Source: an uncultured archaeon (GTDB taxonomy: Archaea; Altiarchaeota; Altiarchaeia; IMC4; SCGC-AAA252-I15). From it: 49,274 bases of DNA. The notes below the pieces were generated by a model. That model did no database searches. It saw only the letters and a program-made list of their open reading frames with translations, and was not told the origin of the DNA. This document shows positions 1 through 49,274 of this stretch, in pieces. Position numbers and translations under genes: made by a program. The first letter of the stretch is position 1; each line of letters starts with the position of its first letter. The stretch is from contig CABMCB010000053.1 of NCBI GenBank assembly GCA_902384455.1, positions 1-49,274 of the forward strand. Reading direction: 5' to 3'.

Positions 1-69
1 GGTTACGTATGTGCCGACGAAGCCGCTTCCGCCGGTTATTGTTACCTGTTTATTTGACCAGAATGCCAT
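1..69 (-). CDS. NAD-dependent epimerase/dehydratase, N-terminal fragment
   Basis: Only the first 23 codons lie in the window, read leftward from an ATG at 67-69; the gene continues past base 1. The peptide MAFWSNKQVTITGGSGFVG has the short lead-in, first beta strand and GxxGxxG nucleotide-binding turn of extended short-chain dehydrogenases such as GDP-fucose synthase or UDP-sugar epimerases. In this family that loop binds the NAD(P) pyrophosphate. The gene is divergent from an acetyltransferase, which fits nucleotide-sugar and surface-glycan work. The fragment is too short to tell which sugar is the substrate. Confidence 0.75.
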   Translation of the reverse strand, partial: MAFWSNKQVTITGGSGFVGTYVT

Positions 70-172
70 TGCAGCTCGTCGTATTATGGGTGGGCGTTTA
101 AAATAAACGGTTTATGTTTGGGCGGCGAATAAAAGGGCGGGTTGTATATTCATAAGGTGCGAGGGGTTGTAT
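70..172. promoter_or_regulatory. Divergent promoter region, epimerase and acetyltransferase
   Basis: For the plus-strand gene a TATA-like stretch (TATATT, 145-150) sits about 26 nt before the ATG at 173, and GAGGGG at 161-166 can act as a ribosome binding site. For the minus-strand gene an A/T-rich box lies near 97-107. It is part of a perfect inverted repeat, CGTTTA-AAA-TAAACG, at 95-109, which could be a regulator site or only a symmetric TATA element. I see no other gene here. Confidence 0.4.
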
Positions 173-772
173 ATGACTGAGGAAGAGGTGGTTGCGCGGG
201 AGAGTGTTTGGAGAAAGATTGCGCGTGTTGTCGCCCTTGTCGTGTATTATGGTTTTGTTTGGAAGATTCCTCGTTTTCCGGCTCCTGTGTTTGCCTGTAG
301 GGTTCGGGCGGCCGTTTGCCGCTTCATATTCAGTAAGTGCGGGGAAGATGTGTTTATTGAGAAAGGCGTGTTTTTTGGTTTCGGAAGCGGCATTGAAATT
401 GGTTCCCATTCGGCGCTTGGAGTCCGCGCTGAAGTTATGGGAGCGGGTAGATGCGGTGGGCGGCTGATAATTGGGGATTACGTCCAGATGGGGCCGGACA
501 TCGCTTTCCTAACCATTGAGCACACGCTTGAAGATTTCCCGTATAAGCCGGATACGCCGCATAGGGCATTGAAGATTGTCGTTGAGGATGAGGTTTTCAT
601 AGGTATGAGGGCGATTATTCTTCCGGGTGTTACCATAGGCAGGGGTGCGGTTGTTGGTGCGGGTGCTGTCGTCACTAAGGATGTTCCTCCTTATGCTGTT
701 GTCGGCGGCGTTCCGGCTCGGGTGATACGGATGAGGGACGCCGCGTCTCGCATACGGGAGAATTTAGTTTAG
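173..772 (+). CDS. Left-handed beta-helix acetyltransferase (WbbJ/maltose acetyltransferase type)
   Basis: This 199-residue protein belongs by sequence to the hexapeptide-repeat O-acetyltransferases, which move an acetyl group from acetyl-CoA to a sugar hydroxyl. The visible signs are the His region LTIEHTLED, the run IGMRAIILPGVTIG, then VVGAGAVVTKDVPPYAVVGGVPARVI, which closes such domains. About 60 residues precede the helix, and a hydrophobic stretch near residues 15-35 may touch the membrane. I chose the ATG at 173 over a TTG at 167 because GAGGGG (161-166) is correctly spaced only for the ATG. The divergent epimerase suggests the target is a surface sugar; the exact acceptor is unknown. 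Confidence 0.85.
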   Translation: MTEEEVVARESVWRKIARVVALVVYYGFVWKIPRFPAPVFACRVRAAVCRFIFSKCGEDVFIEKGVFFGFGSGIEIGSHSALGVRAEVMGAGRCGGRLIIGDYVQMGPDIAFLTIEHTLEDFPYKPDTPHRALKIVVEDEVFIGMRAIILPGVTIGRGAVVGAGAVVTKDVPPYAVVGGVPARVIRMRDAASRIRENLV

Positions 773-827
773 GCCGGCTTCTTTTGGCGTTTGTTTTTAG
801 GCGCTATTTATTTCGTGACGTGCTAGT

Positions 828-2894
828 ATGTCCGAAGGTGATGTTGTGTTAGGGTTGGTTTTGGGGATTAGTGTTTTGTCTTTTGTCTTCGCGGGTTTTT
901 TGGCTTATTCTGTGTTGAGGAAGGATTGCGGGACTAAGGAGATGCAGAAGGTTTCTGATGCGATACGCGAGGGAGCCAACGCGTTCATAGTTAGGCAGTA
1001 TACTACAATCGCCGTGTTTTCGGTTGTTTTGGGTGTTTTGATTTTCTGCGTCTACGCGTTTTTCGGTAAGTTTGATTTTGGGTTGAGGACTTCAGTCGCT
1101 TTTCTTTTTGGGGCGTTCTGCTCTGGTTTGGCGGGGGTGATTGGATTGTGGATTTCCGTGAGGACTAACGTGAGGGTGGCGTCTGCTTCCCGCAGGAGTC
1201 TTGACGAGGCATTGAAGATTGCGTTTAGGGGCGGGGCGGTTTCCGGCGTGCTTATCGTAGCCATGTCTTTGGCTGGCGTCGGAGTACTTTACTGGGTTTA
1301 TTCTGTTTCTTTGCCTGTGGCTGAAGTGCCTTTTTTGGTTGTGGGCTTTGGATTTGGGGCTTCTTTTGTTGCTTTGTTCGCTCAGTTGGGCGGAGGGATT
1401 TACACTAAGGGAGCTGATGTCGGCGCAGACTTGGTAGGCAAGGTTGAGAAGGGCATCCCCGAGGACGACCCCAGAAATCCTGCAGTCATAGCGGATTTAG
1501 TGGGGGATAATGTGGGAGACTGCGCAGGCCGCGGCGCCGACTTGTTTGAGTCTACCGCCGCCGAGAACATCGGCGCCATGATTCTGGGCGTCGCACTGTA
1601 TCCTTTCTTCGGTGTTTCAGGCGTATTGTTTCCTCTTGTTGCTCGGGCGTCTGGATTGATTGCTAGCATGATAGGGATTCTTTGCGTTTACAACAAGAAG
1701 GGCGAAGACCCGATGACCTCATTGAACCGCGGATATTACATTACCGCGTTCTTGGCCGCGTTGTTTTTTGCCGCCGCGACATACTGGATGCTGGGGGATT
1801 ACTGGTTTTGGTTTTTCATGGCCGGGTTGGTTGGGATAATCACTTCGGTTCTCATCGTCTGGATTACCGTGTATTATACCGAGCAGTCGTATAGGCCGGT
1901 TAAGTCTATTGCGAAGGCGTCTCAGACGGGGAGCGCCACCAACATTATGATTGGCTTTGCGGTGGCTCTTGAGACAACCGCTTTGCCGGTTGTAGTGTTG
2001 GCGGCAGCTTTGCTTTTGACTTACAACTTCGGCGTCAGATCTGGTGTGCCGGGAGGAGGCCTTTATGGGACGGCTATTGCGACTATGGGCATGTTGAGTA
2101 CTTGCGCCTTCGTTTTGGCTATGGACACTTTCGGGCCTATCACTGATAATGCAGGCGGCATAGTTCAGATGTCGGGTCAGAGCGAGAGTTACCGTAGGAT
2201 TACTGACCGGTTGGATGCCGTTGGCAATACGACTAAGGCTTTGACTAAGGGTTATGCTATTGGTTCGGCCGCTCTTGCTTCTTTCCTTTTGTTTTCGGCG
2301 TATCTTGATGAGGTCGCTAAGTATGCGGGTAGTGTGCCTGTGGTTGACTTGTCTCATGTGCCTGTTTTTGTTGGAGGCATGTTGGGTGCGATGCTTGTTT
2401 TCCTGTTTACTTCGTTCGCGATCAGGGCTGTGGGTCAGACGGCTTTTGAGGTAGTCAACGAGGTGAGGAGGCAGTTCAAGGAGATTAAGGGGCTGTCGGA
2501 GGGCAGGTCAAGGCCGGATTACGCCAGGTGCGTTGACATATGCGCTAGGACTTCTTTGAAGGAGATGGTTTTGCCGGGAGTTTTTGTTGTGGGGCTTACT
2601 GTGGCTGTGGGAGTTCTGCTTCATGCGGAGGCGATGGGCGCCTACTTGATGGTAAGCACTATTACGGGCATACTTATGGCGTTGATGCTGAATACCGGCG
2701 GCGGAGCGTGGGACAACGCCAAGAAGTACATTGAGGAGGGCAGTTTCGGCGGAAAAGGCAGCGAAGCGCATAAGGCGGCAGTAATAGGCGACACTTTAGG
2801 CGACCCGTTTAAGGATACTGCCGGGCCGTCTCTTCACGTTTTGATTAAGTTGTTGAGTACTTTGACTTTGGTTTTGGCGCCGCTGTTTGTTTGA
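828..2894 (+). CDS. hppA: Membrane-bound proton-pumping pyrophosphatase, K+-independent type
   Basis: This 688-residue, roughly 16-helix membrane protein hydrolyses pyrophosphate and uses the energy to pump ions outward. The catalytic signature is clear: GGGIYTKGADVGADLVGKVE followed by GIPEDDPRNPAVIADLVGDN and GDCAGRGADLFES near residues 190-245, with the usual C-terminal GDTLGDPFKDTAGPSLH motif. At residues 466-471 the sequence is GNTTKA. Lys at residue 470 is the known marker of the K+-independent, proton-pumping subfamily (K+-dependent enzymes have Ala). A TATA-like TATTTA at 805-810 lies about 20 nt before the ATG, so the mRNA is probably nearly leaderless. The gene converges on the trp operon, with 10 nt between the stop codons. 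Confidence 0.97.
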   Translation: MSEGDVVLGLVLGISVLSFVFAGFLAYSVLRKDCGTKEMQKVSDAIREGANAFIVRQYTTIAVFSVVLGVLIFCVYAFFGKFDFGLRTSVAFLFGAFCSGLAGVIGLWISVRTNVRVASASRRSLDEALKIAFRGGAVSGVLIVAMSLAGVGVLYWVYSVSLPVAEVPFLVVGFGFGASFVALFAQLGGGIYTKGADVGADLVGKVEKGIPEDDPRNPAVIADLVGDNVGDCAGRGADLFESTAAENIGAMILGVALYPFFGVSGVLFPLVARASGLIASMIGILCVYNKKGEDPMTSLNRGYYITAFLAALFFAAATYWMLGDYWFWFFMAGLVGIITSVLIVWITVYYTEQSYRPVKSIAKASQTGSATNIMIGFAVALETTALPVVVLAAALLLTYNFGVRSGVPGGGLYGTAIATMGMLSTCAFVLAMDTFGPITDNAGGIVQMSGQSESYRRITDRLDAVGNTTKALTKGYAIGSAALASFLLFSAYLDEVAKYAGSVPVVDLSHVPVFVGGMLGAMLVFLFTSFAIRAVGQTAFEVVNEVRRQFKEIKGLSEGRSRPDYARCVDICARTSLKEMVLPGVFVVGLTVAVGVLLHAEAMGAYLMVSTITGILMALMLNTGGGAWDNAKKYIEEGSFGGKGSEAHKAAVIGDTLGDPFKDTAGPSLHVLIKLLSTLTLVLAPLFV

Positions 2895-2904
2895 TTTCTA
2901 GGGG

Positions 2905-3294
2905 TTATTTCGCGGCGTTCTTCAGTTTTTTTGTGTAGTCGGAGAGTTCTTCGGCGAGCTTCTTTTTGCTTTGGGAGTTTTTTTGGATTATTGCGACAAG
3001 TGCGCTTCCGACTATTGCGGCGTCCGCCCCTGATGCTATGACTTCTTTGACGTGCAGGGGTGTTGTGACGCCGAATCCGACTGCGACTGGAACTTTGGGT
3101 TTTGCCGCCTTTATTCTGCCTACGTACTCGGGGAGTTCTTTGTTTACTGCCTTTTTCTCGCCGGTTGTTCCCAGGTGGCTTACCGCGTATATGAATCCGC
3201 CTGCTTTTTGGACTACGGCCTTAAGGCGTTTGTCGGGTGTTGTTGGGGCGGTAAGCAGTATCAGGTTTCTCCCGTTTTTCCTTAGCGCCTTCAT
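2905..3294 (-). CDS. trpA: Tryptophan synthase alpha chain, C-terminal half (trpA interrupted)
   Basis: This is the second half of TrpA, in the same frame as the first half but separated from it by a TAA at 3307-3309. The 129 residues from the ATG at 3292-3294 contain LLTAPTTPDKRL, FIYAVSHLGTTG and VAVGFGVTTPLHVKEV, and end with the strand that binds the glycerol-phosphate group (AAIVGSALV). Read through, the whole frame (2905-3711) is 268 codons, the normal TrpA length. A GGAG at 3301-3304 lies 6 nt before the internal ATG, so the half could be translated on its own. Either this is a nonsense mutation or assembly error, or TrpA is made as two half-barrels. The activity is the cleavage of indole-glycerol phosphate to indole. 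Confidence 0.85.
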   Translation of the reverse strand: MKALRKNGRNLILLTAPTTPDKRLKAVVQKAGGFIYAVSHLGTTGEKKAVNKELPEYVGRIKAAKPKVPVAVGFGVTTPLHVKEVIASGADAAIVGSALVAIIQKNSQSKKKLAEELSDYTKKLKNAAK

Positions 3295-3306
3295 CAGAGG
3301 CTCCGC

Positions 3307-3711
3307 TTATTCAAGGGGTATGTCCGGGCAGATTAATCCGTCTATTCCCGCCGTCTTCATGTCTGACGCGAATTTTTCAAGCCCGCGCTTAAGGACGAGG
3401 TTGTAGTAAGTGAGGCAGACAAGCGGGGTCTTAGGGTGCTTCTCGTGAACCTTGGATACGAACTTGAAGTACCTGTCGGGGGTCATGCCCGCGTTCAAAG
3501 CCCTTTGTCCTGCCGCCTGAATCGTTGGTCCGTCCGCTACGGGGTCGGAAAAAGGCAGCCCCAGCTCAAGCACGTCCGCGCCGCCTTCTATTACCGCAGA
3601 CGCCGCAATCAAGCTTTTGCTTTCATCGGGGTCGCCGGCGATTATGAATGCGATTAAACCGCCCTCACTCTTCTTTTTCAGCGCAATAAGCGTTTTGGTG
3701 AGACTGCTCAC
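3307..3711 (-). CDS. trpA: Tryptophan synthase alpha chain, N-terminal half (trpA interrupted)
   Basis: The first 134 residues of TrpA, starting at an ATG that overlaps the trpB stop codon (ATGA, 3708-3711). The two catalytic acids fall at the same numbers as in the Salmonella enzyme: Glu49 in [11 protein letters not shown] and Asp60 in PVADGPTIQ. The frame ends at CPDIPLE followed by TAA. In Salmonella TrpA the next residue is a conserved Glu135, so a single GAA to TAA change explains the stop. After the stop the reading continues AEPLMKALRKNG in the same frame with normal TrpA similarity. The break falls after beta strand 4 of the eight-stranded barrel, almost exactly in the middle. Confidence 0.88.
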
Positions 3712-4883
3712 AGTTTCACCCCCAACGCGTCCGCAACAACATGAACATCCTTGTCCCCCCTGCCAGACAAGTTTATTACGACGACCTCATCCCGGCCCAT
3801 CTTAGACGCGACTTTCACCGCATGAGCGACCGCATGAGCGCTCTCAAGCGCCGGCAAAATGCCTTCAGTCCGACACAACAACGTCACCGCCTCAACCGCC
3901 TCCCTATCGGTAATCGAGGCCTCAGTGAGACGGCCACATTCATGCAGGTTGGCAAGCTGAGGGCCTACTCCAGGGTAGTCTAGTCCTGCGCTTATGCTGT
4001 GGCTTTCCTTTATCTGGCCGTATTTGTCTTGTATTACGCGGGTGAACATTCCGTGGAGCACTCCGTCCGTTCCTTTGGCAAGTGTTGCTCCGTGCTTTCC
4101 TGTGGCTATTCCTTTGCCTGCGGCTTCCACTCCTATTAGCCTGACTTTTTTGTTTGGAATGAACTCGTAGAACGCGCCCATCGCATTGCTCCCTCCGCCC
4201 ACGCACGCTACCACCGCGTCAGGCAGGCCGCCGAATCGCTCATTGCACTGCCTCTTGATTTCACGGCCGATTACGCTCTGGAAATCGCACACCATAGTGG
4301 GATAAGGATGCGGCCCCATCACGCTGCCGATGACGTAGTGAGTAGTCTTGACGGTTGAAATCCAGTCGCGAAAGGCCTCGTTGATTGCGTCCTTCAACGT
4401 CTTGCTTCCGGACTCCACTGCGTGCACGCGGGCGCCCATCAATTCCATCCTGAAAACGTTTAGGCGCTGGCGCTTCACGTCTTCTGAGCCCATGTACACT
4501 TCGCATTCTAATCCTAGAGCAGCAGCCGCGATGGCGGTTGCGACCCCGTGCTGGCCGGCGCCCGTCTCAGCGATGACCCTTGACTTGCCCATCTGCTTTG
4601 CAAGAAGAACCTGCGCCAAAGTGTTGTTTATTTTATGCGCGCCCCCGTGAAGCAAATCCTCGCGCTTCAAGAGAATACGGGCGCCGCCCGCTTTCTTCGT
4701 AAGCGCCGGAGCGTCAGTCAAAGGAGTAGGACGCCCTGCGAACTGCGCAAGCAACCTGTCAAGTTCCCTGCGGAACCCCGCCGACTTCCCAATCGAACCA
4801 TACGCTTCCTCAAGCTCAAATAAAGCAGGCATCAAAGTTTCAGGGCTGAACCGTCCGCCGTACTTTCCGTAGCGCTTAGGCAT
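3708..4883 (-). CDS. trpB: Tryptophan synthase beta chain
   Basis: This 391-residue PLP enzyme condenses indole with serine to give tryptophan. [12 protein letters not shown] carries the lysine (Lys84) that holds the cofactor, [12 protein letters not shown] carries the catalytic Glu (Glu106), and the Gly-rich GGGSNAMG loop holds the PLP phosphate. Length and layout are those of the TrpB1 type that pairs with TrpA. The start ATG overlaps the end of trpF by 8 nt and the stop overlaps the trpA start by 4 nt, so translation is coupled. TrpB looks intact. If TrpA is truly broken, TrpB could still use free indole. Confidence 0.97.
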
Positions 4884-5505
4884 CGTTTAAGGCCTCCATG
4901 AAATTGCGTATTAACAATCGGTCTTTAACTCCTGGCGCGGATTCTAGCCCGCTTGAAGCATCGACAGCATAAGGCCTTACTGCGCGGACTGCTGCGGCTA
5001 CGTTTGTGGGCTTCAGTCCTCCTGCGAGTATTACCGGTATTTTGACGTTTTGAACTACTTTGCGGCTTATGCTCCAGTCGTGGGGTTCGCCTGTTCCGCC
5101 CCGCCCGGAATCCAGGAGTATTGCGTCCGCGCAACTTGCGTATTGCGCCGCCTTAAGCAAAGTGTCTTCGCCCACCACAGGCACAGACTTTATGACCCTG
5201 AAACCCTTCGACTTCAGTCCGGCGATTAATTCAACCGGCTCGTCTCCTGCAAGCTGCAGAGTGTGCGCGCCGGATTCCTGCGCTATTCTCGACGCCACCT
5301 CGACCGAGTCAGGCATTATAACCGCCACCGCTTCCACGAACGGCGGCAGATTCTTGAATATGATGTGGGCCTTTGACGCAGAAACCTTCCTGGGCGTATC
5401 AACAGGCACGTCTATTACGCACCCTATCGCGGAGGCTCCCGCCTCCACCGCAACCTGCGCGTCAGAATTCCTCGTCACACCGCAAATCTTAGCTCTAACA
5501 GTCAT
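4876..5505 (-). CDS. trpF: Phosphoribosylanthranilate isomerase
   Basis: This 209-residue barrel enzyme catalyses the Amadori rearrangement of phosphoribosylanthranilate, the third step of the tryptophan branch. The general base Cys8 sits in AKICGVTRN, and the general acid is the Asp of [17 protein letters not shown]. The phosphate-binding C-terminal loops [13 protein letters not shown] and [10 protein letters not shown] are present. The ATG overlaps the trpC stop (ATGA, 5502-5505), and the end overlaps trpB by 8 nt. Nothing is missing from the family core. Confidence 0.95.
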
Positions 5506-6278
5506 GGCGCCGCAGTAACAATGCTCCTGACTGCCTGCGCAGGGTCAGGCGAATCCATGAAATGATTGCCCACAAGAAGCCCGTACGCCCCCTCTTTCAT
5601 AAGCCGGCGAGCATCCTCCGGACCAGACACCCCAGACAAAGCCAGCACCTTAGACCTAGGCGGAAACAACTTCTTCACCGCAGAAAAAACATTAGGATTA
5701 ATCTGCAACGTAGACAAATCCCTGCTGTTAACCCCAAAAAGAGGACTACCAGAATCAACCACCGCATTAATTTTATCCGAAGAATTAAACGTAGCATCCA
5801 CCTCCACAATCGGAGTGAGATTCAGCTTAAACGCCTCCTGAACAAGAAACTTAATTTCATGCGGCCTCAAAATCCGAGCCATAATCAACACCGCATCCGC
5901 GCCGTAAGCGGCCGCCTCATACAGCTGGAACTCGTCCAAAATGAAGTCCTTGCGCATCACAGGCACAGGCACGGAAGACTTGATGTCAGACAACAAAGAC
6001 AGGCGGCCTTGGAAATAGCGCGGCTCGGTCAAGACGCTTATTGCTGCTGCTCCGCCTCTCACGCACGCCGACACGTAGGGTATGCTTGCGGTCGTCCTCC
6101 TTGCTTTCCCGGGCGAAGCCGGCTTGTATTCGGCTATCACCGGATTCAGGTTTCTCCTGCGGACGCTCTCTAAGGCGGCAGTCAGATTTCTTTTTTCTTT
6201 AGCGCCTCTCACGCGCTCCCGGGTTGACGCCACAACGTCGTCGAGGAAGGACATATTCAGTTGAAACGGGAATTTCAC
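5502..6278 (-). CDS. trpC: Indole-3-glycerol phosphate synthase
   Basis: This barrel enzyme closes the indole ring from CdRP. Recognisable parts are PVIAEYKPASPGK (first catalytic Lys region), AAISVLTEPRYFQG, PVMRKDFILDEFQLYEA (catalytic Lys in the KDF motif), FGVNSRDLSTL and the phosphate loop LALSGVSGPED. Two starts are possible: a GTG at 6278 that overlaps the trpD stop codon (258 residues), or an ATG at 6254 giving MSFLDDVVASTRERV (250 residues), which matches the usual family N-terminus better. Neither has a clear ribosome binding site. The gene overlaps trpF by 4 nt. Confidence 0.95.
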   Translation of the reverse strand: MKFPFQLNMSFLDDVVASTRERVRGAKEKRNLTAALESVRRRNLNPVIAEYKPASPGKARRTTASIPYVSACVRGGAAAISVLTEPRYFQGRLSLLSDIKSSVPVPVMRKDFILDEFQLYEAAAYGADAVLIMARILRPHEIKFLVQEAFKLNLTPIVEVDATFNSSDKINAVVDSGSPLFGVNSRDLSTLQINPNVFSAVKKLFPPRSKVLALSGVSGPEDARRLMKEGAYGLLVGNHFMDSPDPAQAVRSIVTAAP

Positions 6279-7696
6279 CGGCTTGCTTTAGCCGACTTGA
6301 ATCGTTTGTTGAACTCTATGTACTCGTTGAGCTTCTCAAGCGCCTTCCCATCAGAAAGGACATTCCGCGCCTTAGTCACTCCGTCGGCAAGATACTTTGC
6401 CTTCCCGCCGGCAACAATCGCAGCCGCAGCATTAAGCAGGACTACATCTCTTCTTACGCCAGTGTCTTCGCCCGAGAGTATGCCCCTCAGAATTTGAGCG
6501 TTCTCCTGCGGATTCCCTCCCGCAAGGTCCTGTATGTTAGCCCTCTTCAGTCCGAAACCGTCCGGCTGGATGGAATAAGTGCGTATGACACCTTCCGCCA
6601 AATCCGCCACCTTAGTTTCCCCGCACGTGCTGAACTCGTCAAGACCCGGCTCACCATAGACGACGAAAGCCCGCTGCACATGCAGCATCTTAAGGACTTC
6701 AGAAACAGGCCTCAAAAGCTGCGGCTCATAGACGCCGATGACGTGAGCCTGAGCGCCGGCAGGATTCGACAGGGGACCCAGTATGTTGAACAGAGTTTTC
6801 ACCCCCAGACTTTTGCGCGCGGGCATGACATGCTTCATTGCGGTGTGGTAGGCCGGAGCAAAAATAAACCCAAGACCCACGTACCTGATGCTGTCTTCAA
6901 CCTGCTCAGGAGGCATGTCGATGGGCACGCCCAACGCCTCCAAAACGTCTGCGCTCCCGCTTCTGCTGCTTACTCCGCGGTTCCCGTGCTTAGCTATGGG
7001 AACTCCGGCGGCAGCCGCAATAAACATGCTCGTAGTCGAAATGTTGAACGTCCCAGCGTTGTCTCCGCCAGTCCCGCAAACATCCACAAGAACATCATTA
7101 ACCACCGGCTTGACGCTAACCGCATTATCACGCATGAAAGAAGCCGACGCAGCAATCTCCTCAGGAGTCGGACCCTTAACCGAAAGAGCCATCAAATAAC
7201 CCGCAATCTCAGCGTCCGACGCCCTACCGCTCATAATCTGAGCCATAGCCGCCTGCGCCTCAGCATAAGTCAAATCATACCTGCGCGACAAACGCTCCAA
7301 ATAAGGCTTAAGCACATGAGAATGAACCTTCACAGGCAAAACATCAGAAGAAGGAACAACCTGCGAACCAGAAGAAACATCCGGCAAAACAACCCCGCCA
7401 ACAGAAGAAACATCCTGCGCAACAACCTTCCTAGGACGACCCCTACGCCGAACACCCAACAAACCCACAACCTCAACCTTACGCGGCCTACCAACACGGC
7501 GAACCCCGCGATCTACAGAGCCCACCCTGCGTGCGACAGACTTAGGCGGCCTTCCCCTGCGTTTTTGCGTGCTGTTTGTTTTGCGTGTGGGTTTGCTGGT
7601 TTTTTTCAGCGCGTGTTTTTTTCTGGCCGCTTTTGGTTTGGATTCTTTTTTTGCGCGGTTTTTTCCTTTTGTTTGGCGTGTTTTTCGTTTCTTCAT
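6275..7696 (-). CDS. trpD: Anthranilate phosphoribosyltransferase with AT-hook N-terminal tail
   Basis: The enzyme joins anthranilate to PRPP. From about residue 128 the protein is a normal TrpD: VCGTGGDNAGTFNIST (206-221), AKHGNRGVSSRSGSADVLEALG (235-256) and the helical dimer part LERLSRRYDLTYAEA. Before it lies a roughly 125-residue tail found in no TrpD I know. Residues 1-45 are mostly Lys/Arg. Three AT-hook-like blocks follow: KRRGRPPK (45-52), RRVGRPRK (66-73) and RRRGRPRK (83-90). A Ser/Val-rich linker then leads to the enzyme. The far upstream ATG is supported by its 4-nt overlap with the trpG stop (ATGA, 7693-7696). No other Met occurs in the tail, although GTG codons near residue 122 could give a tail-less form. 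AT-hooks bind the minor groove of A/T-rich DNA in other proteins; a DNA- or RNA-binding role here is inference. Confidence 0.93.
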   Translation of the reverse strand: MKKRKTRQTKGKNRAKKESKPKAARKKHALKKTSKPTRKTNSTQKRRGRPPKSVARRVGSVDRGVRRVGRPRKVEVVGLLGVRRRGRPRKVVAQDVSSVGGVVLPDVSSGSQVVPSSDVLPVKVHSHVLKPYLERLSRRYDLTYAEAQAAMAQIMSGRASDAEIAGYLMALSVKGPTPEEIAASASFMRDNAVSVKPVVNDVLVDVCGTGGDNAGTFNISTTSMFIAAAAGVPIAKHGNRGVSSRSGSADVLEALGVPIDMPPEQVEDSIRYVGLGFIFAPAYHTAMKHVMPARKSLGVKTLFNILGPLSNPAGAQAHVIGVYEPQLLRPVSEVLKMLHVQRAFVVYGEPGLDEFSTCGETKVADLAEGVIRTYSIQPDGFGLKRANIQDLAGGNPQENAQILRGILSGEDTGVRRDVVLLNAAAAIVAGGKAKYLADGVTKARNVLSDGKALEKLNEYIEFNKRFKSAKASR

Positions 7697-8286
7697 TTTT
7701 TGATTGCGAGGAAGTTTTGTATTATCCGCATGCCTTGCGGCGTCAGTATGCTTTCCGGGTGGAATTGCACTCCATATATAGGATAGTCTTTGTGGCTTAA
7801 ACCCATTATCTCATTGTCGTCTCTGCTTGTGGCGGTTACTTTAAGGCACTTTGGTAGGTTTTTTTGGTCTACTACGAGGCTGTGATAGCGGGTTGCGGTG
7901 AGCGGTGTTGGTATTCCTGCGAGCACTCCTTTTTGGTCGTGGTCTATGAGGCTTGTTTTTCCGTGCTTAAGCGTGTGAGCGCGTCGGATTTTGCCTCCGT
8001 ACACGTAGCCGATGCACTGGTGGCCTAAGCATACGCCTAAAGTGGGTATTTCAGGGCCCAATTTTTTTATGACCTCGTTGCTTAAGCCTGCGTCCTGAGG
8101 CGCTTTGGGGCCGGGACTTATTACTATGTGGGTTACGTCATGGGTTGCGAGCAATTCTTCCACGGCCTTGTAGGGTTGGGTGTTTTCTATCACCAGGGGG
8201 TTTCCTTTCTGCACTCCCACGTATTGAACTAGGTTGTAGACGAAGCTGTCTATGTTGTCTATGAACAATGTTGTTTGCTTTTTCAT
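7693..8286 (-). CDS. trpG: Anthranilate synthase glutamine amidotransferase subunit
   Basis: This 197-residue class I amidotransferase supplies ammonia to TrpE. The start FIDNIDSFVYNLVQY and the oxyanion strand VISPGPKAPQDAG are typical. The nucleophile Cys is in LGVCLGHQCIGY, and the His-Glu pair is in YGVQFHPESILT. It is a stand-alone subunit, not fused to TrpD or TrpE. The 4-nt overlaps with trpE (8283-8286) and trpD (7693-7696) show tight coupling. Confidence 0.96.
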   Translation of the reverse strand: MKKQTTLFIDNIDSFVYNLVQYVGVQKGNPLVIENTQPYKAVEELLATHDVTHIVISPGPKAPQDAGLSNEVIKKLGPEIPTLGVCLGHQCIGYVYGGKIRRAHTLKHGKTSLIDHDQKGVLAGIPTPLTATRYHSLVVDQKNLPKCLKVTATSRDDNEIMGLSHKDYPIYGVQFHPESILTPQGMRIIQNFLAIKK

Positions 8287-9707
8287 TGTCTGTTGTTTAC
8301 GGCGGCAAGAAGTGCCCCCGCCTTGTTGAGCGTTTCTTCAAATTCCCTTCTTGGGTCGCTGTCGGCCACTATTCCCGCGCCTGCCTGAACAGTCGCCTTT
8401 CCGTTTTCTATCACCACTGTGCGGATTGTTATGGCGGTGTCTATGTTTCCGTCTGCGCTCAGGTATCCTACGGCTCCCGCGTATATTCCCCGCCTTGTGG
8501 GTTCAAGTTCTTCTATGATTTCCATCGCCCTTACCTTGGGCGCTCCGCTCACGGTGCCCGCAGGGAAAATGCTTTGAAGGGCGTCAATTGAGTCTTTACC
8601 TTCTGCAAGCGTCCCTTCGACCTCGCTGACTATGTGCTGAACGTGACTGTATTTTTCAGGCCGCATGAACTTGGTGACTTCGACGCTCCCGTAATCGCAT
8701 ACTCTGCCCAAGTCGTTTCTGCCCAAATCCACGAGCATAACGTGTTCTGCGCACTCCTTCTCGTCGGACAGCATCTCGCGCTCAAGGAGCGCGTCTTCCT
8801 GGCGGGTTTTGCCGCGAGGCCTAGTTCCGGCGATTGGGTAAGTTAGGGCTTTTTTGCCTTCGACCCGCACGAGCATTTCGGGGCTTGCTCCGATTACTTG
8901 GCGGTCGCCGAAGTCAAGAAAGTACATGTAGGGGCTGGGGTTATGCTGCTTTAGGTGGTGGTACACGCGCAGTTGGTCGCCCGAATATTCGGTCGTGAGT
9001 CTTTGGGATAATACTGCCTGAAATATGTCTCCCGCCTTTATGTATTGCTTTGCCTGCCTTACTGACTCCTCGTATTCATGGCGGGTCACGTTTGATTGAG
9101 CCTCGGGTTGCTCTAATGAATTTTCCTGCGATGGGATGCCGGGCAGCTTAGACAGTCTTGATGCTATTTCCATGAGCCGACCGCGGATTTCTTCCTCGTC
9201 GATTTCACGCGGGTCTCCGAAGTGGTTCTCGGTGATATATGCGACCTGCTTTTTGTGGTCGTAAATGATGTTGTTTTTTGCCAGAAGAAAATGGGCGTCA
9301 GGATGATTTAAGTCGTCTTTAGCGCGATTAGGCAGATTGACGTGGTAGCGGACTAAGTCGTAGGCCAAGTATCCGGTGAGGCCGCCTGTGAATCGTGCCA
9401 GAGGTGAGCCGCCTAGTTTGAGGCTTTTTGTTATTGAGCGCAGGGCTTGTAGGGGTTCGCCGGGTATTTTTATGTTTTTGAGTGAGGGCTCTTTTGTCGT
9501 GTATTGCGCCTTTCCGTCTTTGATTTTCAGTTCGGCTGTTGGATTGAATCCTATGAAGCTGTAGCGGGCCATTTTCTCCCCTCCGTCGCTTGATTCCAAG
9601 AGGTATGTTCCGGGTTTTTTCAAAATGGCGTATGCTGCTTCCGGCGGATGTATGGCCACTGTTATGTGGATGGGTGTGATGGTAGTTGCTTCTTTTTTTG
9701 TTTTCAT
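8283..9707 (-). CDS. trpE: Anthranilate synthase component I
   Basis: This 474-residue enzyme turns chorismate into anthranilate with ammonia from TrpG. The C-terminal half carries the chorismate-enzyme signatures: [20 protein letters not shown]-like [35 protein letters not shown] and [21 protein letters not shown] at residues 36-39, with ARYSFIGF after it, is the known tryptophan feedback site, so the enzyme is probably inhibited by tryptophan. It is the first gene of the operon. A TATA box on the minus strand at 9759-9767 would start the transcript about 30 nt before the ATG. No strong ribosome binding site is visible. Confidence 0.97.
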
Positions 9708-9755
9708 CTTGGAGTGCGTTCTTTGCCAAGTATAGGATTACACTAACTAAGAATC

Positions 9756-9796
9756 ATGTATATAAAAATACATTTATGTACAGTTTTATACATAAA
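9756..9796 (-). promoter_or_regulatory. trp operon promoter with two inverted-repeat operator candidates
   Basis: On the minus strand TTTTATATA (9759-9767) is a good archaeal TATA box for trpE. It is embedded in two adjacent inverted repeats. IR1 is ATGTAT-6 nt-ATACAT at 9756-9773 and IR2 is TTTATGTA-8 nt-TACATAAA at 9773-9796; IR2 ends exactly at the stop codon of the ACT-domain regulator. The two share the ATGTA/TACAT arms. A dimeric repressor on IR1 would cover the TATA box. The binding protein is not proven; the neighbouring regulator is the obvious candidate. Confidence 0.6.
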
Positions 9797-10294
9797 TTAT
9801 GCTAAAACAACGACTTCCTTAACGCCCTCAACCTTAAGCACAACATCAATCAAATCTCTTGGCACAGGCTTAGACGTAACAATCAAAAGACGAGCATCAG
9901 TAAACATCGGGTCATCAGCAATAACCTGACGAACAGAAATCCCGGCGTCAGCCACAATACGAGTCACCCCCGCAATAATGCCGGACGCAGAAGCGTCCTT
10001 AGGCACAATCTCAAGAGCCCCATAACCCAAAGCCCCCGCAGCATCCCTCAACAAAGGAGTCGTCGAAATACGAGTAAAAATATCCACCAAAAGAGGCTTC
10101 TTAAGAATCTCCTCAACAGCACCCACAACAACACGCCTATCAACGCCAACCACAGCACCAACCTTCGCATAAGCAAGCTCAACACCACCAGCAAAAAGAC
10201 CGCCATCCGCAGAAACACGTATACCATGACGCAACAAGAACTCGGCCACCTTCAACTGGCCTTTTTTACCGCCAAATTCGCCTTCTAAGTCCAT
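9797..10294 (-). CDS. ACT-domain transcriptional regulator of amino acid metabolism (COG2150-like)
   Basis: This 165-residue protein has an N-terminal winged-helix-like part (KGQLKVAEFLLRHGIRV, then DRRVVVGAVEEIL) and a C-terminal ACT domain from about residue 93 (ASGIIAGVTRIVADAGISVR and TDARLLIVTSKPVP). This is the layout of the archaeal family described as predicted regulators of amino acid metabolism containing an ACT domain. ACT domains bind amino acids. The gene sits directly upstream of trpE on the same strand, with only the operator-like repeats between, so tryptophan-responsive control of the operon is a fair inference. Its own promoter is shared with the divergent pgk. Confidence 0.75.
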   Translation of the reverse strand: MDLEGEFGGKKGQLKVAEFLLRHGIRVSADGGLFAGGVELAYAKVGAVVGVDRRVVVGAVEEILKKPLLVDIFTRISTTPLLRDAAGALGYGALEIVPKDASASGIIAGVTRIVADAGISVRQVIADDPMFTDARLLIVTSKPVPRDLIDVVLKVEGVKEVVVLA

Positions 10295-10373
10295 AACTCA
10301 GCATTTAATATAAAGACTATAAAAGTAGCTATAACACTAAAGAGCCGCAAAAAAAAACTCTGGGTGACTTAAC
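10295..10373. promoter_or_regulatory. Divergent promoters for the ACT regulator and pgk
   Basis: The plus strand has TATA-like stretches (TTTAATATAAAG and CTATAAAAG, about 10308-10325) suited to pgk, and GGGTGA at 10362-10367 is a ribosome binding site six bases before the pgk ATG. The same A/T-rich segment can serve the regulator gene on the minus strand. The A-run AAAAAAAAA near 10350-10358 lies between. No gene is visible here. Confidence 0.5.
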
Positions 10374-11612
10374 ATGCTGGACGGAATACTAACTTTTGAC
10401 GACTACGACTTCAACAATAAGACAGTCCTAATGCGCGTAGACCTAAACGCGCCACTTGACCCCAAAACAGGGGAAATACTAGACGACCGACGCTTCCGCT
10501 CCCACGTACCCACCATCCAAGAACTAATGGACCGCAACGTCAAACTCGTACTCATAGCACACCAAGGACGCCCAGGAGAACCCGACTTCACAACACTCGA
10601 AAAACACACAGCAAAACTCCAAACCCTACTCAAACGCCCAGTCAAATACGTAGACGCCCTCTTCTCGTCAGACGTCGCAGCCAAAGTCCACGCCATGAAA
10701 CCCAAAGACATCATACTGCTGGAGAACGTCCGACTATACAGCGAAGAAGTCCTGCAACGCCCGCCGGACGTCCAAGCAACCACCATATTCTGCAAAAAAC
10801 TGGCGCCAATGTTCGACGTATTCGTAAACGACGCATTCGGCACAGCACATAGAAGCCAACCCTCCATCGTAGGATTCCCCCAACTACTGCCATCAGTAGC
10901 AGGCCGCCTACTTGAACGCGAATACCGCACAATCACCGACTTGCTTAGAAACCCCAAGAAACCGCTCACATTCATCATAGGAGGCGCCAAATCAGACGAC
11001 TCCCTTGCAGTAGTCAAAAAAGCGCTTGAAAACGGAGCAGACAACATACTCATGGGCGGAATAGTCGCCAACATATTCCTTGCCGCAAAAGGATACCGCC
11101 TTGGAGAACCAAACATAGAATTCATACGCGGGAAAAAAGCCATAGACCAGATAGACCTGGCAAAACCCATACTCGACGCCTACGAAGACAAAATACATCT
11201 CCCAGTAGATCTCGCAATAGACGAATACGGCAAACGCGAAGAAATATCCGTCAGCAACCTCCCCACAAACTACAAAATCTGCGACGTAGGACACAAAACA
11301 GTCGAAGAATACGTGAAAATAATCTCCAAAAGCAAGACCATATTCGCCAACGGAGCACTCGGAATATTCGAAGACAAAAAATTCGCCTACGGAACAGAAG
11401 AAATAATCAAAGCAGTCGCCTCAGCAAAAGGATTCAGCGTAATAGGAGGAGGACACACAGTAGCCGCAGCGGAAGGCCTGAAGATTTCCGAGAAAATCAC
11501 CCACGTCAGCAGCGGCGGCAAAGCCTGCATAGACTTGCTGGCAGGATACAAGCTACCGGCCATTGAGACGTTGAAGCAGAGCAAGATGGGCAAGCCCGCG
11601 GATACTGAATAG
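10374..11612 (+). CDS. pgk: Phosphoglycerate kinase
   Basis: This 412-residue archaeal-type kinase transfers phosphate between 1,3-bisphosphoglycerate and ADP. The substrate-binding N-domain shows LMRVDLNAPLD, LIAHQGRPGEPDF and VNDAFGTAHRSQPS. The nucleotide domain shows IIGGAKSDDSLAVV, IFANGALGIFE and VIGGGHTVAAAEG. The start is supported by GGGTGA six bases upstream. Most of the gene uses A- and C-ending codons, in sharp contrast to neighbouring genes on the same strand. With eno at 14051 it serves lower glycolysis or gluconeogenesis. Confidence 0.97.
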   Translation: MLDGILTFDDYDFNNKTVLMRVDLNAPLDPKTGEILDDRRFRSHVPTIQELMDRNVKLVLIAHQGRPGEPDFTTLEKHTAKLQTLLKRPVKYVDALFSSDVAAKVHAMKPKDIILLENVRLYSEEVLQRPPDVQATTIFCKKLAPMFDVFVNDAFGTAHRSQPSIVGFPQLLPSVAGRLLEREYRTITDLLRNPKKPLTFIIGGAKSDDSLAVVKKALENGADNILMGGIVANIFLAAKGYRLGEPNIEFIRGKKAIDQIDLAKPILDAYEDKIHLPVDLAIDEYGKREEISVSNLPTNYKICDVGHKTVEEYVKIISKSKTIFANGALGIFEDKKFAYGTEEIIKAVASAKGFSVIGGGHTVAAAEGLKISEKITHVSSGGKACIDLLAGYKLPAIETLKQSKMGKPADTE

Positions 11613-11637
11613 ACATATTTGTTTAAAATCAGACTCT

Positions 11638-12123
11638 TCACGGCAGGATTCCGGCCAGAGACATGCATACGACTATTGTCGATGACACGAAAACCGCCGG
11701 CAGGTAAGGATACGCATCGTCGCTCCCAAAGTGCTTGAGTATAGGCGACAAAAGCTCCCCCACGACAGCCAAAAATATGAAATAAGCACCGGCCGAAACC
11801 GGCGGCAATGCGGCGGCAGTCGCCGCGGCGGCGGCCACGTCCATTGGTGCAATCGACAATAGACGAATAGTTAACGCAAGAGACGAAAACGCAAGTATCA
11901 GAATCCATTTCACTATGAAGGAGATGGGCAAAAGTTCTCCGGCGAATAGAAAATACGCGTCAAGAGAAAGCAGCACCGCGACTGCGGCAACCCACACTTC
12001 CGCGAAATCGGATTGGGCTGCCATCCTCCTCAAATCGGATAGCGCCGCCACGCAGTAGCTGCCTGCGAGGAAAATCAGGGCGTAATTTTGATATATCGAG
12101 ATATGGTAGGGAAAAAGACTCAT
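11638..12123 (-). CDS. Polytopic membrane protein, possibly prepilin-peptidase-like (A24)
   Basis: From the ATG at 12123 this is a 161-residue protein with about five hydrophobic segments. Asp30, in SDLRRM after the first membrane helix, and Asp95, in IAPMDVAAAAA, sit where the two catalytic Asp of A24 aspartic peptidases (SDLR and GxxD) normally lie, which suggests a preflagellin/prepilin peptidase relative. The GG before the second Asp is missing, so the match is weak. I chose 12123 because a TATA-like stretch at about 12144-12157 on the minus strand is about 26 nt upstream; an ATG at 12147 would add 8 residues. The gene converges on pgk. Confidence 0.6.
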   Translation of the reverse strand: MSLFPYHISIYQNYALIFLAGSYCVAALSDLRRMAAQSDFAEVWVAAVAVLLSLDAYFLFAGELLPISFIVKWILILAFSSLALTIRLLSIAPMDVAAAAATAAALPPVSAGAYFIFLAVVGELLSPILKHFGSDDAYPYLPAVFVSSTIVVCMSLAGILP

Positions 12124-12178
12124 CGTTTTTAAAAGGGAATGAGACATAATATATTGGGGAGGGGAATGGGGTGTCTGT

Positions 12179-13135
12179 ATGGACACCACAAGTATTTCAC
12201 CAACCATCCACCTTACACCCACCCTTGTTAAGGCGGCTTCTATAGCAGTTGTAGGCGCTGTTGCTGTGTATTACGGCTACAAAAAGAGACAATCTGTTGT
12301 TGACGTGCTTCACGTCCACGTGGATCCGAAGACCAAGAAAATAGCACTTGGGATACGCAACAACAAAGCAGAAAATTTGTTCGTCCACGGCAGCCTAAGG
12401 ATAGTCCGGGAACGAAAGGAAACCGGCGAAGACGCAAGGGAGGCCGCGTTCAGCGAGCTTAAGCTTCCGGTTCACTTCGGCGCTGCAACGACGGTGCAGG
12501 TGGGGTACGACCTTATTGCCGAAGATGGCAGGCCGAGTACTCTGGGGGGTTTGAGCGTCAATAACCTTACTTATCCTCTGCCTCCTGACGTTGATTTGAC
12601 TGGGGGGGAGAATGTGCGCGCCTTCGTCTTCTACGGTGAGGACCCGGAGGACATGAGCCGCTGCATAGACGTGACGCTGCCGTTGAACCTGCGCAATCTG
12701 GGAGGGGGAGGAATCCAAGCCGCCCAACAGAACCTCGCATTCGTGTGCGCAGGTGGAATGTGCGTGGGCGAAAAAGACAGCAGGCAACATTACTACTTAA
12801 GGGACGTAGGCAAGCAGAACCAGTTTTACATCAAATCAAATAACAGAGAAACAATAGCGTGCGCCCGCTCACTTGACGAACTGCACAACTACCTGCTTTC
12901 GACGCCGGCAAACGTCTTCGCATTCCACGCCCCCTCGTACGACTTCAGCAACTGGGTAAACAGCGTAATCGGCGACAAAGAACTGGCAAACCAAATATCA
13001 AAAATAGAGCACGACGGAGGCCTAAACGCCAGAGCGAAAACCATCGAAGCATTGGGAAGCAGAGTCCGCGAACTAAAGGCCGCCGCACCGGTCGGAGCAA
13101 GCCTGAGGCCGTACAAATACAAGTTCCGCCGCTGA
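12179..13135 (+). CDS. Membrane-anchored protein with a C-terminal DUF5752-like domain
   Basis: This is a 318-residue protein of unknown function. A single hydrophobic segment at about residues 15-34 is followed by a beta-rich region (VDVLHVHVDPKTKKIALGI), a Gly-rich link near 175, and a C-terminal domain from about residue 205. That domain (YYLRDVGKQNQFYIK, ARSLDELHNYLLS, FAFHAPSYDFSNWVNSVIGD) resembles the DUF5752 family as I remember it, including the DFSNW and GDKELA features and the helical tail. GGGGTG at 12168-12173 is a fair ribosome binding site. It shares a short divergent promoter region with the gene at 11638-12123. Confidence 0.65.
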   Translation: MDTTSISPTIHLTPTLVKAASIAVVGAVAVYYGYKKRQSVVDVLHVHVDPKTKKIALGIRNNKAENLFVHGSLRIVRERKETGEDAREAAFSELKLPVHFGAATTVQVGYDLIAEDGRPSTLGGLSVNNLTYPLPPDVDLTGGENVRAFVFYGEDPEDMSRCIDVTLPLNLRNLGGGGIQAAQQNLAFVCAGGMCVGEKDSRQHYYLRDVGKQNQFYIKSNNRETIACARSLDELHNYLLSTPANVFAFHAPSYDFSNWVNSVIGDKELANQISKIEHDGGLNARAKTIEALGSRVRELKAAAPVGASLRPYKYKFRR

Positions 13136-13170
13136 TTGCTTTTATTTTCCCTCGCTGTAAGGCATATGAA

Positions 13171-13866
13171 ATGAACTACATCAAGCAGATTGCGTTAGGG
13201 CAGAAAATAGACCCCCGCTTCCACTCCAGATTCACCCGATTCAGCCGAGGAACATTCGACGGGCCAATCGCCACCCTAACAGTTGGCAAGACCGCCAAAG
13301 TAGTCGCATCCTACGACTACGTCACTATGCTTGGCGGAATACTGATGGGCGCATCCAAAGGCCCAACTTCGGTAACGGGCGTAGTGACAGCCAAAGAAGA
13401 ACTTAAGCCCATATTCAAAGAGCTGGGAATTCCGGCGACACACAAAAAAAGCGGAGGACTCTTCACTGCAGAAATCAAGGATGCTTTGGAGGCCGAACAT
13501 CTTTCTAGCCTTTACAGGGAAGTTCCGCATGCGTTCGTGATGCTTTCTTTTTCGTCTGGCGCGGGGAAGATTGCGACTAAGAAGAAGCTGCCTAAGCCTG
13601 GCGGCAAGGTTGAGGCCGATTTTGTTAAGGCTGATTTCAATCTCAACGAGCTCCCTATTGTTCTTGACGAGATATTTTTTGGCGCTGAAAAAGGCGTTAA
13701 GAAGGCTACTGTCTCGAATGCGTACGTCATAACGGAGTTCGTGGTTCCCGACGGCGTCACAGACCCCGCCAAAATAAGGATTGACGCCTTGCGCAAGGGA
13801 GTTGTGAAACGCACTCTTGAGGCGGACGGTAAAACTAAGACTGCGGAGTTTCCTTTCGCAGTCTGA
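13171..13866 (+). CDS. Conserved-looking hypothetical protein
   Basis: A soluble 231-residue protein I do not recognise. It has no signal peptide or membrane segment. The sequence alternates likely strands and helices (ATLTVGKTAKVVASYDYVTM, TSVTGVVTAKEEL, VPHAFVMLSFSSGAG) and ends with a strand-rich section. The ATG at 13171 is preceded by TTTTATTTT at 13139-13147, about 26 nt upstream, so the mRNA is probably leaderless. Codon choice changes from A/C-ending to G/T-ending near 13480, inside the gene. Confidence 0.7.
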   Translation: MNYIKQIALGQKIDPRFHSRFTRFSRGTFDGPIATLTVGKTAKVVASYDYVTMLGGILMGASKGPTSVTGVVTAKEELKPIFKELGIPATHKKSGGLFTAEIKDALEAEHLSSLYREVPHAFVMLSFSSGAGKIATKKKLPKPGGKVEADFVKADFNLNELPIVLDEIFFGAEKGVKKATVSNAYVITEFVVPDGVTDPAKIRIDALRKGVVKRTLEADGKTKTAEFPFAV

Positions 13867-14050
13867 ACCCCGCGATTGTAGCCCCCCTGTAACTCCCTGC
13901 CTCATTGATTGACCGATTGGTCTTCTGCTCTCAGCTTAGAGTGACCCAAAAAGGGGGCGATAAAGAAGGGGGAACTGTTTGTTAAAAACACGGCCGTTTT
14001 TTAGTGGCCTCTCATATACCTAACTTACGTTTTCACATTGGGTGGCTTAA
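13867..14050. promoter_or_regulatory. Intergenic region and eno promoter
   Basis: This 184-nt stretch holds no open frame that I can support. A TATA-like CATATAC at 14013-14019 and GGTGG at 14041-14045, five bases before the ATG, serve eno. An imperfect inverted repeat centred on ACGGCCGT, flanked by A- and T-runs, lies at about 13984-14003. It could end transcription from upstream or act as a regulator site. Confidence 0.4.
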
Positions 14051-15343
14051 ATGAGTGACAGCATTATTAAGGCGGTCGTTGCTCGCGAAGTCTTAGACAG
14101 CCGCGGCAACCCCACGGTAGAAGCAGAACTGACGACAAACGCAGGCGTGTTTCGCGCAATAGTCCCTTCCGGAGCATCAACCGGAACCCATGAAGCAGTT
14201 GAGTTGCGTGACGGCGACAAAAGCCGCTACGGCGGGAAAGGCGTGCTTAATGCTGTGGGCAACGTGAACAAAGTCATTGCCGCCAAAGTTGTGGGAATGG
14301 ATGTTCTTGACCAGCGGGGCCTTGACAATGTGCTTATCGGCCTGGATGGCACCCCGAACAAGGGGAAATTGGGCGCTAACGCCATTTTAGCCGTCAGCAT
14401 GGCTGCGACTAAGGCGGCGGCCGTGTCTAAGGGAGTCCCTTTGTATGCTCACATAGCAAGGATTTCCCAGAGCAAGGGCGTTGTTCTTCCTGTGCCGCAG
14501 TTGAACGTCATAAACGGCGGAAAGCACGCCGGCCTGGAAAACGACATCCAAGAAAACATGTTCATGCCAATTGGAGCAAAATCTTTCAGCGAAGGCCTTC
14601 GCGCAGGAGCCGAGACTTACCACGTCCTAAAGAAGATTCTGAAAGCGAAGTACGGCGCAGGCGCAATAGGACTTGGAGACGAAGGCGGATTCGCCCCGCC
14701 CATTAAGACCCCGCAAGAGCGCCTTGACACACTGGTGAAGGCCATTGATGAGGCGGGCTACACGGGCGTCATAAGCTTGGCTTTGGACTCCGCAAGCAGC
14801 GAGTTCTACTACAAGGACAAGGGAAAGTATAATGTGAGCGGCAAGGAGTATTCTTCCGCTGAGCTCGTGGACTTCTACGCTGATTTGGTTTCGACTTACC
14901 CTGTCGTCAGCATCGAGGACGGTATGGCTGAGGATGACTGGGAGGGTTGGGTTCTTTTGAACAAGAAGCTTGGAGGCAAGATTCAGCTTACAGGCGACGA
15001 CCTCCTAGTGACTAACGTGGAGCGCATTAAGACGGCGATACAAAAGAAGGCCGCAAACAGCGTTTTGATTAAGGTTAATCAGATTGGGAGTGTCAGCGAG
15101 AGCATTGACGCCGTTCAGATGACTCAGAAGCAGGGTTGGACTGCGACAGTAAGCCACAGAAGCGGTGAGACGGAAGACGCCTTCATCGCAGACTTCGCCG
15201 TGGGCGTGGATGCGGGTCAGCTTAAGACTGGTGCGCCGGCTAGAAGCGAGCGCCTGGCTAAATACAACCAGCTTTTGAGGATTGAGCAGGAGTTGGGCGG
15301 TAAGGCGGTTTATGCCGGAAGGAACTTCAGGAAGCTTAAGTAG
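14051..15343 (+). CDS. eno: Enolase
   Basis: This 430-residue enzyme interconverts 2-phosphoglycerate and phosphoenolpyruvate. The loop [17 protein letters not shown], the metal ligands in [25 protein letters not shown] and [10 protein letters not shown], the base Lys in [13 protein letters not shown], and the motif [18 protein letters not shown] are all present. In archaea eno often lies between rpoK and rps2. Here it stands apart, about 4 kb away, with its own promoter. Confidence 0.98.
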
Positions 15344-15398
15344 GCGGATTTTGTGGGTGCGATAGGTATTTAACACTGAAAATGCTATTGAGGGTGAA

Positions 15399-15776
15399 AT
15401 GGAGATAAAGAAAGTTCATAAGGTCCTCATAGGTTTTGCTGTAGTTGTTGTTGCGGTAGTTGCCGTTCTTTCCGTGCTGTCGTCAAGCAAAAAAAGCCAG
15501 GACAGCGTAAATTTTTTTTACGGAGAAACATGTCCGCACTGCAAGGCCGTTGAGCAGTTCATAGCAGACAACAACATTAATGCGACTTTAAACATTATTG
15601 GGAAGGAAGTCTCTTCAAACAGAGACAACCTGGCTGAAATGTCTAGTTATGCGCGCAAATGCGGGCTTAGCGGCGATACTCTTGAAGTGCCTTTTGTGGC
15701 TGCAAACGGCAGATGCTACATGGGCGAGGAGGAGGTCACCTCTTTTTTCAGGAGCAAAATAAACCAAACTAAATGA
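15399..15776 (+). CDS. Membrane-anchored thioredoxin/glutaredoxin-like protein
   Basis: A 125-residue protein with an uncleaved N-terminal anchor (residues 8-28) and a small thioredoxin fold outside the cytoplasm. Cys45 and Cys48 form the CPHC active site in FFYGETCPHCKA. EVPFVAA holds the likely cis-Pro that faces it. A third and fourth Cys occur in RKCG and GRCYMG. Its stop overlaps the next gene by 4 nt (ATGA), and that gene carries its own CPVC pair. Disulfide exchange at the cell surface is the likely role. A TATA-like TATTTAA at 15367-15373 suggests a leaderless start. Confidence 0.8.
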   Translation: MEIKKVHKVLIGFAVVVVAVVAVLSVLSSSKKSQDSVNFFYGETCPHCKAVEQFIADNNINATLNIIGKEVSSNRDNLAEMSSYARKCGLSGDTLEVPFVAANGRCYMGEEEVTSFFRSKINQTK

Positions 15777-16276
15777 AAAAAATATTTTCATTTGTGTTTT
15801 TTTTCCTGGCCGCACCAACCGCCTCGGCAGTCTGTCCCGTATGCACCGTCGCAATTGGCGGGGGAGTTGGGATACTTAGGGTTTGGGGGGTAGACGACCT
15901 GCTTACGGGCATATGGGTCGGCGGACTATTGCTTTCAAGCTCTTTTTGGCTTGTGGACTGGCTGAGGAAAAAGAAACATCCCTTCAAGCACATGTACATC
16001 ATCACCACCGCCTTGATGTACGCAATAGCCTTACTTCCTTTGTACTACACCGGGTTCATAGGGAGAAACGTTCACAGCCAGATTTTGGGGATAGACCGCC
16101 TCCTTACCGGAACAGCCTTCGGCACAGCAGTCTTTATGGCGGCGCTCGTCTTCGACATGTACCTTAGAGGCATTAACGACGGGAAAGTTGCGTTTCCATA
16201 CCAGAAAGTAATCCTGCCAGTATCCTTTTTAGCGATAACGACCGTCATTATTTACTTCATCGGCACGATTATCTAG
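15773..16276 (+). CDS. Integral membrane protein with lumenal CPVC motif
   Basis: A 167-residue protein with a signal-like start (MKKIFSFVFFFLAAPTASA), directly followed by VCPVCTVAIGGGVGI, then four or so membrane helices. I recall this CPVCT membrane family from candidate-phyla bacteria and DPANN archaea, where its function is not known. The CxxC just outside the first helix, next to a CPHC thioredoxin-like gene, suggests it passes electrons or disulfides across the membrane. It is translationally coupled to its upstream partner (4-nt overlap). Confidence 0.75.
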   Translation: MKKIFSFVFFFLAAPTASAVCPVCTVAIGGGVGILRVWGVDDLLTGIWVGGLLLSSSFWLVDWLRKKKHPFKHMYIITTALMYAIALLPLYYTGFIGRNVHSQILGIDRLLTGTAFGTAVFMAALVFDMYLRGINDGKVAFPYQKVILPVSFLAITTVIIYFIGTII

Positions 16277-16285
16277 GTGACAAAA

Positions 16286-16846
16286 ATGAGCAAAGAGGAA
16301 GACATCAACAAGCTAATAGAAAAAGCGACGAAGACGGCCAAAGACAATAAACTCGACCTTTCCGCGGACGAGGACCTAAGCATCGGCATAATGAACCTCA
16401 TTAGCATAGAAGAACACCTCTTTTTCACAGCCCAAAAAACAGGTAAAGACGAATACTACCTTCTGCTTAAGGAAACCAGAGAGATGAGGAAGGGGCTGCT
16501 TAAGGAAATCGTAAAAGACTATGAAGGCGAAGTCTGGTGCATAAGCAAGCACCTTCTTGCAGCCAGCATGCGCCTGATGGAGGTTGGAACTAAGGAACTT
16601 GGCAAAGGCAACGACCAAAAAGCCAAAGAACTCTTTTCTAAGGCATACGACCTCTACACAATGTTCTGGGGCATCAACCTAAAGATGCTCGACGGCAAAG
16701 GCGTTGACAAAAAACAGGTCATCAAGGAGTCCGTGAAGGAAAACTACCTTACCGCAGCCGTCGCGCCCGACGAAGAGAAGAAGCCCGCATTCCTCTCCAA
16801 AATGCGTGAAGCACTCACCAAGGCGATAGACTGCTGCAAAGAATAG
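16286..16846 (+). CDS. Helical protein of the CPVC-module neighbourhood, function unknown
   Basis: A soluble, almost wholly helical protein of 186 residues. AGGTGA at 16275-16280 fixes the ATG at 16286 rather than a GTG at 16277 that lies inside the ribosome binding site. The core DLSIGIMNLISIEEHLFFTA, YYLLLKETREMRKGLLKEI and GEVWCISKHLLAASMRLMEV looks conserved and is linked in my memory to the same CPVC membrane genes in other small genomes. A buried Cys (in VWCISKH) and a terminal CC pair may bind metal or take part in thiol exchange. It starts 9 nt after its upstream neighbour. Confidence 0.7.
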   Translation: MSKEEDINKLIEKATKTAKDNKLDLSADEDLSIGIMNLISIEEHLFFTAQKTGKDEYYLLLKETREMRKGLLKEIVKDYEGEVWCISKHLLAASMRLMEVGTKELGKGNDQKAKELFSKAYDLYTMFWGINLKMLDGKGVDKKQVIKESVKENYLTAAVAPDEEKKPAFLSKMREALTKAIDCCKE

Positions 16847-17253
16847 TGAAACCGCCTCTTTCTCACCAGATGCCCATCGCGTTGGCATGCGGCTTTCTTG
16901 AGGACGGAGGCCGGATTCTGACTCTTACTCGCAGGAGCGCGTCCGGCGGGGAGTACTTTGAGGTGCCTTGCGCGCTGCTTTATTCGGGAGACGACCCTGT
17001 TGCCGCGCTTGTCGATGTCTTTAGGAAGAGTGCATGCATTGACGCGGAAGTTCATGAGGTGTTGTTTCAAAGGCAGCATAATTGCGGTTCGCGCAAGAGA
17101 AAAAAATGGATTTCCGCTTTGGTGTTTAAGGTGACTGCTAAGGAGCGCGTAGCTAAGCCTGCCGTGCCTTACGTCGGATTCAAATGGATTCCGCTTAAGG
17201 ACGTGGGGAAGTACAGGTTTTCAAGGGACTCCGAGTGGATGCGCCCTAAATGA
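16846..17253 (+). CDS. Nudix-fold protein with degenerate catalytic box
   Basis: A 135-residue protein whose strand order fits a Nudix domain: MPIALACGFLEDGGRILTLTRR, then YFEVPCALLYSGDDPVAALVDVFRKS where the Nudix box should be, then ISALVFKVTA. The usual REUXEE catalytic acids are absent from that helix, so it probably does not hydrolyse nucleoside diphosphates in the usual way. The GTG start overlaps the upstream stop (TAGTG, 16844-16848); an ATG at 16870 is possible. Its end overlaps the converging gene at 17246. Confidence 0.55.
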   Translation: MKPPLSHQMPIALACGFLEDGGRILTLTRRSASGGEYFEVPCALLYSGDDPVAALVDVFRKSACIDAEVHEVLFQRQHNCGSRKRKKWISALVFKVTAKERVAKPAVPYVGFKWIPLKDVGKYRFSRDSEWMRPK

Positions 17254-19165
17254 CTTTGTAGAGCGTGACGTCGGCGTTTTGAGCGTAAATGACGAACTGA
17301 GGTTCGCCCAGCCGGGTCTTTAGGTCGTAGAGCGGCTTGCACACGTCAGAGTTGCTTTTGCAAAGCGCAGTGCAGGAACTGTCGCATAATATGAAATCAT
17401 AGCCGGCCTCCTTCATGACCCTGCTTATTTCAACGGCATCGGGGGGTTTAGTCTTCAGCAGTTGGATTAACTCCGCCGTCTTGTTTTCCCACGACGCCAC
17501 GCTCAAATCCATACCTACTACGTACGCCGCAGGCAAACACACAGGCAAAACACTTGACCCCTTAGGCAAACCAGAAAGCACCTGATAATTCCCCGAAACG
17601 CCGTACAAACTCAAGTCAGTCGGCCACTGACCGTCAGTCTGAACCACCGCCTTAGGCCAAGCGGACGTCAGAAGTACGCCTGCGCAGATTAAGCCCACTA
17701 TTATGCGGCCTCCGGCTGCTTCGTGGCGGGCTGTGTAGTCGATGAATGCTAGGCCGTATGCTGCGATGTATGCTGCGGGGAATGCTATTGCGCCCCACAT
17801 TCTTGGTGCGAGTGTTGTGGCCGGGTGGCCGTAGCTCATTAGTGCTATGGCGGTTAGTGTGAGCCATGTTAGTGTTAGGGTGGTGTTTTGGGTTGACGCT
17901 TTTTCTTTGAATGCGGGTGTGTCTTTTCGTTTTAGGGTTGTGTATGCTGCGGTTGGTAGGGATATTAGTAGGAGTAGGAAGTATGTGGTGCCGAATCCTG
18001 TGTGTAGGTATATGTTGCCTTGGGGTTTGGCTATTGCGAGTTCGTATAGGGAGTATGTGTTTTCTTTGCCTTGGATGGTGTAGTTTCCTGTTACGAATTG
18101 TTTGCCTGCGTTGTCTATGGCCGGCAGTTCCCAGCCGTATGTGCCCATTAGGTAGACCCAGAATGTTAGTCCTAGGATTATTCCCACTGTTGCGGCTGCG
18201 ATTGTTCTGCGGCGGTTTGTTTTCTTTTCGGGTATTGCCGCAAAGAGTATGATTGTGAATGCGTTTATGATTGCTAGAAATGGTTGTATTAGGAGGGCTC
18301 CTGCGGCTGGCAGCGCTGAAGCCATCATTGTTTTCCTGTTTATGTGCGCTTCCGCGAGCATTGTGAGCGCGGGGTACAGTGCGGTTAAGGCGTATGTGTG
18401 GGCCCATATTGCGTGGGTTTGGTATCCCGGCAGGCATGCCGTAAGTAATGATGCGTAGAAGGCTAGCGTCCTGTTTTTGCTCAGCCGGTATGCCAGCAGG
18501 TACGCGAATGCTACGCCTAATGCCGCTATCAGTGCGTTGCCTGCTTTGAGGGTCCATGATATTGAAGGGTTAGGTTGCGCCGCAACTCCGATTAATGTGT
18601 CGTAGAATGGCGGGTAAGGCATCAGGTAATGGCTGACGTAGACGCCGGAGGGAGGAGTGTATGAACCGGTCTCACGGACGTAATACGCGCCTGCGGCATG
18701 CTGCCAGCTGTCGCCGTCCTCAAGGAACCACTGGTTAAATGCGCCTAAAGTGAACAGCATTAAGAGCGCAAGCGCCACCGCCAAACAGCCATAGAACGGC
18801 GCCTTGTCTTCGGACAGTTTTTTAGCCGGCCTCTTAAGTCGCGTCCGCTGCGCATAGGTTATGAAAGGTATGAGCCAGCAGACTGTGATGTAGATATACC
18901 ACCTGTGGGGTATGCCAAGCAACTCGAATATGAATGCGAGAAAGGGGAATGATGCGAGCCCGACTCCGATCTCCAGGAATATTCTTTCTCCTGCGCTCCA
19001 AAAGTCGGATTTGTATGAGGATAGAATTGCGGATCCTAAACCTAGAGGAATCCCCAGAAGGAGGATTACGGAAGCTAACCGCGCTAAACTCGAGGGTTCG
19101 CCTGCCGGGAATAAAAGCAGGTCACCGATTAGAAGAAGACACAGCAAGTAAGCCCATTTCTTCAT
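17246..19165 (-). CDS. Polytopic GT-C type glycosyltransferase-like membrane protein
   Basis: A 639-residue protein with about twelve membrane helices and a roughly 140-residue C-terminal domain outside them. After the fourth helix comes FLEDGDSWQHA (148-157). Its acidic pair Asp150/Asp152 with a nearby His matches the first-loop acidic motif of GT-C enzymes, which use lipid-phosphate sugars. The C-terminal part contains CDSSCTALCKSNSDVC, several Cys that may form disulfides. Transfer of a sugar to a protein or glycan on the cell surface is inferred. Codon choice flips near 17680, inside the gene. It converges on the Nudix gene with an 8-nt overlap. Confidence 0.7.
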   Translation of the reverse strand: MKKWAYLLCLLLIGDLLLFPAGEPSSLARLASVILLLGIPLGLGSAILSSYKSDFWSAGERIFLEIGVGLASFPFLAFIFELLGIPHRWYIYITVCWLIPFITYAQRTRLKRPAKKLSEDKAPFYGCLAVALALLMLFTLGAFNQWFLEDGDSWQHAAGAYYVRETGSYTPPSGVYVSHYLMPYPPFYDTLIGVAAQPNPSISWTLKAGNALIAALGVAFAYLLAYRLSKNRTLAFYASLLTACLPGYQTHAIWAHTYALTALYPALTMLAEAHINRKTMMASALPAAGALLIQPFLAIINAFTIILFAAIPEKKTNRRRTIAAATVGIILGLTFWVYLMGTYGWELPAIDNAGKQFVTGNYTIQGKENTYSLYELAIAKPQGNIYLHTGFGTTYFLLLLISLPTAAYTTLKRKDTPAFKEKASTQNTTLTLTWLTLTAIALMSYGHPATTLAPRMWGAIAFPAAYIAAYGLAFIDYTARHEAAGGRIIVGLICAGVLLTSAWPKAVVQTDGQWPTDLSLYGVSGNYQVLSGLPKGSSVLPVCLPAAYVVGMDLSVASWENKTAELIQLLKTKPPDAVEISRVMKEAGYDFILCDSSCTALCKSNSDVCKPLYDLKTRLGEPQFVIYAQNADVTLYKVI

Positions 19166-19270
19166 CTCGTCAGAGAGTAAGGATTTCGCGCTTAAGTTTG
19201 GCTTGTCTGGCAGAAGTAAGTGATAGGGCAGACTAAATAAGATTTCTTAGCCAGTCGTATAGGCGGGTGT

Positions 19271-19993
19271 TTATCTGCGGCTGAATCCTCGTTTTCTGCG
19301 TTGGCGTCGTTTGCGTTCCAATGCTTCAAGGAGGTATGGTTGAGGTTCGGCTGTGCTTATGAATTCTTCGAGCGGCGCGTCAAACCCTTCTTTGCCCCAT
19401 TGCTTGAGCACTTCGCGGGTGAGGATTTTGTAGATGAGTGCGAGAGAGTTCTTTCCTTTGTTGTTGCTTGGTATGACGAAGTCGATGTTCTTTAGGCGGG
19501 TGTTTGTGTCGCAGATTGCTAGCACCGTGATTCCTGATGCTGCCGCCTCCTTTATGGCTTGCTGGTCTGCGGTGGGGTCTGTGACTATAAGTAGTTTGGG
19601 TTCAACGTACGAGCGTATGTTTGGGTTCGTGAGTGTGCCTGAGACGAAGCGTTCTGGAACTGTTTTTGCGCCGGTGTATGTGGCGAACTTTTTTGCCGGC
19701 TGCCTGCCGTAAACGCGGTTGCTGACTACGAGTATTTCTTCAGGGCGGAACCTGGCGATAAACTGGGAAGCAAGCCTTAGGCGCTCGTCAATCTTCTGGA
19801 CGTCGAAAACGCAAAGCTTGTCGCTCCTAATCTTGTATATGAACGGACGCATGTCGGAGGTCCTGTATTTGAGGCCTACGTGTACGCCGTTGCTTAGGTA
19901 GTCGTCTAGTGAAACCAGGAGGTTTTCAGATGATGCCTTCGGTTGTTCAAGCAGTTCGGCTTGCGTCGTGGCGGTTGTTTCTTCTTCGCTCAT
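19271..19993 (-). CDS. rps2: Small subunit ribosomal protein uS2
   Basis: A 240-residue archaeal S2 with an acidic N-terminal extension of about 25 residues. The core shows GVHVGLKYRTSDMRPFIYKI, VFDVQKIDERLRLASQFIAR and ILVVSNRVYGRQPAKKFA. The tail is basic (RKRRQRRKRGFSRR). The ATG overlaps the rpoK stop codon (TGA, 19990-19992), so S2 is the last gene of the superoperon. Confidence 0.97.
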   Translation of the reverse strand: MSEEETTATTQAELLEQPKASSENLLVSLDDYLSNGVHVGLKYRTSDMRPFIYKIRSDKLCVFDVQKIDERLRLASQFIARFRPEEILVVSNRVYGRQPAKKFATYTGAKTVPERFVSGTLTNPNIRSYVEPKLLIVTDPTADQQAIKEAAASGITVLAICDTNTRLKNIDFVIPSNNKGKNSLALIYKILTREVLKQWGKEGFDAPLEEFISTAEPQPYLLEALERKRRQRRKRGFSRR

Positions 19994-20166
19994 TTTCTTT
20001 TGATTGTGAGGGGAATTACGTCCTTTTCGTATTCGAGTTTTGCGATTTCAAGTGTCGTGAGGGCGATTGCAGGCAGTTTAGCCAGTACTGGCGCGCCCAT
20101 CTTGAGTTGGAGGGCGCGAGCGCCGATTAGGCGGGCCTTCTCGTATTTGGTTAGTTCCTCTTTCAT
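19990..20166 (-). CDS. rpoK: RNA polymerase subunit K (Rpb6/omega homologue)
   Basis: A short gene of 58 residues, easy to miss. It reads MKEELTKYEKARLIGARALQ followed by KMGAPVLAKLP, the hallmark of RpoK, which clamps the largest subunit during polymerase assembly. The ATG at 20164-20166 follows the rpoN stop by 3 nt, and GGAGGG from the end of rpoN (20173-20178) serves as its ribosome binding site. The stop TGA overlaps the S2 start (ATGA). Confidence 0.95.
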   Translation of the reverse strand: MKEELTKYEKARLIGARALQLKMGAPVLAKLPAIALTTLEIAKLEYEKDVIPLTIKRK

Positions 20167-20169
20167 CCT

Positions 20170-20367
20170 CTATACCCTCCTGTACTTCATTATTTCATCG
20201 ACGATGTCGTTGTGGGATATGAACATCCTGCGGCAGCAGTAGCGGCTGTAGCCTAGGTTATCGAGGACTTTGGCGGGGTTTTCTCCTCCGGTCGAGCGCT
20301 TCTTGTATTCTTCCCAGTGGTGGGATATCGGCTTCCCGCATGTGAAGCAACGCATCGGTATTATCAT
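20170..20367 (-). CDS. rpoN: RNA polymerase subunit N (Rpb10 homologue)
   Basis: A 65-residue zinc protein of the polymerase core. Cys7 and Cys10 in MRCFTCGKP and the Cys44-Cys45 pair in SRYCCRRMFISHND are the four zinc ligands of this family. The start MIIPMRCFTCG is the usual one. It follows uS9 by five bases. The archaeal rpoN is unrelated to bacterial sigma-54. Confidence 0.97.
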   Translation of the reverse strand: MIIPMRCFTCGKPISHHWEEYKKRSTGGENPAKVLDNLGYSRYCCRRMFISHNDIVDEIMKYRRV

Positions 20368-20372
20368 TTTTT

Positions 20373-20789
20373 CTATCTGTAACTCTTCTGGCGCTTGTGG
20401 CGCGGGCCCTTGCTGCTTTGGCTGGGCTTGTGCGGTTCAGTCAGCCGGCTGTCTCCGGCTATGAGCGTTCTGTTGAATGCTAGGTAATGGGACAGCAGCG
20501 CTTCGCCTCCGGTCCATTGGGAAAGTCCTCTTGCTATGCTGTTTGCTGCAGCTTCTGCCTGGCTTATTACTCCTCCGCCTTTGACTGTGGTGTCTATGTT
20601 GATTGCGGACAGGTCAACGTGGTCTTTTGCGAGTAAAAGCACTTCTTGCACCAGCATCCGGGATACGTCTGTGCCGTATACGGGCAGAGGTATCTTGTTT
20701 ATTCGGACTACGCCTTTTCCGGACTGTATTGTCGTTCGGGCTATGGCCTTCTTTCTTTTTCCGGATATATGCAGTATTTTTTCTGGCAT
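20373..20789 (-). CDS. rps9: Small subunit ribosomal protein uS9
   Basis: A 138-residue S9. ISGKRKKAIARTTIQSGKG begins the protein, VKGGGVISQAEAAANSIARG is the conserved middle, and the basic tail ends KGPRHKRQKSYR, which in this family reaches toward the P-site tRNA. The start codon shares a base with the uL13 stop region (20789). Confidence 0.97.
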   Translation of the reverse strand: MPEKILHISGKRKKAIARTTIQSGKGVVRINKIPLPVYGTDVSRMLVQEVLLLAKDHVDLSAINIDTTVKGGGVISQAEAAANSIARGLSQWTGGEALLSHYLAFNRTLIAGDSRLTEPHKPSQSSKGPRHKRQKSYR

Positions 20790-21232
20790 CAGTACTTCCC
20801 TCCGAGTTCTTTGCAGAGTGCCCCGACAGTTATGTAGTTTGCTAGTGACTTAGGTTTCATCGGCGGATTAATCTTTCCTTTTGTTACGTCAACGTCATGC
20901 TGCTTTTTAATTTCTTCTTTGGGTACGCCCATGTACACCATTATGCGCGAGAACGCTTCTCTCCCGCGGCTTTTCTCGTAAGGCAGCATACCTCGAATAG
21001 CCCTGCGGACATAGCGGTCAGGGCGGCGCTGGTGAAACGGACCCCTAAGGGGGCTGGCGTTGTTTTTTATGCTGAGCTTTACGCGCCCTTCTTCCACCAA
21101 CATGTCGGGTTTACCGGACACTAATGATTTTTCCGCGTTGACTATGATTATCTCTTCCTTTGTTGAAAGAGCCGCCTTGGCTACGTATGCTGCGAGTCGG
21201 CCTAACGTTTGGTTTGTTGCGTCTACTATCAT
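20789..21232 (-). CDS. rpl13: Large subunit ribosomal protein uL13
   Basis: A 147-residue archaeal L13. MIVDATNQTLGRLAAYVAK opens the protein, followed by IIIVNAEKSLVSGK, GPFHQRRPDRYVRRAIRGML and YEKSRGREAFSRIMVYMGVP. It overlaps the start of uS9 by one base and follows eL18 directly, the standard archaeal order. Confidence 0.97.
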   Translation of the reverse strand: MIVDATNQTLGRLAAYVAKAALSTKEEIIIVNAEKSLVSGKPDMLVEEGRVKLSIKNNASPLRGPFHQRRPDRYVRRAIRGMLPYEKSRGREAFSRIMVYMGVPKEEIKKQHDVDVTKGKINPPMKPKSLANYITVGALCKELGGKY

Positions 21233-21235
21233 TTT

Positions 21236-21598
21236 TTAGCAGATTATTTTGATGTTTGTTCCGGACGGGTTTTCTTTTGCTATGTCGAGTATGCTTTTGT
21301 GGCTTCCTCCGGCGGATTCTATTTTGATTTTAGCTCCTTCAGTGAACTGGAAGGCGGCTACTATTACGCTGTGGTCTATGTCTCCGTCACCTAAGACTTT
21401 TCCAGGCACGACTATTATGTCGCCGTCTTGAGTGAACCGGTTGATTTTGTGGATGTTGACTTCCCTGCGTTGGCGTCTGCTTCGGGACAGTTCCTTGGCT
21501 ACGCGTTCCCATATGGCGGAGTCTTCCTTAGACGCCTTCTTCAGTTGCTGGATGACATCCAGCCTCGCCGGGTTTTCGTATCGAATGGTTCTTACCAT
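21236..21598 (-). CDS. rpl18e: Large subunit ribosomal protein eL18
   Basis: A 120-residue eL18, found only in archaea and eukaryotes. Visible motifs are AKELSRSRRQRREVNIHKIN, VVPGKVLGDGDIDHSVIVAA and ESAGGSHKSILDIAKENPSG. It lies between tRNA-Leu and uL13. Confidence 0.96.
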   Translation of the reverse strand: MVRTIRYENPARLDVIQQLKKASKEDSAIWERVAKELSRSRRQRREVNIHKINRFTQDGDIIVVPGKVLGDGDIDHSVIVAAFQFTEGAKIKIESAGGSHKSILDIAKENPSGTNIKIIC

Positions 21599-21626
21599 TT
21601 TCTTATGTTATGAACGTGATTGGGGA

Positions 21627-21709
21627 TGCGGGGGACGAGGTTCGAACTCGCGTAGGCCTTCGCCACACGGCCCTCAACCGTGCCCGTTTGACCACTCCGG
21701 CACCCCCGC
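21627..21709 (-). tRNA. tRNA-Leu (GAG anticodon)
   Basis: This 83-nt class II tRNA is read on the minus strand. The acceptor stem GCGGGGG/CCCCCGC closes perfectly. The anticodon stem CACGG/CCGTG holds the loop TTGAGGG, giving anticodon GAG for CUC/CUU leucine codons. A long variable arm (TGGCGAAGGCCTA) and the T loop TTCGAAC follow. The discriminator is A and CCA is not encoded. No intron is present. The gene lies inside the ribosomal superoperon between rpoD and eL18. Confidence 0.96.
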
Positions 21710-21716
21710 GTAGGCA

Positions 21717-22319
21717 TCAAGCGATTTTTTCGCTGAATACCTCCATCTTTTCGTTGAGGACTTTGAACGCTTCCAAGAGCAATTCTTCCACAGGCAACTG
21801 GCCGAATGACTCCACGAAGGCGTCTATTCTGCCGTCCTGTTTTTGCTCGTAGGACATCAGTCCTGCCTGCCATTTGATGTGTTCGCGGCCGGTGCCGAGT
21901 CGGGCTGTGGCTTCGAGTTTGATGTGCTGGTCTGCGTTGAGTTTGTTTATGAGTGTTGTCGGGTATACGGGTGTTATTTCTGGGTCCTGAGGGTTTAGGT
22001 CGCTTGCGTGGACTATTCCTGGGCCTGTTATGTCGAGTGTGAATTGTGCTTTTTCTAGCGCTTTTCCTTTTCCTTTTGTTTTTTGGCCGGGTAGCGCGTA
22101 GTTTTTGAGGTCTGTTTTTAGGGGTGTTAGTCCTAGGCGGTGGGCGAGCATTTCGTCGTTTAGGGCGCTTGTGTTGTCGTGGAATGTCACTTCTTCTATG
22201 GCCATGACGGGCACTTCGCTTATGACGATTCGCCTTAGAGCGTTGATGACGGCCGCGTCTGCGCCTTTTACGGTGAATGTTATGACATCACCTTTCTTTT
22301 TCAGGTTTGTGACCTCCAT
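21717..22319 (-). CDS. rpoD: RNA polymerase subunit D (Rpb3/alpha homologue), compact form
   Basis: A 200-residue subunit that starts polymerase assembly by pairing with RpoL. The dimer part ALRRIVISEVPVMAIEEVTF, the motif DEMLAHRLGLTPLKTD and the C-terminal KLEATARLGTGREHIKWQAG are all clear. The Cys-rich insert and iron-sulfur domain seen in many archaeal RpoD are absent, so it is about 60 residues shorter than the longer homologues. This is the archaeal rpoD, not the bacterial sigma factor. Confidence 0.96.
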   Translation of the reverse strand: MEVTNLKKKGDVITFTVKGADAAVINALRRIVISEVPVMAIEEVTFHDNTSALNDEMLAHRLGLTPLKTDLKNYALPGQKTKGKGKALEKAQFTLDITGPGIVHASDLNPQDPEITPVYPTTLINKLNADQHIKLEATARLGTGREHIKWQAGLMSYEQKQDGRIDAFVESFGQLPVEELLLEAFKVLNEKMEVFSEKIA

Positions 22320-22322
22320 TTT

Positions 22323-22928
22323 TTATACTCTCCTCCCGCGTTTTCCGCCTTTGATTCGGCAGCCGTCGTGTGGGATGGGCGTGACGTCTTCTATGCGTCC
22401 GATTTTGATTCCTGCTCTGGATAGCGCGCGTATTGCGGCTTGGGCTCCTTTTCCGGGGTAGCGGGGGCCGTTGTGGCCGCCTGGTGCTCTTACTCGGATG
22501 TGGACGCCGGTGAATCCTTTTTCGCGTAGTGCGTCGGCGATGCCCATTGCGGATTGCATTGCTGCGTATGGGCTGCTTTCTTCTCTTTGGCTTTTTACCA
22601 TCATTCCGCCGGATACGACTTTGATTGTTTCTGCGCTTGTGATGTCTGTTGCGTGGAGTATTGTGTTGTTTTTGCTGCTGTATATGTGTAGGATGCCCCA
22701 TAGGTCTTGTTTGGGTTTTTGGGCTTCTTCTGCGATTTCTTCAGCTGGAACTTCTGCTTTTGCTTCTTCGGCGGGCTCTTTTTTCTCCGTCTTTGTTGTT
22801 TCGCCGCTTTCTTCAGATTTCTTTTTTCTTGCGCGCTTTGGTTTTTCCTTGGTTTCTTCGGTCGCCTTGGCTTCCTTGGGCTGTGCGACTTCTTCCTGCG
22901 CGTCCTTCGGATCTGTTTCGTCGGTCAT
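22323..22928 (-). CDS. rps11: Small subunit ribosomal protein uS11 with charged N-terminal extension
   Basis: Residues 75-201 form a normal archaeal uS11: [40 protein letters not shown] and [17 protein letters not shown]. Ahead of it is a low-complexity tail of about 73 residues made mostly of Glu, Lys and Ala. The usual archaeal protein has about 130 residues. Internal starts are lacking before the core, and the upstream ATG lies 17 nt after uS4 as expected. The tail is likely disordered. Confidence 0.95.
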
Positions 22929-22945
22929 GTTTTTGAATCGGATTT

Positions 22946-23533
22946 TTATTCGGCAGTTTCTACTGCGATTGGAGCCGGCTGCTCAACAGCGGGTGCTGTC
23001 GGGTGGGCTTTTTTGGTTGCGGCTTCTTTTGCCATTGCGGCTTGTGCTTCTTTTATTGCGAGTATTTTTTCGACCAGCTGGATTTTTCCTTCTTCTTCGG
23101 TCGAGACTATGTATGTCGGCATGTCGACTATTCTGTCGCCGACTTTGATGTGCCGGTGGATAATGAACTGGCGGGCTTGCGCGATGGTGTTGGCGAGGCC
23201 TTTTCGGTATACGACTGTTTGCAGGCGTCTTTCCAGCAGGTTTTCTATGGTTAGTGCGAGTACGTCGTCGAGGGTTTTGGCGTCTGCTATTCCGCTTTTG
23301 CGCAGGATGTCCAGGAGTTCTTTTCTTTCTTTCTGGGTTTGGTCTTCAGGTAGGCTCAGTAGTTTTCGGGCGTTCTGTCTGAAGCGGCGTATGGCTTGGT
23401 TTGCGCGCCATATTTCCTTCATGCTCCTTAAGCCGTATTTCTTTTTTGTTTCTGTCTCCTGTACTATGCGTTCGCTTTTCCAGGGGTGGCTTGGGTGCGA
23501 GTATTTTTTATGTGCTTTTCGTGGGTCTCCCAT
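22946..23533 (-). CDS. rps4: Small subunit ribosomal protein uS4
   Basis: A 195-residue S4. [20 protein letters not shown] is the archaeal start, and the S4 RNA-binding domain spans [20 protein letters not shown] to [17 protein letters not shown]. The last 35 residues form an Ala/Pro-rich tail. It lies between uS13 and uS11. Confidence 0.97.
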
Positions 23534-23542
23534 TGTGAACCT

Positions 23543-24139
23543 CTATTTTTTCTCCGTTGAACCCGAACCTGTTGATGCGGGTTGCTCTTTCTTTCGGACG
23601 ACGCCGATTGCGCCTCCTTTGCGGAATGTTGAGCGTGTGCGTTGGCCTCTTACTGGTTGGCCTGTTGCGTGGCGGAAGCCTTTCCAGCTTCTTATCCGCT
23701 TTAGTCTGGCGATGTCTTCTCGCACTGCGATTTCGACTTCGGGGCCGATTAGGTGGTGGTTTCCGCCGTCTATGGGGTCTTTTCGGCGGTTTATCATCCA
23801 GTTGGGCACCGCTTGGCTTATTGAAGAAATGATTGCTTCGAGTTTTTCTACGTCGGCTTCAGTTAGGGTTCCCAGCTTCTTTTTCTGGGGGTAGCCGGCT
23901 TGCCGCACTATGGCGGTCGCTATTTGGGGGCCGACTCCTTTGATTCGTGTGATTGCGCGGCGTATGTCTAGGTTTCCTTCTAGTACTACTCCTGAAACTC
24001 TGACTAGGTGTGTGAATCCGTCTTCTGTTGTTTCGGCTGGTTTTTTAGCGTGTCCGCCTTCTGGCTTCGGCTTGTTGGCCTTGGCTTTCTTTTTGGCGTC
24101 TTCAGGTATTTCCAGCGGTTTGGTTTCAGGTTTTGGCAT
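23543..24139 (-). CDS. rps13: Small subunit ribosomal protein uS13 with Lys/Pro-rich N-terminal extension
   Basis: From about residue 41 this is an archaeal uS13: LVRVSGVVLEGNLDIRRAIT, RIKGVGPQIATAIVRQAGY, WMINRRKDPIDGGNHHL and HATGQPVRGQRTRSTFRKGG. About 40 extra residues rich in Lys, Pro and Glu precede it. It is the first protein gene of the superoperon and starts only 15 nt after the 3' end of tRNA-Ser. Confidence 0.96.
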   Translation of the reverse strand: MPKPETKPLEIPEDAKKKAKANKPKPEGGHAKKPAETTEDGFTHLVRVSGVVLEGNLDIRRAITRIKGVGPQIATAIVRQAGYPQKKKLGTLTEADVEKLEAIISSISQAVPNWMINRRKDPIDGGNHHLIGPEVEIAVREDIARLKRIRSWKGFRHATGQPVRGQRTRSTFRKGGAIGVVRKKEQPASTGSGSTEKK

Positions 24140-24154
24140 CGTATTCGTTCGAAA

Positions 24155-24258
24155 CGCCGAGGTTGGGATTTGAACCCAAGAGGCCTTTCGGCCACGGGTT
24201 TACTCGTCTTTTATGGATTTCAAGACCCGCGCGATAGACCGGACTCCGCCACCTCGGC
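24155..24258 (-). tRNA. tRNA-Ser (TGA anticodon) with an 18-nt intron
   Basis: Class II tRNA on the minus strand, 86 nt when spliced. The acceptor stem GCCGAGG/CCTCGGC is perfect, the T loop is TTCAAAT, the discriminator is G and CCA is not encoded. The anticodon stem CGGGT/ACCCG encloses CTTGAA, then an intron at 24201-24218, then A. The anticodon is TGA (UCA codons). Around the junctions CTTG pairs with CGAG of the intron, flanked by the three-base bulges AAA and TAA. This is a canonical bulge-helix-bulge at position 37/38 for the archaeal splicing endonuclease. The long variable arm GGCCGAAAGGCC confirms a serine tRNA. Confidence 0.96.
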
Positions 24259-24266
24259 TTTTTTAT

Positions 24267-24345
24267 TGTGCGAAGAGTTACCGTCAAGGGCGCAAGGCCC
24301 GACTAAACCCACTCTTGGGCGACCAGTTTCTTTCGAAACCGTAGA
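24267..24345 (-). other. Hairpin-rich leader upstream of tRNA-Ser, possible structured RNA
   Basis: Between the promoter and tRNA-Ser the minus strand can form GTTTC-GAAA-GAAAC (24326-24339), CCCA-AGAG-TGGG (24308-24319) and GTC-GGGC-CTTGC-GCCC-TT-GAC (24283-24303). Alternatively AAGAG (24312-24316) pairs with CTCTT (24273-24277), closing a two-sided pocket below the last hairpin, and ACA (24267-24269) follows three bases later. That second fold resembles an H/ACA guide RNA, but I see no clear L7Ae kink-turn. It may simply be the leader of the tRNA-ribosomal transcript. Confidence 0.3.
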
Positions 24346-24365
24346 TGTTATAATGGGCATACGGA

Positions 24366-24375
24366 CTATATAAAT
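24366..24375. promoter_or_regulatory. TATA box between the ribosomal superoperon and the HAD gene
   Basis: The near-symmetric CTATATAAAT can act on both strands. On the minus strand it reads TTTATATAG and would start a transcript near 24343 that runs through the hairpins, tRNA-Ser and the ribosomal genes; it is the strongest promoter-like site before that operon. On the plus strand it would start near 24395, inside the HAD reading frame, which raises doubt about that gene's first codons. Confidence 0.45.
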
Positions 24376-24377
24376 GC

Positions 24378-25100
24378 ATGGTTTTAGGCGAATCTTTGTC
24401 TGCGGTGCTGTTTGACTTGTGGAGGACTCTTGCTTATTCGGACGAAGAGGGTAGGCAGCGTGATGAAGAAAACGTCGTCACATTCCTCAAATCGTTTAAT
24501 CCTGCCGTTGACATCGAGATGTACCGCGGTTTGCGCAAGAAGTTTCATACGGACTTGACGACCGGGAAACTTTCTCTCAACGAAGTTAACGCCCGCATAG
24601 CGGAAGAAATCGGCGCTCCACCGCAGGCGGCAACAACGCTCACAAAGGCGGTTGAGGCCGCGGTAGTCCGTAATGTGCGGGCTTATGATGGTGCGCATGA
24701 TGTTTTGGATGGGCTTCGTGAGGAGGGTTTGTTGTTGGGTTTGGTGACTAATTGTGCGGGCGATACCTTGGGTTTGTTGAGGAAGGTTGATTTGGATTTG
24801 TTTGATGCTTATGGGTTTTCTGATGAGGTTGGTGTGCGTAAGCCGGATCCTAAGATTTATGTTAAGGTGACTGGGGAGTTGGGTGTTGGACCTGAGAGGT
24901 GTGTTTTTGTTTCTGATGAGATTGAGGATTTGGTTGGCGCGAGTAAGTTGGGGATGAGGACTGTTCATGTCGTCCGCGCCAAGGGCGGGCGCATTTTTGA
25001 CGTGGATGATTATGCCGCCGATTTTAAGCCTGATGCGTCTGTTTCGTCTCTTTATGCGGTTTATGACGTTGTTTTGGGGTGGGTTGATGAGGGGCGTTGA
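24378..25100 (+). CDS. HAD-superfamily hydrolase (DxW motif type)
   Basis: A 240-residue haloacid-dehalogenase-fold phosphatase. Motif I is VLFDLWRTL, with nucleophile Asp13 and Trp15 in place of the usual second Asp, as in several HAD branches. Motif II is the Thr of GLVTNCAGD, motif III the Lys of VGVRKPDPKIY, and motif IV FVSDEIEDLVGASKLGM. The cap is a helical insert between motifs I and II. A TATA box at 24366-24375 is too close to the ATG at 24378 for normal spacing; a TTG at 24396 may be the real start and keeps all motifs. Substrate unknown. Confidence 0.85.
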   Translation: MVLGESLSAVLFDLWRTLAYSDEEGRQRDEENVVTFLKSFNPAVDIEMYRGLRKKFHTDLTTGKLSLNEVNARIAEEIGAPPQAATTLTKAVEAAVVRNVRAYDGAHDVLDGLREEGLLLGLVTNCAGDTLGLLRKVDLDLFDAYGFSDEVGVRKPDPKIYVKVTGELGVGPERCVFVSDEIEDLVGASKLGMRTVHVVRAKGGRIFDVDDYAADFKPDASVSSLYAVYDVVLGWVDEGR

Positions 25101-25758
25101 CGCTGTTTTGTTTGACTTGGACGGCGTGTTGGTTGATTCTGAGGCTTATTCGCTTACTTCCACGAGGTTGTTGTTTGAGGAGTTGGGTACGCCTTGGAGG
25201 GATAGTCTTTTTGAGGAGACTTTCGGGAAGAGGACCAGCGAGAACCTCGCAATATTCAAAGGCAAGTACGGTTGGAAGCCGAGTGTTCCGTGGCTTGTGC
25301 GCAGGAAAAACGACATTTTCCTTGATTTGATTCGAGGGCGGCTTAAGCCTCTGCCCGGAGTGGTTGCACTGCTGAAGGATTTGGAGGCCGCCCGTGTTCC
25401 TTTGGCTGTTGTGTCTGCGAGTCCGAGGAGGCGGGTTTTGGGTAGTCTTGATGAGGCTGGTCTTGAGGGTTTTTTTGCTACTGTTGTTTCGGGTGATGAT
25501 GTGTCGTGTTGTAAGCCCAGTCCTGCGCCGTATAGGCTTGGTCTTAGGCGGCTTAAGGCTTCGGCTGGTAAGTCTGTGGCCATTGAGGATACTGATTCGG
25601 GTGTTGCGTCTGCGACTGCGGCGGGGATTGTTTGTCTTGGCGTGAGAAGCCCTAATACTTTCGGGCAGACTCTTGGGGGCGCCAACAAGGTGGTCGGCAG
25701 TCTTAAGGGAGTTGACGCTGAGTTTCTTTGCGGGCTTGTTGCGCGGCGTAAGGGTTGA
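25087..25758 (+). CDS. HAD-superfamily phosphatase (beta-phosphoglucomutase/Gph type)
   Basis: A 223-residue HAD protein starting at ATG 25087 and overlapping the previous gene by 14 nt. Motif I VLFDLDGVLVDSEAY has both Asp (10 and 12). The helical cap follows, then the motif II Ser in AVVSASPRRRVL, Lys in SCCKPSPAPYRLGLRRL and motif IV IEDTDSGVASATAAGI. It resembles phosphoglycolate phosphatases and beta-phosphoglucomutases, but the substrate cannot be read from sequence. The last 500 bases of the upstream gene and most of this one are strongly G/T-rich. Confidence 0.88.
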   Translation: MRGVDAVLFDLDGVLVDSEAYSLTSTRLLFEELGTPWRDSLFEETFGKRTSENLAIFKGKYGWKPSVPWLVRRKNDIFLDLIRGRLKPLPGVVALLKDLEAARVPLAVVSASPRRRVLGSLDEAGLEGFFATVVSGDDVSCCKPSPAPYRLGLRRLKASAGKSVAIEDTDSGVASATAAGIVCLGVRSPNTFGQTLGGANKVVGSLKGVDAEFLCGLVARRKG

Positions 25759-25797
25759 AGCGGCTTTTTTATTCGGCGTCTGCCGTATTGTTACGCT

Positions 25798-27519
25798 ATG
25801 CGCATTGCAGTCGTAGATTTTGAGCGGTGTCGTCCTAAGGACTGCGGTAACTTCCTTTGCGTTAGAGTGTGCCCTGTCCTTAAGGCGGGGGTGGAGTGCA
25901 TAGGCGAAAACAAGGAGACTGGCAAGCCGTTCATAAGCGAGGAGTTGTGCACAGGCTGCGGAATCTGCCCCAAGAAGTGCCCGTTTCAGGCGATAACAAT
26001 AATCAATCTGCCGGAAAGCATAGGCGACCCGGTTCACCGCTTCGGACTAAACGGGTTCAGGCTGCATAATCTTCCCACGCCAAAGGAAGGCATTGTCGGG
26101 CTTGTTGGAGCCAACGGCATCGGCAAGTCCACTGCGTTGAAGATTCTTTCAGGAGAACTCAAGCCTAATCTCGGCTTCTTGGAAGGAGAAGTCGACTGGC
26201 GGCGCATCATAGAAAGATTCAGAGGACAGGAAATCCAGAATTACCTCGAACAGCTTTCAGCCAAAAACATCAAGGCAGTGTACAAGCCGCAGTACGTGGA
26301 TTCACTGCCTAAGCACGTGAAAGGAAAAGTCCGCGCGATACTTAAGAAGGCGGACGAAGAAGGCCGTATGGATTCTATTGTTGATCAGTTGGATTTGGGC
26401 AGTGCGCTTGACAAGAGTATGGATGAGTTGTCTGGCGGGGAGCTTCAGCGTGTTGCTGTGGCTGCGGCTTTGGGCCGTAAGAGCGATGTTGTTTTGTTGG
26501 ACGAGCCTTCGAGTTATTTGGACGTTAAGGAGCGGCTTAAGCTTGCTCGTCTTGTGCGCGCTCAGGAGGGCAAGAATGTTTTTGTGGTCGAGCATGACCT
26601 TGTCGTGTTGGATTATTTGTCTGATTGGGTGCACGTTTTCTTCGGGGAGCACGGCGTCTACGGGATAGTCAGCAACTCTTTGGGGGTGCGCGCGGGAATC
26701 AACGAGTATTTGTCCGGCTTCTTGACGAGCGAGAACATGCGCTTCAGGCAGTCCATCAAGTTTGAGGTGAGGCCGCCTAAGGATTCTACTCATAGGGTGG
26801 TTCGTTTTGAGTATCCGAGTATGAGTAAGACTTACGATGGTTTTTCCGTTGATGTGGGGGCGGGTGTTATTCGTGCGCCGGAGATTCTTGGTATTCTTGG
26901 TCCTAATGCGACTGGTAAGACTACTTTCGTTAAGATGCTTGCTGGGGCGGTTAAGCCTGACGGCGGGGAGGTGGATTTGGGTTTGAGTGTTTCTTATAAG
27001 CCGCAGTATATTCAGCCTCAGGATATGCCTGTTGCTGCGTTGCGCATTAAGGAGGATTTGAAGACGCTTTTTGGAATCAATTATTTGTTGGAGAGGAATC
27101 TTACGGAGCTTTCCGGCGGGGAACTGCAGAAGGTGGCGGTTGCGGAATGTTTGAGCAAGCAGGCAGACGTTTATTTGCTGGACGAGCCCTCCGCCTACTT
27201 GGATATAGAAGAGCGCCTTAAGTTGGCCAAGCACCTTAAGAGGTTCGCCTATGAGAACGCCACAAGCATAATGGTCGTAGACCACGACATCCTGCTCATA
27301 GACTACCTGTCGGACGCGCTGCTCGTATTCGAAGGAGAGGCGGGAGTAAGCGGCCGCGCCCAAGCGCCTCTTCCTCCGCGCGAAGGAATGAACTTGTTTT
27401 TGAAGCAGATGGACGTGACTTTCAGAAGAGACCCCGACACAGGGCGTCCTAGGGCTAACAAGCCGGGCAGCGTCAAGGACCGTGAGCAACGCGCAGCAGG
27501 CGAATACTACTACGGGTAA
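25798..27519 (+). CDS. ABCE1/Rli1 ribosome-recycling ATPase
   Basis: A 573-residue twin ABC ATPase that splits ribosomal subunits after termination. The N-terminal domain has the eight Cys for two [4Fe-4S] clusters: 11, 16, 21, 25 and 51, 54, 57, 61. The first Walker A is GANGIGKST (104-112) with LSGGELQRV and DEPSSYLDV; the second is GPNATGKTT with LSGGELQKV and DEPSAYLDI. A TATA-like TTTTTTATTC at 25765-25774 lies about 26 nt before the ATG, so the mRNA is probably leaderless. Its archaeal presence is universal. Confidence 0.98.
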   Translation: MRIAVVDFERCRPKDCGNFLCVRVCPVLKAGVECIGENKETGKPFISEELCTGCGICPKKCPFQAITIINLPESIGDPVHRFGLNGFRLHNLPTPKEGIVGLVGANGIGKSTALKILSGELKPNLGFLEGEVDWRRIIERFRGQEIQNYLEQLSAKNIKAVYKPQYVDSLPKHVKGKVRAILKKADEEGRMDSIVDQLDLGSALDKSMDELSGGELQRVAVAAALGRKSDVVLLDEPSSYLDVKERLKLARLVRAQEGKNVFVVEHDLVVLDYLSDWVHVFFGEHGVYGIVSNSLGVRAGINEYLSGFLTSENMRFRQSIKFEVRPPKDSTHRVVRFEYPSMSKTYDGFSVDVGAGVIRAPEILGILGPNATGKTTFVKMLAGAVKPDGGEVDLGLSVSYKPQYIQPQDMPVAALRIKEDLKTLFGINYLLERNLTELSGGELQKVAVAECLSKQADVYLLDEPSAYLDIEERLKLAKHLKRFAYENATSIMVVDHDILLIDYLSDALLVFEGEAGVSGRAQAPLPPREGMNLFLKQMDVTFRRDPDTGRPRANKPGSVKDREQRAAGEYYYG

Positions 27520-27553
27520 ATGTTTTTTGTTTTAGGTTGCGTTGTATTGTTTT

Positions 27554-28354
27554 GTGGAGAAGCGTGTTTTGCGCGGCGGAGACTTCAGGGAACTGGAGGA
27601 AGTGCATCTTCCCGCGGGAGTTGAAGTTTGCAGTCAGACTTTTTTCGGCCGTCATTTTTGGGTTATGGATTGGTTGAGGAGGAATCCGCTTGGTTTGGCG
27701 GGCGACGTTAATGTTGCGGATTTGGGCGGCGGGTGTTCTCCGGCTGCGGGCCTTGCGCATTCTAACGCTAGGGGGAGGCGTTTTAGTTGGGAGCCTCTTG
27801 AGATTTTTGATGCTCTGTCTAAGGCGGGCGTTAGGGCGAATGTTGACGTCTATGACATTAGGTCTGTTGTGGCGGAGGTTGTTAACGGTCAGGGGGCGGT
27901 TTTTGTTTCTCGGCTGGATAATCCTTCGCGGGATGCGTTTCCGCCCGGTTACGCGGACGAGTTTCTTCTCGGCTGCAAAAGCCACACTCATTCGCAGGCT
28001 TTTCTTGACGGAGATTTGGTGAAGGGGCTTACTGTGTCTCACGCGAGGACAATAGAGATTCCGCCTGAAATCAGGGAGAGGATAAACGGGTTTGCCGCGG
28101 ACTACACACGAGAAGATTTCTTTAGGCCTGATGGGCGGGAAAACCACTACGACTTAATCGTCCGGTTGGGGCCGGGATTGCGCAAGGAGGTGGGGGAGGA
28201 GGTTATGAATCAGCCTAACGTTAATGCGGTGTTCAGGGCTTTGAAGCCCGGCGGACGCTACCTCGTAAGAAGCGACTTCGATGCGGGCGGACTCCCGTGG
28301 GTTCGCCCGGATGTTGCGGCGCCCGCTGGCTACGTCATACTGCAGAAGCCTTAG
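27554..28354 (+). CDS. Class I SAM-dependent methyltransferase-like protein
   Basis: A protein of about 266 residues with a Rossmann-type core. The Gly-rich loop VADLGGGCSPAAG would hold S-adenosylmethionine, and NAVFRALKPGGRYLVRSDFD is the usual post-core helix and strand of class I methyltransferases. The target is unknown. The start is uncertain: GTG at 27554 gives MEKRVLRGGDF, while a TTG at 27542 adds four residues; no ribosome binding site decides. It follows ABCE1 by about 30 nt and converges on the potassium channel gene. Confidence 0.6.
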   Translation: MEKRVLRGGDFRELEEVHLPAGVEVCSQTFFGRHFWVMDWLRRNPLGLAGDVNVADLGGGCSPAAGLAHSNARGRRFSWEPLEIFDALSKAGVRANVDVYDIRSVVAEVVNGQGAVFVSRLDNPSRDAFPPGYADEFLLGCKSHTHSQAFLDGDLVKGLTVSHARTIEIPPEIRERINGFAADYTREDFFRPDGRENHYDLIVRLGPGLRKEVGEEVMNQPNVNAVFRALKPGGRYLVRSDFDAGGLPWVRPDVAAPAGYVILQKP

Positions 28355-28360
28355 GCGTAC

Positions 28361-29137
28361 TTAATCGAATGCTTGCAGGGGTTTGCAGAGTTTGCTGTCG
28401 AATTCGCACAGTATTGCGTTTGCGGCTATTTCCGGCACGCAGACTACGTTGTGGGCTCCGGCCATCTTCATTTTTTTGACTGAGTCGGGTCTGTTGGCGC
28501 GGGCGTATATTTTGGCTTTAGGGTTCATTTCTTTGGCGGTCAGTATTGTGAACACCGTTTCTGGGTCGCTGTTTAATGCGATTATTACTGCTGACGCCCG
28601 TTCTACGCCCGCTTTTTTGAGTACGCCGGATTCCGTTGATGTCCCCTCGACTATGGGGTATCCTGCGTTCAGTGCTGCTTCTACTGACGCATCCCTGTTT
28701 TCTACGACGACTACTGATTGTAGCCCAGATGCTACGCGGGCTCCTACGTCTCCGTAGCCGCAAAGCACCACATGGTTTTTCATCTTCTTTATTTTGTCTT
28801 GCATTTGCTCCATCTTGAACACCTCAATCATCTTTCCTTCGAATATCGTTACGGATACGGCCGATAGGAGGTAAAGGTATGCTCCTACTCCGAGGGGGAT
28901 GAACATTATTAGGAATATTTTGGTTTCGTGGCTGGTGGGTGTGATGTCGCCGTATCCTATTGTGGATAGTGTGACTACTGTGAAGTAAAGTGAGTCCATA
29001 AGCGACAGGTGTTCTAGCCGCGTGAAGCTGAACGTCCCGATAAGTAAGACGAAGAGTATGAAAGCTATTGCTCCCAGTAGGTGCCGAAACGACCTGTGCA
29101 GGTGCTGGAAGAGCGATGTCGGACCGAATTCCATCAT
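28361..29137 (-). CDS. Two-helix potassium channel with RCK (TrkA-N) domain
   Basis: A 258-residue MthK-like channel subunit. Membrane helix 1 is at about 21-38, the selectivity filter TIGYGD at 59-64, helix 2 at about 73-98, and the RCK Rossmann domain starts at NHVVLCGYGDVGARV (121-135). The protein ends after the first RCK subdomain, so the C-terminal lobe of MthK is missing. The Asp184, Glu210 and Glu212 calcium ligands of MthK align (from memory) with Ala, Arg and Asn here, which argues against the same calcium gate. An internal ribosome binding site and ATG at codon 109 could give a separate RCK protein of 150 residues. Confidence 0.93.
   Translation of the reverse strand: MMEFGPTSLFQHLHRSFRHLLGAIAFILFVLLIGTFSFTRLEHLSLMDSLYFTVVTLSTIGYGDITPTSHETKIFLIMFIPLGVGAYLYLLSAVSVTIFEGKMIEVFKMEQMQDKIKKMKNHVVLCGYGDVGARVASGLQSVVVVENRDASVEAALNAGYPIVEGTSTESGVLKKAGVERASAVIIALNSDPETVFTILTAKEMNPKAKIYARANRPDSVKKMKMAGAHNVVCVPEIAANAILCEFDSKLCKPLQAFD
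28811..28825 (-). promoter_or_regulatory. Internal ribosome binding site and start codon for a free RCK subunit
   Basis: On the minus strand GAGGTG (28820-28825) lies six bases before an in-frame ATG (28811-28813), Met109 of the channel. It is one of the best Shine-Dalgarno matches in this window and is inside a coding region. In MthK of Methanothermobacter, an internal start at Met107 is known to make soluble RCK subunits that complete the eight-member gating ring. The near-identical position makes the same use here likely. Confidence 0.65.
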
Positions 29138-29171
29138 TTTAATTATGGGGAGGAGGGGTTATTATTGTTGA

Positions 29172-29735
29172 TTATGCGTCTTGGCCTTGGGCTATTTCGT
29201 AGTCGCATTTGCAGTGGCCGGGGTTTTCTTCGTCTCCTTTGACGAATATGCATTTGCCTTGTGGGCACGCTAGTCCTTTGCAGTCGTCTTGTGATGTGGC
29301 GTTTGTTTCTCCCCAGCAGTATTTTTTGGTTGGGGTGGATGTTTCTGTTGTGTTGCCGCAGGCTATTGTTGTTGAGGAGGATATGCATGCGGGTTCTGTT
29401 GTGGTGGTTGAAGTGGTTGTGGTTGTCGTAGTCGTTGTGGGTGTCGTAGTCGTTGTTGTGGTTTCTTCTGTTGTGGTGGTGGTTTCTTCAGTGAGGGTTG
29501 TTGTAGATGGTTCGTTTGTTGTGGGGGTTGCGGGTTCGTTGAGTGTTGTCGTTGACGCCTCAGATGTTTCTGGCGTTGTTTCTCCGGCTATGAGTCTGGC
29601 GGCGGTCGCCCTAATGTCGTTTAGAGTCGGCAGCGTCGGCTTGCCTGAGGACAGAAGAGAGACGATGCCTAACGTTATGGCGCAGAACAATACCAGCGTA
29701 AGCACAAATAAAATGTGCCTTATCACCCCTGCCAT
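29172..29735 (-). CDS. Membrane-anchored Thr-rich stalk protein with Cys-rich head
   Basis: Starting at ATG 29735 the protein has 187 residues: one N-terminal membrane helix (about 4-30), a stalk of about 70 residues dominated by Thr (runs of seven to nine Thr), and a head with eight or so Cys (CISSSTTIACG, KKYCWGETNATSQDDCKG, CPQGKCIF and HCKCDYE). Thr-rich stalks are typically O-glycosylated cell-surface spacers. A GTG at 29756 would add seven residues, but a TTTTAAA box at 29762-29768 fits the later start. No function is known. It resembles in layout the protein at 35256-36182. Confidence 0.75.
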   Translation of the reverse strand: MAGVIRHILFVLTLVLFCAITLGIVSLLSSGKPTLPTLNDIRATAARLIAGETTPETSEASTTTLNEPATPTTNEPSTTTLTEETTTTTEETTTTTTTPTTTTTTTTTSTTTTEPACISSSTTIACGNTTETSTPTKKYCWGETNATSQDDCKGLACPQGKCIFVKGDEENPGHCKCDYEIAQGQDA

Positions 29736-29826
29736 ACCGGTTAGAAACAGGGACACGTCCGTTTAAAATCCTGTTTTGACCGGCTTTCACACAGTATATT
29801 TCGTTTTGCTTCCCATATTTGACTGG

Positions 29827-32166
29827 ATGAAACTCAGGAGGGGGGGCGAACAGAAGGCAGGCAGCATCTCCGATATGCCTGCGTCGCCTGCATGGAGGGA
29901 CGAACTCCTTAAGGTGCATGACGCCATAGAAGGCCCTCTGCCCCAAGTGAGGAATCCTGTGTCGCCGGAAGAGCTTCAGGGCTATCTTGGCCGCGACGAC
30001 GTTGCTGGCGCTCTTGGCGTTTCCGGGCATGACTTGGATTTCGCGCGCGCATTGGCTTCCGCAGGGAATGCGCCTCTTAAGCAGCTTGGAGTCTCGGTTA
30101 GGTCTCATGAGTACCGGCTTGCTTTGGCGGTTCATCTGGAACGCAGGACAGGCATCAGCTTTAGGCCGGATGGCTTTCTTTCTGTTGACGCTGATAGGCT
30201 GGATGAGGCCGACAATATTCTTTTTGCTCCGAACACCAGTTTCATGGGCCACTCAGATTGGAGGATGGCCCTTAGCAGAAGCGACGTCAAAGGAGTGTTC
30301 CAACACCAGGACGGTTCCGTGCGCCCAACTTTTTTCGGCGAACCCCTTACTTCAGTCGCCAACGCGAATTTCTTCCACGTGAAAGTCGGGGACGAATTCC
30401 GAAGCATGCAAGGGGGAATACTCCGCGTTTCCCCCGAAAAAGGCGTGATAGTCCCGATTGTCGGAGAATTCATGGGAGAAGACGGCCCCATACCCGACGA
30501 AAGACTCGCCCAACTTGGAATAGAAAGAGTCCGAGACACTGAGGGGAGGCCTGTGACTTACCCTATGTTCGCCTCCACAGCCCGCTCTCTGATTCAATTC
30601 TGCAGCTTCCAAATCCACGTGCCAGTGGTGGACGGCCGCCCTAGGTTGTTGAATGGTCCTGAGGCTATTCTTGATGTTTTTAGTATGTTGGGGGATGAGT
30701 CAGCTGACGGTTTGAGGGAGGCGGCTAGGATGCTTTTGGACGGGGCGTATGAGGATGCGAAGCCTGGGATGCCTAAGGAGGCGTTTGTTGAGAACCAGTG
30801 GGGCAAGGCGCTGACTATGGCTGGGACCACTGTTCTTCAGAATATTGATGCTCCTGAAGTCACTGAGTATCTTACTTGGATGAGTCTGCCGGTCTGCGCG
30901 GTGCAGTTTAAGGGCGGCGGATGCGTTCATTACGACGGGAACTACGTGACGTTGACTGAGGGGGAGGTGAGAAAGCATCCTAACTTAAGGTTTAAAGAGC
31001 GTAGGGGCGATTGGTCTTTTGTCGTCGACAGGCGCCATGAGGGGCAGCAGGGAATCATGTTGTCCATACCTCATCAGCCGGGTTCTATGGATCCCGTGGG
31101 CGGGGCTCCGACTCTTGAGGCGATAGGATACGAGAGGGAGCAGAGGATTCTGGAGCACGGCGGAGTGCTCTCTGGAGTGACGATCGGGGTGATAAAGCTT
31201 TTTGACGACACTCAGGTGCCGGACCTATGCGTGCCAGACGCCGCAGTGACGGTCGTCGCAATACTAGACGACACAAGGAGGGTAGAAGACTTCATACGGA
31301 CCGAAAGAAACCCCAAAGCAAGAGAACACTGGTACAAAGAGGCGGTAGTTGAAAAATACGGGCCCGCCCCGCCTGAAGTAAAAAGCGGCGATGAATGGGA
31401 AGCGTGGGTTGACAGCCAATTCATCGAATGCAGGGAAAAGCACCTTGCGCAACTGTGCTTAAACCTCGGCAAAACAACGAGAGCGACATTAGAGGCAAAC
31501 CTCACCAACCCCAGAAACCAAAACCTCATGGGCAACATAAGCTTCGCAGGAGGCATAACAGACACAAGGGCGCTTGCGGAAATGACGGACCCAAACCAAT
31601 CATATAGCTTCATAACCCACGTAATAGAAGGCCTGAACGATTTGGCTAAGGTGGCGGGAATCCAAAGCGGCGAAATATTCAGGACGCCCCACTTCCGCTC
31701 TTTTATTACTGAATTCATTGGGGAAGATGCAGCTGCGCCCGTACTGCAGTTCATTCAAAAACCCTACTTCAGAGTGGGGCAAAGATTCGACGACCAAATA
31801 CAGGAAAGCAAAATCATAGGCCTATCTACGGACGCGTGGGTCAGAAAGCAAGGAGGAACTCCAACAGGCGCATATCACACAAGCGATGTCGACTTGACCA
31901 GACTTCTTGCTCGAGACGAGTCTGCCCGCAAAAGAATCGGCATGAATGAAGGCCACGCCATAACATTAATCGCCTACCTTTCAACCCCTACGTTGATGTT
32001 ACATGGCCCAGAGGGAGTTACAACTCTAGAAGAAGCCCTTGAAATCCCCAGAGCGCTTCTTGAGGATAGACTTGGTAAAGTCCCCACAATAGAGGAAAAC
32101 GCCCGACTACTAGAACAACAATGGTGGGGAAGAGCCGCAAAAGGAAGAACGCAACAGACTACTTAG
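29827..32166 (+). CDS. Large soluble protein of unknown function
   Basis: A 779-residue protein I cannot assign. It has no membrane helix, signal peptide or long low-complexity part. Landmarks: a helical N-terminal third with GYLGRDDVAGALGVSGHD and ILFAPNTSFMGHSDWRMAL; a middle with VSPEKGVIVPIVGEFMGEDG and CAVQFKGGGCVHYDGNYV; and a C-terminal third with RNQNLMGNISFAGGITDTRA, ITHVIEGLNDLAKVAGI and YLSTPTLMLHGPEGV. A TATA-like GTATATTT at 29793-29800 is about 26 nt before the ATG at 29827, so I prefer this leaderless start over a TTG at 29776. The stop overlaps aspS on the other strand by 4 nt. An enzyme is likely from size and Gly/Asn motifs, but that is a guess. Confidence 0.75.
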   Translation: MKLRRGGEQKAGSISDMPASPAWRDELLKVHDAIEGPLPQVRNPVSPEELQGYLGRDDVAGALGVSGHDLDFARALASAGNAPLKQLGVSVRSHEYRLALAVHLERRTGISFRPDGFLSVDADRLDEADNILFAPNTSFMGHSDWRMALSRSDVKGVFQHQDGSVRPTFFGEPLTSVANANFFHVKVGDEFRSMQGGILRVSPEKGVIVPIVGEFMGEDGPIPDERLAQLGIERVRDTEGRPVTYPMFASTARSLIQFCSFQIHVPVVDGRPRLLNGPEAILDVFSMLGDESADGLREAARMLLDGAYEDAKPGMPKEAFVENQWGKALTMAGTTVLQNIDAPEVTEYLTWMSLPVCAVQFKGGGCVHYDGNYVTLTEGEVRKHPNLRFKERRGDWSFVVDRRHEGQQGIMLSIPHQPGSMDPVGGAPTLEAIGYEREQRILEHGGVLSGVTIGVIKLFDDTQVPDLCVPDAAVTVVAILDDTRRVEDFIRTERNPKAREHWYKEAVVEKYGPAPPEVKSGDEWEAWVDSQFIECREKHLAQLCLNLGKTTRATLEANLTNPRNQNLMGNISFAGGITDTRALAEMTDPNQSYSFITHVIEGLNDLAKVAGIQSGEIFRTPHFRSFITEFIGEDAAAPVLQFIQKPYFRVGQRFDDQIQESKIIGLSTDAWVRKQGGTPTGAYHTSDVDLTRLLARDESARKRIGMNEGHAITLIAYLSTPTLMLHGPEGVTTLEEALEIPRALLEDRLGKVPTIEENARLLEQQWWGRAAKGRTQQTT

Positions 32167-33506
32167 GGCGTCAGTCTCGTTCTGTCTCTGGGCCAAAGCA
32201 CCGTCTCGCGGATGTTCGGCACTCCCGTGAGCACTTGGGTTATTCTTTCGCTTCCTATGCTCCATCCGCCGTGCGGAGGCATACCGTACTTGAACGCCGA
32301 CAGGTAGAACTCGAAGTTCGCGGGGTTAAGGCCGCGCTTCTTAAGTGCTGCGACGAGTTGGTCGTGGTCGTGTATTCGCTGTGCTCCGCTGCATAGTTCC
32401 AGGTCGCCGAGCATCAAATCGAATGCGCCGCATCTTTCGGGGTCGTCGTCGTATGGGCGACTGTAGAATGCGCGGACTTTGGTGGGCCACGCCTTGATTA
32501 TGTATGGGCCTGTGAATTCGTCTTTCAAGAGGTGGCATGCTTCGCTTGAGAGGTCTTCGCCCCACGGCATCTTCATCCCTTTTTTATTTAGGATTTCGAG
32601 GCATTCGTCGTATGTGACGCGCGGCAGAGGAAGCTTTGGGACTTCTAGGTTTCTGTTGAGCGCCTTAAGTTCCTGGGGGCATTCCTCAACGACCTTCTTG
32701 ATTATGTGGTACGTTACGCCCTCCAATTCCTCCAACACGCCTTCTTCGTCGCGGATGAAGGCCTTCTCAATGTCCATTTGGTATATTTCGTTTAGGTGCT
32801 TTGTGGTGTTGTGGCTTTCGGCGCGGAAGACGGGAACTGTCATGAAGACTTTGTCGAATCCTCCCGCCAGAATCATCTGCTTGTACAACTGCGGGCTCTG
32901 ACAGAGGTACGCCTCCTTCTCGAAGTAAGTTAAAGCGAAAAGATTCGTGCCGCCTTCGCTTGCGGCCGCTATGATGCTTGGCGGGTTGATTTCAATGAAC
33001 TTCTTCTTCAGGAAAAACTCCCTGAAAGCCTCCTGCACCTTAGCGCGGATTCTAAACACCGCCATGACTTCAGGTTTTCTCACGTCCATGAAACGGTTGT
33101 TTATGCGCGTATCCAAATCCGCGTCAACCTTACCTGTGACGTCCAAAGGCAGAGGACTCTGCGCCGAAGCGATTACAGTAATCTTAGACGGAACCACCTC
33201 AACGCCGCCCGGCGCCTTAGCGTTCTTCACCACATTTCCGACCACAACCACTACGCTCTCGCGGCTAACTCCCTTAAGAGAATCAATAACGAGAGAATCC
33301 GCAACACCCTCCTTAGCAGTAACCTGAACGCGGCCTTCCCTGTCTCTTAGCACCAGGAATTTTAGTTTGCCTAGGTCGCGTATTTCATGCGCCCATCCTG
33401 CGAGTGTGATTGTCTGCCCGTCTAGGGCTTCTGTGACGGCTGAGGAGTAGTGCGTGCGGAGGCTGCTTGCGGGTTCGTGCGTTTCGCCGTGGTGCGTGTG
33501 GGCCAT
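32163..33506 (-). CDS. aspS: Aspartyl-tRNA synthetase (archaeal, probably non-discriminating)
   Basis: A 447-residue class IIb synthetase. The OB-fold anticodon domain opens with ITLAGWAHEIRDLGKLKFLV. The catalytic domain has motif 1 around FIEINPPSI, motif 2 VFRAESHNTTKHLNEIYQMD and motif 3 MPPHGGWSIGSERITQVL. His40 stands where discriminating archaeal enzymes have Trp; His there is linked to the type that also charges tRNA-Asn. The N-terminus has a short His-rich lead (MAHTHHGETH) that could bind metal. Codon choice switches sharply near 33340. Confidence 0.96.
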   Translation of the reverse strand: MAHTHHGETHEPASSLRTHYSSAVTEALDGQTITLAGWAHEIRDLGKLKFLVLRDREGRVQVTAKEGVADSLVIDSLKGVSRESVVVVVGNVVKNAKAPGGVEVVPSKITVIASAQSPLPLDVTGKVDADLDTRINNRFMDVRKPEVMAVFRIRAKVQEAFREFFLKKKFIEINPPSIIAAASEGGTNLFALTYFEKEAYLCQSPQLYKQMILAGGFDKVFMTVPVFRAESHNTTKHLNEIYQMDIEKAFIRDEEGVLEELEGVTYHIIKKVVEECPQELKALNRNLEVPKLPLPRVTYDECLEILNKKGMKMPWGEDLSSEACHLLKDEFTGPYIIKAWPTKVRAFYSRPYDDDPERCGAFDLMLGDLELCSGAQRIHDHDQLVAALKKRGLNPANFEFYLSAFKYGMPPHGGWSIGSERITQVLTGVPNIRETVLWPRDRTRLTP

Positions 33507-33520
33507 CGGATGGTGCGGGT

Positions 33521-33793
33521 TTATTTTGTGAGGAATATCTCTATTGAAGAGACTTTGACTGGTCCGTTTTCGCCTTCTACTTCTTCGGTGGTCAGGCGTA
33601 TGTCCTTGTAGGAGACGTCCGTCATGAATCGGTTTCGGACTATTTCTGCGACATCTACCGCGCAGCTTATGGAGCGTCCGCGGGCTTTGATTGTCACTTC
33701 GTTTTGGCCGTTGTTGAATTGCGTTACGACGGCTAGTACGTAGCTCATCGGCTTTTTCTTTCCTATGTAGACTGTGTTGTCGTTGGCTTCCAT
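33521..33793 (-). CDS. albA: Alba chromatin/RNA-binding protein
   Basis: A 90-residue Alba. It starts [20 protein letters not shown], with the Lys-rich loop that binds nucleic acid, followed by [20 protein letters not shown] and the C-terminal strand [10 protein letters not shown]. The frame stays open far upstream, but the ATG at 33791-33793 is right: AGTGAT lies five bases before it and the family starts there. Alba coats DNA and RNA as dimers and is controlled by lysine acetylation in some archaea. Confidence 0.95.
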
Positions 33794-33828
33794 TGGAATC
33801 ACTTTTTGTTTGATTGTTGTTGGTTGTT

Positions 33829-34431
33829 TTATTCTTTGATTGCGGGGGAAGGGGAAAACAGGTAGTATTTGCTTTCTCCTTTTATTTCCTCGATTATTTT
33901 TTCTGCTAGTATTGTTACTGGGTCTGGCGTGCTTTTGAGGCGTGCGCGCATGTCTTCGAAGCTTGTGAATGGGGTTATGTCTCTTTCTGTGAGTATTTCC
34001 TGGCGGTGTCTTTTGCCTATCTTCGGCAGTGTCTCCAGTTTGTGTAGGCGGGGGCTTATTATGCCGCATGTGTTGTAGAAGCCCACGAACCTTTGTTCGT
34101 CTTGCGTGATTATCTGCTGGAGCACTACTGGGAGTTCGCTTTTTGCGACTGACGTCAGCCAGTCGTGTTTTAGGCGGCGTTCTATGTGGTCTATCTTGTC
34201 TCTTGGTCCTTCGCCTACGTATACGCGTTCTCCGAGAGTCAGGTTTATGCCGGGTTTGGGCGATACTTCAAGTAGGGTGAAGTATTTTTCTCCTATGCCT
34301 TGGGCTATCGGCTTGCGTTTGTGCGACGGCAAGTCTGATTTGCCTTGGGAGAGGAAATCTAGAATACGAACGTAATCGTCTTTTTTTATGTCCACTACTG
34401 CACCCCACGTTGTTATTGTGTCTGATATCAC
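33829..34431 (-). CDS. DUF655 predicted RNA-binding protein
   Basis: A 200-residue protein of the archaeal DUF655/COG1491 family. Visible parts are [32 protein letters not shown], the beta-barrel segment [20 protein letters not shown] and a helix-hairpin-helix-like [19 protein letters not shown]. This family usually sits between rpoF and the rRNA dimethylase ksgA; here ksgA is absent and alba follows. A role in ribosome or RNA metabolism is presumed from context. It begins 6 nt after rpoF. Confidence 0.88.
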
Positions 34432-34436
34432 CTGAT

Positions 34437-34781
34437 TTAGCGGTATTTGGCCACCAATTCGGTGATTTGCTTTATGTCCTCTTCAGAGTACTTGAATCGC
34501 TCTTTGGCGAATATTGCCCTGACGTCATCGACGTCTGCGGGAAGTAGGTCGACGATTTTGACTATTGATTCCTGAGGAAGCGAAAGCGACAGTTCCTTGA
34601 GTTGCTTGCTTAAGTCTGCGGTGTCTTTCGCGGAAAGGCGGGCGAATTGAGTGGAGTGCTCAAGCGCGCGGCGCTGCTCGTACAACATTTCCTTGCTGTC
34701 TTGGCTGTATTCCTTCTCCTTTCTCTTGAGGATGCCTTTGACTTCCGCAAGGGGTACCGGACGTTCGTCTTGGACCTTCAT
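34437..34781 (-). CDS. rpoF: RNA polymerase subunit F (Rpb4 homologue)
   Basis: A 114-residue subunit that with RpoE forms the polymerase stalk. RPVPLAEVKGILKRKEKEYS opens it, and the C-terminal HRDC-like part LLPADVDDVRAIFAKERFKY with EEDIKQITELVAKY is diagnostic. The start overlaps the eL21 stop by 4 nt (ATGA, 34778-34781), the standard archaeal pairing. Confidence 0.95.
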   Translation of the reverse strand: MKVQDERPVPLAEVKGILKRKEKEYSQDSKEMLYEQRRALEHSTQFARLSAKDTADLSKQLKELSLSLPQESIVKIVDLLPADVDDVRAIFAKERFKYSEEDIKQITELVAKYR

Positions 34782-35068
34782 TTTTGCTGTTGTGGCTTAA
34801 GGTGTTCTGGGTTCACGAGCACAGTCTTCTGGCTGTTTCCGTCTCTTACGCTGATGTAGTATGCGCGGCCTTGTTTTCCGACGATTACGCCTGTTTTTCC
34901 TTGGAAGCGCTTGTGCGGGACTGACTGGTAGCGGGAGTCTATGACTATGGACACCGTCTCGGCTTCCTCGAACTGCTGGAGGTACCGGCTGATGCTTATT
35001 TTGCCCCTACTTTTGGGTTCCACATGGAAGTTGCGCGTTCGCCGTCTAGGTCCGTTGCTGCCTTTCAT
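34778..35068 (-). CDS. rpl21e: Large subunit ribosomal protein eL21
   Basis: A 96-residue eL21: MKGSNGPRRRTRNFHVEPKS, then ISISRYLQQFEEAETVSIVI and VPHKRFQGKTGVIVGKQGRA. It heads the eL21-rpoF-DUF655-alba-aspS gene run on the minus strand. A perfect 12-bp palindrome TAGAGTACTCTA lies in its leader at 35085-35096. Confidence 0.95.
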   Translation of the reverse strand: MKGSNGPRRRTRNFHVEPKSRGKISISRYLQQFEEAETVSIVIDSRYQSVPHKRFQGKTGVIVGKQGRAYYISVRDGNSQKTVLVNPEHLKPQQQK

Positions 35069-35255
35069 TGTTTTGATAGTGGATAGAGTACTCTACCCTA
35101 AAGGAAACTGAAGTAGTATTTAGGGCTGTGGAGATTAAAAAGGTTTAGGAAGCCGTTCTGCCGAATTAAGCGCGTTTAACCGCTATATTTCATGCGGCAT
35201 GAAAGGGCTTCACGGAGGTTTTTTACCTTAGAAGGAGTATCTACTTGTAGGGGAA
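35069..35255. promoter_or_regulatory. Divergent intergenic region with two palindromes
   Basis: This 187-nt gap is the longest in the window. Near eL21 lies TAGAGTACTCTA (35085-35096), extended by GG/CC on both sides with one mismatch. Near the plus-strand gene a TATA box TATATTT (35184-35190) overlaps a perfect 17-bp palindrome, TTTCATGCGGCATGAAA (35188-35204), just downstream of it. That placement suits a repressor that blocks transcription start. The plus-strand leader is then about 45 nt and ends with AGGGGA before the ATG. I see no gene. Confidence 0.5.
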
Positions 35256-36182
35256 ATGGGATTTAAGACTAAGGTTGCGGCGTTGCTTGCTGGCGGGACA
35301 GTCATGCTTGTCGTCGTCGCAGTCATCGCCCTGGTCGTTCTCGGAGGGGTTATCGCCGCCGCCTGGATGTACTTCGGGCATTCTTCGCCCACGCCCTCCA
35401 GCGGACCACCTTCCACATACAAGACTACTAAATCGTCTTCCACATTAGGAACGACTACGACAACTCTTCCGCAGGCCCAGAATGTTCCAACAACTACAAC
35501 TGAGCCAATACCTACCCAAACCACGACCACCGTTTCGCCTCCTCAGACTGTAGAGGCAACTACGACAACCGTCGCTTCTTCTGGCAGCCAGCAGCTTATG
35601 GCGTCTTGCGTGAACCAGTACGGAGTTTCCTCGGACACCGTCCTTTATTTGTACACCAGACACTGCTGCGACCCGACTGTCACCAACATGGTGAATGCGG
35701 TTGAAAGAAAGGGCTTTCCCTTCAAGCACATAGACACCGAAAACCCAAGCGACACCGACGCCGACATAATCGCCTGCTTCATCCAGAAAGGCAACAGCAT
35801 ATACGTGCCCCAATTCATATGCCCCGCAACGCAAGGAAGCTCCATCATGACCAACCCCGCCGGAATGCAGGCGGCCATTGAACGTTTCGCTGAAGACTGC
35901 GTAAAGCAGGCTCGAGGAGGAGCCGCAAACACAGACTCTGCTGTTTCCGGCGAAGTGAAATGCCGGAACAATTCTGACTGCGGGGTCCTTAAGACTTCTT
36001 ATATCTGCGTTAACGGCAACGTTTACTTGAAGAAGGAACTTCCTATATGCAGGAATCCTGGAACGCCTCAGTCGACATGCGTCACCAACATAGGGGGGAT
36101 GAACTCTGCGGTAGACACCTGCAATGATAAGGAGCGGTGCGTAGCCGGCCAGAGCACGTGCCAGCTGATTGACACTGAGTAA
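35256..36182 (+). CDS. Surface thioredoxin-fold protein on a Thr/Pro stalk
   Basis: A 308-residue protein in four parts: a membrane anchor (about 10-40), a Thr/Pro/Ser stalk (41-112), a thioredoxin-like domain (about 113-225) and a Cys-rich tail (about 230-308). The domain has VLYLYTRHCCDPTV, with Cys137-Cys138 where CxxC is expected, and a likely cis-Pro in YVPQFICPA. The tail has about nine Cys (VKCRNNSDCG, YICVNG, PICRN, TCVTN, TCNDKERC and STCQL). A vicinal CC instead of CxxC suggests altered redox behaviour or metal binding. It may work with the thiol proteins at 15399-16276. Its promoter carries a palindrome at 35188-35204. Confidence 0.75.
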   Translation: MGFKTKVAALLAGGTVMLVVVAVIALVVLGGVIAAAWMYFGHSSPTPSSGPPSTYKTTKSSSTLGTTTTTLPQAQNVPTTTTEPIPTQTTTTVSPPQTVEATTTTVASSGSQQLMASCVNQYGVSSDTVLYLYTRHCCDPTVTNMVNAVERKGFPFKHIDTENPSDTDADIIACFIQKGNSIYVPQFICPATQGSSIMTNPAGMQAAIERFAEDCVKQARGGAANTDSAVSGEVKCRNNSDCGVLKTSYICVNGNVYLKKELPICRNPGTPQSTCVTNIGGMNSAVDTCNDKERCVAGQSTCQLIDTE

Positions 36183-36186
36183 GTTT

Positions 36187-39100
36187 TTACCGGCTTTTTA
36201 TTGCCACGTGTATTTCTTCGCCTTGGAATTCCAGCGTCGACTCTCCTTTGACTTCTGCCGCGGCAAGTTCGTCTGCGCGGGTTTCTGTGAGGATTAGGCT
36301 CTTGTATTTTCTTAGCATGCCTTCGACGGATTTTGTGTCGGACAGCTTCACCGTTATCCTGTCAAGTTCCGCCAGGCCGTGCTTCTTCCTTAGTTCCTGT
36401 ATGTGTCGGATTACTTCTCGGGCTAATGCTTCGGTAAGTAGTTCCGGCGTGCGTTCTGTGTCCAGGTATACAACGCCTGAGCCGGAGGGTAGTGTGAAGT
36501 TTTCTGCGGCGTATTTTTCGGGGACGTTCACTCTTATTTCAGTGACCGTTTCTGGGGTGACCGTGAGTTCGCCGAGCGTCAGAGTCTTTCCCTCATCGAA
36601 TGCCTTCTTTATCTGCCTGCTTCCGGCGGTTATCGCCTTCGCTATTTCAGGCGCCTTCTTCCCGTACTTGGGGCCCAACACCTGGAAGTTCGGCACGGCA
36701 GTATAAGTCGTGCCTTCGACTTCCGGATGGTACTCCACCTTCTTGGAGTTCAGCTGCTCCTCAAGTATTCCCGAAAGCTCTTTAACCGCCTTCTGAACAC
36801 GCTCCCCGCCTGCGACAGTGACTGAAGCCACAGGATGACGAAGCTTAATCTGAGCCTTCTGCCTAAGGTGAGCGGAAGACTCGAATATCGCGCGCGCAAC
36901 CGCCATATTAGCTTCAAGCTCAACGTCGGACTCTTGAGGTTGAGGCCATGTTTCTAGGTGGACGCTTTCTTTGCCTGCGATGAGGTTTTGGTATAGGTGT
37001 TCTGATAGGAATGGTGCGAATGGCGCAAGTAGCACTGTTAGGCGGTGGAATGAGTGGCGCAGCGTCTCGTATGCGGCCTGTTTGCTTGGGTTGAGTTTGT
37101 CTGCTTCGTCTTCAAGCCATAGTCTGTCACGGATGAGTTTTATGTACCAGCGGGAGAGGTCTTCTATTACGTAGTTGTTTATGTGTCCGTATGCTATGTG
37201 GTAGTCGTTGTGGTCGAGTGCTTGTGTGACGTTTTGGACTAGTGTTTCTGTGGTTGAGATGAGCCATTTGTCTTCCGGCTTTAGGTTTGCGTAATTTATG
37301 TTTGCTGGGCGTTTTTCTTGCTTGTCTAGCACCATGTATCTTGTTGTGAATTCGTAGCAGTTCCACAGGGTTCTTAGGAACGGCAGGACGCTTTCGTTTA
37401 GGCTTTCTTTTCCGAATCGCCTTGCGTTCCATGGGGCTTGGCTTACCATTTGGAGGCGTACTGCGTCTGCGCCCACGTTGTTGAATAGTTCCCAGGGGTC
37501 GAGGATGTTTTGGTTGCTTTTGCTCATCTTCTCCCCTTTGTCGTCAAGGAGTAGTCCGCCTACGACGCAGCTTTTGTATGCGGGCTTGTTGAATAGGACT
37601 GTGCTTTCGGCAAGCAGTGTGTAGAACCATCCGCGCGTCTGGTCTGTTGCTTCGCTTATGAAGTCGTAGGGGAAGTGAGAGTTGAATTTCTCCTTGTTTT
37701 CGAATGGGTAGTGGAATTGCGCAAACGGCGCTGCTCCTGAGTCGTACCAGCAGTCTATGACGTAGTCTAGGCGCCCTTTTGTTCCTCCGCATTCGCATTT
37801 GAGTTTGACTTCGTCTATGTAGGGGCGGTGCAGGTCCAGGTCTTTATGAAGGGGCTTGACGGATTTTTCGTTGAGTTCCGCGCGGCTCCCTACGACGTCT
37901 TTCTTCTTGCATTTGCCGCACTGCCATACTGGAAGCGGAGTGCCCCAGAACCTGTTTCTGCTTAAGCTCCAGTCGCGGATGTTTTCAAGCCAGTTCCCGA
38001 ATCTGCCGTGCTTTATGTTTTCAGGGTACCAGCTGATTTTCTCGTTGTTTGCTAGCAAATCTTTTTTGGCTTTTTCCATGGCGATGAACCAGCTTTCCAT
38101 CGCATAGTACAAGAGCGGGCTTCCGCATCTCCAGCAGTAGGGGTATTCGTGCTCGTACGGGTAGTGGGCAACAAGCGCCGTCTGATCATCGAGTATTCTG
38201 ACTATTTCAGGGTCCGCATCCTTGGCGAATTTCCCTTCAAGTTCAGGTATTTCCGGGCCGAATGTTCCGTCTTCTCTTATGGGGTTTACGAGGGGTAGGT
38301 CGTTTTCTTTGCCTACGTTGTAGTCGTCTTCTCCGAAGGCTGGTGCTATGTGGACTATTCCTGTTCCTTCTTCTGTTGTTACGAAGTCTCCTTTTATGAT
38401 TCGCCATGCGGGTTTTTTGAGTTTGCTTCGGTAGTGGTTGAATATGGGGTGGTATGTTTGCCCCAGGAATTCCTTCCCTTTTTTGACTTCAAGCACGGGG
38501 TCGTCGGGGAATCTTTTTTCTGCTATCGCCTTGGCGAGAACAAACTTCTGGCCTTCATGGGCGATTATCGCGTAGTCGACGTCGGGGTGTACTGCGAGCG
38601 CGAGGTTAGACAGGAGCGTCCAGGGCGTGGTCGTCCAAGCGAGGAAGGAGTAGTCGTGGTCTGTCGCCCTAAGAGACACTATGACTGTTTCCTCCTTCAC
38701 CGTCTTGTATCCCAAAGCGACTTCATGGCTGGAAAGAGGCGTACCGCATCTTGCGCAGTAGGGGACGACGCGGTGGCCCTCATAGAGGAGGCCTTTATAG
38801 TATATTTCCTTTAGGCTCCACCATACGCTTTCTATGTAGTCGTTGTCCATGGTGACGTAGGGGTCGTCCATGTCCACCCAATACGCCATCCGTTCCGTCA
38901 GCTTGTTCCACGCCTCTATGTATGTGAAGACGCTTTCCCTGCATTCCTCAACGAACTTGTCCACGCCATACGCGAGAATGTCTTTCTTGCTTTTGAGGCC
39001 GAGCTTCTTTTCGATTTGGACTTCGACTGGTAGGCCGTGACAGTCCCATCCGGCTTTGCGGGGGACGGTCTTGCCTTTCATGTATTGGTGGCGGTTTACT

Positions 39101-39315
39101 AGGTCTTTGAATACGCGGACTTCTACGTGGTGTAGTGCTGGGGGTGCGTTTGCTGTTGGTGGTCCTTCTAGGAAGCTGAATGTTTCGCCGCGTTTTTCTG
39201 TGAGTGTTTTTGTTGGAACGCCTGTTTTGCGCCAGCTTTCGAGCACTGTTTCCTCTATTTTTACGGGCTCGTATGCGCCTGCTGGTTTTATTTCGCGTTC
39301 TTGTTTTGGGTGCAT
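36187..39315 (-). CDS. ileS: Isoleucyl-tRNA synthetase
   Basis: A 1042-residue class I synthetase. The HIGH-equivalent reads PPALHHVE (58-65); the preceding GPPTAN is normal, but Ala stands where IleRS usually has Gly. WDCHGLPVEVQIEKKLG, the editing-domain entry LAWTTTPWTLLSNLALAVHP, the motif DWSLSRNRFWGTPLPVW and KMSKS (596-600) identify it. A zinc ribbon is suggested by CGKCKK. A TTTTTTAATCC box at about 39339-39350 gives a leaderless start. Codon choice flips sharply near 36950, inside the gene. Confidence 0.97.
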   Translation of the reverse strand: MHPKQEREIKPAGAYEPVKIEETVLESWRKTGVPTKTLTEKRGETFSFLEGPPTANAPPALHHVEVRVFKDLVNRHQYMKGKTVPRKAGWDCHGLPVEVQIEKKLGLKSKKDILAYGVDKFVEECRESVFTYIEAWNKLTERMAYWVDMDDPYVTMDNDYIESVWWSLKEIYYKGLLYEGHRVVPYCARCGTPLSSHEVALGYKTVKEETVIVSLRATDHDYSFLAWTTTPWTLLSNLALAVHPDVDYAIIAHEGQKFVLAKAIAEKRFPDDPVLEVKKGKEFLGQTYHPIFNHYRSKLKKPAWRIIKGDFVTTEEGTGIVHIAPAFGEDDYNVGKENDLPLVNPIREDGTFGPEIPELEGKFAKDADPEIVRILDDQTALVAHYPYEHEYPYCWRCGSPLLYYAMESWFIAMEKAKKDLLANNEKISWYPENIKHGRFGNWLENIRDWSLSRNRFWGTPLPVWQCGKCKKKDVVGSRAELNEKSVKPLHKDLDLHRPYIDEVKLKCECGGTKGRLDYVIDCWYDSGAAPFAQFHYPFENKEKFNSHFPYDFISEATDQTRGWFYTLLAESTVLFNKPAYKSCVVGGLLLDDKGEKMSKSNQNILDPWELFNNVGADAVRLQMVSQAPWNARRFGKESLNESVLPFLRTLWNCYEFTTRYMVLDKQEKRPANINYANLKPEDKWLISTTETLVQNVTQALDHNDYHIAYGHINNYVIEDLSRWYIKLIRDRLWLEDEADKLNPSKQAAYETLRHSFHRLTVLLAPFAPFLSEHLYQNLIAGKESVHLETWPQPQESDVELEANMAVARAIFESSAHLRQKAQIKLRHPVASVTVAGGERVQKAVKELSGILEEQLNSKKVEYHPEVEGTTYTAVPNFQVLGPKYGKKAPEIAKAITAGSRQIKKAFDEGKTLTLGELTVTPETVTEIRVNVPEKYAAENFTLPSGSGVVYLDTERTPELLTEALAREVIRHIQELRKKHGLAELDRITVKLSDTKSVEGMLRKYKSLILTETRADELAAAEVKGESTLEFQGEEIHVAIKSR

Positions 39316-39402
39316 GGCTGGTTTAATAGTGTGGGTGGTGGATTAAAAAATGCCGCTGTTGCTTCATTGCTGCCGTCAAGCGGGTTGTCTTGTGTGAGTC
39401 GG

Positions 39403-40440
39403 TTAAATCCGCTTGTCTGAGTCGAGGATTTTCCGGTAGAGCACAAGCCACCAGGGGAATATGTTTCCCCAGTCGTGTGCTTCCGATTCTGCGCGGGCTT
39501 CAATTGATATTCTGGCCGCCTTTGAGTTGTCTGATATGATGCGGTCTACTGCGTCAGCGATTTCTTTTGGCTTTGCGGTTTGCGTGAGTATTCCGGTTAT
39601 GCCGTTTTTTATTGGTGCTTCTTTGTCCCATGCGTTTACTGCGATGACGATGGCGCCTGATGATTGCGCTTCAATGAAGCTTACGGGTCTGTTGTCGTAT
39701 TTGACTGCAGACAGGAGTATGTTGTGGTTGGCGTATAGTTCGTTTATTTTAGATGGGGAAACAGGCCCCGTGAATTCTACGTTCCCCAACAGGTTCAGCG
39801 ACGTCACCTTTTCTTTTAGGCGCTTGCTTTCAGGGCCGTCTCCCGCTATTGTAAGGCGGGTTGCGGGGTATTTTTGGCGCAGTATGTCTGTTGCTTCGAT
39901 TAGAACGTCGGTGTTGTAGTGTGGGTATAGGGGGCGCGCCGAAAGCATTTGAGGGACGGTAAAGTCTTTTTCTTTGTAGGGAAATTTTGATGTGAACAGG
40001 CCGTTGACTATCAGTTCCGGCTTGTATCCTTTTTCTTCGAACTGTTTTTTGACTGCCGGCGAAGGCGTTACTATTGCCGCCGCGCGGGATAGCATCATTT
40101 TTCCTCCGGCAACATTCATCAAGTCGTTGGCGTTTCCCCCGTGATAATGCAAGATGAATGGTTTATGTAATATTACGGCCGCAACCGCGGGAGGTAGCGA
40201 CCATAATGCCGCCTTCTTTGATGCCACGTGCAGGTGGACGATGTTTGACTTGGCGACAGTCAATAATGATTGTAGGGTGTAGTTCGGCGCGGAGAGCTTG
40301 CTTGTCGGATAACTTAATCGGACTGCTCTGAATCCGTTCCCTTCAAAAAGTTCTGCGAGCTCATTTGCCACTGTCGCCATGCCTCCGGTCACGGGAGGAA
40401 ACCAGCTTGCAGAACACACTATGGGGGAGGATTCCACCAT
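39403..40440 (-). CDS. GT4-family glycosyltransferase
   Basis: A 345-residue GT-B fold transferase. The N-domain has ASWFPPVTGGMATVANELAE and HLHVASKKAALWSLP; the C-domain has TRLTIAGDGPESKRLKE and the E-x7-E region SFIEAQSSGAIVIAVNAW. It would move a sugar from a nucleotide donor to a glycan. It is divergent from a second GT4 gene with only 39 nt between, so the two are likely co-expressed. The donor and acceptor cannot be read from sequence. Confidence 0.9.
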   Translation of the reverse strand: MVESSPIVCSASWFPPVTGGMATVANELAELFEGNGFRAVRLSYPTSKLSAPNYTLQSLLTVAKSNIVHLHVASKKAALWSLPPAVAAVILHKPFILHYHGGNANDLMNVAGGKMMLSRAAAIVTPSPAVKKQFEEKGYKPELIVNGLFTSKFPYKEKDFTVPQMLSARPLYPHYNTDVLIEATDILRQKYPATRLTIAGDGPESKRLKEKVTSLNLLGNVEFTGPVSPSKINELYANHNILLSAVKYDNRPVSFIEAQSSGAIVIAVNAWDKEAPIKNGITGILTQTAKPKEIADAVDRIISDNSKAARISIEARAESEAHDWGNIFPWWLVLYRKILDSDKRI

Positions 40441-40479
40441 GAGGGGTATTTATTCGACCCCCCTAAATAGGGGTGAGAC
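40441..40479. promoter_or_regulatory. Compact divergent promoter between two glycosyltransferases
   Basis: Only 39 nt separate the two start codons. TATTTATTC at 40447-40455 fits a TATA box for the plus gene, and CTATTTAG (40463-40470, minus) for the other; both would give leaderless mRNAs. CCCCTAAATAGGGG (40460-40473) is a near-perfect inverted repeat whose right arm overlaps the ribosome binding site GGGGTGAG (40470-40477). A longer transcript could therefore hide that site in a small hairpin. Confidence 0.45.
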
Positions 40480-41694
40480 ATGCGGATTACATGGGTGACT
40501 GGACACTATCCTCCGGACGTTGGAGCCGCCTCAAACAGGTGCGCAGACTTCACCCGCATCTGGGCAAACTTGGGCCATGAAGTCACCGTAATAGCGCCAC
40601 CCCCCGTTTACCACAAGGAAACTTCTGAGTCAAATGGACTTTGGAAGTGGGAGCAAGACGGAAAAATCCGCGTGCTTAGGGCATTCAAGCCCGCCTCAGA
40701 CTACTTGTTCATAAACCGCGCCGTATCCGAGGCAGCGTACGCCGCGATGGTTGCGGCCTCGACTTTCCGTATGACCCGGCAGGATGTTGTAATCGCTTCT
40801 TCGCCGCCTTTTCCAGCGGCGTTTGCTGCGTTTTTTCTTGCTCGGCTTAAGGGTGCGCGCTTTGTTTTTGACGTGAGGGACTTGTATCCCGAATCAGCTG
40901 AAGCGGTCGGCGCAATCAAAAGCGACTTGATTATCGCAATGCTCCGCTACTTGGAGGGCTGGATTTATAGGCGCGCATACCTCATCGCAGGAACTTCCCA
41001 GGCGTACGAAGAGCACGTCAAAAAGTCCGGCGGAAAAGACGTAGCGTTCGAATACATTCCAAACGGAGTGTGGCCTCCAGTTAGGAATCCGCCTAAGCAC
41101 GGGGGCGAGCTCTTCAGGAAGAAGGTTTCTGCGGGCGGGTGTTTTCTTGTGGTTTATGTTGGGAATGTTGGTTATGCTCATGGTCTTGATGTGGTTTTGA
41201 GGGCGGCGAAGAAAACGGGCGGCAATGTTCTTTTCGCCGTTGTGGGGGATGGGCCGCGTCGCGCCGAGATTGAGGATTTGGCGCCGGATAATGTGGTTTT
41301 TGTTTCAAAGAAGCCGCGCAGGGATTTGGGCGAGGTGTTTGCTGGCGCGGACTTGGTGCTTGCCACTCAAGAAAGCGATGCGGCGTTCAAAAAGGTTCTT
41401 TTGAGGAAGGTTTTGGACGGGTGGGCTGAGGGGAAGGCCGTAGTCGCTTCTGCCGCGGGTGAGACTGCGCACGTCATTGAAGAATCAGGCGGAGGCATAG
41501 CAACTTCCCCGCAGGATGCTTCGGCGCTTGCTAAATCAATACTTCGCCTTAAGGCTAATCCTTCTCTCGCCCGCGAAATGGGACGGCGCGGACGACTCTA
41601 CGTCAAGGAGCACCATAACACCGAGAAGCTGGCTAAGAAGTACCTCCAGCTGCTTATCAAAGGCCCCCGGAAGCGTATGCGACTCGGTTTATAG
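40480..41694 (+). CDS. GT4-family glycosyltransferase (WbuB/WcaI-like)
   Basis: A 404-residue GT-B enzyme. MRITWVTGHYPPDVGAASNR is the typical start of the WbuB-like group; VFDVRDLYPESAEAVGA and the link FEYIPNGVWPP follow. The C-domain has FLVVYVGNVGYAHGLDVVLR, VVGDGPRRAEIE and LLRKVLDGWAEGKAVVASAA. It lacks a membrane anchor but has a basic C-terminus (GPRKRMRLGL) that may hold it at the membrane. The likely pathway is surface polysaccharide synthesis. Confidence 0.9.
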   Translation: MRITWVTGHYPPDVGAASNRCADFTRIWANLGHEVTVIAPPPVYHKETSESNGLWKWEQDGKIRVLRAFKPASDYLFINRAVSEAAYAAMVAASTFRMTRQDVVIASSPPFPAAFAAFFLARLKGARFVFDVRDLYPESAEAVGAIKSDLIIAMLRYLEGWIYRRAYLIAGTSQAYEEHVKKSGGKDVAFEYIPNGVWPPVRNPPKHGGELFRKKVSAGGCFLVVYVGNVGYAHGLDVVLRAAKKTGGNVLFAVVGDGPRRAEIEDLAPDNVVFVSKKPRRDLGEVFAGADLVLATQESDAAFKKVLLRKVLDGWAEGKAVVASAAGETAHVIEESGGGIATSPQDASALAKSILRLKANPSLAREMGRRGRLYVKEHHNTEKLAKKYLQLLIKGPRKRMRLGL

Positions 41695-41719
41695 GATAAA
41701 CTTCATATAGGTTTCTACG

Positions 41720-42697
41720 ATGGAGCTACCGTGGACTGAAAAGTACAGGCCGAAAAAGCTTTCTGATATGGTGGGGCAGGAGGCGGTTGTGGAGCGCCTC
41801 CAGGCGTATGTTGAAAAAAAGAGTATGCCGCACCTTCTTTTCGCTGGCCCCGCAGGAACCGGCAAGACGACCGCCGCGATATGCCTGGCGAACGCTTTCC
41901 TGGGTGACATTCACCACGACTTCCTTGAGTTGAACGCAAGCGACGAACGAGGCATAGACGTGATGCGCACCAAAAGCCAGCAGAGAAACGAAGCCACAAG
42001 CCTCAAAGACTTCGCACGCACCCGCCCCATAAGCGGAGACTTCAAGATAGTGTTCCTCGACGAAGCGGACGCGTTGACGTCCGACGCGCAGACAGCGCTA
42101 AGGCGTACGATGGAAAGCTACACCACCACATGCCGCTTCATCCTCAGCTGCAACTACTCAAGCAAAATAATCGAGCCGATACAAAGCCGCTGCGCAGTAT
42201 TCAGGTTCAAGCGCATAAGCCGCGAAGACATCAAGAAACGCCTCCTCTACATCTGCAAGCACGAAAACGTCGCCCACACAGAAGAAGGAATAAACGCCAT
42301 AATATACGTCTCAGAAGGCGATGTCCGCCACTCAATAAACATACTCCAAAGCGCAGCGTCACTAGGGAAAGTCGACGAACAAAACGTCTACCAAATCACA
42401 TCCCGCGCCCGCCCAGACGACGTCAAAAACGTCCTCGAACTCGCGTTAGCCGGAAAATTCCTTGACGCAAGAAACCTGCTTGACAAACTAATGATAAACC
42501 ACGGCCTCTCCGGAGAAGACATACTCCTCCAGATGAATAGGGAAGCAATGAGCCTGGAAGGAGTCCCAGACGTAACCAAGGTGGGAGTAATAGACCTCGT
42601 CGGAGAAGCAAACTTCGCACTCGTAGAAGGCGCAAACGAACGCATACAAATCGAAGCGCTCATTGCCCGCCTAATGCTTCTTACGAAAAAACACTAA
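41720..42697 (+). CDS. rfcS: Replication factor C small subunit
   Basis: A 325-residue AAA+ clamp-loader subunit that opens PCNA. Walker A is GPAGTGKTT (43-51), Walker B VFLDEADAL, sensor 1 FILSCNYSSK and the SRC arginine finger IQSRCAVFRF. The opening PWTEKYRPKKLSDMVGQE is classic. GTTTATAGG at 41687-41695, in the end of the preceding gene, is about 26 nt upstream and fits a leaderless start. No large subunit gene is in the window. Confidence 0.97.
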   Translation: MELPWTEKYRPKKLSDMVGQEAVVERLQAYVEKKSMPHLLFAGPAGTGKTTAAICLANAFLGDIHHDFLELNASDERGIDVMRTKSQQRNEATSLKDFARTRPISGDFKIVFLDEADALTSDAQTALRRTMESYTTTCRFILSCNYSSKIIEPIQSRCAVFRFKRISREDIKKRLLYICKHENVAHTEEGINAIIYVSEGDVRHSINILQSAASLGKVDEQNVYQITSRARPDDVKNVLELALAGKFLDARNLLDKLMINHGLSGEDILLQMNREAMSLEGVPDVTKVGVIDLVGEANFALVEGANERIQIEALIARLMLLTKKH

Positions 42698-42719
42698 GAG
42701 AAACAGCAAGGTTGACTAA

Positions 42720-43997
42720 GTGACAGAAAGACTTTTCGGAACATCCGGCATACGCAGAAAAGTAACGGAATTCCCACCCGACTTCGCCAAAAAACTAGGG
42801 CAAGCAGTCGGCACAATAACCCAAGACCAGGAAGTCGCAGTAGGCCGAGACACACGCGCAAGCGGCCCCACGTTGATGAAGGAGGCCGTTGAAGGATTGG
42901 CTTCGACTGGAAGGATTGTTGTGGACTGCGGGATGGTTCCGACACCTACTTTGGGCGTTGCTGCCGCCAGGTACGGTACGGCTGTGATGGTTACGGCAAG
43001 CCATAATCCGGGGGACTACAACGGATTCAAAGTCTTCAACCATAAGGGCGCTTTCAGTCCGATTGAGGAGGATGAAGTACAGCGTGTGCTTGAGGACGGG
43101 AGATTCAAGAAAGGCAAAGTCCGTCCGATACGAAAGGAAGATTTCATCGAAGAACACATTCAGCTAATTCTCAAGCGCGTTCCTAAAGCAGACGGCGTCC
43201 GAGTTCTTTTGGATTGCGCGGGAGGCGCAGGAAGCGCGGTGACCCCGAAACTTCTTGAGCAGATGGGCTGCGAAGTAACAGTCATAAACGACAACACCGA
43301 CGGCAAATTCCCTCACCCCCTGGAACCCACCGCGGAAAACCTAGCCCAAACCAGCCGGAAAATGATAGACGGAAACTACGACGTAGGATTCGCCCACGAC
43401 GGAGACGCAGACAGAACAGCATGCCTATCATCAGACGGACGACTTGTAGAGTGGGACAGCTTCCTTGCGGCGCTCGCATACGAGATGGACGTCGTCGTCA
43501 CAACAGTGGACGCCAGCATGCGCATTGAAGACGTCGCAAAAAAAGTCATCCGAACCAAAGTAGGCGACGTAGCGGTAGCAGACGCCATACGCAAAAACGG
43601 CGCCCAATTCGGAGGAGAACCCAGCGGAAGCTTCATATTCCCAGACATACACTACTACCCCGACGGACCAGCAGCAGCAGCCAAAGCAGCCGCAATGGCC
43701 GCGGAAGGCCGCCTTTATGATGCTCTTGCGAGAATAAGGTCTTATCCTATGGCGCGGCTTAAGTTGCCCTGCGTTGAGGCGAAAAAGAGTAAGGTGATGG
43801 AGAAGCTGCCGTCTGTTCTTTCGGAAAAATATTCGACCGTGGACGGAGTACGTATTGAAAGAGCAGACGGGTGGGTGCTTGTGCGGCCTTCGGGTACTGA
43901 GCCTTTCATGCGCATCACTGCTGAAGGGAGAACTCAGGAGGCGTTGGATAAGATGGTTTATGACGCTAGAGGATGGTTGAAGAAGGCGGGACTTTAG
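42720..43997 (+). CDS. glmM: Phosphohexomutase (phosphoglucosamine/phosphomannomutase family)
   Basis: A 425-residue alpha-D-phosphohexomutase. The phosphoserine loop is TASHNPGDYNG (Ser94), the metal loop HDGDADRTA (Asp227, Asp229, Asp231), the sugar loop GGEPSGSFIF and the phosphate site RPSGTEPFMRI. It interconverts hexose 1- and 6-phosphates and so feeds nucleotide-sugar synthesis for the nearby glycosyltransferases. Whether glucosamine, mannose or glucose is preferred is not certain, so the symbol is tentative. The start is a GTG at 42720. Codon choice flips near 43700. Confidence 0.9.
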   Translation: MTERLFGTSGIRRKVTEFPPDFAKKLGQAVGTITQDQEVAVGRDTRASGPTLMKEAVEGLASTGRIVVDCGMVPTPTLGVAAARYGTAVMVTASHNPGDYNGFKVFNHKGAFSPIEEDEVQRVLEDGRFKKGKVRPIRKEDFIEEHIQLILKRVPKADGVRVLLDCAGGAGSAVTPKLLEQMGCEVTVINDNTDGKFPHPLEPTAENLAQTSRKMIDGNYDVGFAHDGDADRTACLSSDGRLVEWDSFLAALAYEMDVVVTTVDASMRIEDVAKKVIRTKVGDVAVADAIRKNGAQFGGEPSGSFIFPDIHYYPDGPAAAAKAAAMAAEGRLYDALARIRSYPMARLKLPCVEAKKSKVMEKLPSVLSEKYSTVDGVRIERADGWVLVRPSGTEPFMRITAEGRTQEALDKMVYDARGWLKKAGL

Positions 43998-43999
43998 GG

Positions 44000-44428
44000 T
44001 TATAAGTCCAATAGCACAGTAGCTTCGTATCCTCCGTCTTGTGTTTCGTTTAGTGCTAGTCCGTGGTGCGTCACCGCTTTGATTTCTGTTCCTATCCCGT
44101 GTTTGGCTGGGACGTGCGGTTCGCCTTTGGCTGTCGCTTCAAGGACGTACTTGTCTTTGTCTTCTTTCACTTTCACTGTGAATGTTGCCGGGACAAATCC
44201 GTCTTCCATAAGGAGTATTATGTCCATTAGGAATGCGATGAGCAGAAGCTGCGGCTCCCATGCGGAAAGCTTTATTGTTCGGGCTTCCTTGGCTTCTGCC
44301 TTAACGTCCCCGTATGCGACGGCAAGCACCGCCGAAGCGGCGGCTGAGAAGCATTCCCCAATTGATGGGCCCCACGCGTGGACTTTGACGTCTGCGGTGT
44401 GGTCCAAAAGTTCGAAGCCCGCCTCCAT
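44000..44428 (-). CDS. Archease
   Basis: A 142-residue archease, the protein that activates the RNA ligase RtcB in tRNA splicing. FELLDHTADVKVHAWG (Asp9, His10, Asp13) and the C-terminal KAVTHHGLAL with the terminal Leu-Asp-Leu are the family's metal-binding features. A tRNA-Ser intron in this window shows that splicing is needed. TTTTATATC at about 44451-44459 on the minus strand gives a leaderless start. It converges on the hexomutase with 2 nt between. Confidence 0.95.
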   Translation of the reverse strand: MEAGFELLDHTADVKVHAWGPSIGECFSAAASAVLAVAYGDVKAEAKEARTIKLSAWEPQLLLIAFLMDIILLMEDGFVPATFTVKVKEDKDKYVLEATAKGEPHVPAKHGIGTEIKAVTHHGLALNETQDGGYEATVLLDL

Positions 44429-44470
44429 TAAGGAGAAATAAGCGGCGCGATATAAAAGAGCCTTTTTGAA

Positions 44471-44662
44471 TCAAGCTGCGTCTTTGTCTAAGACGCTGAT
44501 TATCTGCGTTTTCACGGGCGTCTTGCCTCCCGTGGGTTCGGCGATAATCTTTTCGCAGGCCAGGCACTTGACTTTGGTCGCCACCGACCCGAAAATAACC
44601 TGTTCGTTCCCGCAGTCATTGCATTTGACGCGCAGGAAGTGGCTGCGAGTGTTGTTGGTCAT
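44471..44662 (-). CDS. rps27e: Small subunit ribosomal protein eS27
   Basis: A 63-residue zinc ribbon protein. Cys14, Cys17, Cys33 and Cys36 (VKCNDCGNEQVIFG and VKCLACEKI) bind one zinc. The ATG overlaps the eL42 stop (44659-44662, ATGA), the usual archaeal pair. Confidence 0.96.
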   Translation of the reverse strand: MTNNTRSHFLRVKCNDCGNEQVIFGSVATKVKCLACEKIIAEPTGGKTPVKTQIISVLDKDAA

Positions 44663-44943
44663 GAAGTCACCTCAATCGGTTTTTTGGTTCTTGCTTCGAA
44701 TATGCGCTGGTGCTTCTTCTTGCAGTTGGAGCACTCAAGTATTAGAACAGTCCGCTTCCCCACCTTATACACCGGCTTCTTAGGGGTCCTGGGGCTTCCA
44801 CCGTACCCCTTCTTGACTTCGGTGTATTTTCTTCGGCCTCTGCTTAACGTTGATTCTTTGCCTTTCCTGTTGATTCTGACGTTGTGTATGACGTGCTTAT
44901 GGCATGACGGGCAGTTGGCCGTGATTTTGTCTGGGATTTTCAT
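44659..44943 (-). CDS. rpl44e: Large subunit ribosomal protein eL42 (L44e)
   Basis: A 94-residue zinc ribbon protein located near the E site. Cys11/Cys14 (NCPSCHKHVIH) and Cys71/Cys74 (LECSNCKKKHQ) bind zinc, and the basic loop between them contains RGRRKYTEVKKGYGGSPRTP. TTTAAATA near 44988-44995 on the minus strand overlaps the gins stop codon and is a likely promoter for the pair eL42-eS27. Confidence 0.96.
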   Translation of the reverse strand: MKIPDKITANCPSCHKHVIHNVRINRKGKESTLSRGRRKYTEVKKGYGGSPRTPKKPVYKVGKRTVLILECSNCKKKHQRIFEARTKKPIEVTS

Positions 44944-44991
44944 TGTGTTACGTGAGGAAATACGTGGAAAGAGATAGGGTAGTTCGAGTAT

Positions 44992-45513
44992 TTAAATGGT
45001 TGAGGGCACCGGGTTATGGGCTTCCGCAGCCCCTTTAGACAGAAGTAAGGCGGCGATGGACTCCGGAAGGCTTGCCACGTCTCCTTCCTTGTAGGGGCCG
45101 TATGTTTGTTCTTCGTCTGCGACTTCGGGCAGAGGCCGTATTATTTTGACTGAGACGTTTATTTTGGGTCTTGCCGGTTCGGGGGTCTTGGAACGGGCTG
45201 AGGGCATGGACGGCGCAAGGATTCTTTTTCTGTGCGTGGATAACAAAGCGTACGCGTTTTTCAGCAGTTCCTCCTCGTCTTTAAGGAGGTTTTCCGGCGT
45301 TTTCTCGTCCGTCCTTAATGCGGCCAGAAGTATTTTGTGTTGGCGGCGGCTTACTACGTCTGCGGCGAGTTTTTTTATGTGTTCGCGGTGGCGTTCTTCG
45401 CTTTCAGCCAGCAGCACTGTGATGCTTCTGTAGAAGTCGTCGGGCAGCCTTTGGAGTACGGGCGTCTTTCTTTCGCGGTGGTATATGCTTTGGAGTTCTT
45501 GGTATGACAGCAT
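44992..45513 (-). CDS. GINS complex subunit (Gins15/Gins51 type)
   Basis: A 173-residue subunit of the replicative helicase accessory complex. Residues 1-105 are helical (SYQELQSIYHRERKTPVLQR, LPDDFYRSITVLLAESEER). After a Pro-rich link the small C-terminal B domain is clear: VSVKIIRPLPEV, YGPYKEGDVASLPESIAALL and a closing KGAAEAH. This A-then-B order is that of Gins51. It starts 2 nt after the LonB-like gene stop. Together with RfcS it is the second replication gene here. Confidence 0.85.
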   Translation of the reverse strand: MLSYQELQSIYHRERKTPVLQRLPDDFYRSITVLLAESEERHREHIKKLAADVVSRRQHKILLAALRTDEKTPENLLKDEEELLKNAYALLSTHRKRILAPSMPSARSKTPEPARPKINVSVKIIRPLPEVADEEQTYGPYKEGDVASLPESIAALLLSKGAAEAHNPVPSTI

Positions 45514-45514
45514 T

Positions 45515-46945
45515 TTACACGTAGCTTTCGCCCATTTTTCCGTACTCTGGGCTTATGATTTTGTCGCGTTCGATACCTCTTAGGACGCTTCCGTAGCGTT
45601 CCTGAAGCTGGTACTCAATCGGCTTACTTTCTTCTATCGCGCGTTTTATTAAATCTTTTGTTATTAGTTTGAGGCCGTCTTCTACCGCCATGTCGCCTGC
45701 TGTTCTTATTACTCCGCCTAAATCCCTAAGTCTTAGTGTTAGTGCTCCGCGTGCGTCGTCTATTACTTTTGCTCGGCGGCGTGCTTCTTCCATTAGGGTG
45801 TAGACTGCTTCTGAGTCTGCGTGGGGTATTTTTGTGTCTTTGACTATTTCTTGGGCGACGAATCGGGCGATTAGTCTTTGGTTTTCTTCGGTGTCTGGCA
45901 TTGTTGTCTCAAGGAGGATTTCGTAGCCGTTTCCTAGTATGCGGCTTCGAAGTGGAGAGAGTATGTCTTGCACGTCCCTTATGTTGCAGGCGCCAACGAA
46001 CAGGAAGTCGCAGGGGACGTCTTCGACTCTGACGCTTGCTCCTGCGCTCTGGGGGTTTCTGCCTGTTATTGTGAATTTTTTCTCCTGCATCGCAGTGAGT
46101 ATGAAGTTTTGCAGGTGCTCAAGGTGAGGTAGCTCGTCGATGAAGAGCACTCCTTCATGCGCGTCGTGTATTGCGCCTGGCACCACACGCAAGTACGGCG
46201 GAGTCCCAATGTCAGGGTGGCTGCCGTAGGGGTCGTGGCGGACGTCTCCAAGCAACTCGGTTTCAGATGCGCCGGTAGCATGGACGAACGTCTTCCTCTT
46301 TAATGGAACAAGAGCTATCCTCTGCGGAAAATCAGACCTGCCTCTTCTAAGACCCTGCTCGGGCGCGTTCCCGCCCAAAACTATTCCATCCTCACTTCGT
46401 CGGTAAGTAACACCCTCCTCAGTCCCAAGCCGGCTGAACCGAGTGGTCGTAATCTCCTTCTGAGGAGAAAAACGCCTATACTTATCGGCCTTACAAACAG
46501 GACAAACTTTGACTTCAGGCATGCTCACCGCCGCGCACGCGCTGCATTTGAAACCCAACTTTTCTGCCACATACGCAGGCACCTGATTAGGATGAACCTT
46601 CTTCTGGGCAACCGCGTCCTCACGAACCACTTCAGCCAGAGGCCTCTGGGGGTTCTGCGGGTTGTTGACTACGTCAATCTGCTGTGTGGGAGGCGGCATA
46701 TGCGCCGACATAGCCTGCGCAATCATGCTTTTGCCTATTCCCGGCGGCCCCACAAGAAGGAGATTCCTTCGCTGCTTCAAGGCTATTTTAGCCCTCCTCA
46801 CGGCGACAGGCTGACCAATCACCTGGTCCATCATGTCCTTGGGAACTTTGATTTCGCTGGTTAAGTTGAAGTCCAATATGTCGCGGCCTTTCACCGTCTT
46901 TTTGCCGGCTTCGATTTGAGTGCGCTTTGGGGTGGACTTGGTCAT
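45515..46945 (-). CDS. LonB-like AAA+ ATPase with zinc-ribbon insert, no protease domain
   Basis: A 476-residue AAA+ protein. IKVPKDMMDQVIGQPVAVRR and Walker A GPPGIGKS (66-73) match archaeal LonB, as do Walker B VLFIDE (266-271), sensor 1 at GACN (318-321) and the Arg-rich LSPLRSRILG. Two features differ from LonB. Where LonB has membrane helices, this one has four Cys (134, 137, 148, 151: KCSACAAV and VCPVCKAD), a zinc ribbon. The chain also ends after the AAA lid, so the Ser-Lys protease domain is missing. It may be a soluble remodelling factor. Being directly upstream of gins hints at replication, but that is inference. Confidence 0.8.
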   Translation of the reverse strand: MTKSTPKRTQIEAGKKTVKGRDILDFNLTSEIKVPKDMMDQVIGQPVAVRRAKIALKQRRNLLLVGPPGIGKSMIAQAMSAHMPPPTQQIDVVNNPQNPQRPLAEVVREDAVAQKKVHPNQVPAYVAEKLGFKCSACAAVSMPEVKVCPVCKADKYRRFSPQKEITTTRFSRLGTEEGVTYRRSEDGIVLGGNAPEQGLRRGRSDFPQRIALVPLKRKTFVHATGASETELLGDVRHDPYGSHPDIGTPPYLRVVPGAIHDAHEGVLFIDELPHLEHLQNFILTAMQEKKFTITGRNPQSAGASVRVEDVPCDFLFVGACNIRDVQDILSPLRSRILGNGYEILLETTMPDTEENQRLIARFVAQEIVKDTKIPHADSEAVYTLMEEARRRAKVIDDARGALTLRLRDLGGVIRTAGDMAVEDGLKLITKDLIKRAIEESKPIEYQLQERYGSVLRGIERDKIISPEYGKMGESYV

Positions 46946-47061
46946 TTACGTTTTATGATGAGAGTTTAGGGGTAATTAAGCCCAACGGTTTCTTTTGCAG
47001 AAAGGATTTGTTTTGCGCCGCTTTTGCGTCTGCCATTTAGAAGTGCGATTTCACCCTATCC

Positions 47062-47442
47062 TTAGCGGAACGTCCAGAGTTTGTTCCCTATGAAGTTGAC
47101 TATTGTGGCGGCGATTATTGCGGTGAAATTGGCGGCAGGCTCCCAGACGCTAAAGTGCTCCACGAGGATTACGAGCACCGGTATGCGCACCACCAGCGCC
47201 AGAAGGCTTATAGAAGCGAACTGGACAAACTGTTTTTTGGAGTAAGGGGTGCCGTCCGTGAACGTCCAGCGTTTGTTCAGCACATAGTTGTTGACTACGG
47301 CCACTGAGAATGATAGTATGGAGGATAGTATGTAGTGTATGTGCAGTAGTTGGTTTAGGATGGTGAATATGCTTAGGTCGATTATTGTGCCGACTCCTCC
47401 GACGGCGCAGAATAGGATGAATTGTTTTTTTGTTGACGCCAT
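47062..47442 (-). CDS. GtrA-family membrane protein
   Basis: A 126-residue protein with four membrane helices. FILFCAVGGVGTIIDLSIFT, NNYVLNKRWTF and the repeat-like NFIGNKLWTF at the end mark the GtrA family. These proteins are thought to flip or help transfer lipid-linked sugars. It follows the TPR gene by 9 nt in the same direction, which suggests co-transcription. Confidence 0.93.
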   Translation of the reverse strand: MASTKKQFILFCAVGGVGTIIDLSIFTILNQLLHIHYILSSILSFSVAVVNNYVLNKRWTFTDGTPYSKKQFVQFASISLLALVVRIPVLVILVEHFSVWEPAANFTAIIAATIVNFIGNKLWTFR

Positions 47443-47451
47443 GTTATAATC

Positions 47452-48408
47452 TCACTGTTTTTTGTCCTGCTGCGCCGTGTTTTGTGGGGGGTGTTGTTTT
47501 TCGGGTTTTTTTGCCGCGATGTCTTGCGTGTCCTTTTCAATGTCTTCAATCTCGTTTTCCGCCGGTTCCGGCAGGGACATGATGTCTGCCGGCGGCAGCT
47601 CGTCTTCTTCGTCTGGCGGCACGTCGATGAGGTAAGTGTCCTTGAGTTGTTCCCGGATGTCTTTGGCTTTCTTGAGTATGTCCGGCTGGAACTTTAGGTT
47701 GTTGGACCGCTCGTACATTAATGCGGCTGAAACAAGGTCTCCGGCCTGTTCGTGGACGGACCCCATTATCTTGTATATTTCTGGGTTTCGGGGGTCGGAG
47801 TGCAAAGCTCTCTCCAGGTCTGCTTCCGCTTCGTCCGTTTTCCCGTGCATAGCGTAAGCAAGGCCCCGTTGAGTATATGCTTCCGTCGAGTCTGGCGAAA
47901 TATCAATAGCCCGGCTGTAGTATTCTATTGCGGAATCGTATTCTTCCTCCAGTGAGAGGCAGTATCCCAGAAGCAGGAGTGCTTCGAAGTCTTCGGGTTT
48001 GTGCTTCAGGTACTCCTGGTAGGCAGGTATTGCTTCTTCGTAGTTTTCGCTAAGGCGCAACGCGTCGCCTATTAGCCAGTGCAGCGTCGTTAGGTTCGGG
48101 TTTTTTGCGAGGGCTTTCTTGAAGTTTTCGATTGCCGCAGGGTATTCTTTTTTTTCGAGCTGTATTAGGCCGAGCATGTAGTGCGCTTTTGCTGGTGCGT
48201 CTGATTTTGACGCGCTTTTTTCTAAGTGGTCTTCTGCTTCTGCTGGGCGGTTAAGCGCTATGAGGGTTTTTCCTGCGCCAAGTGATGCTTCGGCGGTATT
48301 TGGCTGTTTTTGGATGGCGAGAAGGTAGTTGGTCAGTGCTTTTTCGTAGTTTTTTTTGCGGTAGCTATCGTCGGCTTCCGCAAGCAGAGTTTGGGTTTCT
48401 TTGTCCAA
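47452..48408 (-). CDS. TPR-repeat protein
   Basis: A 318-residue protein built of about seven tetratricopeptide repeats from residue 8 to 235. Examples are YEKALTNYLLAIQKQPNTAE, YPAAIENFKKALAKNPNLTT and YDSAIEYYSRAIDISPDSTE. An acidic Pro/Glu-rich tail (about 255-318) is probably disordered. TPR arrays bind other proteins; no catalytic part is present. Its partner might be the GtrA protein encoded next to it. Confidence 0.93.
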   Translation of the reverse strand: MDKETQTLLAEADDSYRKKNYEKALTNYLLAIQKQPNTAEASLGAGKTLIALNRPAEAEDHLEKSASKSDAPAKAHYMLGLIQLEKKEYPAAIENFKKALAKNPNLTTLHWLIGDALRLSENYEEAIPAYQEYLKHKPEDFEALLLLGYCLSLEEEYDSAIEYYSRAIDISPDSTEAYTQRGLAYAMHGKTDEAEADLERALHSDPRNPEIYKIMGSVHEQAGDLVSAALMYERSNNLKFQPDILKKAKDIREQLKDTYLIDVPPDEEDELPPADIMSLPEPAENEIEDIEKDTQDIAAKKPEKQHPPQNTAQQDKKQ

Positions 48409-48450
48409 TGGTTTACCCTGTTGAGGTCGTGGTTTATTTTTTTTGCGGCT

Positions 48451-48651
48451 TTAGGGTTCTTCGTCTGCCCAAACCAGGCGTGCGTCTTCTTCTTCCGGGT
48501 TTTTGACCAGGAGTTCTTTTTGGCGCTCTATTTTTTTGTCTCTGCGCTGCATGCGGGCTTGGCTTTGGTTTCTGCTTTTTTTGCACAGTTCGCATACGCC
48601 TTGCGGGTTTGGGGTCGGCATGCCGCATATACCGCAGTTTATGAGGTACAT
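48451..48651 (-). CDS. Small zinc-ribbon protein
   Basis: A 66-residue protein with two CxxC pairs: CGICG (Cys6, Cys9) and CELC (Cys20, Cys23), followed by a charged helix (RMQRRDKKIERQKELLV) and an acidic end. It resembles small archaeal zinc-finger proteins of unknown function. CTTATAAA at 48677-48684 on the minus strand is about 28 nt upstream, so the ATG at 48651 is a leaderless start. The overlapping frame at 48434-48628 is not a gene. Confidence 0.7.
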   Translation of the reverse strand: MYLINCGICGMPTPNPQGVCELCKKSRNQSQARMQRRDKKIERQKELLVKNPEEEDARLVWADEEP

Positions 48652-48676
48652 TGCGGTTTAAGGATGGTCGCTGTTG

Positions 48677-48684
48677 TTTATAAG
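48677..48684. promoter_or_regulatory. Shared TATA box for two divergent leaderless genes
   Basis: TTTATAAG reads as a TATA box on both strands (CTTATAAA on the minus strand). It lies about 26-30 nt from the ATG at 48712 and from the ATG at 48651, so one element can serve both genes. Confidence 0.45.
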
Positions 48685-48711
48685 GGTGCGTTGCGGGAAT
48701 ATAATAGGATT

Positions 48712-49230
48712 ATGAGAAAATATTTCATAATCATCATGGGATTAAGCATATTGTTCATAATATCGCTTGTTTGGTTGGGGTTAGCTCAGACGCCGATTAT
48801 AACATCCACAGGATGCACCCAAGACCTAGACTGCGGACTAAGCTTCTACACAGGAGAACCATTCTGCCGAAACAACACAATACAACGCTGGTTCATCCTA
48901 AAACAATGCAAGCAAAACAACTGCGTAACCACCCTCAAGACAATCAACACCACAGACTGCCCCGAATGCCAAAACCTATCTAAAACATGCTTTCAACCCA
49001 AAACAACCAAAATGCCCACATGCTTCGACGAAATAAGAAACCAATTCGAAGAAGGAGTAGACTGCGGCGGACCCGCCTGCACACCATGCCCCACATGCAC
49101 AGACAACATACAAAACCAAGGAGAAACACAAACAGACTGCGGAGGACCATGCAAACCATGCGAAACATGCTTCGACAAAATAAGAAACCAAAAAGAAGAA
49201 AGCATAGACTGCGGAGGACCAAACTGCTAA
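48712..49230 (+). CDS. Cys-rich repeat surface protein, interrupted by in-frame TAA, continues past window
   Basis: From ATG 48712 the protein has a signal anchor (MRKYFIIIMGLSILFIISLV), a spacer with scattered Cys (CTQDLDCGLSF, CKQNNCV and CPECQNLSKTC) and then tandem repeats of the type TCFDEIRNQFEEGVDCGGP. The frame meets TAA at 49228-49230, between GGPNC and PCPTCSDGIQNQ, but the repeat continues in the same frame to the window end (49274). The neighbouring repeat has AAA at this place, so one base change accounts for the stop. A TATA box at 48677-48684 fits a leaderless start. Such repeats occur in secreted, disulfide-rich proteins; binding partners are unknown. Confidence 0.75.
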   Translation: MRKYFIIIMGLSILFIISLVWLGLAQTPIITSTGCTQDLDCGLSFYTGEPFCRNNTIQRWFILKQCKQNNCVTTLKTINTTDCPECQNLSKTCFQPKTTKMPTCFDEIRNQFEEGVDCGGPACTPCPTCTDNIQNQGETQTDCGGPCKPCETCFDKIRNQKEESIDCGGPNC

Positions 49231-49274
49231 CCATGCCCAACCTGCTCAGACGGAATACAAAACCAAGGAGAAAC
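49018..49274 (+). repeat. Tandem Cys-rich coding repeat, about 24-25 codons
   Basis: Four units start at 49018, 49093, 49165 and 49240; the last is cut by the window end. The consensus is TC-x-D-x-I-x-NQ-x-E-x3-DCGGP-x-C-x-PCP. Units one and three are most alike (CFDEIRNQ, CFDKIRNQ), as are two and four (CTDNIQNQGE, CSDGIQNQGE), which suggests a two-unit duplication. Confidence 0.85.

What the first reader, a model, noticed from the sequence alone, without database searches (positions are those of the whole stretch)
28811..28825. Internal ribosome binding site in the RCK channel gene at the MthK position
GAGGTG followed six bases later by ATG encodes Met109, at the link between pore and RCK domain. 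MthK uses Met107 to make free RCK subunits that complete its gating ring. The same solution at almost the same residue in a distant protein suggests an old and selected design, even though the calcium ligands and C-terminal lobe of MthK are missing here.
Basis: partly seen in the sequence, partly recalled or inferred. Interest (0 to 1): 0.6.

Follow-up and report, generated by a model that had tools for sequence, protein, structure and literature searches.

The report
Hidden start inside potassium-channel gene
An archaeal potassium-channel gene carries a second ribosome landing site just before its sensor domain, and the same kind of hidden start is preserved at the DNA level in most related two-helix channels of bacteria and archaea, which supports the idea that cells make loose sensor domains to complete the channel's gating ring.

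Summary
In detail: GAGGTG-TTCAAG-ATG lies in frame at 28825-28811 (minus strand), encoding Met109 of a 258-residue 2TM + RCK_N channel from an Altiarchaeota genome. GAGGTG pairs with the 16S tail of its relatives, and only 4 of 1,299 internal ATGs in this genome have as good a site. Taken alone it is modest (P about 0.04 by synonymous shuffling).

Relatives make it convincing. In 2TM single-RCK channels, a start codon stands 10 residues before the RCK beta-1 histidine in 111/131 genes. It is preceded by Shine-Dalgarno sequence far more often than codon shuffles allow (73/98 vs 32.5±4.0), while other Mets of the same genes show no excess. The result repeated in an unused sample (SD>=5: 20/40 vs 4.6±1.8). 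Where Met is replaced, the codon is usually TTG or GTG. RCK_N-only channels of the window's kind also show it; the two nearest orthologues keep GAGGTG with TTG at Met109.

The register slides between lineages, and two of seven Altiarchaeota genes lack a strong site. Internal RCK starts are a known kind (MthK). The free 150-residue product and its role are inferred.

The parts
28361..29137 (-). full-length 2TM + RCK_N potassium-channel-like gene (258 aa), no RCK C-lobe
   Evidence: filter TLSTIGYGD; best solved relative MthK by sequence (1.7e-26) and by fold
29132..29137 (-). primary start ATGATG, without SD sequence upstream
   Evidence: no SD match; leaderless start is inference
28844..29062 (-). 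pore domain (Ion_trans_2), residues 26-98
28820..28825 (-). internal Shine-Dalgarno GAGGTG (codons 105-106)
   Evidence: identical in orthologues L002 and L003
28811..28813 (-). internal start codon ATG, Met109 (H-13)
   Evidence: TTG at the same column in L002 and L003
28361..28813 (-). predicted internal product: free RCK_N protein of 150 residues plus stop
   Evidence: inference from the SD and start codon; the model places Met109 in the helix 70-117 that runs from the inner helix to the RCK, with beta-1 at 123-126
28802..28804 (-). Met112 (H-10): the column of MthK Met107 and of the family-wide internal start; here without a well-spaced SD
28439..28771 (-). RCK_N / TrkA_N domain, residues 123-233

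Best explanation
The gene makes two proteins from one frame. Full-length translation from Met1 or Met2 gives the membrane channel with a tethered RCK_N domain. Ribosomes also bind GAGGTG inside the linker and start at Met109, giving a free 150-residue RCK_N protein. The free copies pair with the tethered ones to fill the gating ring under the tetrameric pore, as in MthK. Shown by sequence: the site itself, its rarity in the genome, its codon-level conservation in orthologues, and a strong position-specific selection for SD + start codon at this junction across the channel family. Inferred: that Met109 is actually used in this organism, the amount made, and that the product completes a ring made of N-lobes only.
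For: Own site: exact SD, 6-nt gap, 4/1299 in genome. Nearest orthologues L002/L003 (48/46% identical to the window; 59% to each other, with only 70 of 147 identical residues sharing a codon) keep GAG GTG N6 with TTG. In 7 Altiarchaeota channels, SD>=5 + start codon in the linker: 5 observed, 0.64 expected by codon shuffle, p<0.001. RCK_N-only channels: 15/33 with ATG + SD>=5 vs 6.7±1.8; replication 13/16 vs 4.7±1.5, SD>=6 10/16 vs 2.2±1.1, including GGAGGTG-N6-ATG; GAGGTGA-N5-ATG also occurs. 2TM N+C-lobe channels: SD>=4 before Met(H-10) 73/98 vs 32.5±4.0, other Mets of the same genes 109/586 vs 108.7±7.6; replication SD>=5 20/40 vs 4.6±1.8; holds with one gene per 45%-identity cluster. GGAG, AGGA and GAGG are the most enriched of all 4-mers; RR pairs spell GGAGG in 37% at the site vs 4% elsewhere. 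Leu at H-10 is TTG in 11/21 vs 1.9 expected and 6/7 in the replication; Val is GTG 8/8. Some archaea encode the free RCK as a separate gene next to the channel. Literature: MthK internal start Met107 (PMC9440719, PMC3510474).
Against: For the window gene alone the shuffle P is 0.04. Met109 itself is not conserved (TTG in two orthologues, non-start codons in the others); L006 and L008 have no SD>=5 start in the linker. MthK orthologues in Methanobacteriaceae keep the ATG but have little SD. Elimination of the putative internal start of E. coli Kch did not alter expression or function (Kuo 2003, cited in PMC2920069), and the relevance of octameric rings was disputed there. No expression data exist for this organism.
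Confidence: 0.76

Rival explanations
1. Chance: E-V happens to be spelled GAG GTG before a methionine that is there for protein reasons; nothing starts at Met109.
For: P = 0.04 by synonymous shuffling of this gene; four such sites exist in 228 genes; Met109 is not conserved as a residue.
Against: GAGGTG is identical in L002 and L003 although their codons are otherwise scrambled; Altiarchaeota set 5 vs 0.64 expected; family-wide position-specific excess, replicated.
Confidence: 0.17
2. The SD-like sequence pauses elongating ribosomes at the membrane/RCK border to help insertion or folding; it is not a start site.
For: The site lies at the domain border; SD-like sequences inside genes have been proposed to pause ribosomes (general knowledge).
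Against: The SD excess vanishes in genes with no start codon at the site (5 observed vs 5.0 expected, n=16), peaks at one position 6-7 nt before the start codon, and the start codon itself is protected: Leu as TTG and Val as GTG. Pausing needs none of this.
Confidence: 0.05
3. Internal initiation is real but the free RCK_N serves another purpose (for example a decoy, a regulator of Trk uptake, or a dimer partner outside a ring), because the domain lacks the C-lobe used in the MthK ring.
For: No RCK_C; in E. coli Kch, also without C-lobe, RCK domains were reported not to interact as in octameric rings (review PMC4565861); the genome also has an unlinked TrkA.
Against: RCK_N-only channels of Nanoarchaeota have the strongest internal sites, as if free copies matter most there; split genes place free RCK_N beside channel genes.
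Confidence: 0.2

Closest known systems
MthK, Ca2+-gated K+ channel of Methanothermobacter (Met107 internal start)
   Same: 2TM + RCK; free RCK made from an internal methionine at the inner-helix/RCK linker; closest solved structure by sequence and fold
   Different: MthK Met107 is at H-10, the window start at H-13; MthK has an RCK C-lobe and Ca2+ gating, the window protein has no C-lobe; MthK orthologues have a weak SD where the window has a strong one
RCK_N-only channels of Nanoarchaeota/Woesearchaeota (L109, L111, L233, L250, L325-L341)
   Same: same domain order and size; GAGGTG or GGAGGTG 5-7 nt before an in-frame ATG just upstream of RCK beta-1
   Different: start at H-9, H-10 or H-6 instead of H-13; several have degenerate selectivity filters
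E. coli Kch
   Same: channel with RCK_N only; internal start at Met240 once proposed
   Different: longer N-terminal membrane part (6TM); Met240 at H-5 with no SD at good spacing; eliminating the putative internal start had no effect (Kuo 2003 as cited in PMC2920069)
T. maritima TM1088A/B two-subunit TrkA ring
   Same: two RCK proteins of one ring from one transcript, with an internal ribosome binding site (PMC4380455)
   Different: overlapping stop/start of two genes, not nested frames; part of a Trk transporter

Membership tests
2TM potassium channel with RCK/TrkA_N domain | pore with TxGYG-type filter followed by TrkA_N | tested here: met
   TLSTIGYGD; PF07885 5.9e-16, PF02254 3.3e-29; MthK best hit in PDB by sequence and fold
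MthK-type channel | RCK C-lobe (TrkA_C) | tested here: not met
   protein ends about 25 residues after TrkA_N; no TrkA_C hit
MthK-type channel | internal start at the column of Met107 (H-10) | tested here: not met
   Met112 is in that column but has no spaced SD; the SD serves Met109 at H-13
Channels with internally initiated free RCK | in-frame start codon with SD at proper spacing in the linker | tested here: met
   GAGGTG, 6 nt, ATG
Channels with internally initiated free RCK | site conserved beyond protein constraint in relatives | tested here: met
   5/7 Altiarchaeota vs 0.64 expected; family-wide tests
Channels with internally initiated free RCK | free RCK protein present in cells | not testable with these tools
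   no expression or proteomic data for this organism
Octameric RCK gating ring | four tethered plus four free RCK domains assemble | not testable with these tools
   needs biochemistry or a structure

The most novel reading that the evidence does not exclude
Across bacterial and archaeal 2TM RCK channels the linker is doubly coded: its peptide motifs (RRRKM, EVxxM, GGVxxM, RRxRxL with TTG) are the protein shadow of an internal ribosome site. What is conserved is 'a start codon behind a Shine-Dalgarno', not a residue or a register, and channels that have lost the RCK C-lobe still depend on it, implying a minimal gating ring of N-lobes only.
Probability: 0.6. Interest if true: 0.68.

Novelty: new member of a known kind. 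Interest (0 to 1): 0.56.

Why it matters
Whether the free RCK subunits of MthK are a general, physiological feature or an oddity seen on overexpression has been disputed: PMC3510474 says most single-RCK prokaryotic channels need the internal start, PMC2920069 doubts it. Codon-level selection at this one spot, replicated in unused genomes and absent from 6TM Kch-like channels, is direct evidence that evolution maintains the second start in 2TM channels. It explains the recurrent RRRKM-type linker motif, predicts which channels make free RCK and which do not, and gives a two-base test (synonymous changes in GAGGTG or AGGAGG) for the stoichiometry question.

Tried and rejected
Met109 as the exact homologue of MthK Met107: rejected; anchored on the RCK His, Met112 is. 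Conservation of Met109 as residue: not found. Ribosome pausing: rejected by genes without a start codon. General codon-pair bias for AGG-AGG: rejected, 37% at the site vs 4% elsewhere. Special RNA structure at the site: none (z -0.16). 16S of the own genome: absent, relatives used instead. No closer orthologue than 48% exists in the order (24 genomes). A true dual-RCK negative control could not be assembled (only two such genes); 6TM channels served instead. The first script on split-gene loci printed nothing; ORF lists were used. M. thermautotrophicus MthK DNA itself was not reached, only orthologues 66-67% identical.

Full report
1. The site. On the minus strand 28825-28811 reads GAG GTG TTC AAG ATG, codons 105-109 of the ORF 28361-29137, a 258-residue protein. 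It has an Ion_trans_2 pore with filter TLSTIGYGD and a TrkA_N (RCK_N) domain at 123-233, and no TrkA_C. The best relative among solved structures is MthK, by sequence and by fold of an AlphaFold2 model (pLDDT 79). The model shows one helix from 70 to 117, covering the inner helix and the linker, with RCK beta-1 at 123-126; Met109 lies in the linker part of that helix. The order relatives are Altiarchaeota, and their 16S rRNA ends in GGATCACCTCC, so GAGGTG is a perfect six-base Shine-Dalgarno (SD) match.

2. Chance. In 228 genes of the same genome only 4 of 1,299 in-frame internal ATGs have an SD match of six bases at a gap of 4-10; this is one of them. The gene's own start ATGATG has none, which fits a leaderless or weakly led start (inference). 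Shuffling the gene's codons among its own synonymous positions gives a linker site this good in 4.1% of trials. The single site is therefore suggestive only.

3. Nearest relatives. The order holds 24 genomes and seven orthologues besides the window, at most 48% identical. In L002 and L003 the DNA is GAG GTG CTT AAA TTG: the same SD, the same gap, and TTG where the window has ATG. These two genes share 147 of 249 residues, but only 70 of those 147 use the same codon, so the DNA is otherwise well scrambled. L004 and L005 have GAGGT-N8-ATG at H-3 instead; L006 and L008 have nothing comparable (H = the first residue of RCK beta-1, His122 in the window). In total 5 of 7 non-redundant Altiarchaeota genes carry a start codon with SD>=5 in the linker, against 0.64 expected from codon shuffles (p<0.001). 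Met109 as a residue is not conserved; a start behind an SD largely is.

4. The family. I gathered homologues from GTDB genomes and from group searches and reduced them to 181 channels below 85% identity. In 2TM channels with a full RCK, a start codon stands at H-10 in 111 of 131. This is the column of MthK Met107 and of window Met112. An SD of at least four bases precedes Met(H-10) in 73 of 98, against 32.5±4.0 in within-gene codon shuffles; at least five bases in 38 against 11.6±2.6. All other internal Mets of the same genes give 109 of 586 against 108.7±7.6, so there is no general effect. The SD excess sits at one codon position, 6-7 nt before the start. GGAG, AGGA and GAGG are the three most enriched 4-mers of all. 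Arg-Arg pairs spell GGAGG in 37% of cases here and 4% elsewhere.

5. The start codon, not the amino acid. Leu at H-10 is TTG in 11 of 21 against 1.9 expected. In seven Chloroflexota genes it is TTG in all seven, while neighbouring conserved Leu columns are almost all CTN. In the 16 full-RCK channels without any start codon near the site the SD count equals the null (5 vs 5.0). This argues for initiation and against pausing.

6. Replication. Eighty loci not used above were then fetched, leaving 60 non-redundant genes. In full-RCK channels a start codon is at H-10 in 40 of 44 (26 ATG, 8 GTG, 6 TTG). SD>=5 occurs in 20 of 40 against 4.6±1.8 (maximum 11 in 500 shuffles), with other Mets again at the null. 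Val(H-10) is GTG 8 of 8 and Leu is TTG 6 of 7. Keeping one gene per 60, 50 or 45% identity cluster leaves the result intact. Relatedness within phyla means the p-values should be read as strong, not exact.

7. The window's own kind, RCK_N only. In 33 such genes 15 have ATG + SD>=5 in the linker against 6.7±1.8. In the unused set 13 of 16 do, against 4.7±1.5, and 10 of 16 have six bases or more against 2.2±1.1. Many Nanoarchaeota read GGA GGT GTN NNN NNN ATG or GAG GTG AGA NTA ATG, the same arrangement as the window in another register (H-9 or nearby). The register therefore slides (H-13, H-10, H-9, H-6, H-3), as expected if the nucleic-acid signal is what matters.

8. Exceptions that fit. Long-N-terminus (6TM, Kch-like) channels lack the start and the SD. 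E. coli kch has Met240 at H-5 without a spaced SD, and eliminating the putative internal start there had no effect (Kuo 2003, cited in PMC2920069). In three archaeal genomes a free RCK gene lies directly beside channel genes (L365, L366, L367), and the channels examined there (those of L366 and L367) show no internal site. MthK orthologues in Methanobacteriaceae keep ATG at H-10 but have a weak SD, so a strong SD is not indispensable.

9. What is known. MthK's four free RCK domains come from Met107 (PMC9440719). PMC3510474 states that most single-RCK prokaryotic channels need such an internal start; the review PMC4565861 lists several reports; PMC2920069 disputes the general relevance of octamers. 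I found no paper in the held library that tests codon-level conservation of the site, but subscription journals are largely missing from it. The window gene is thus a new member of a known kind, with two differences: no C-lobe and a shifted register.

10. Verdict. Observation confirmed; interpretation partly supported. Internal initiation at Met109 is likely. That the product completes a gating ring is a reasonable inference from MthK, weaker here because the C-lobe is absent.

Noticed in passing
L366:241-2158 (-), L365:371-2280 (-), L367:36-1775 (-): Three archaeal genomes encode a free-standing RCK protein (140, 135 and 231 aa) directly beside channel-like genes with RCK domains; the channels examined there (L366, L367) lack an internal start, as if the free RCK had been split off as its own gene.
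   Followed up: partly
L265, L267, L275, L276, L278, L281, L283 linker (H-10): Chloroflexota channels have Leu at H-10, always TTG, mostly with GGAG/AGGAG-like sequence before it; in the replication set Val(H-10) is GTG in 8 of 8.
   Followed up: yes
L052, L056, L059, L060, L094, L193-L196; L284 kch: 6TM Kch-like channels consistently lack both the start codon and the SD at the linker.
   Followed up: partly
L228, L229, L253, L254, L330-L340: Nanoarchaeota RCK_N-only proteins, several with degenerate pore filters, have GGAGG/GGAGGT-type sequence before an in-frame ATG; some may be non-conducting or have unusual selectivity.
   Followed up: no
window 29172-29756 (-): Gene 34 bases upstream of the channel encodes a Thr-rich tract followed by a short Cys-rich tail after one hydrophobic segment; it may be co-transcribed with the channel.
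   Followed up: no
own genome, 228 genes: Few predicted gene starts have a strong SD (20 of 228 with five or more bases at the leftmost start), suggesting mostly leaderless or weakly led genes.
   Followed up: partly
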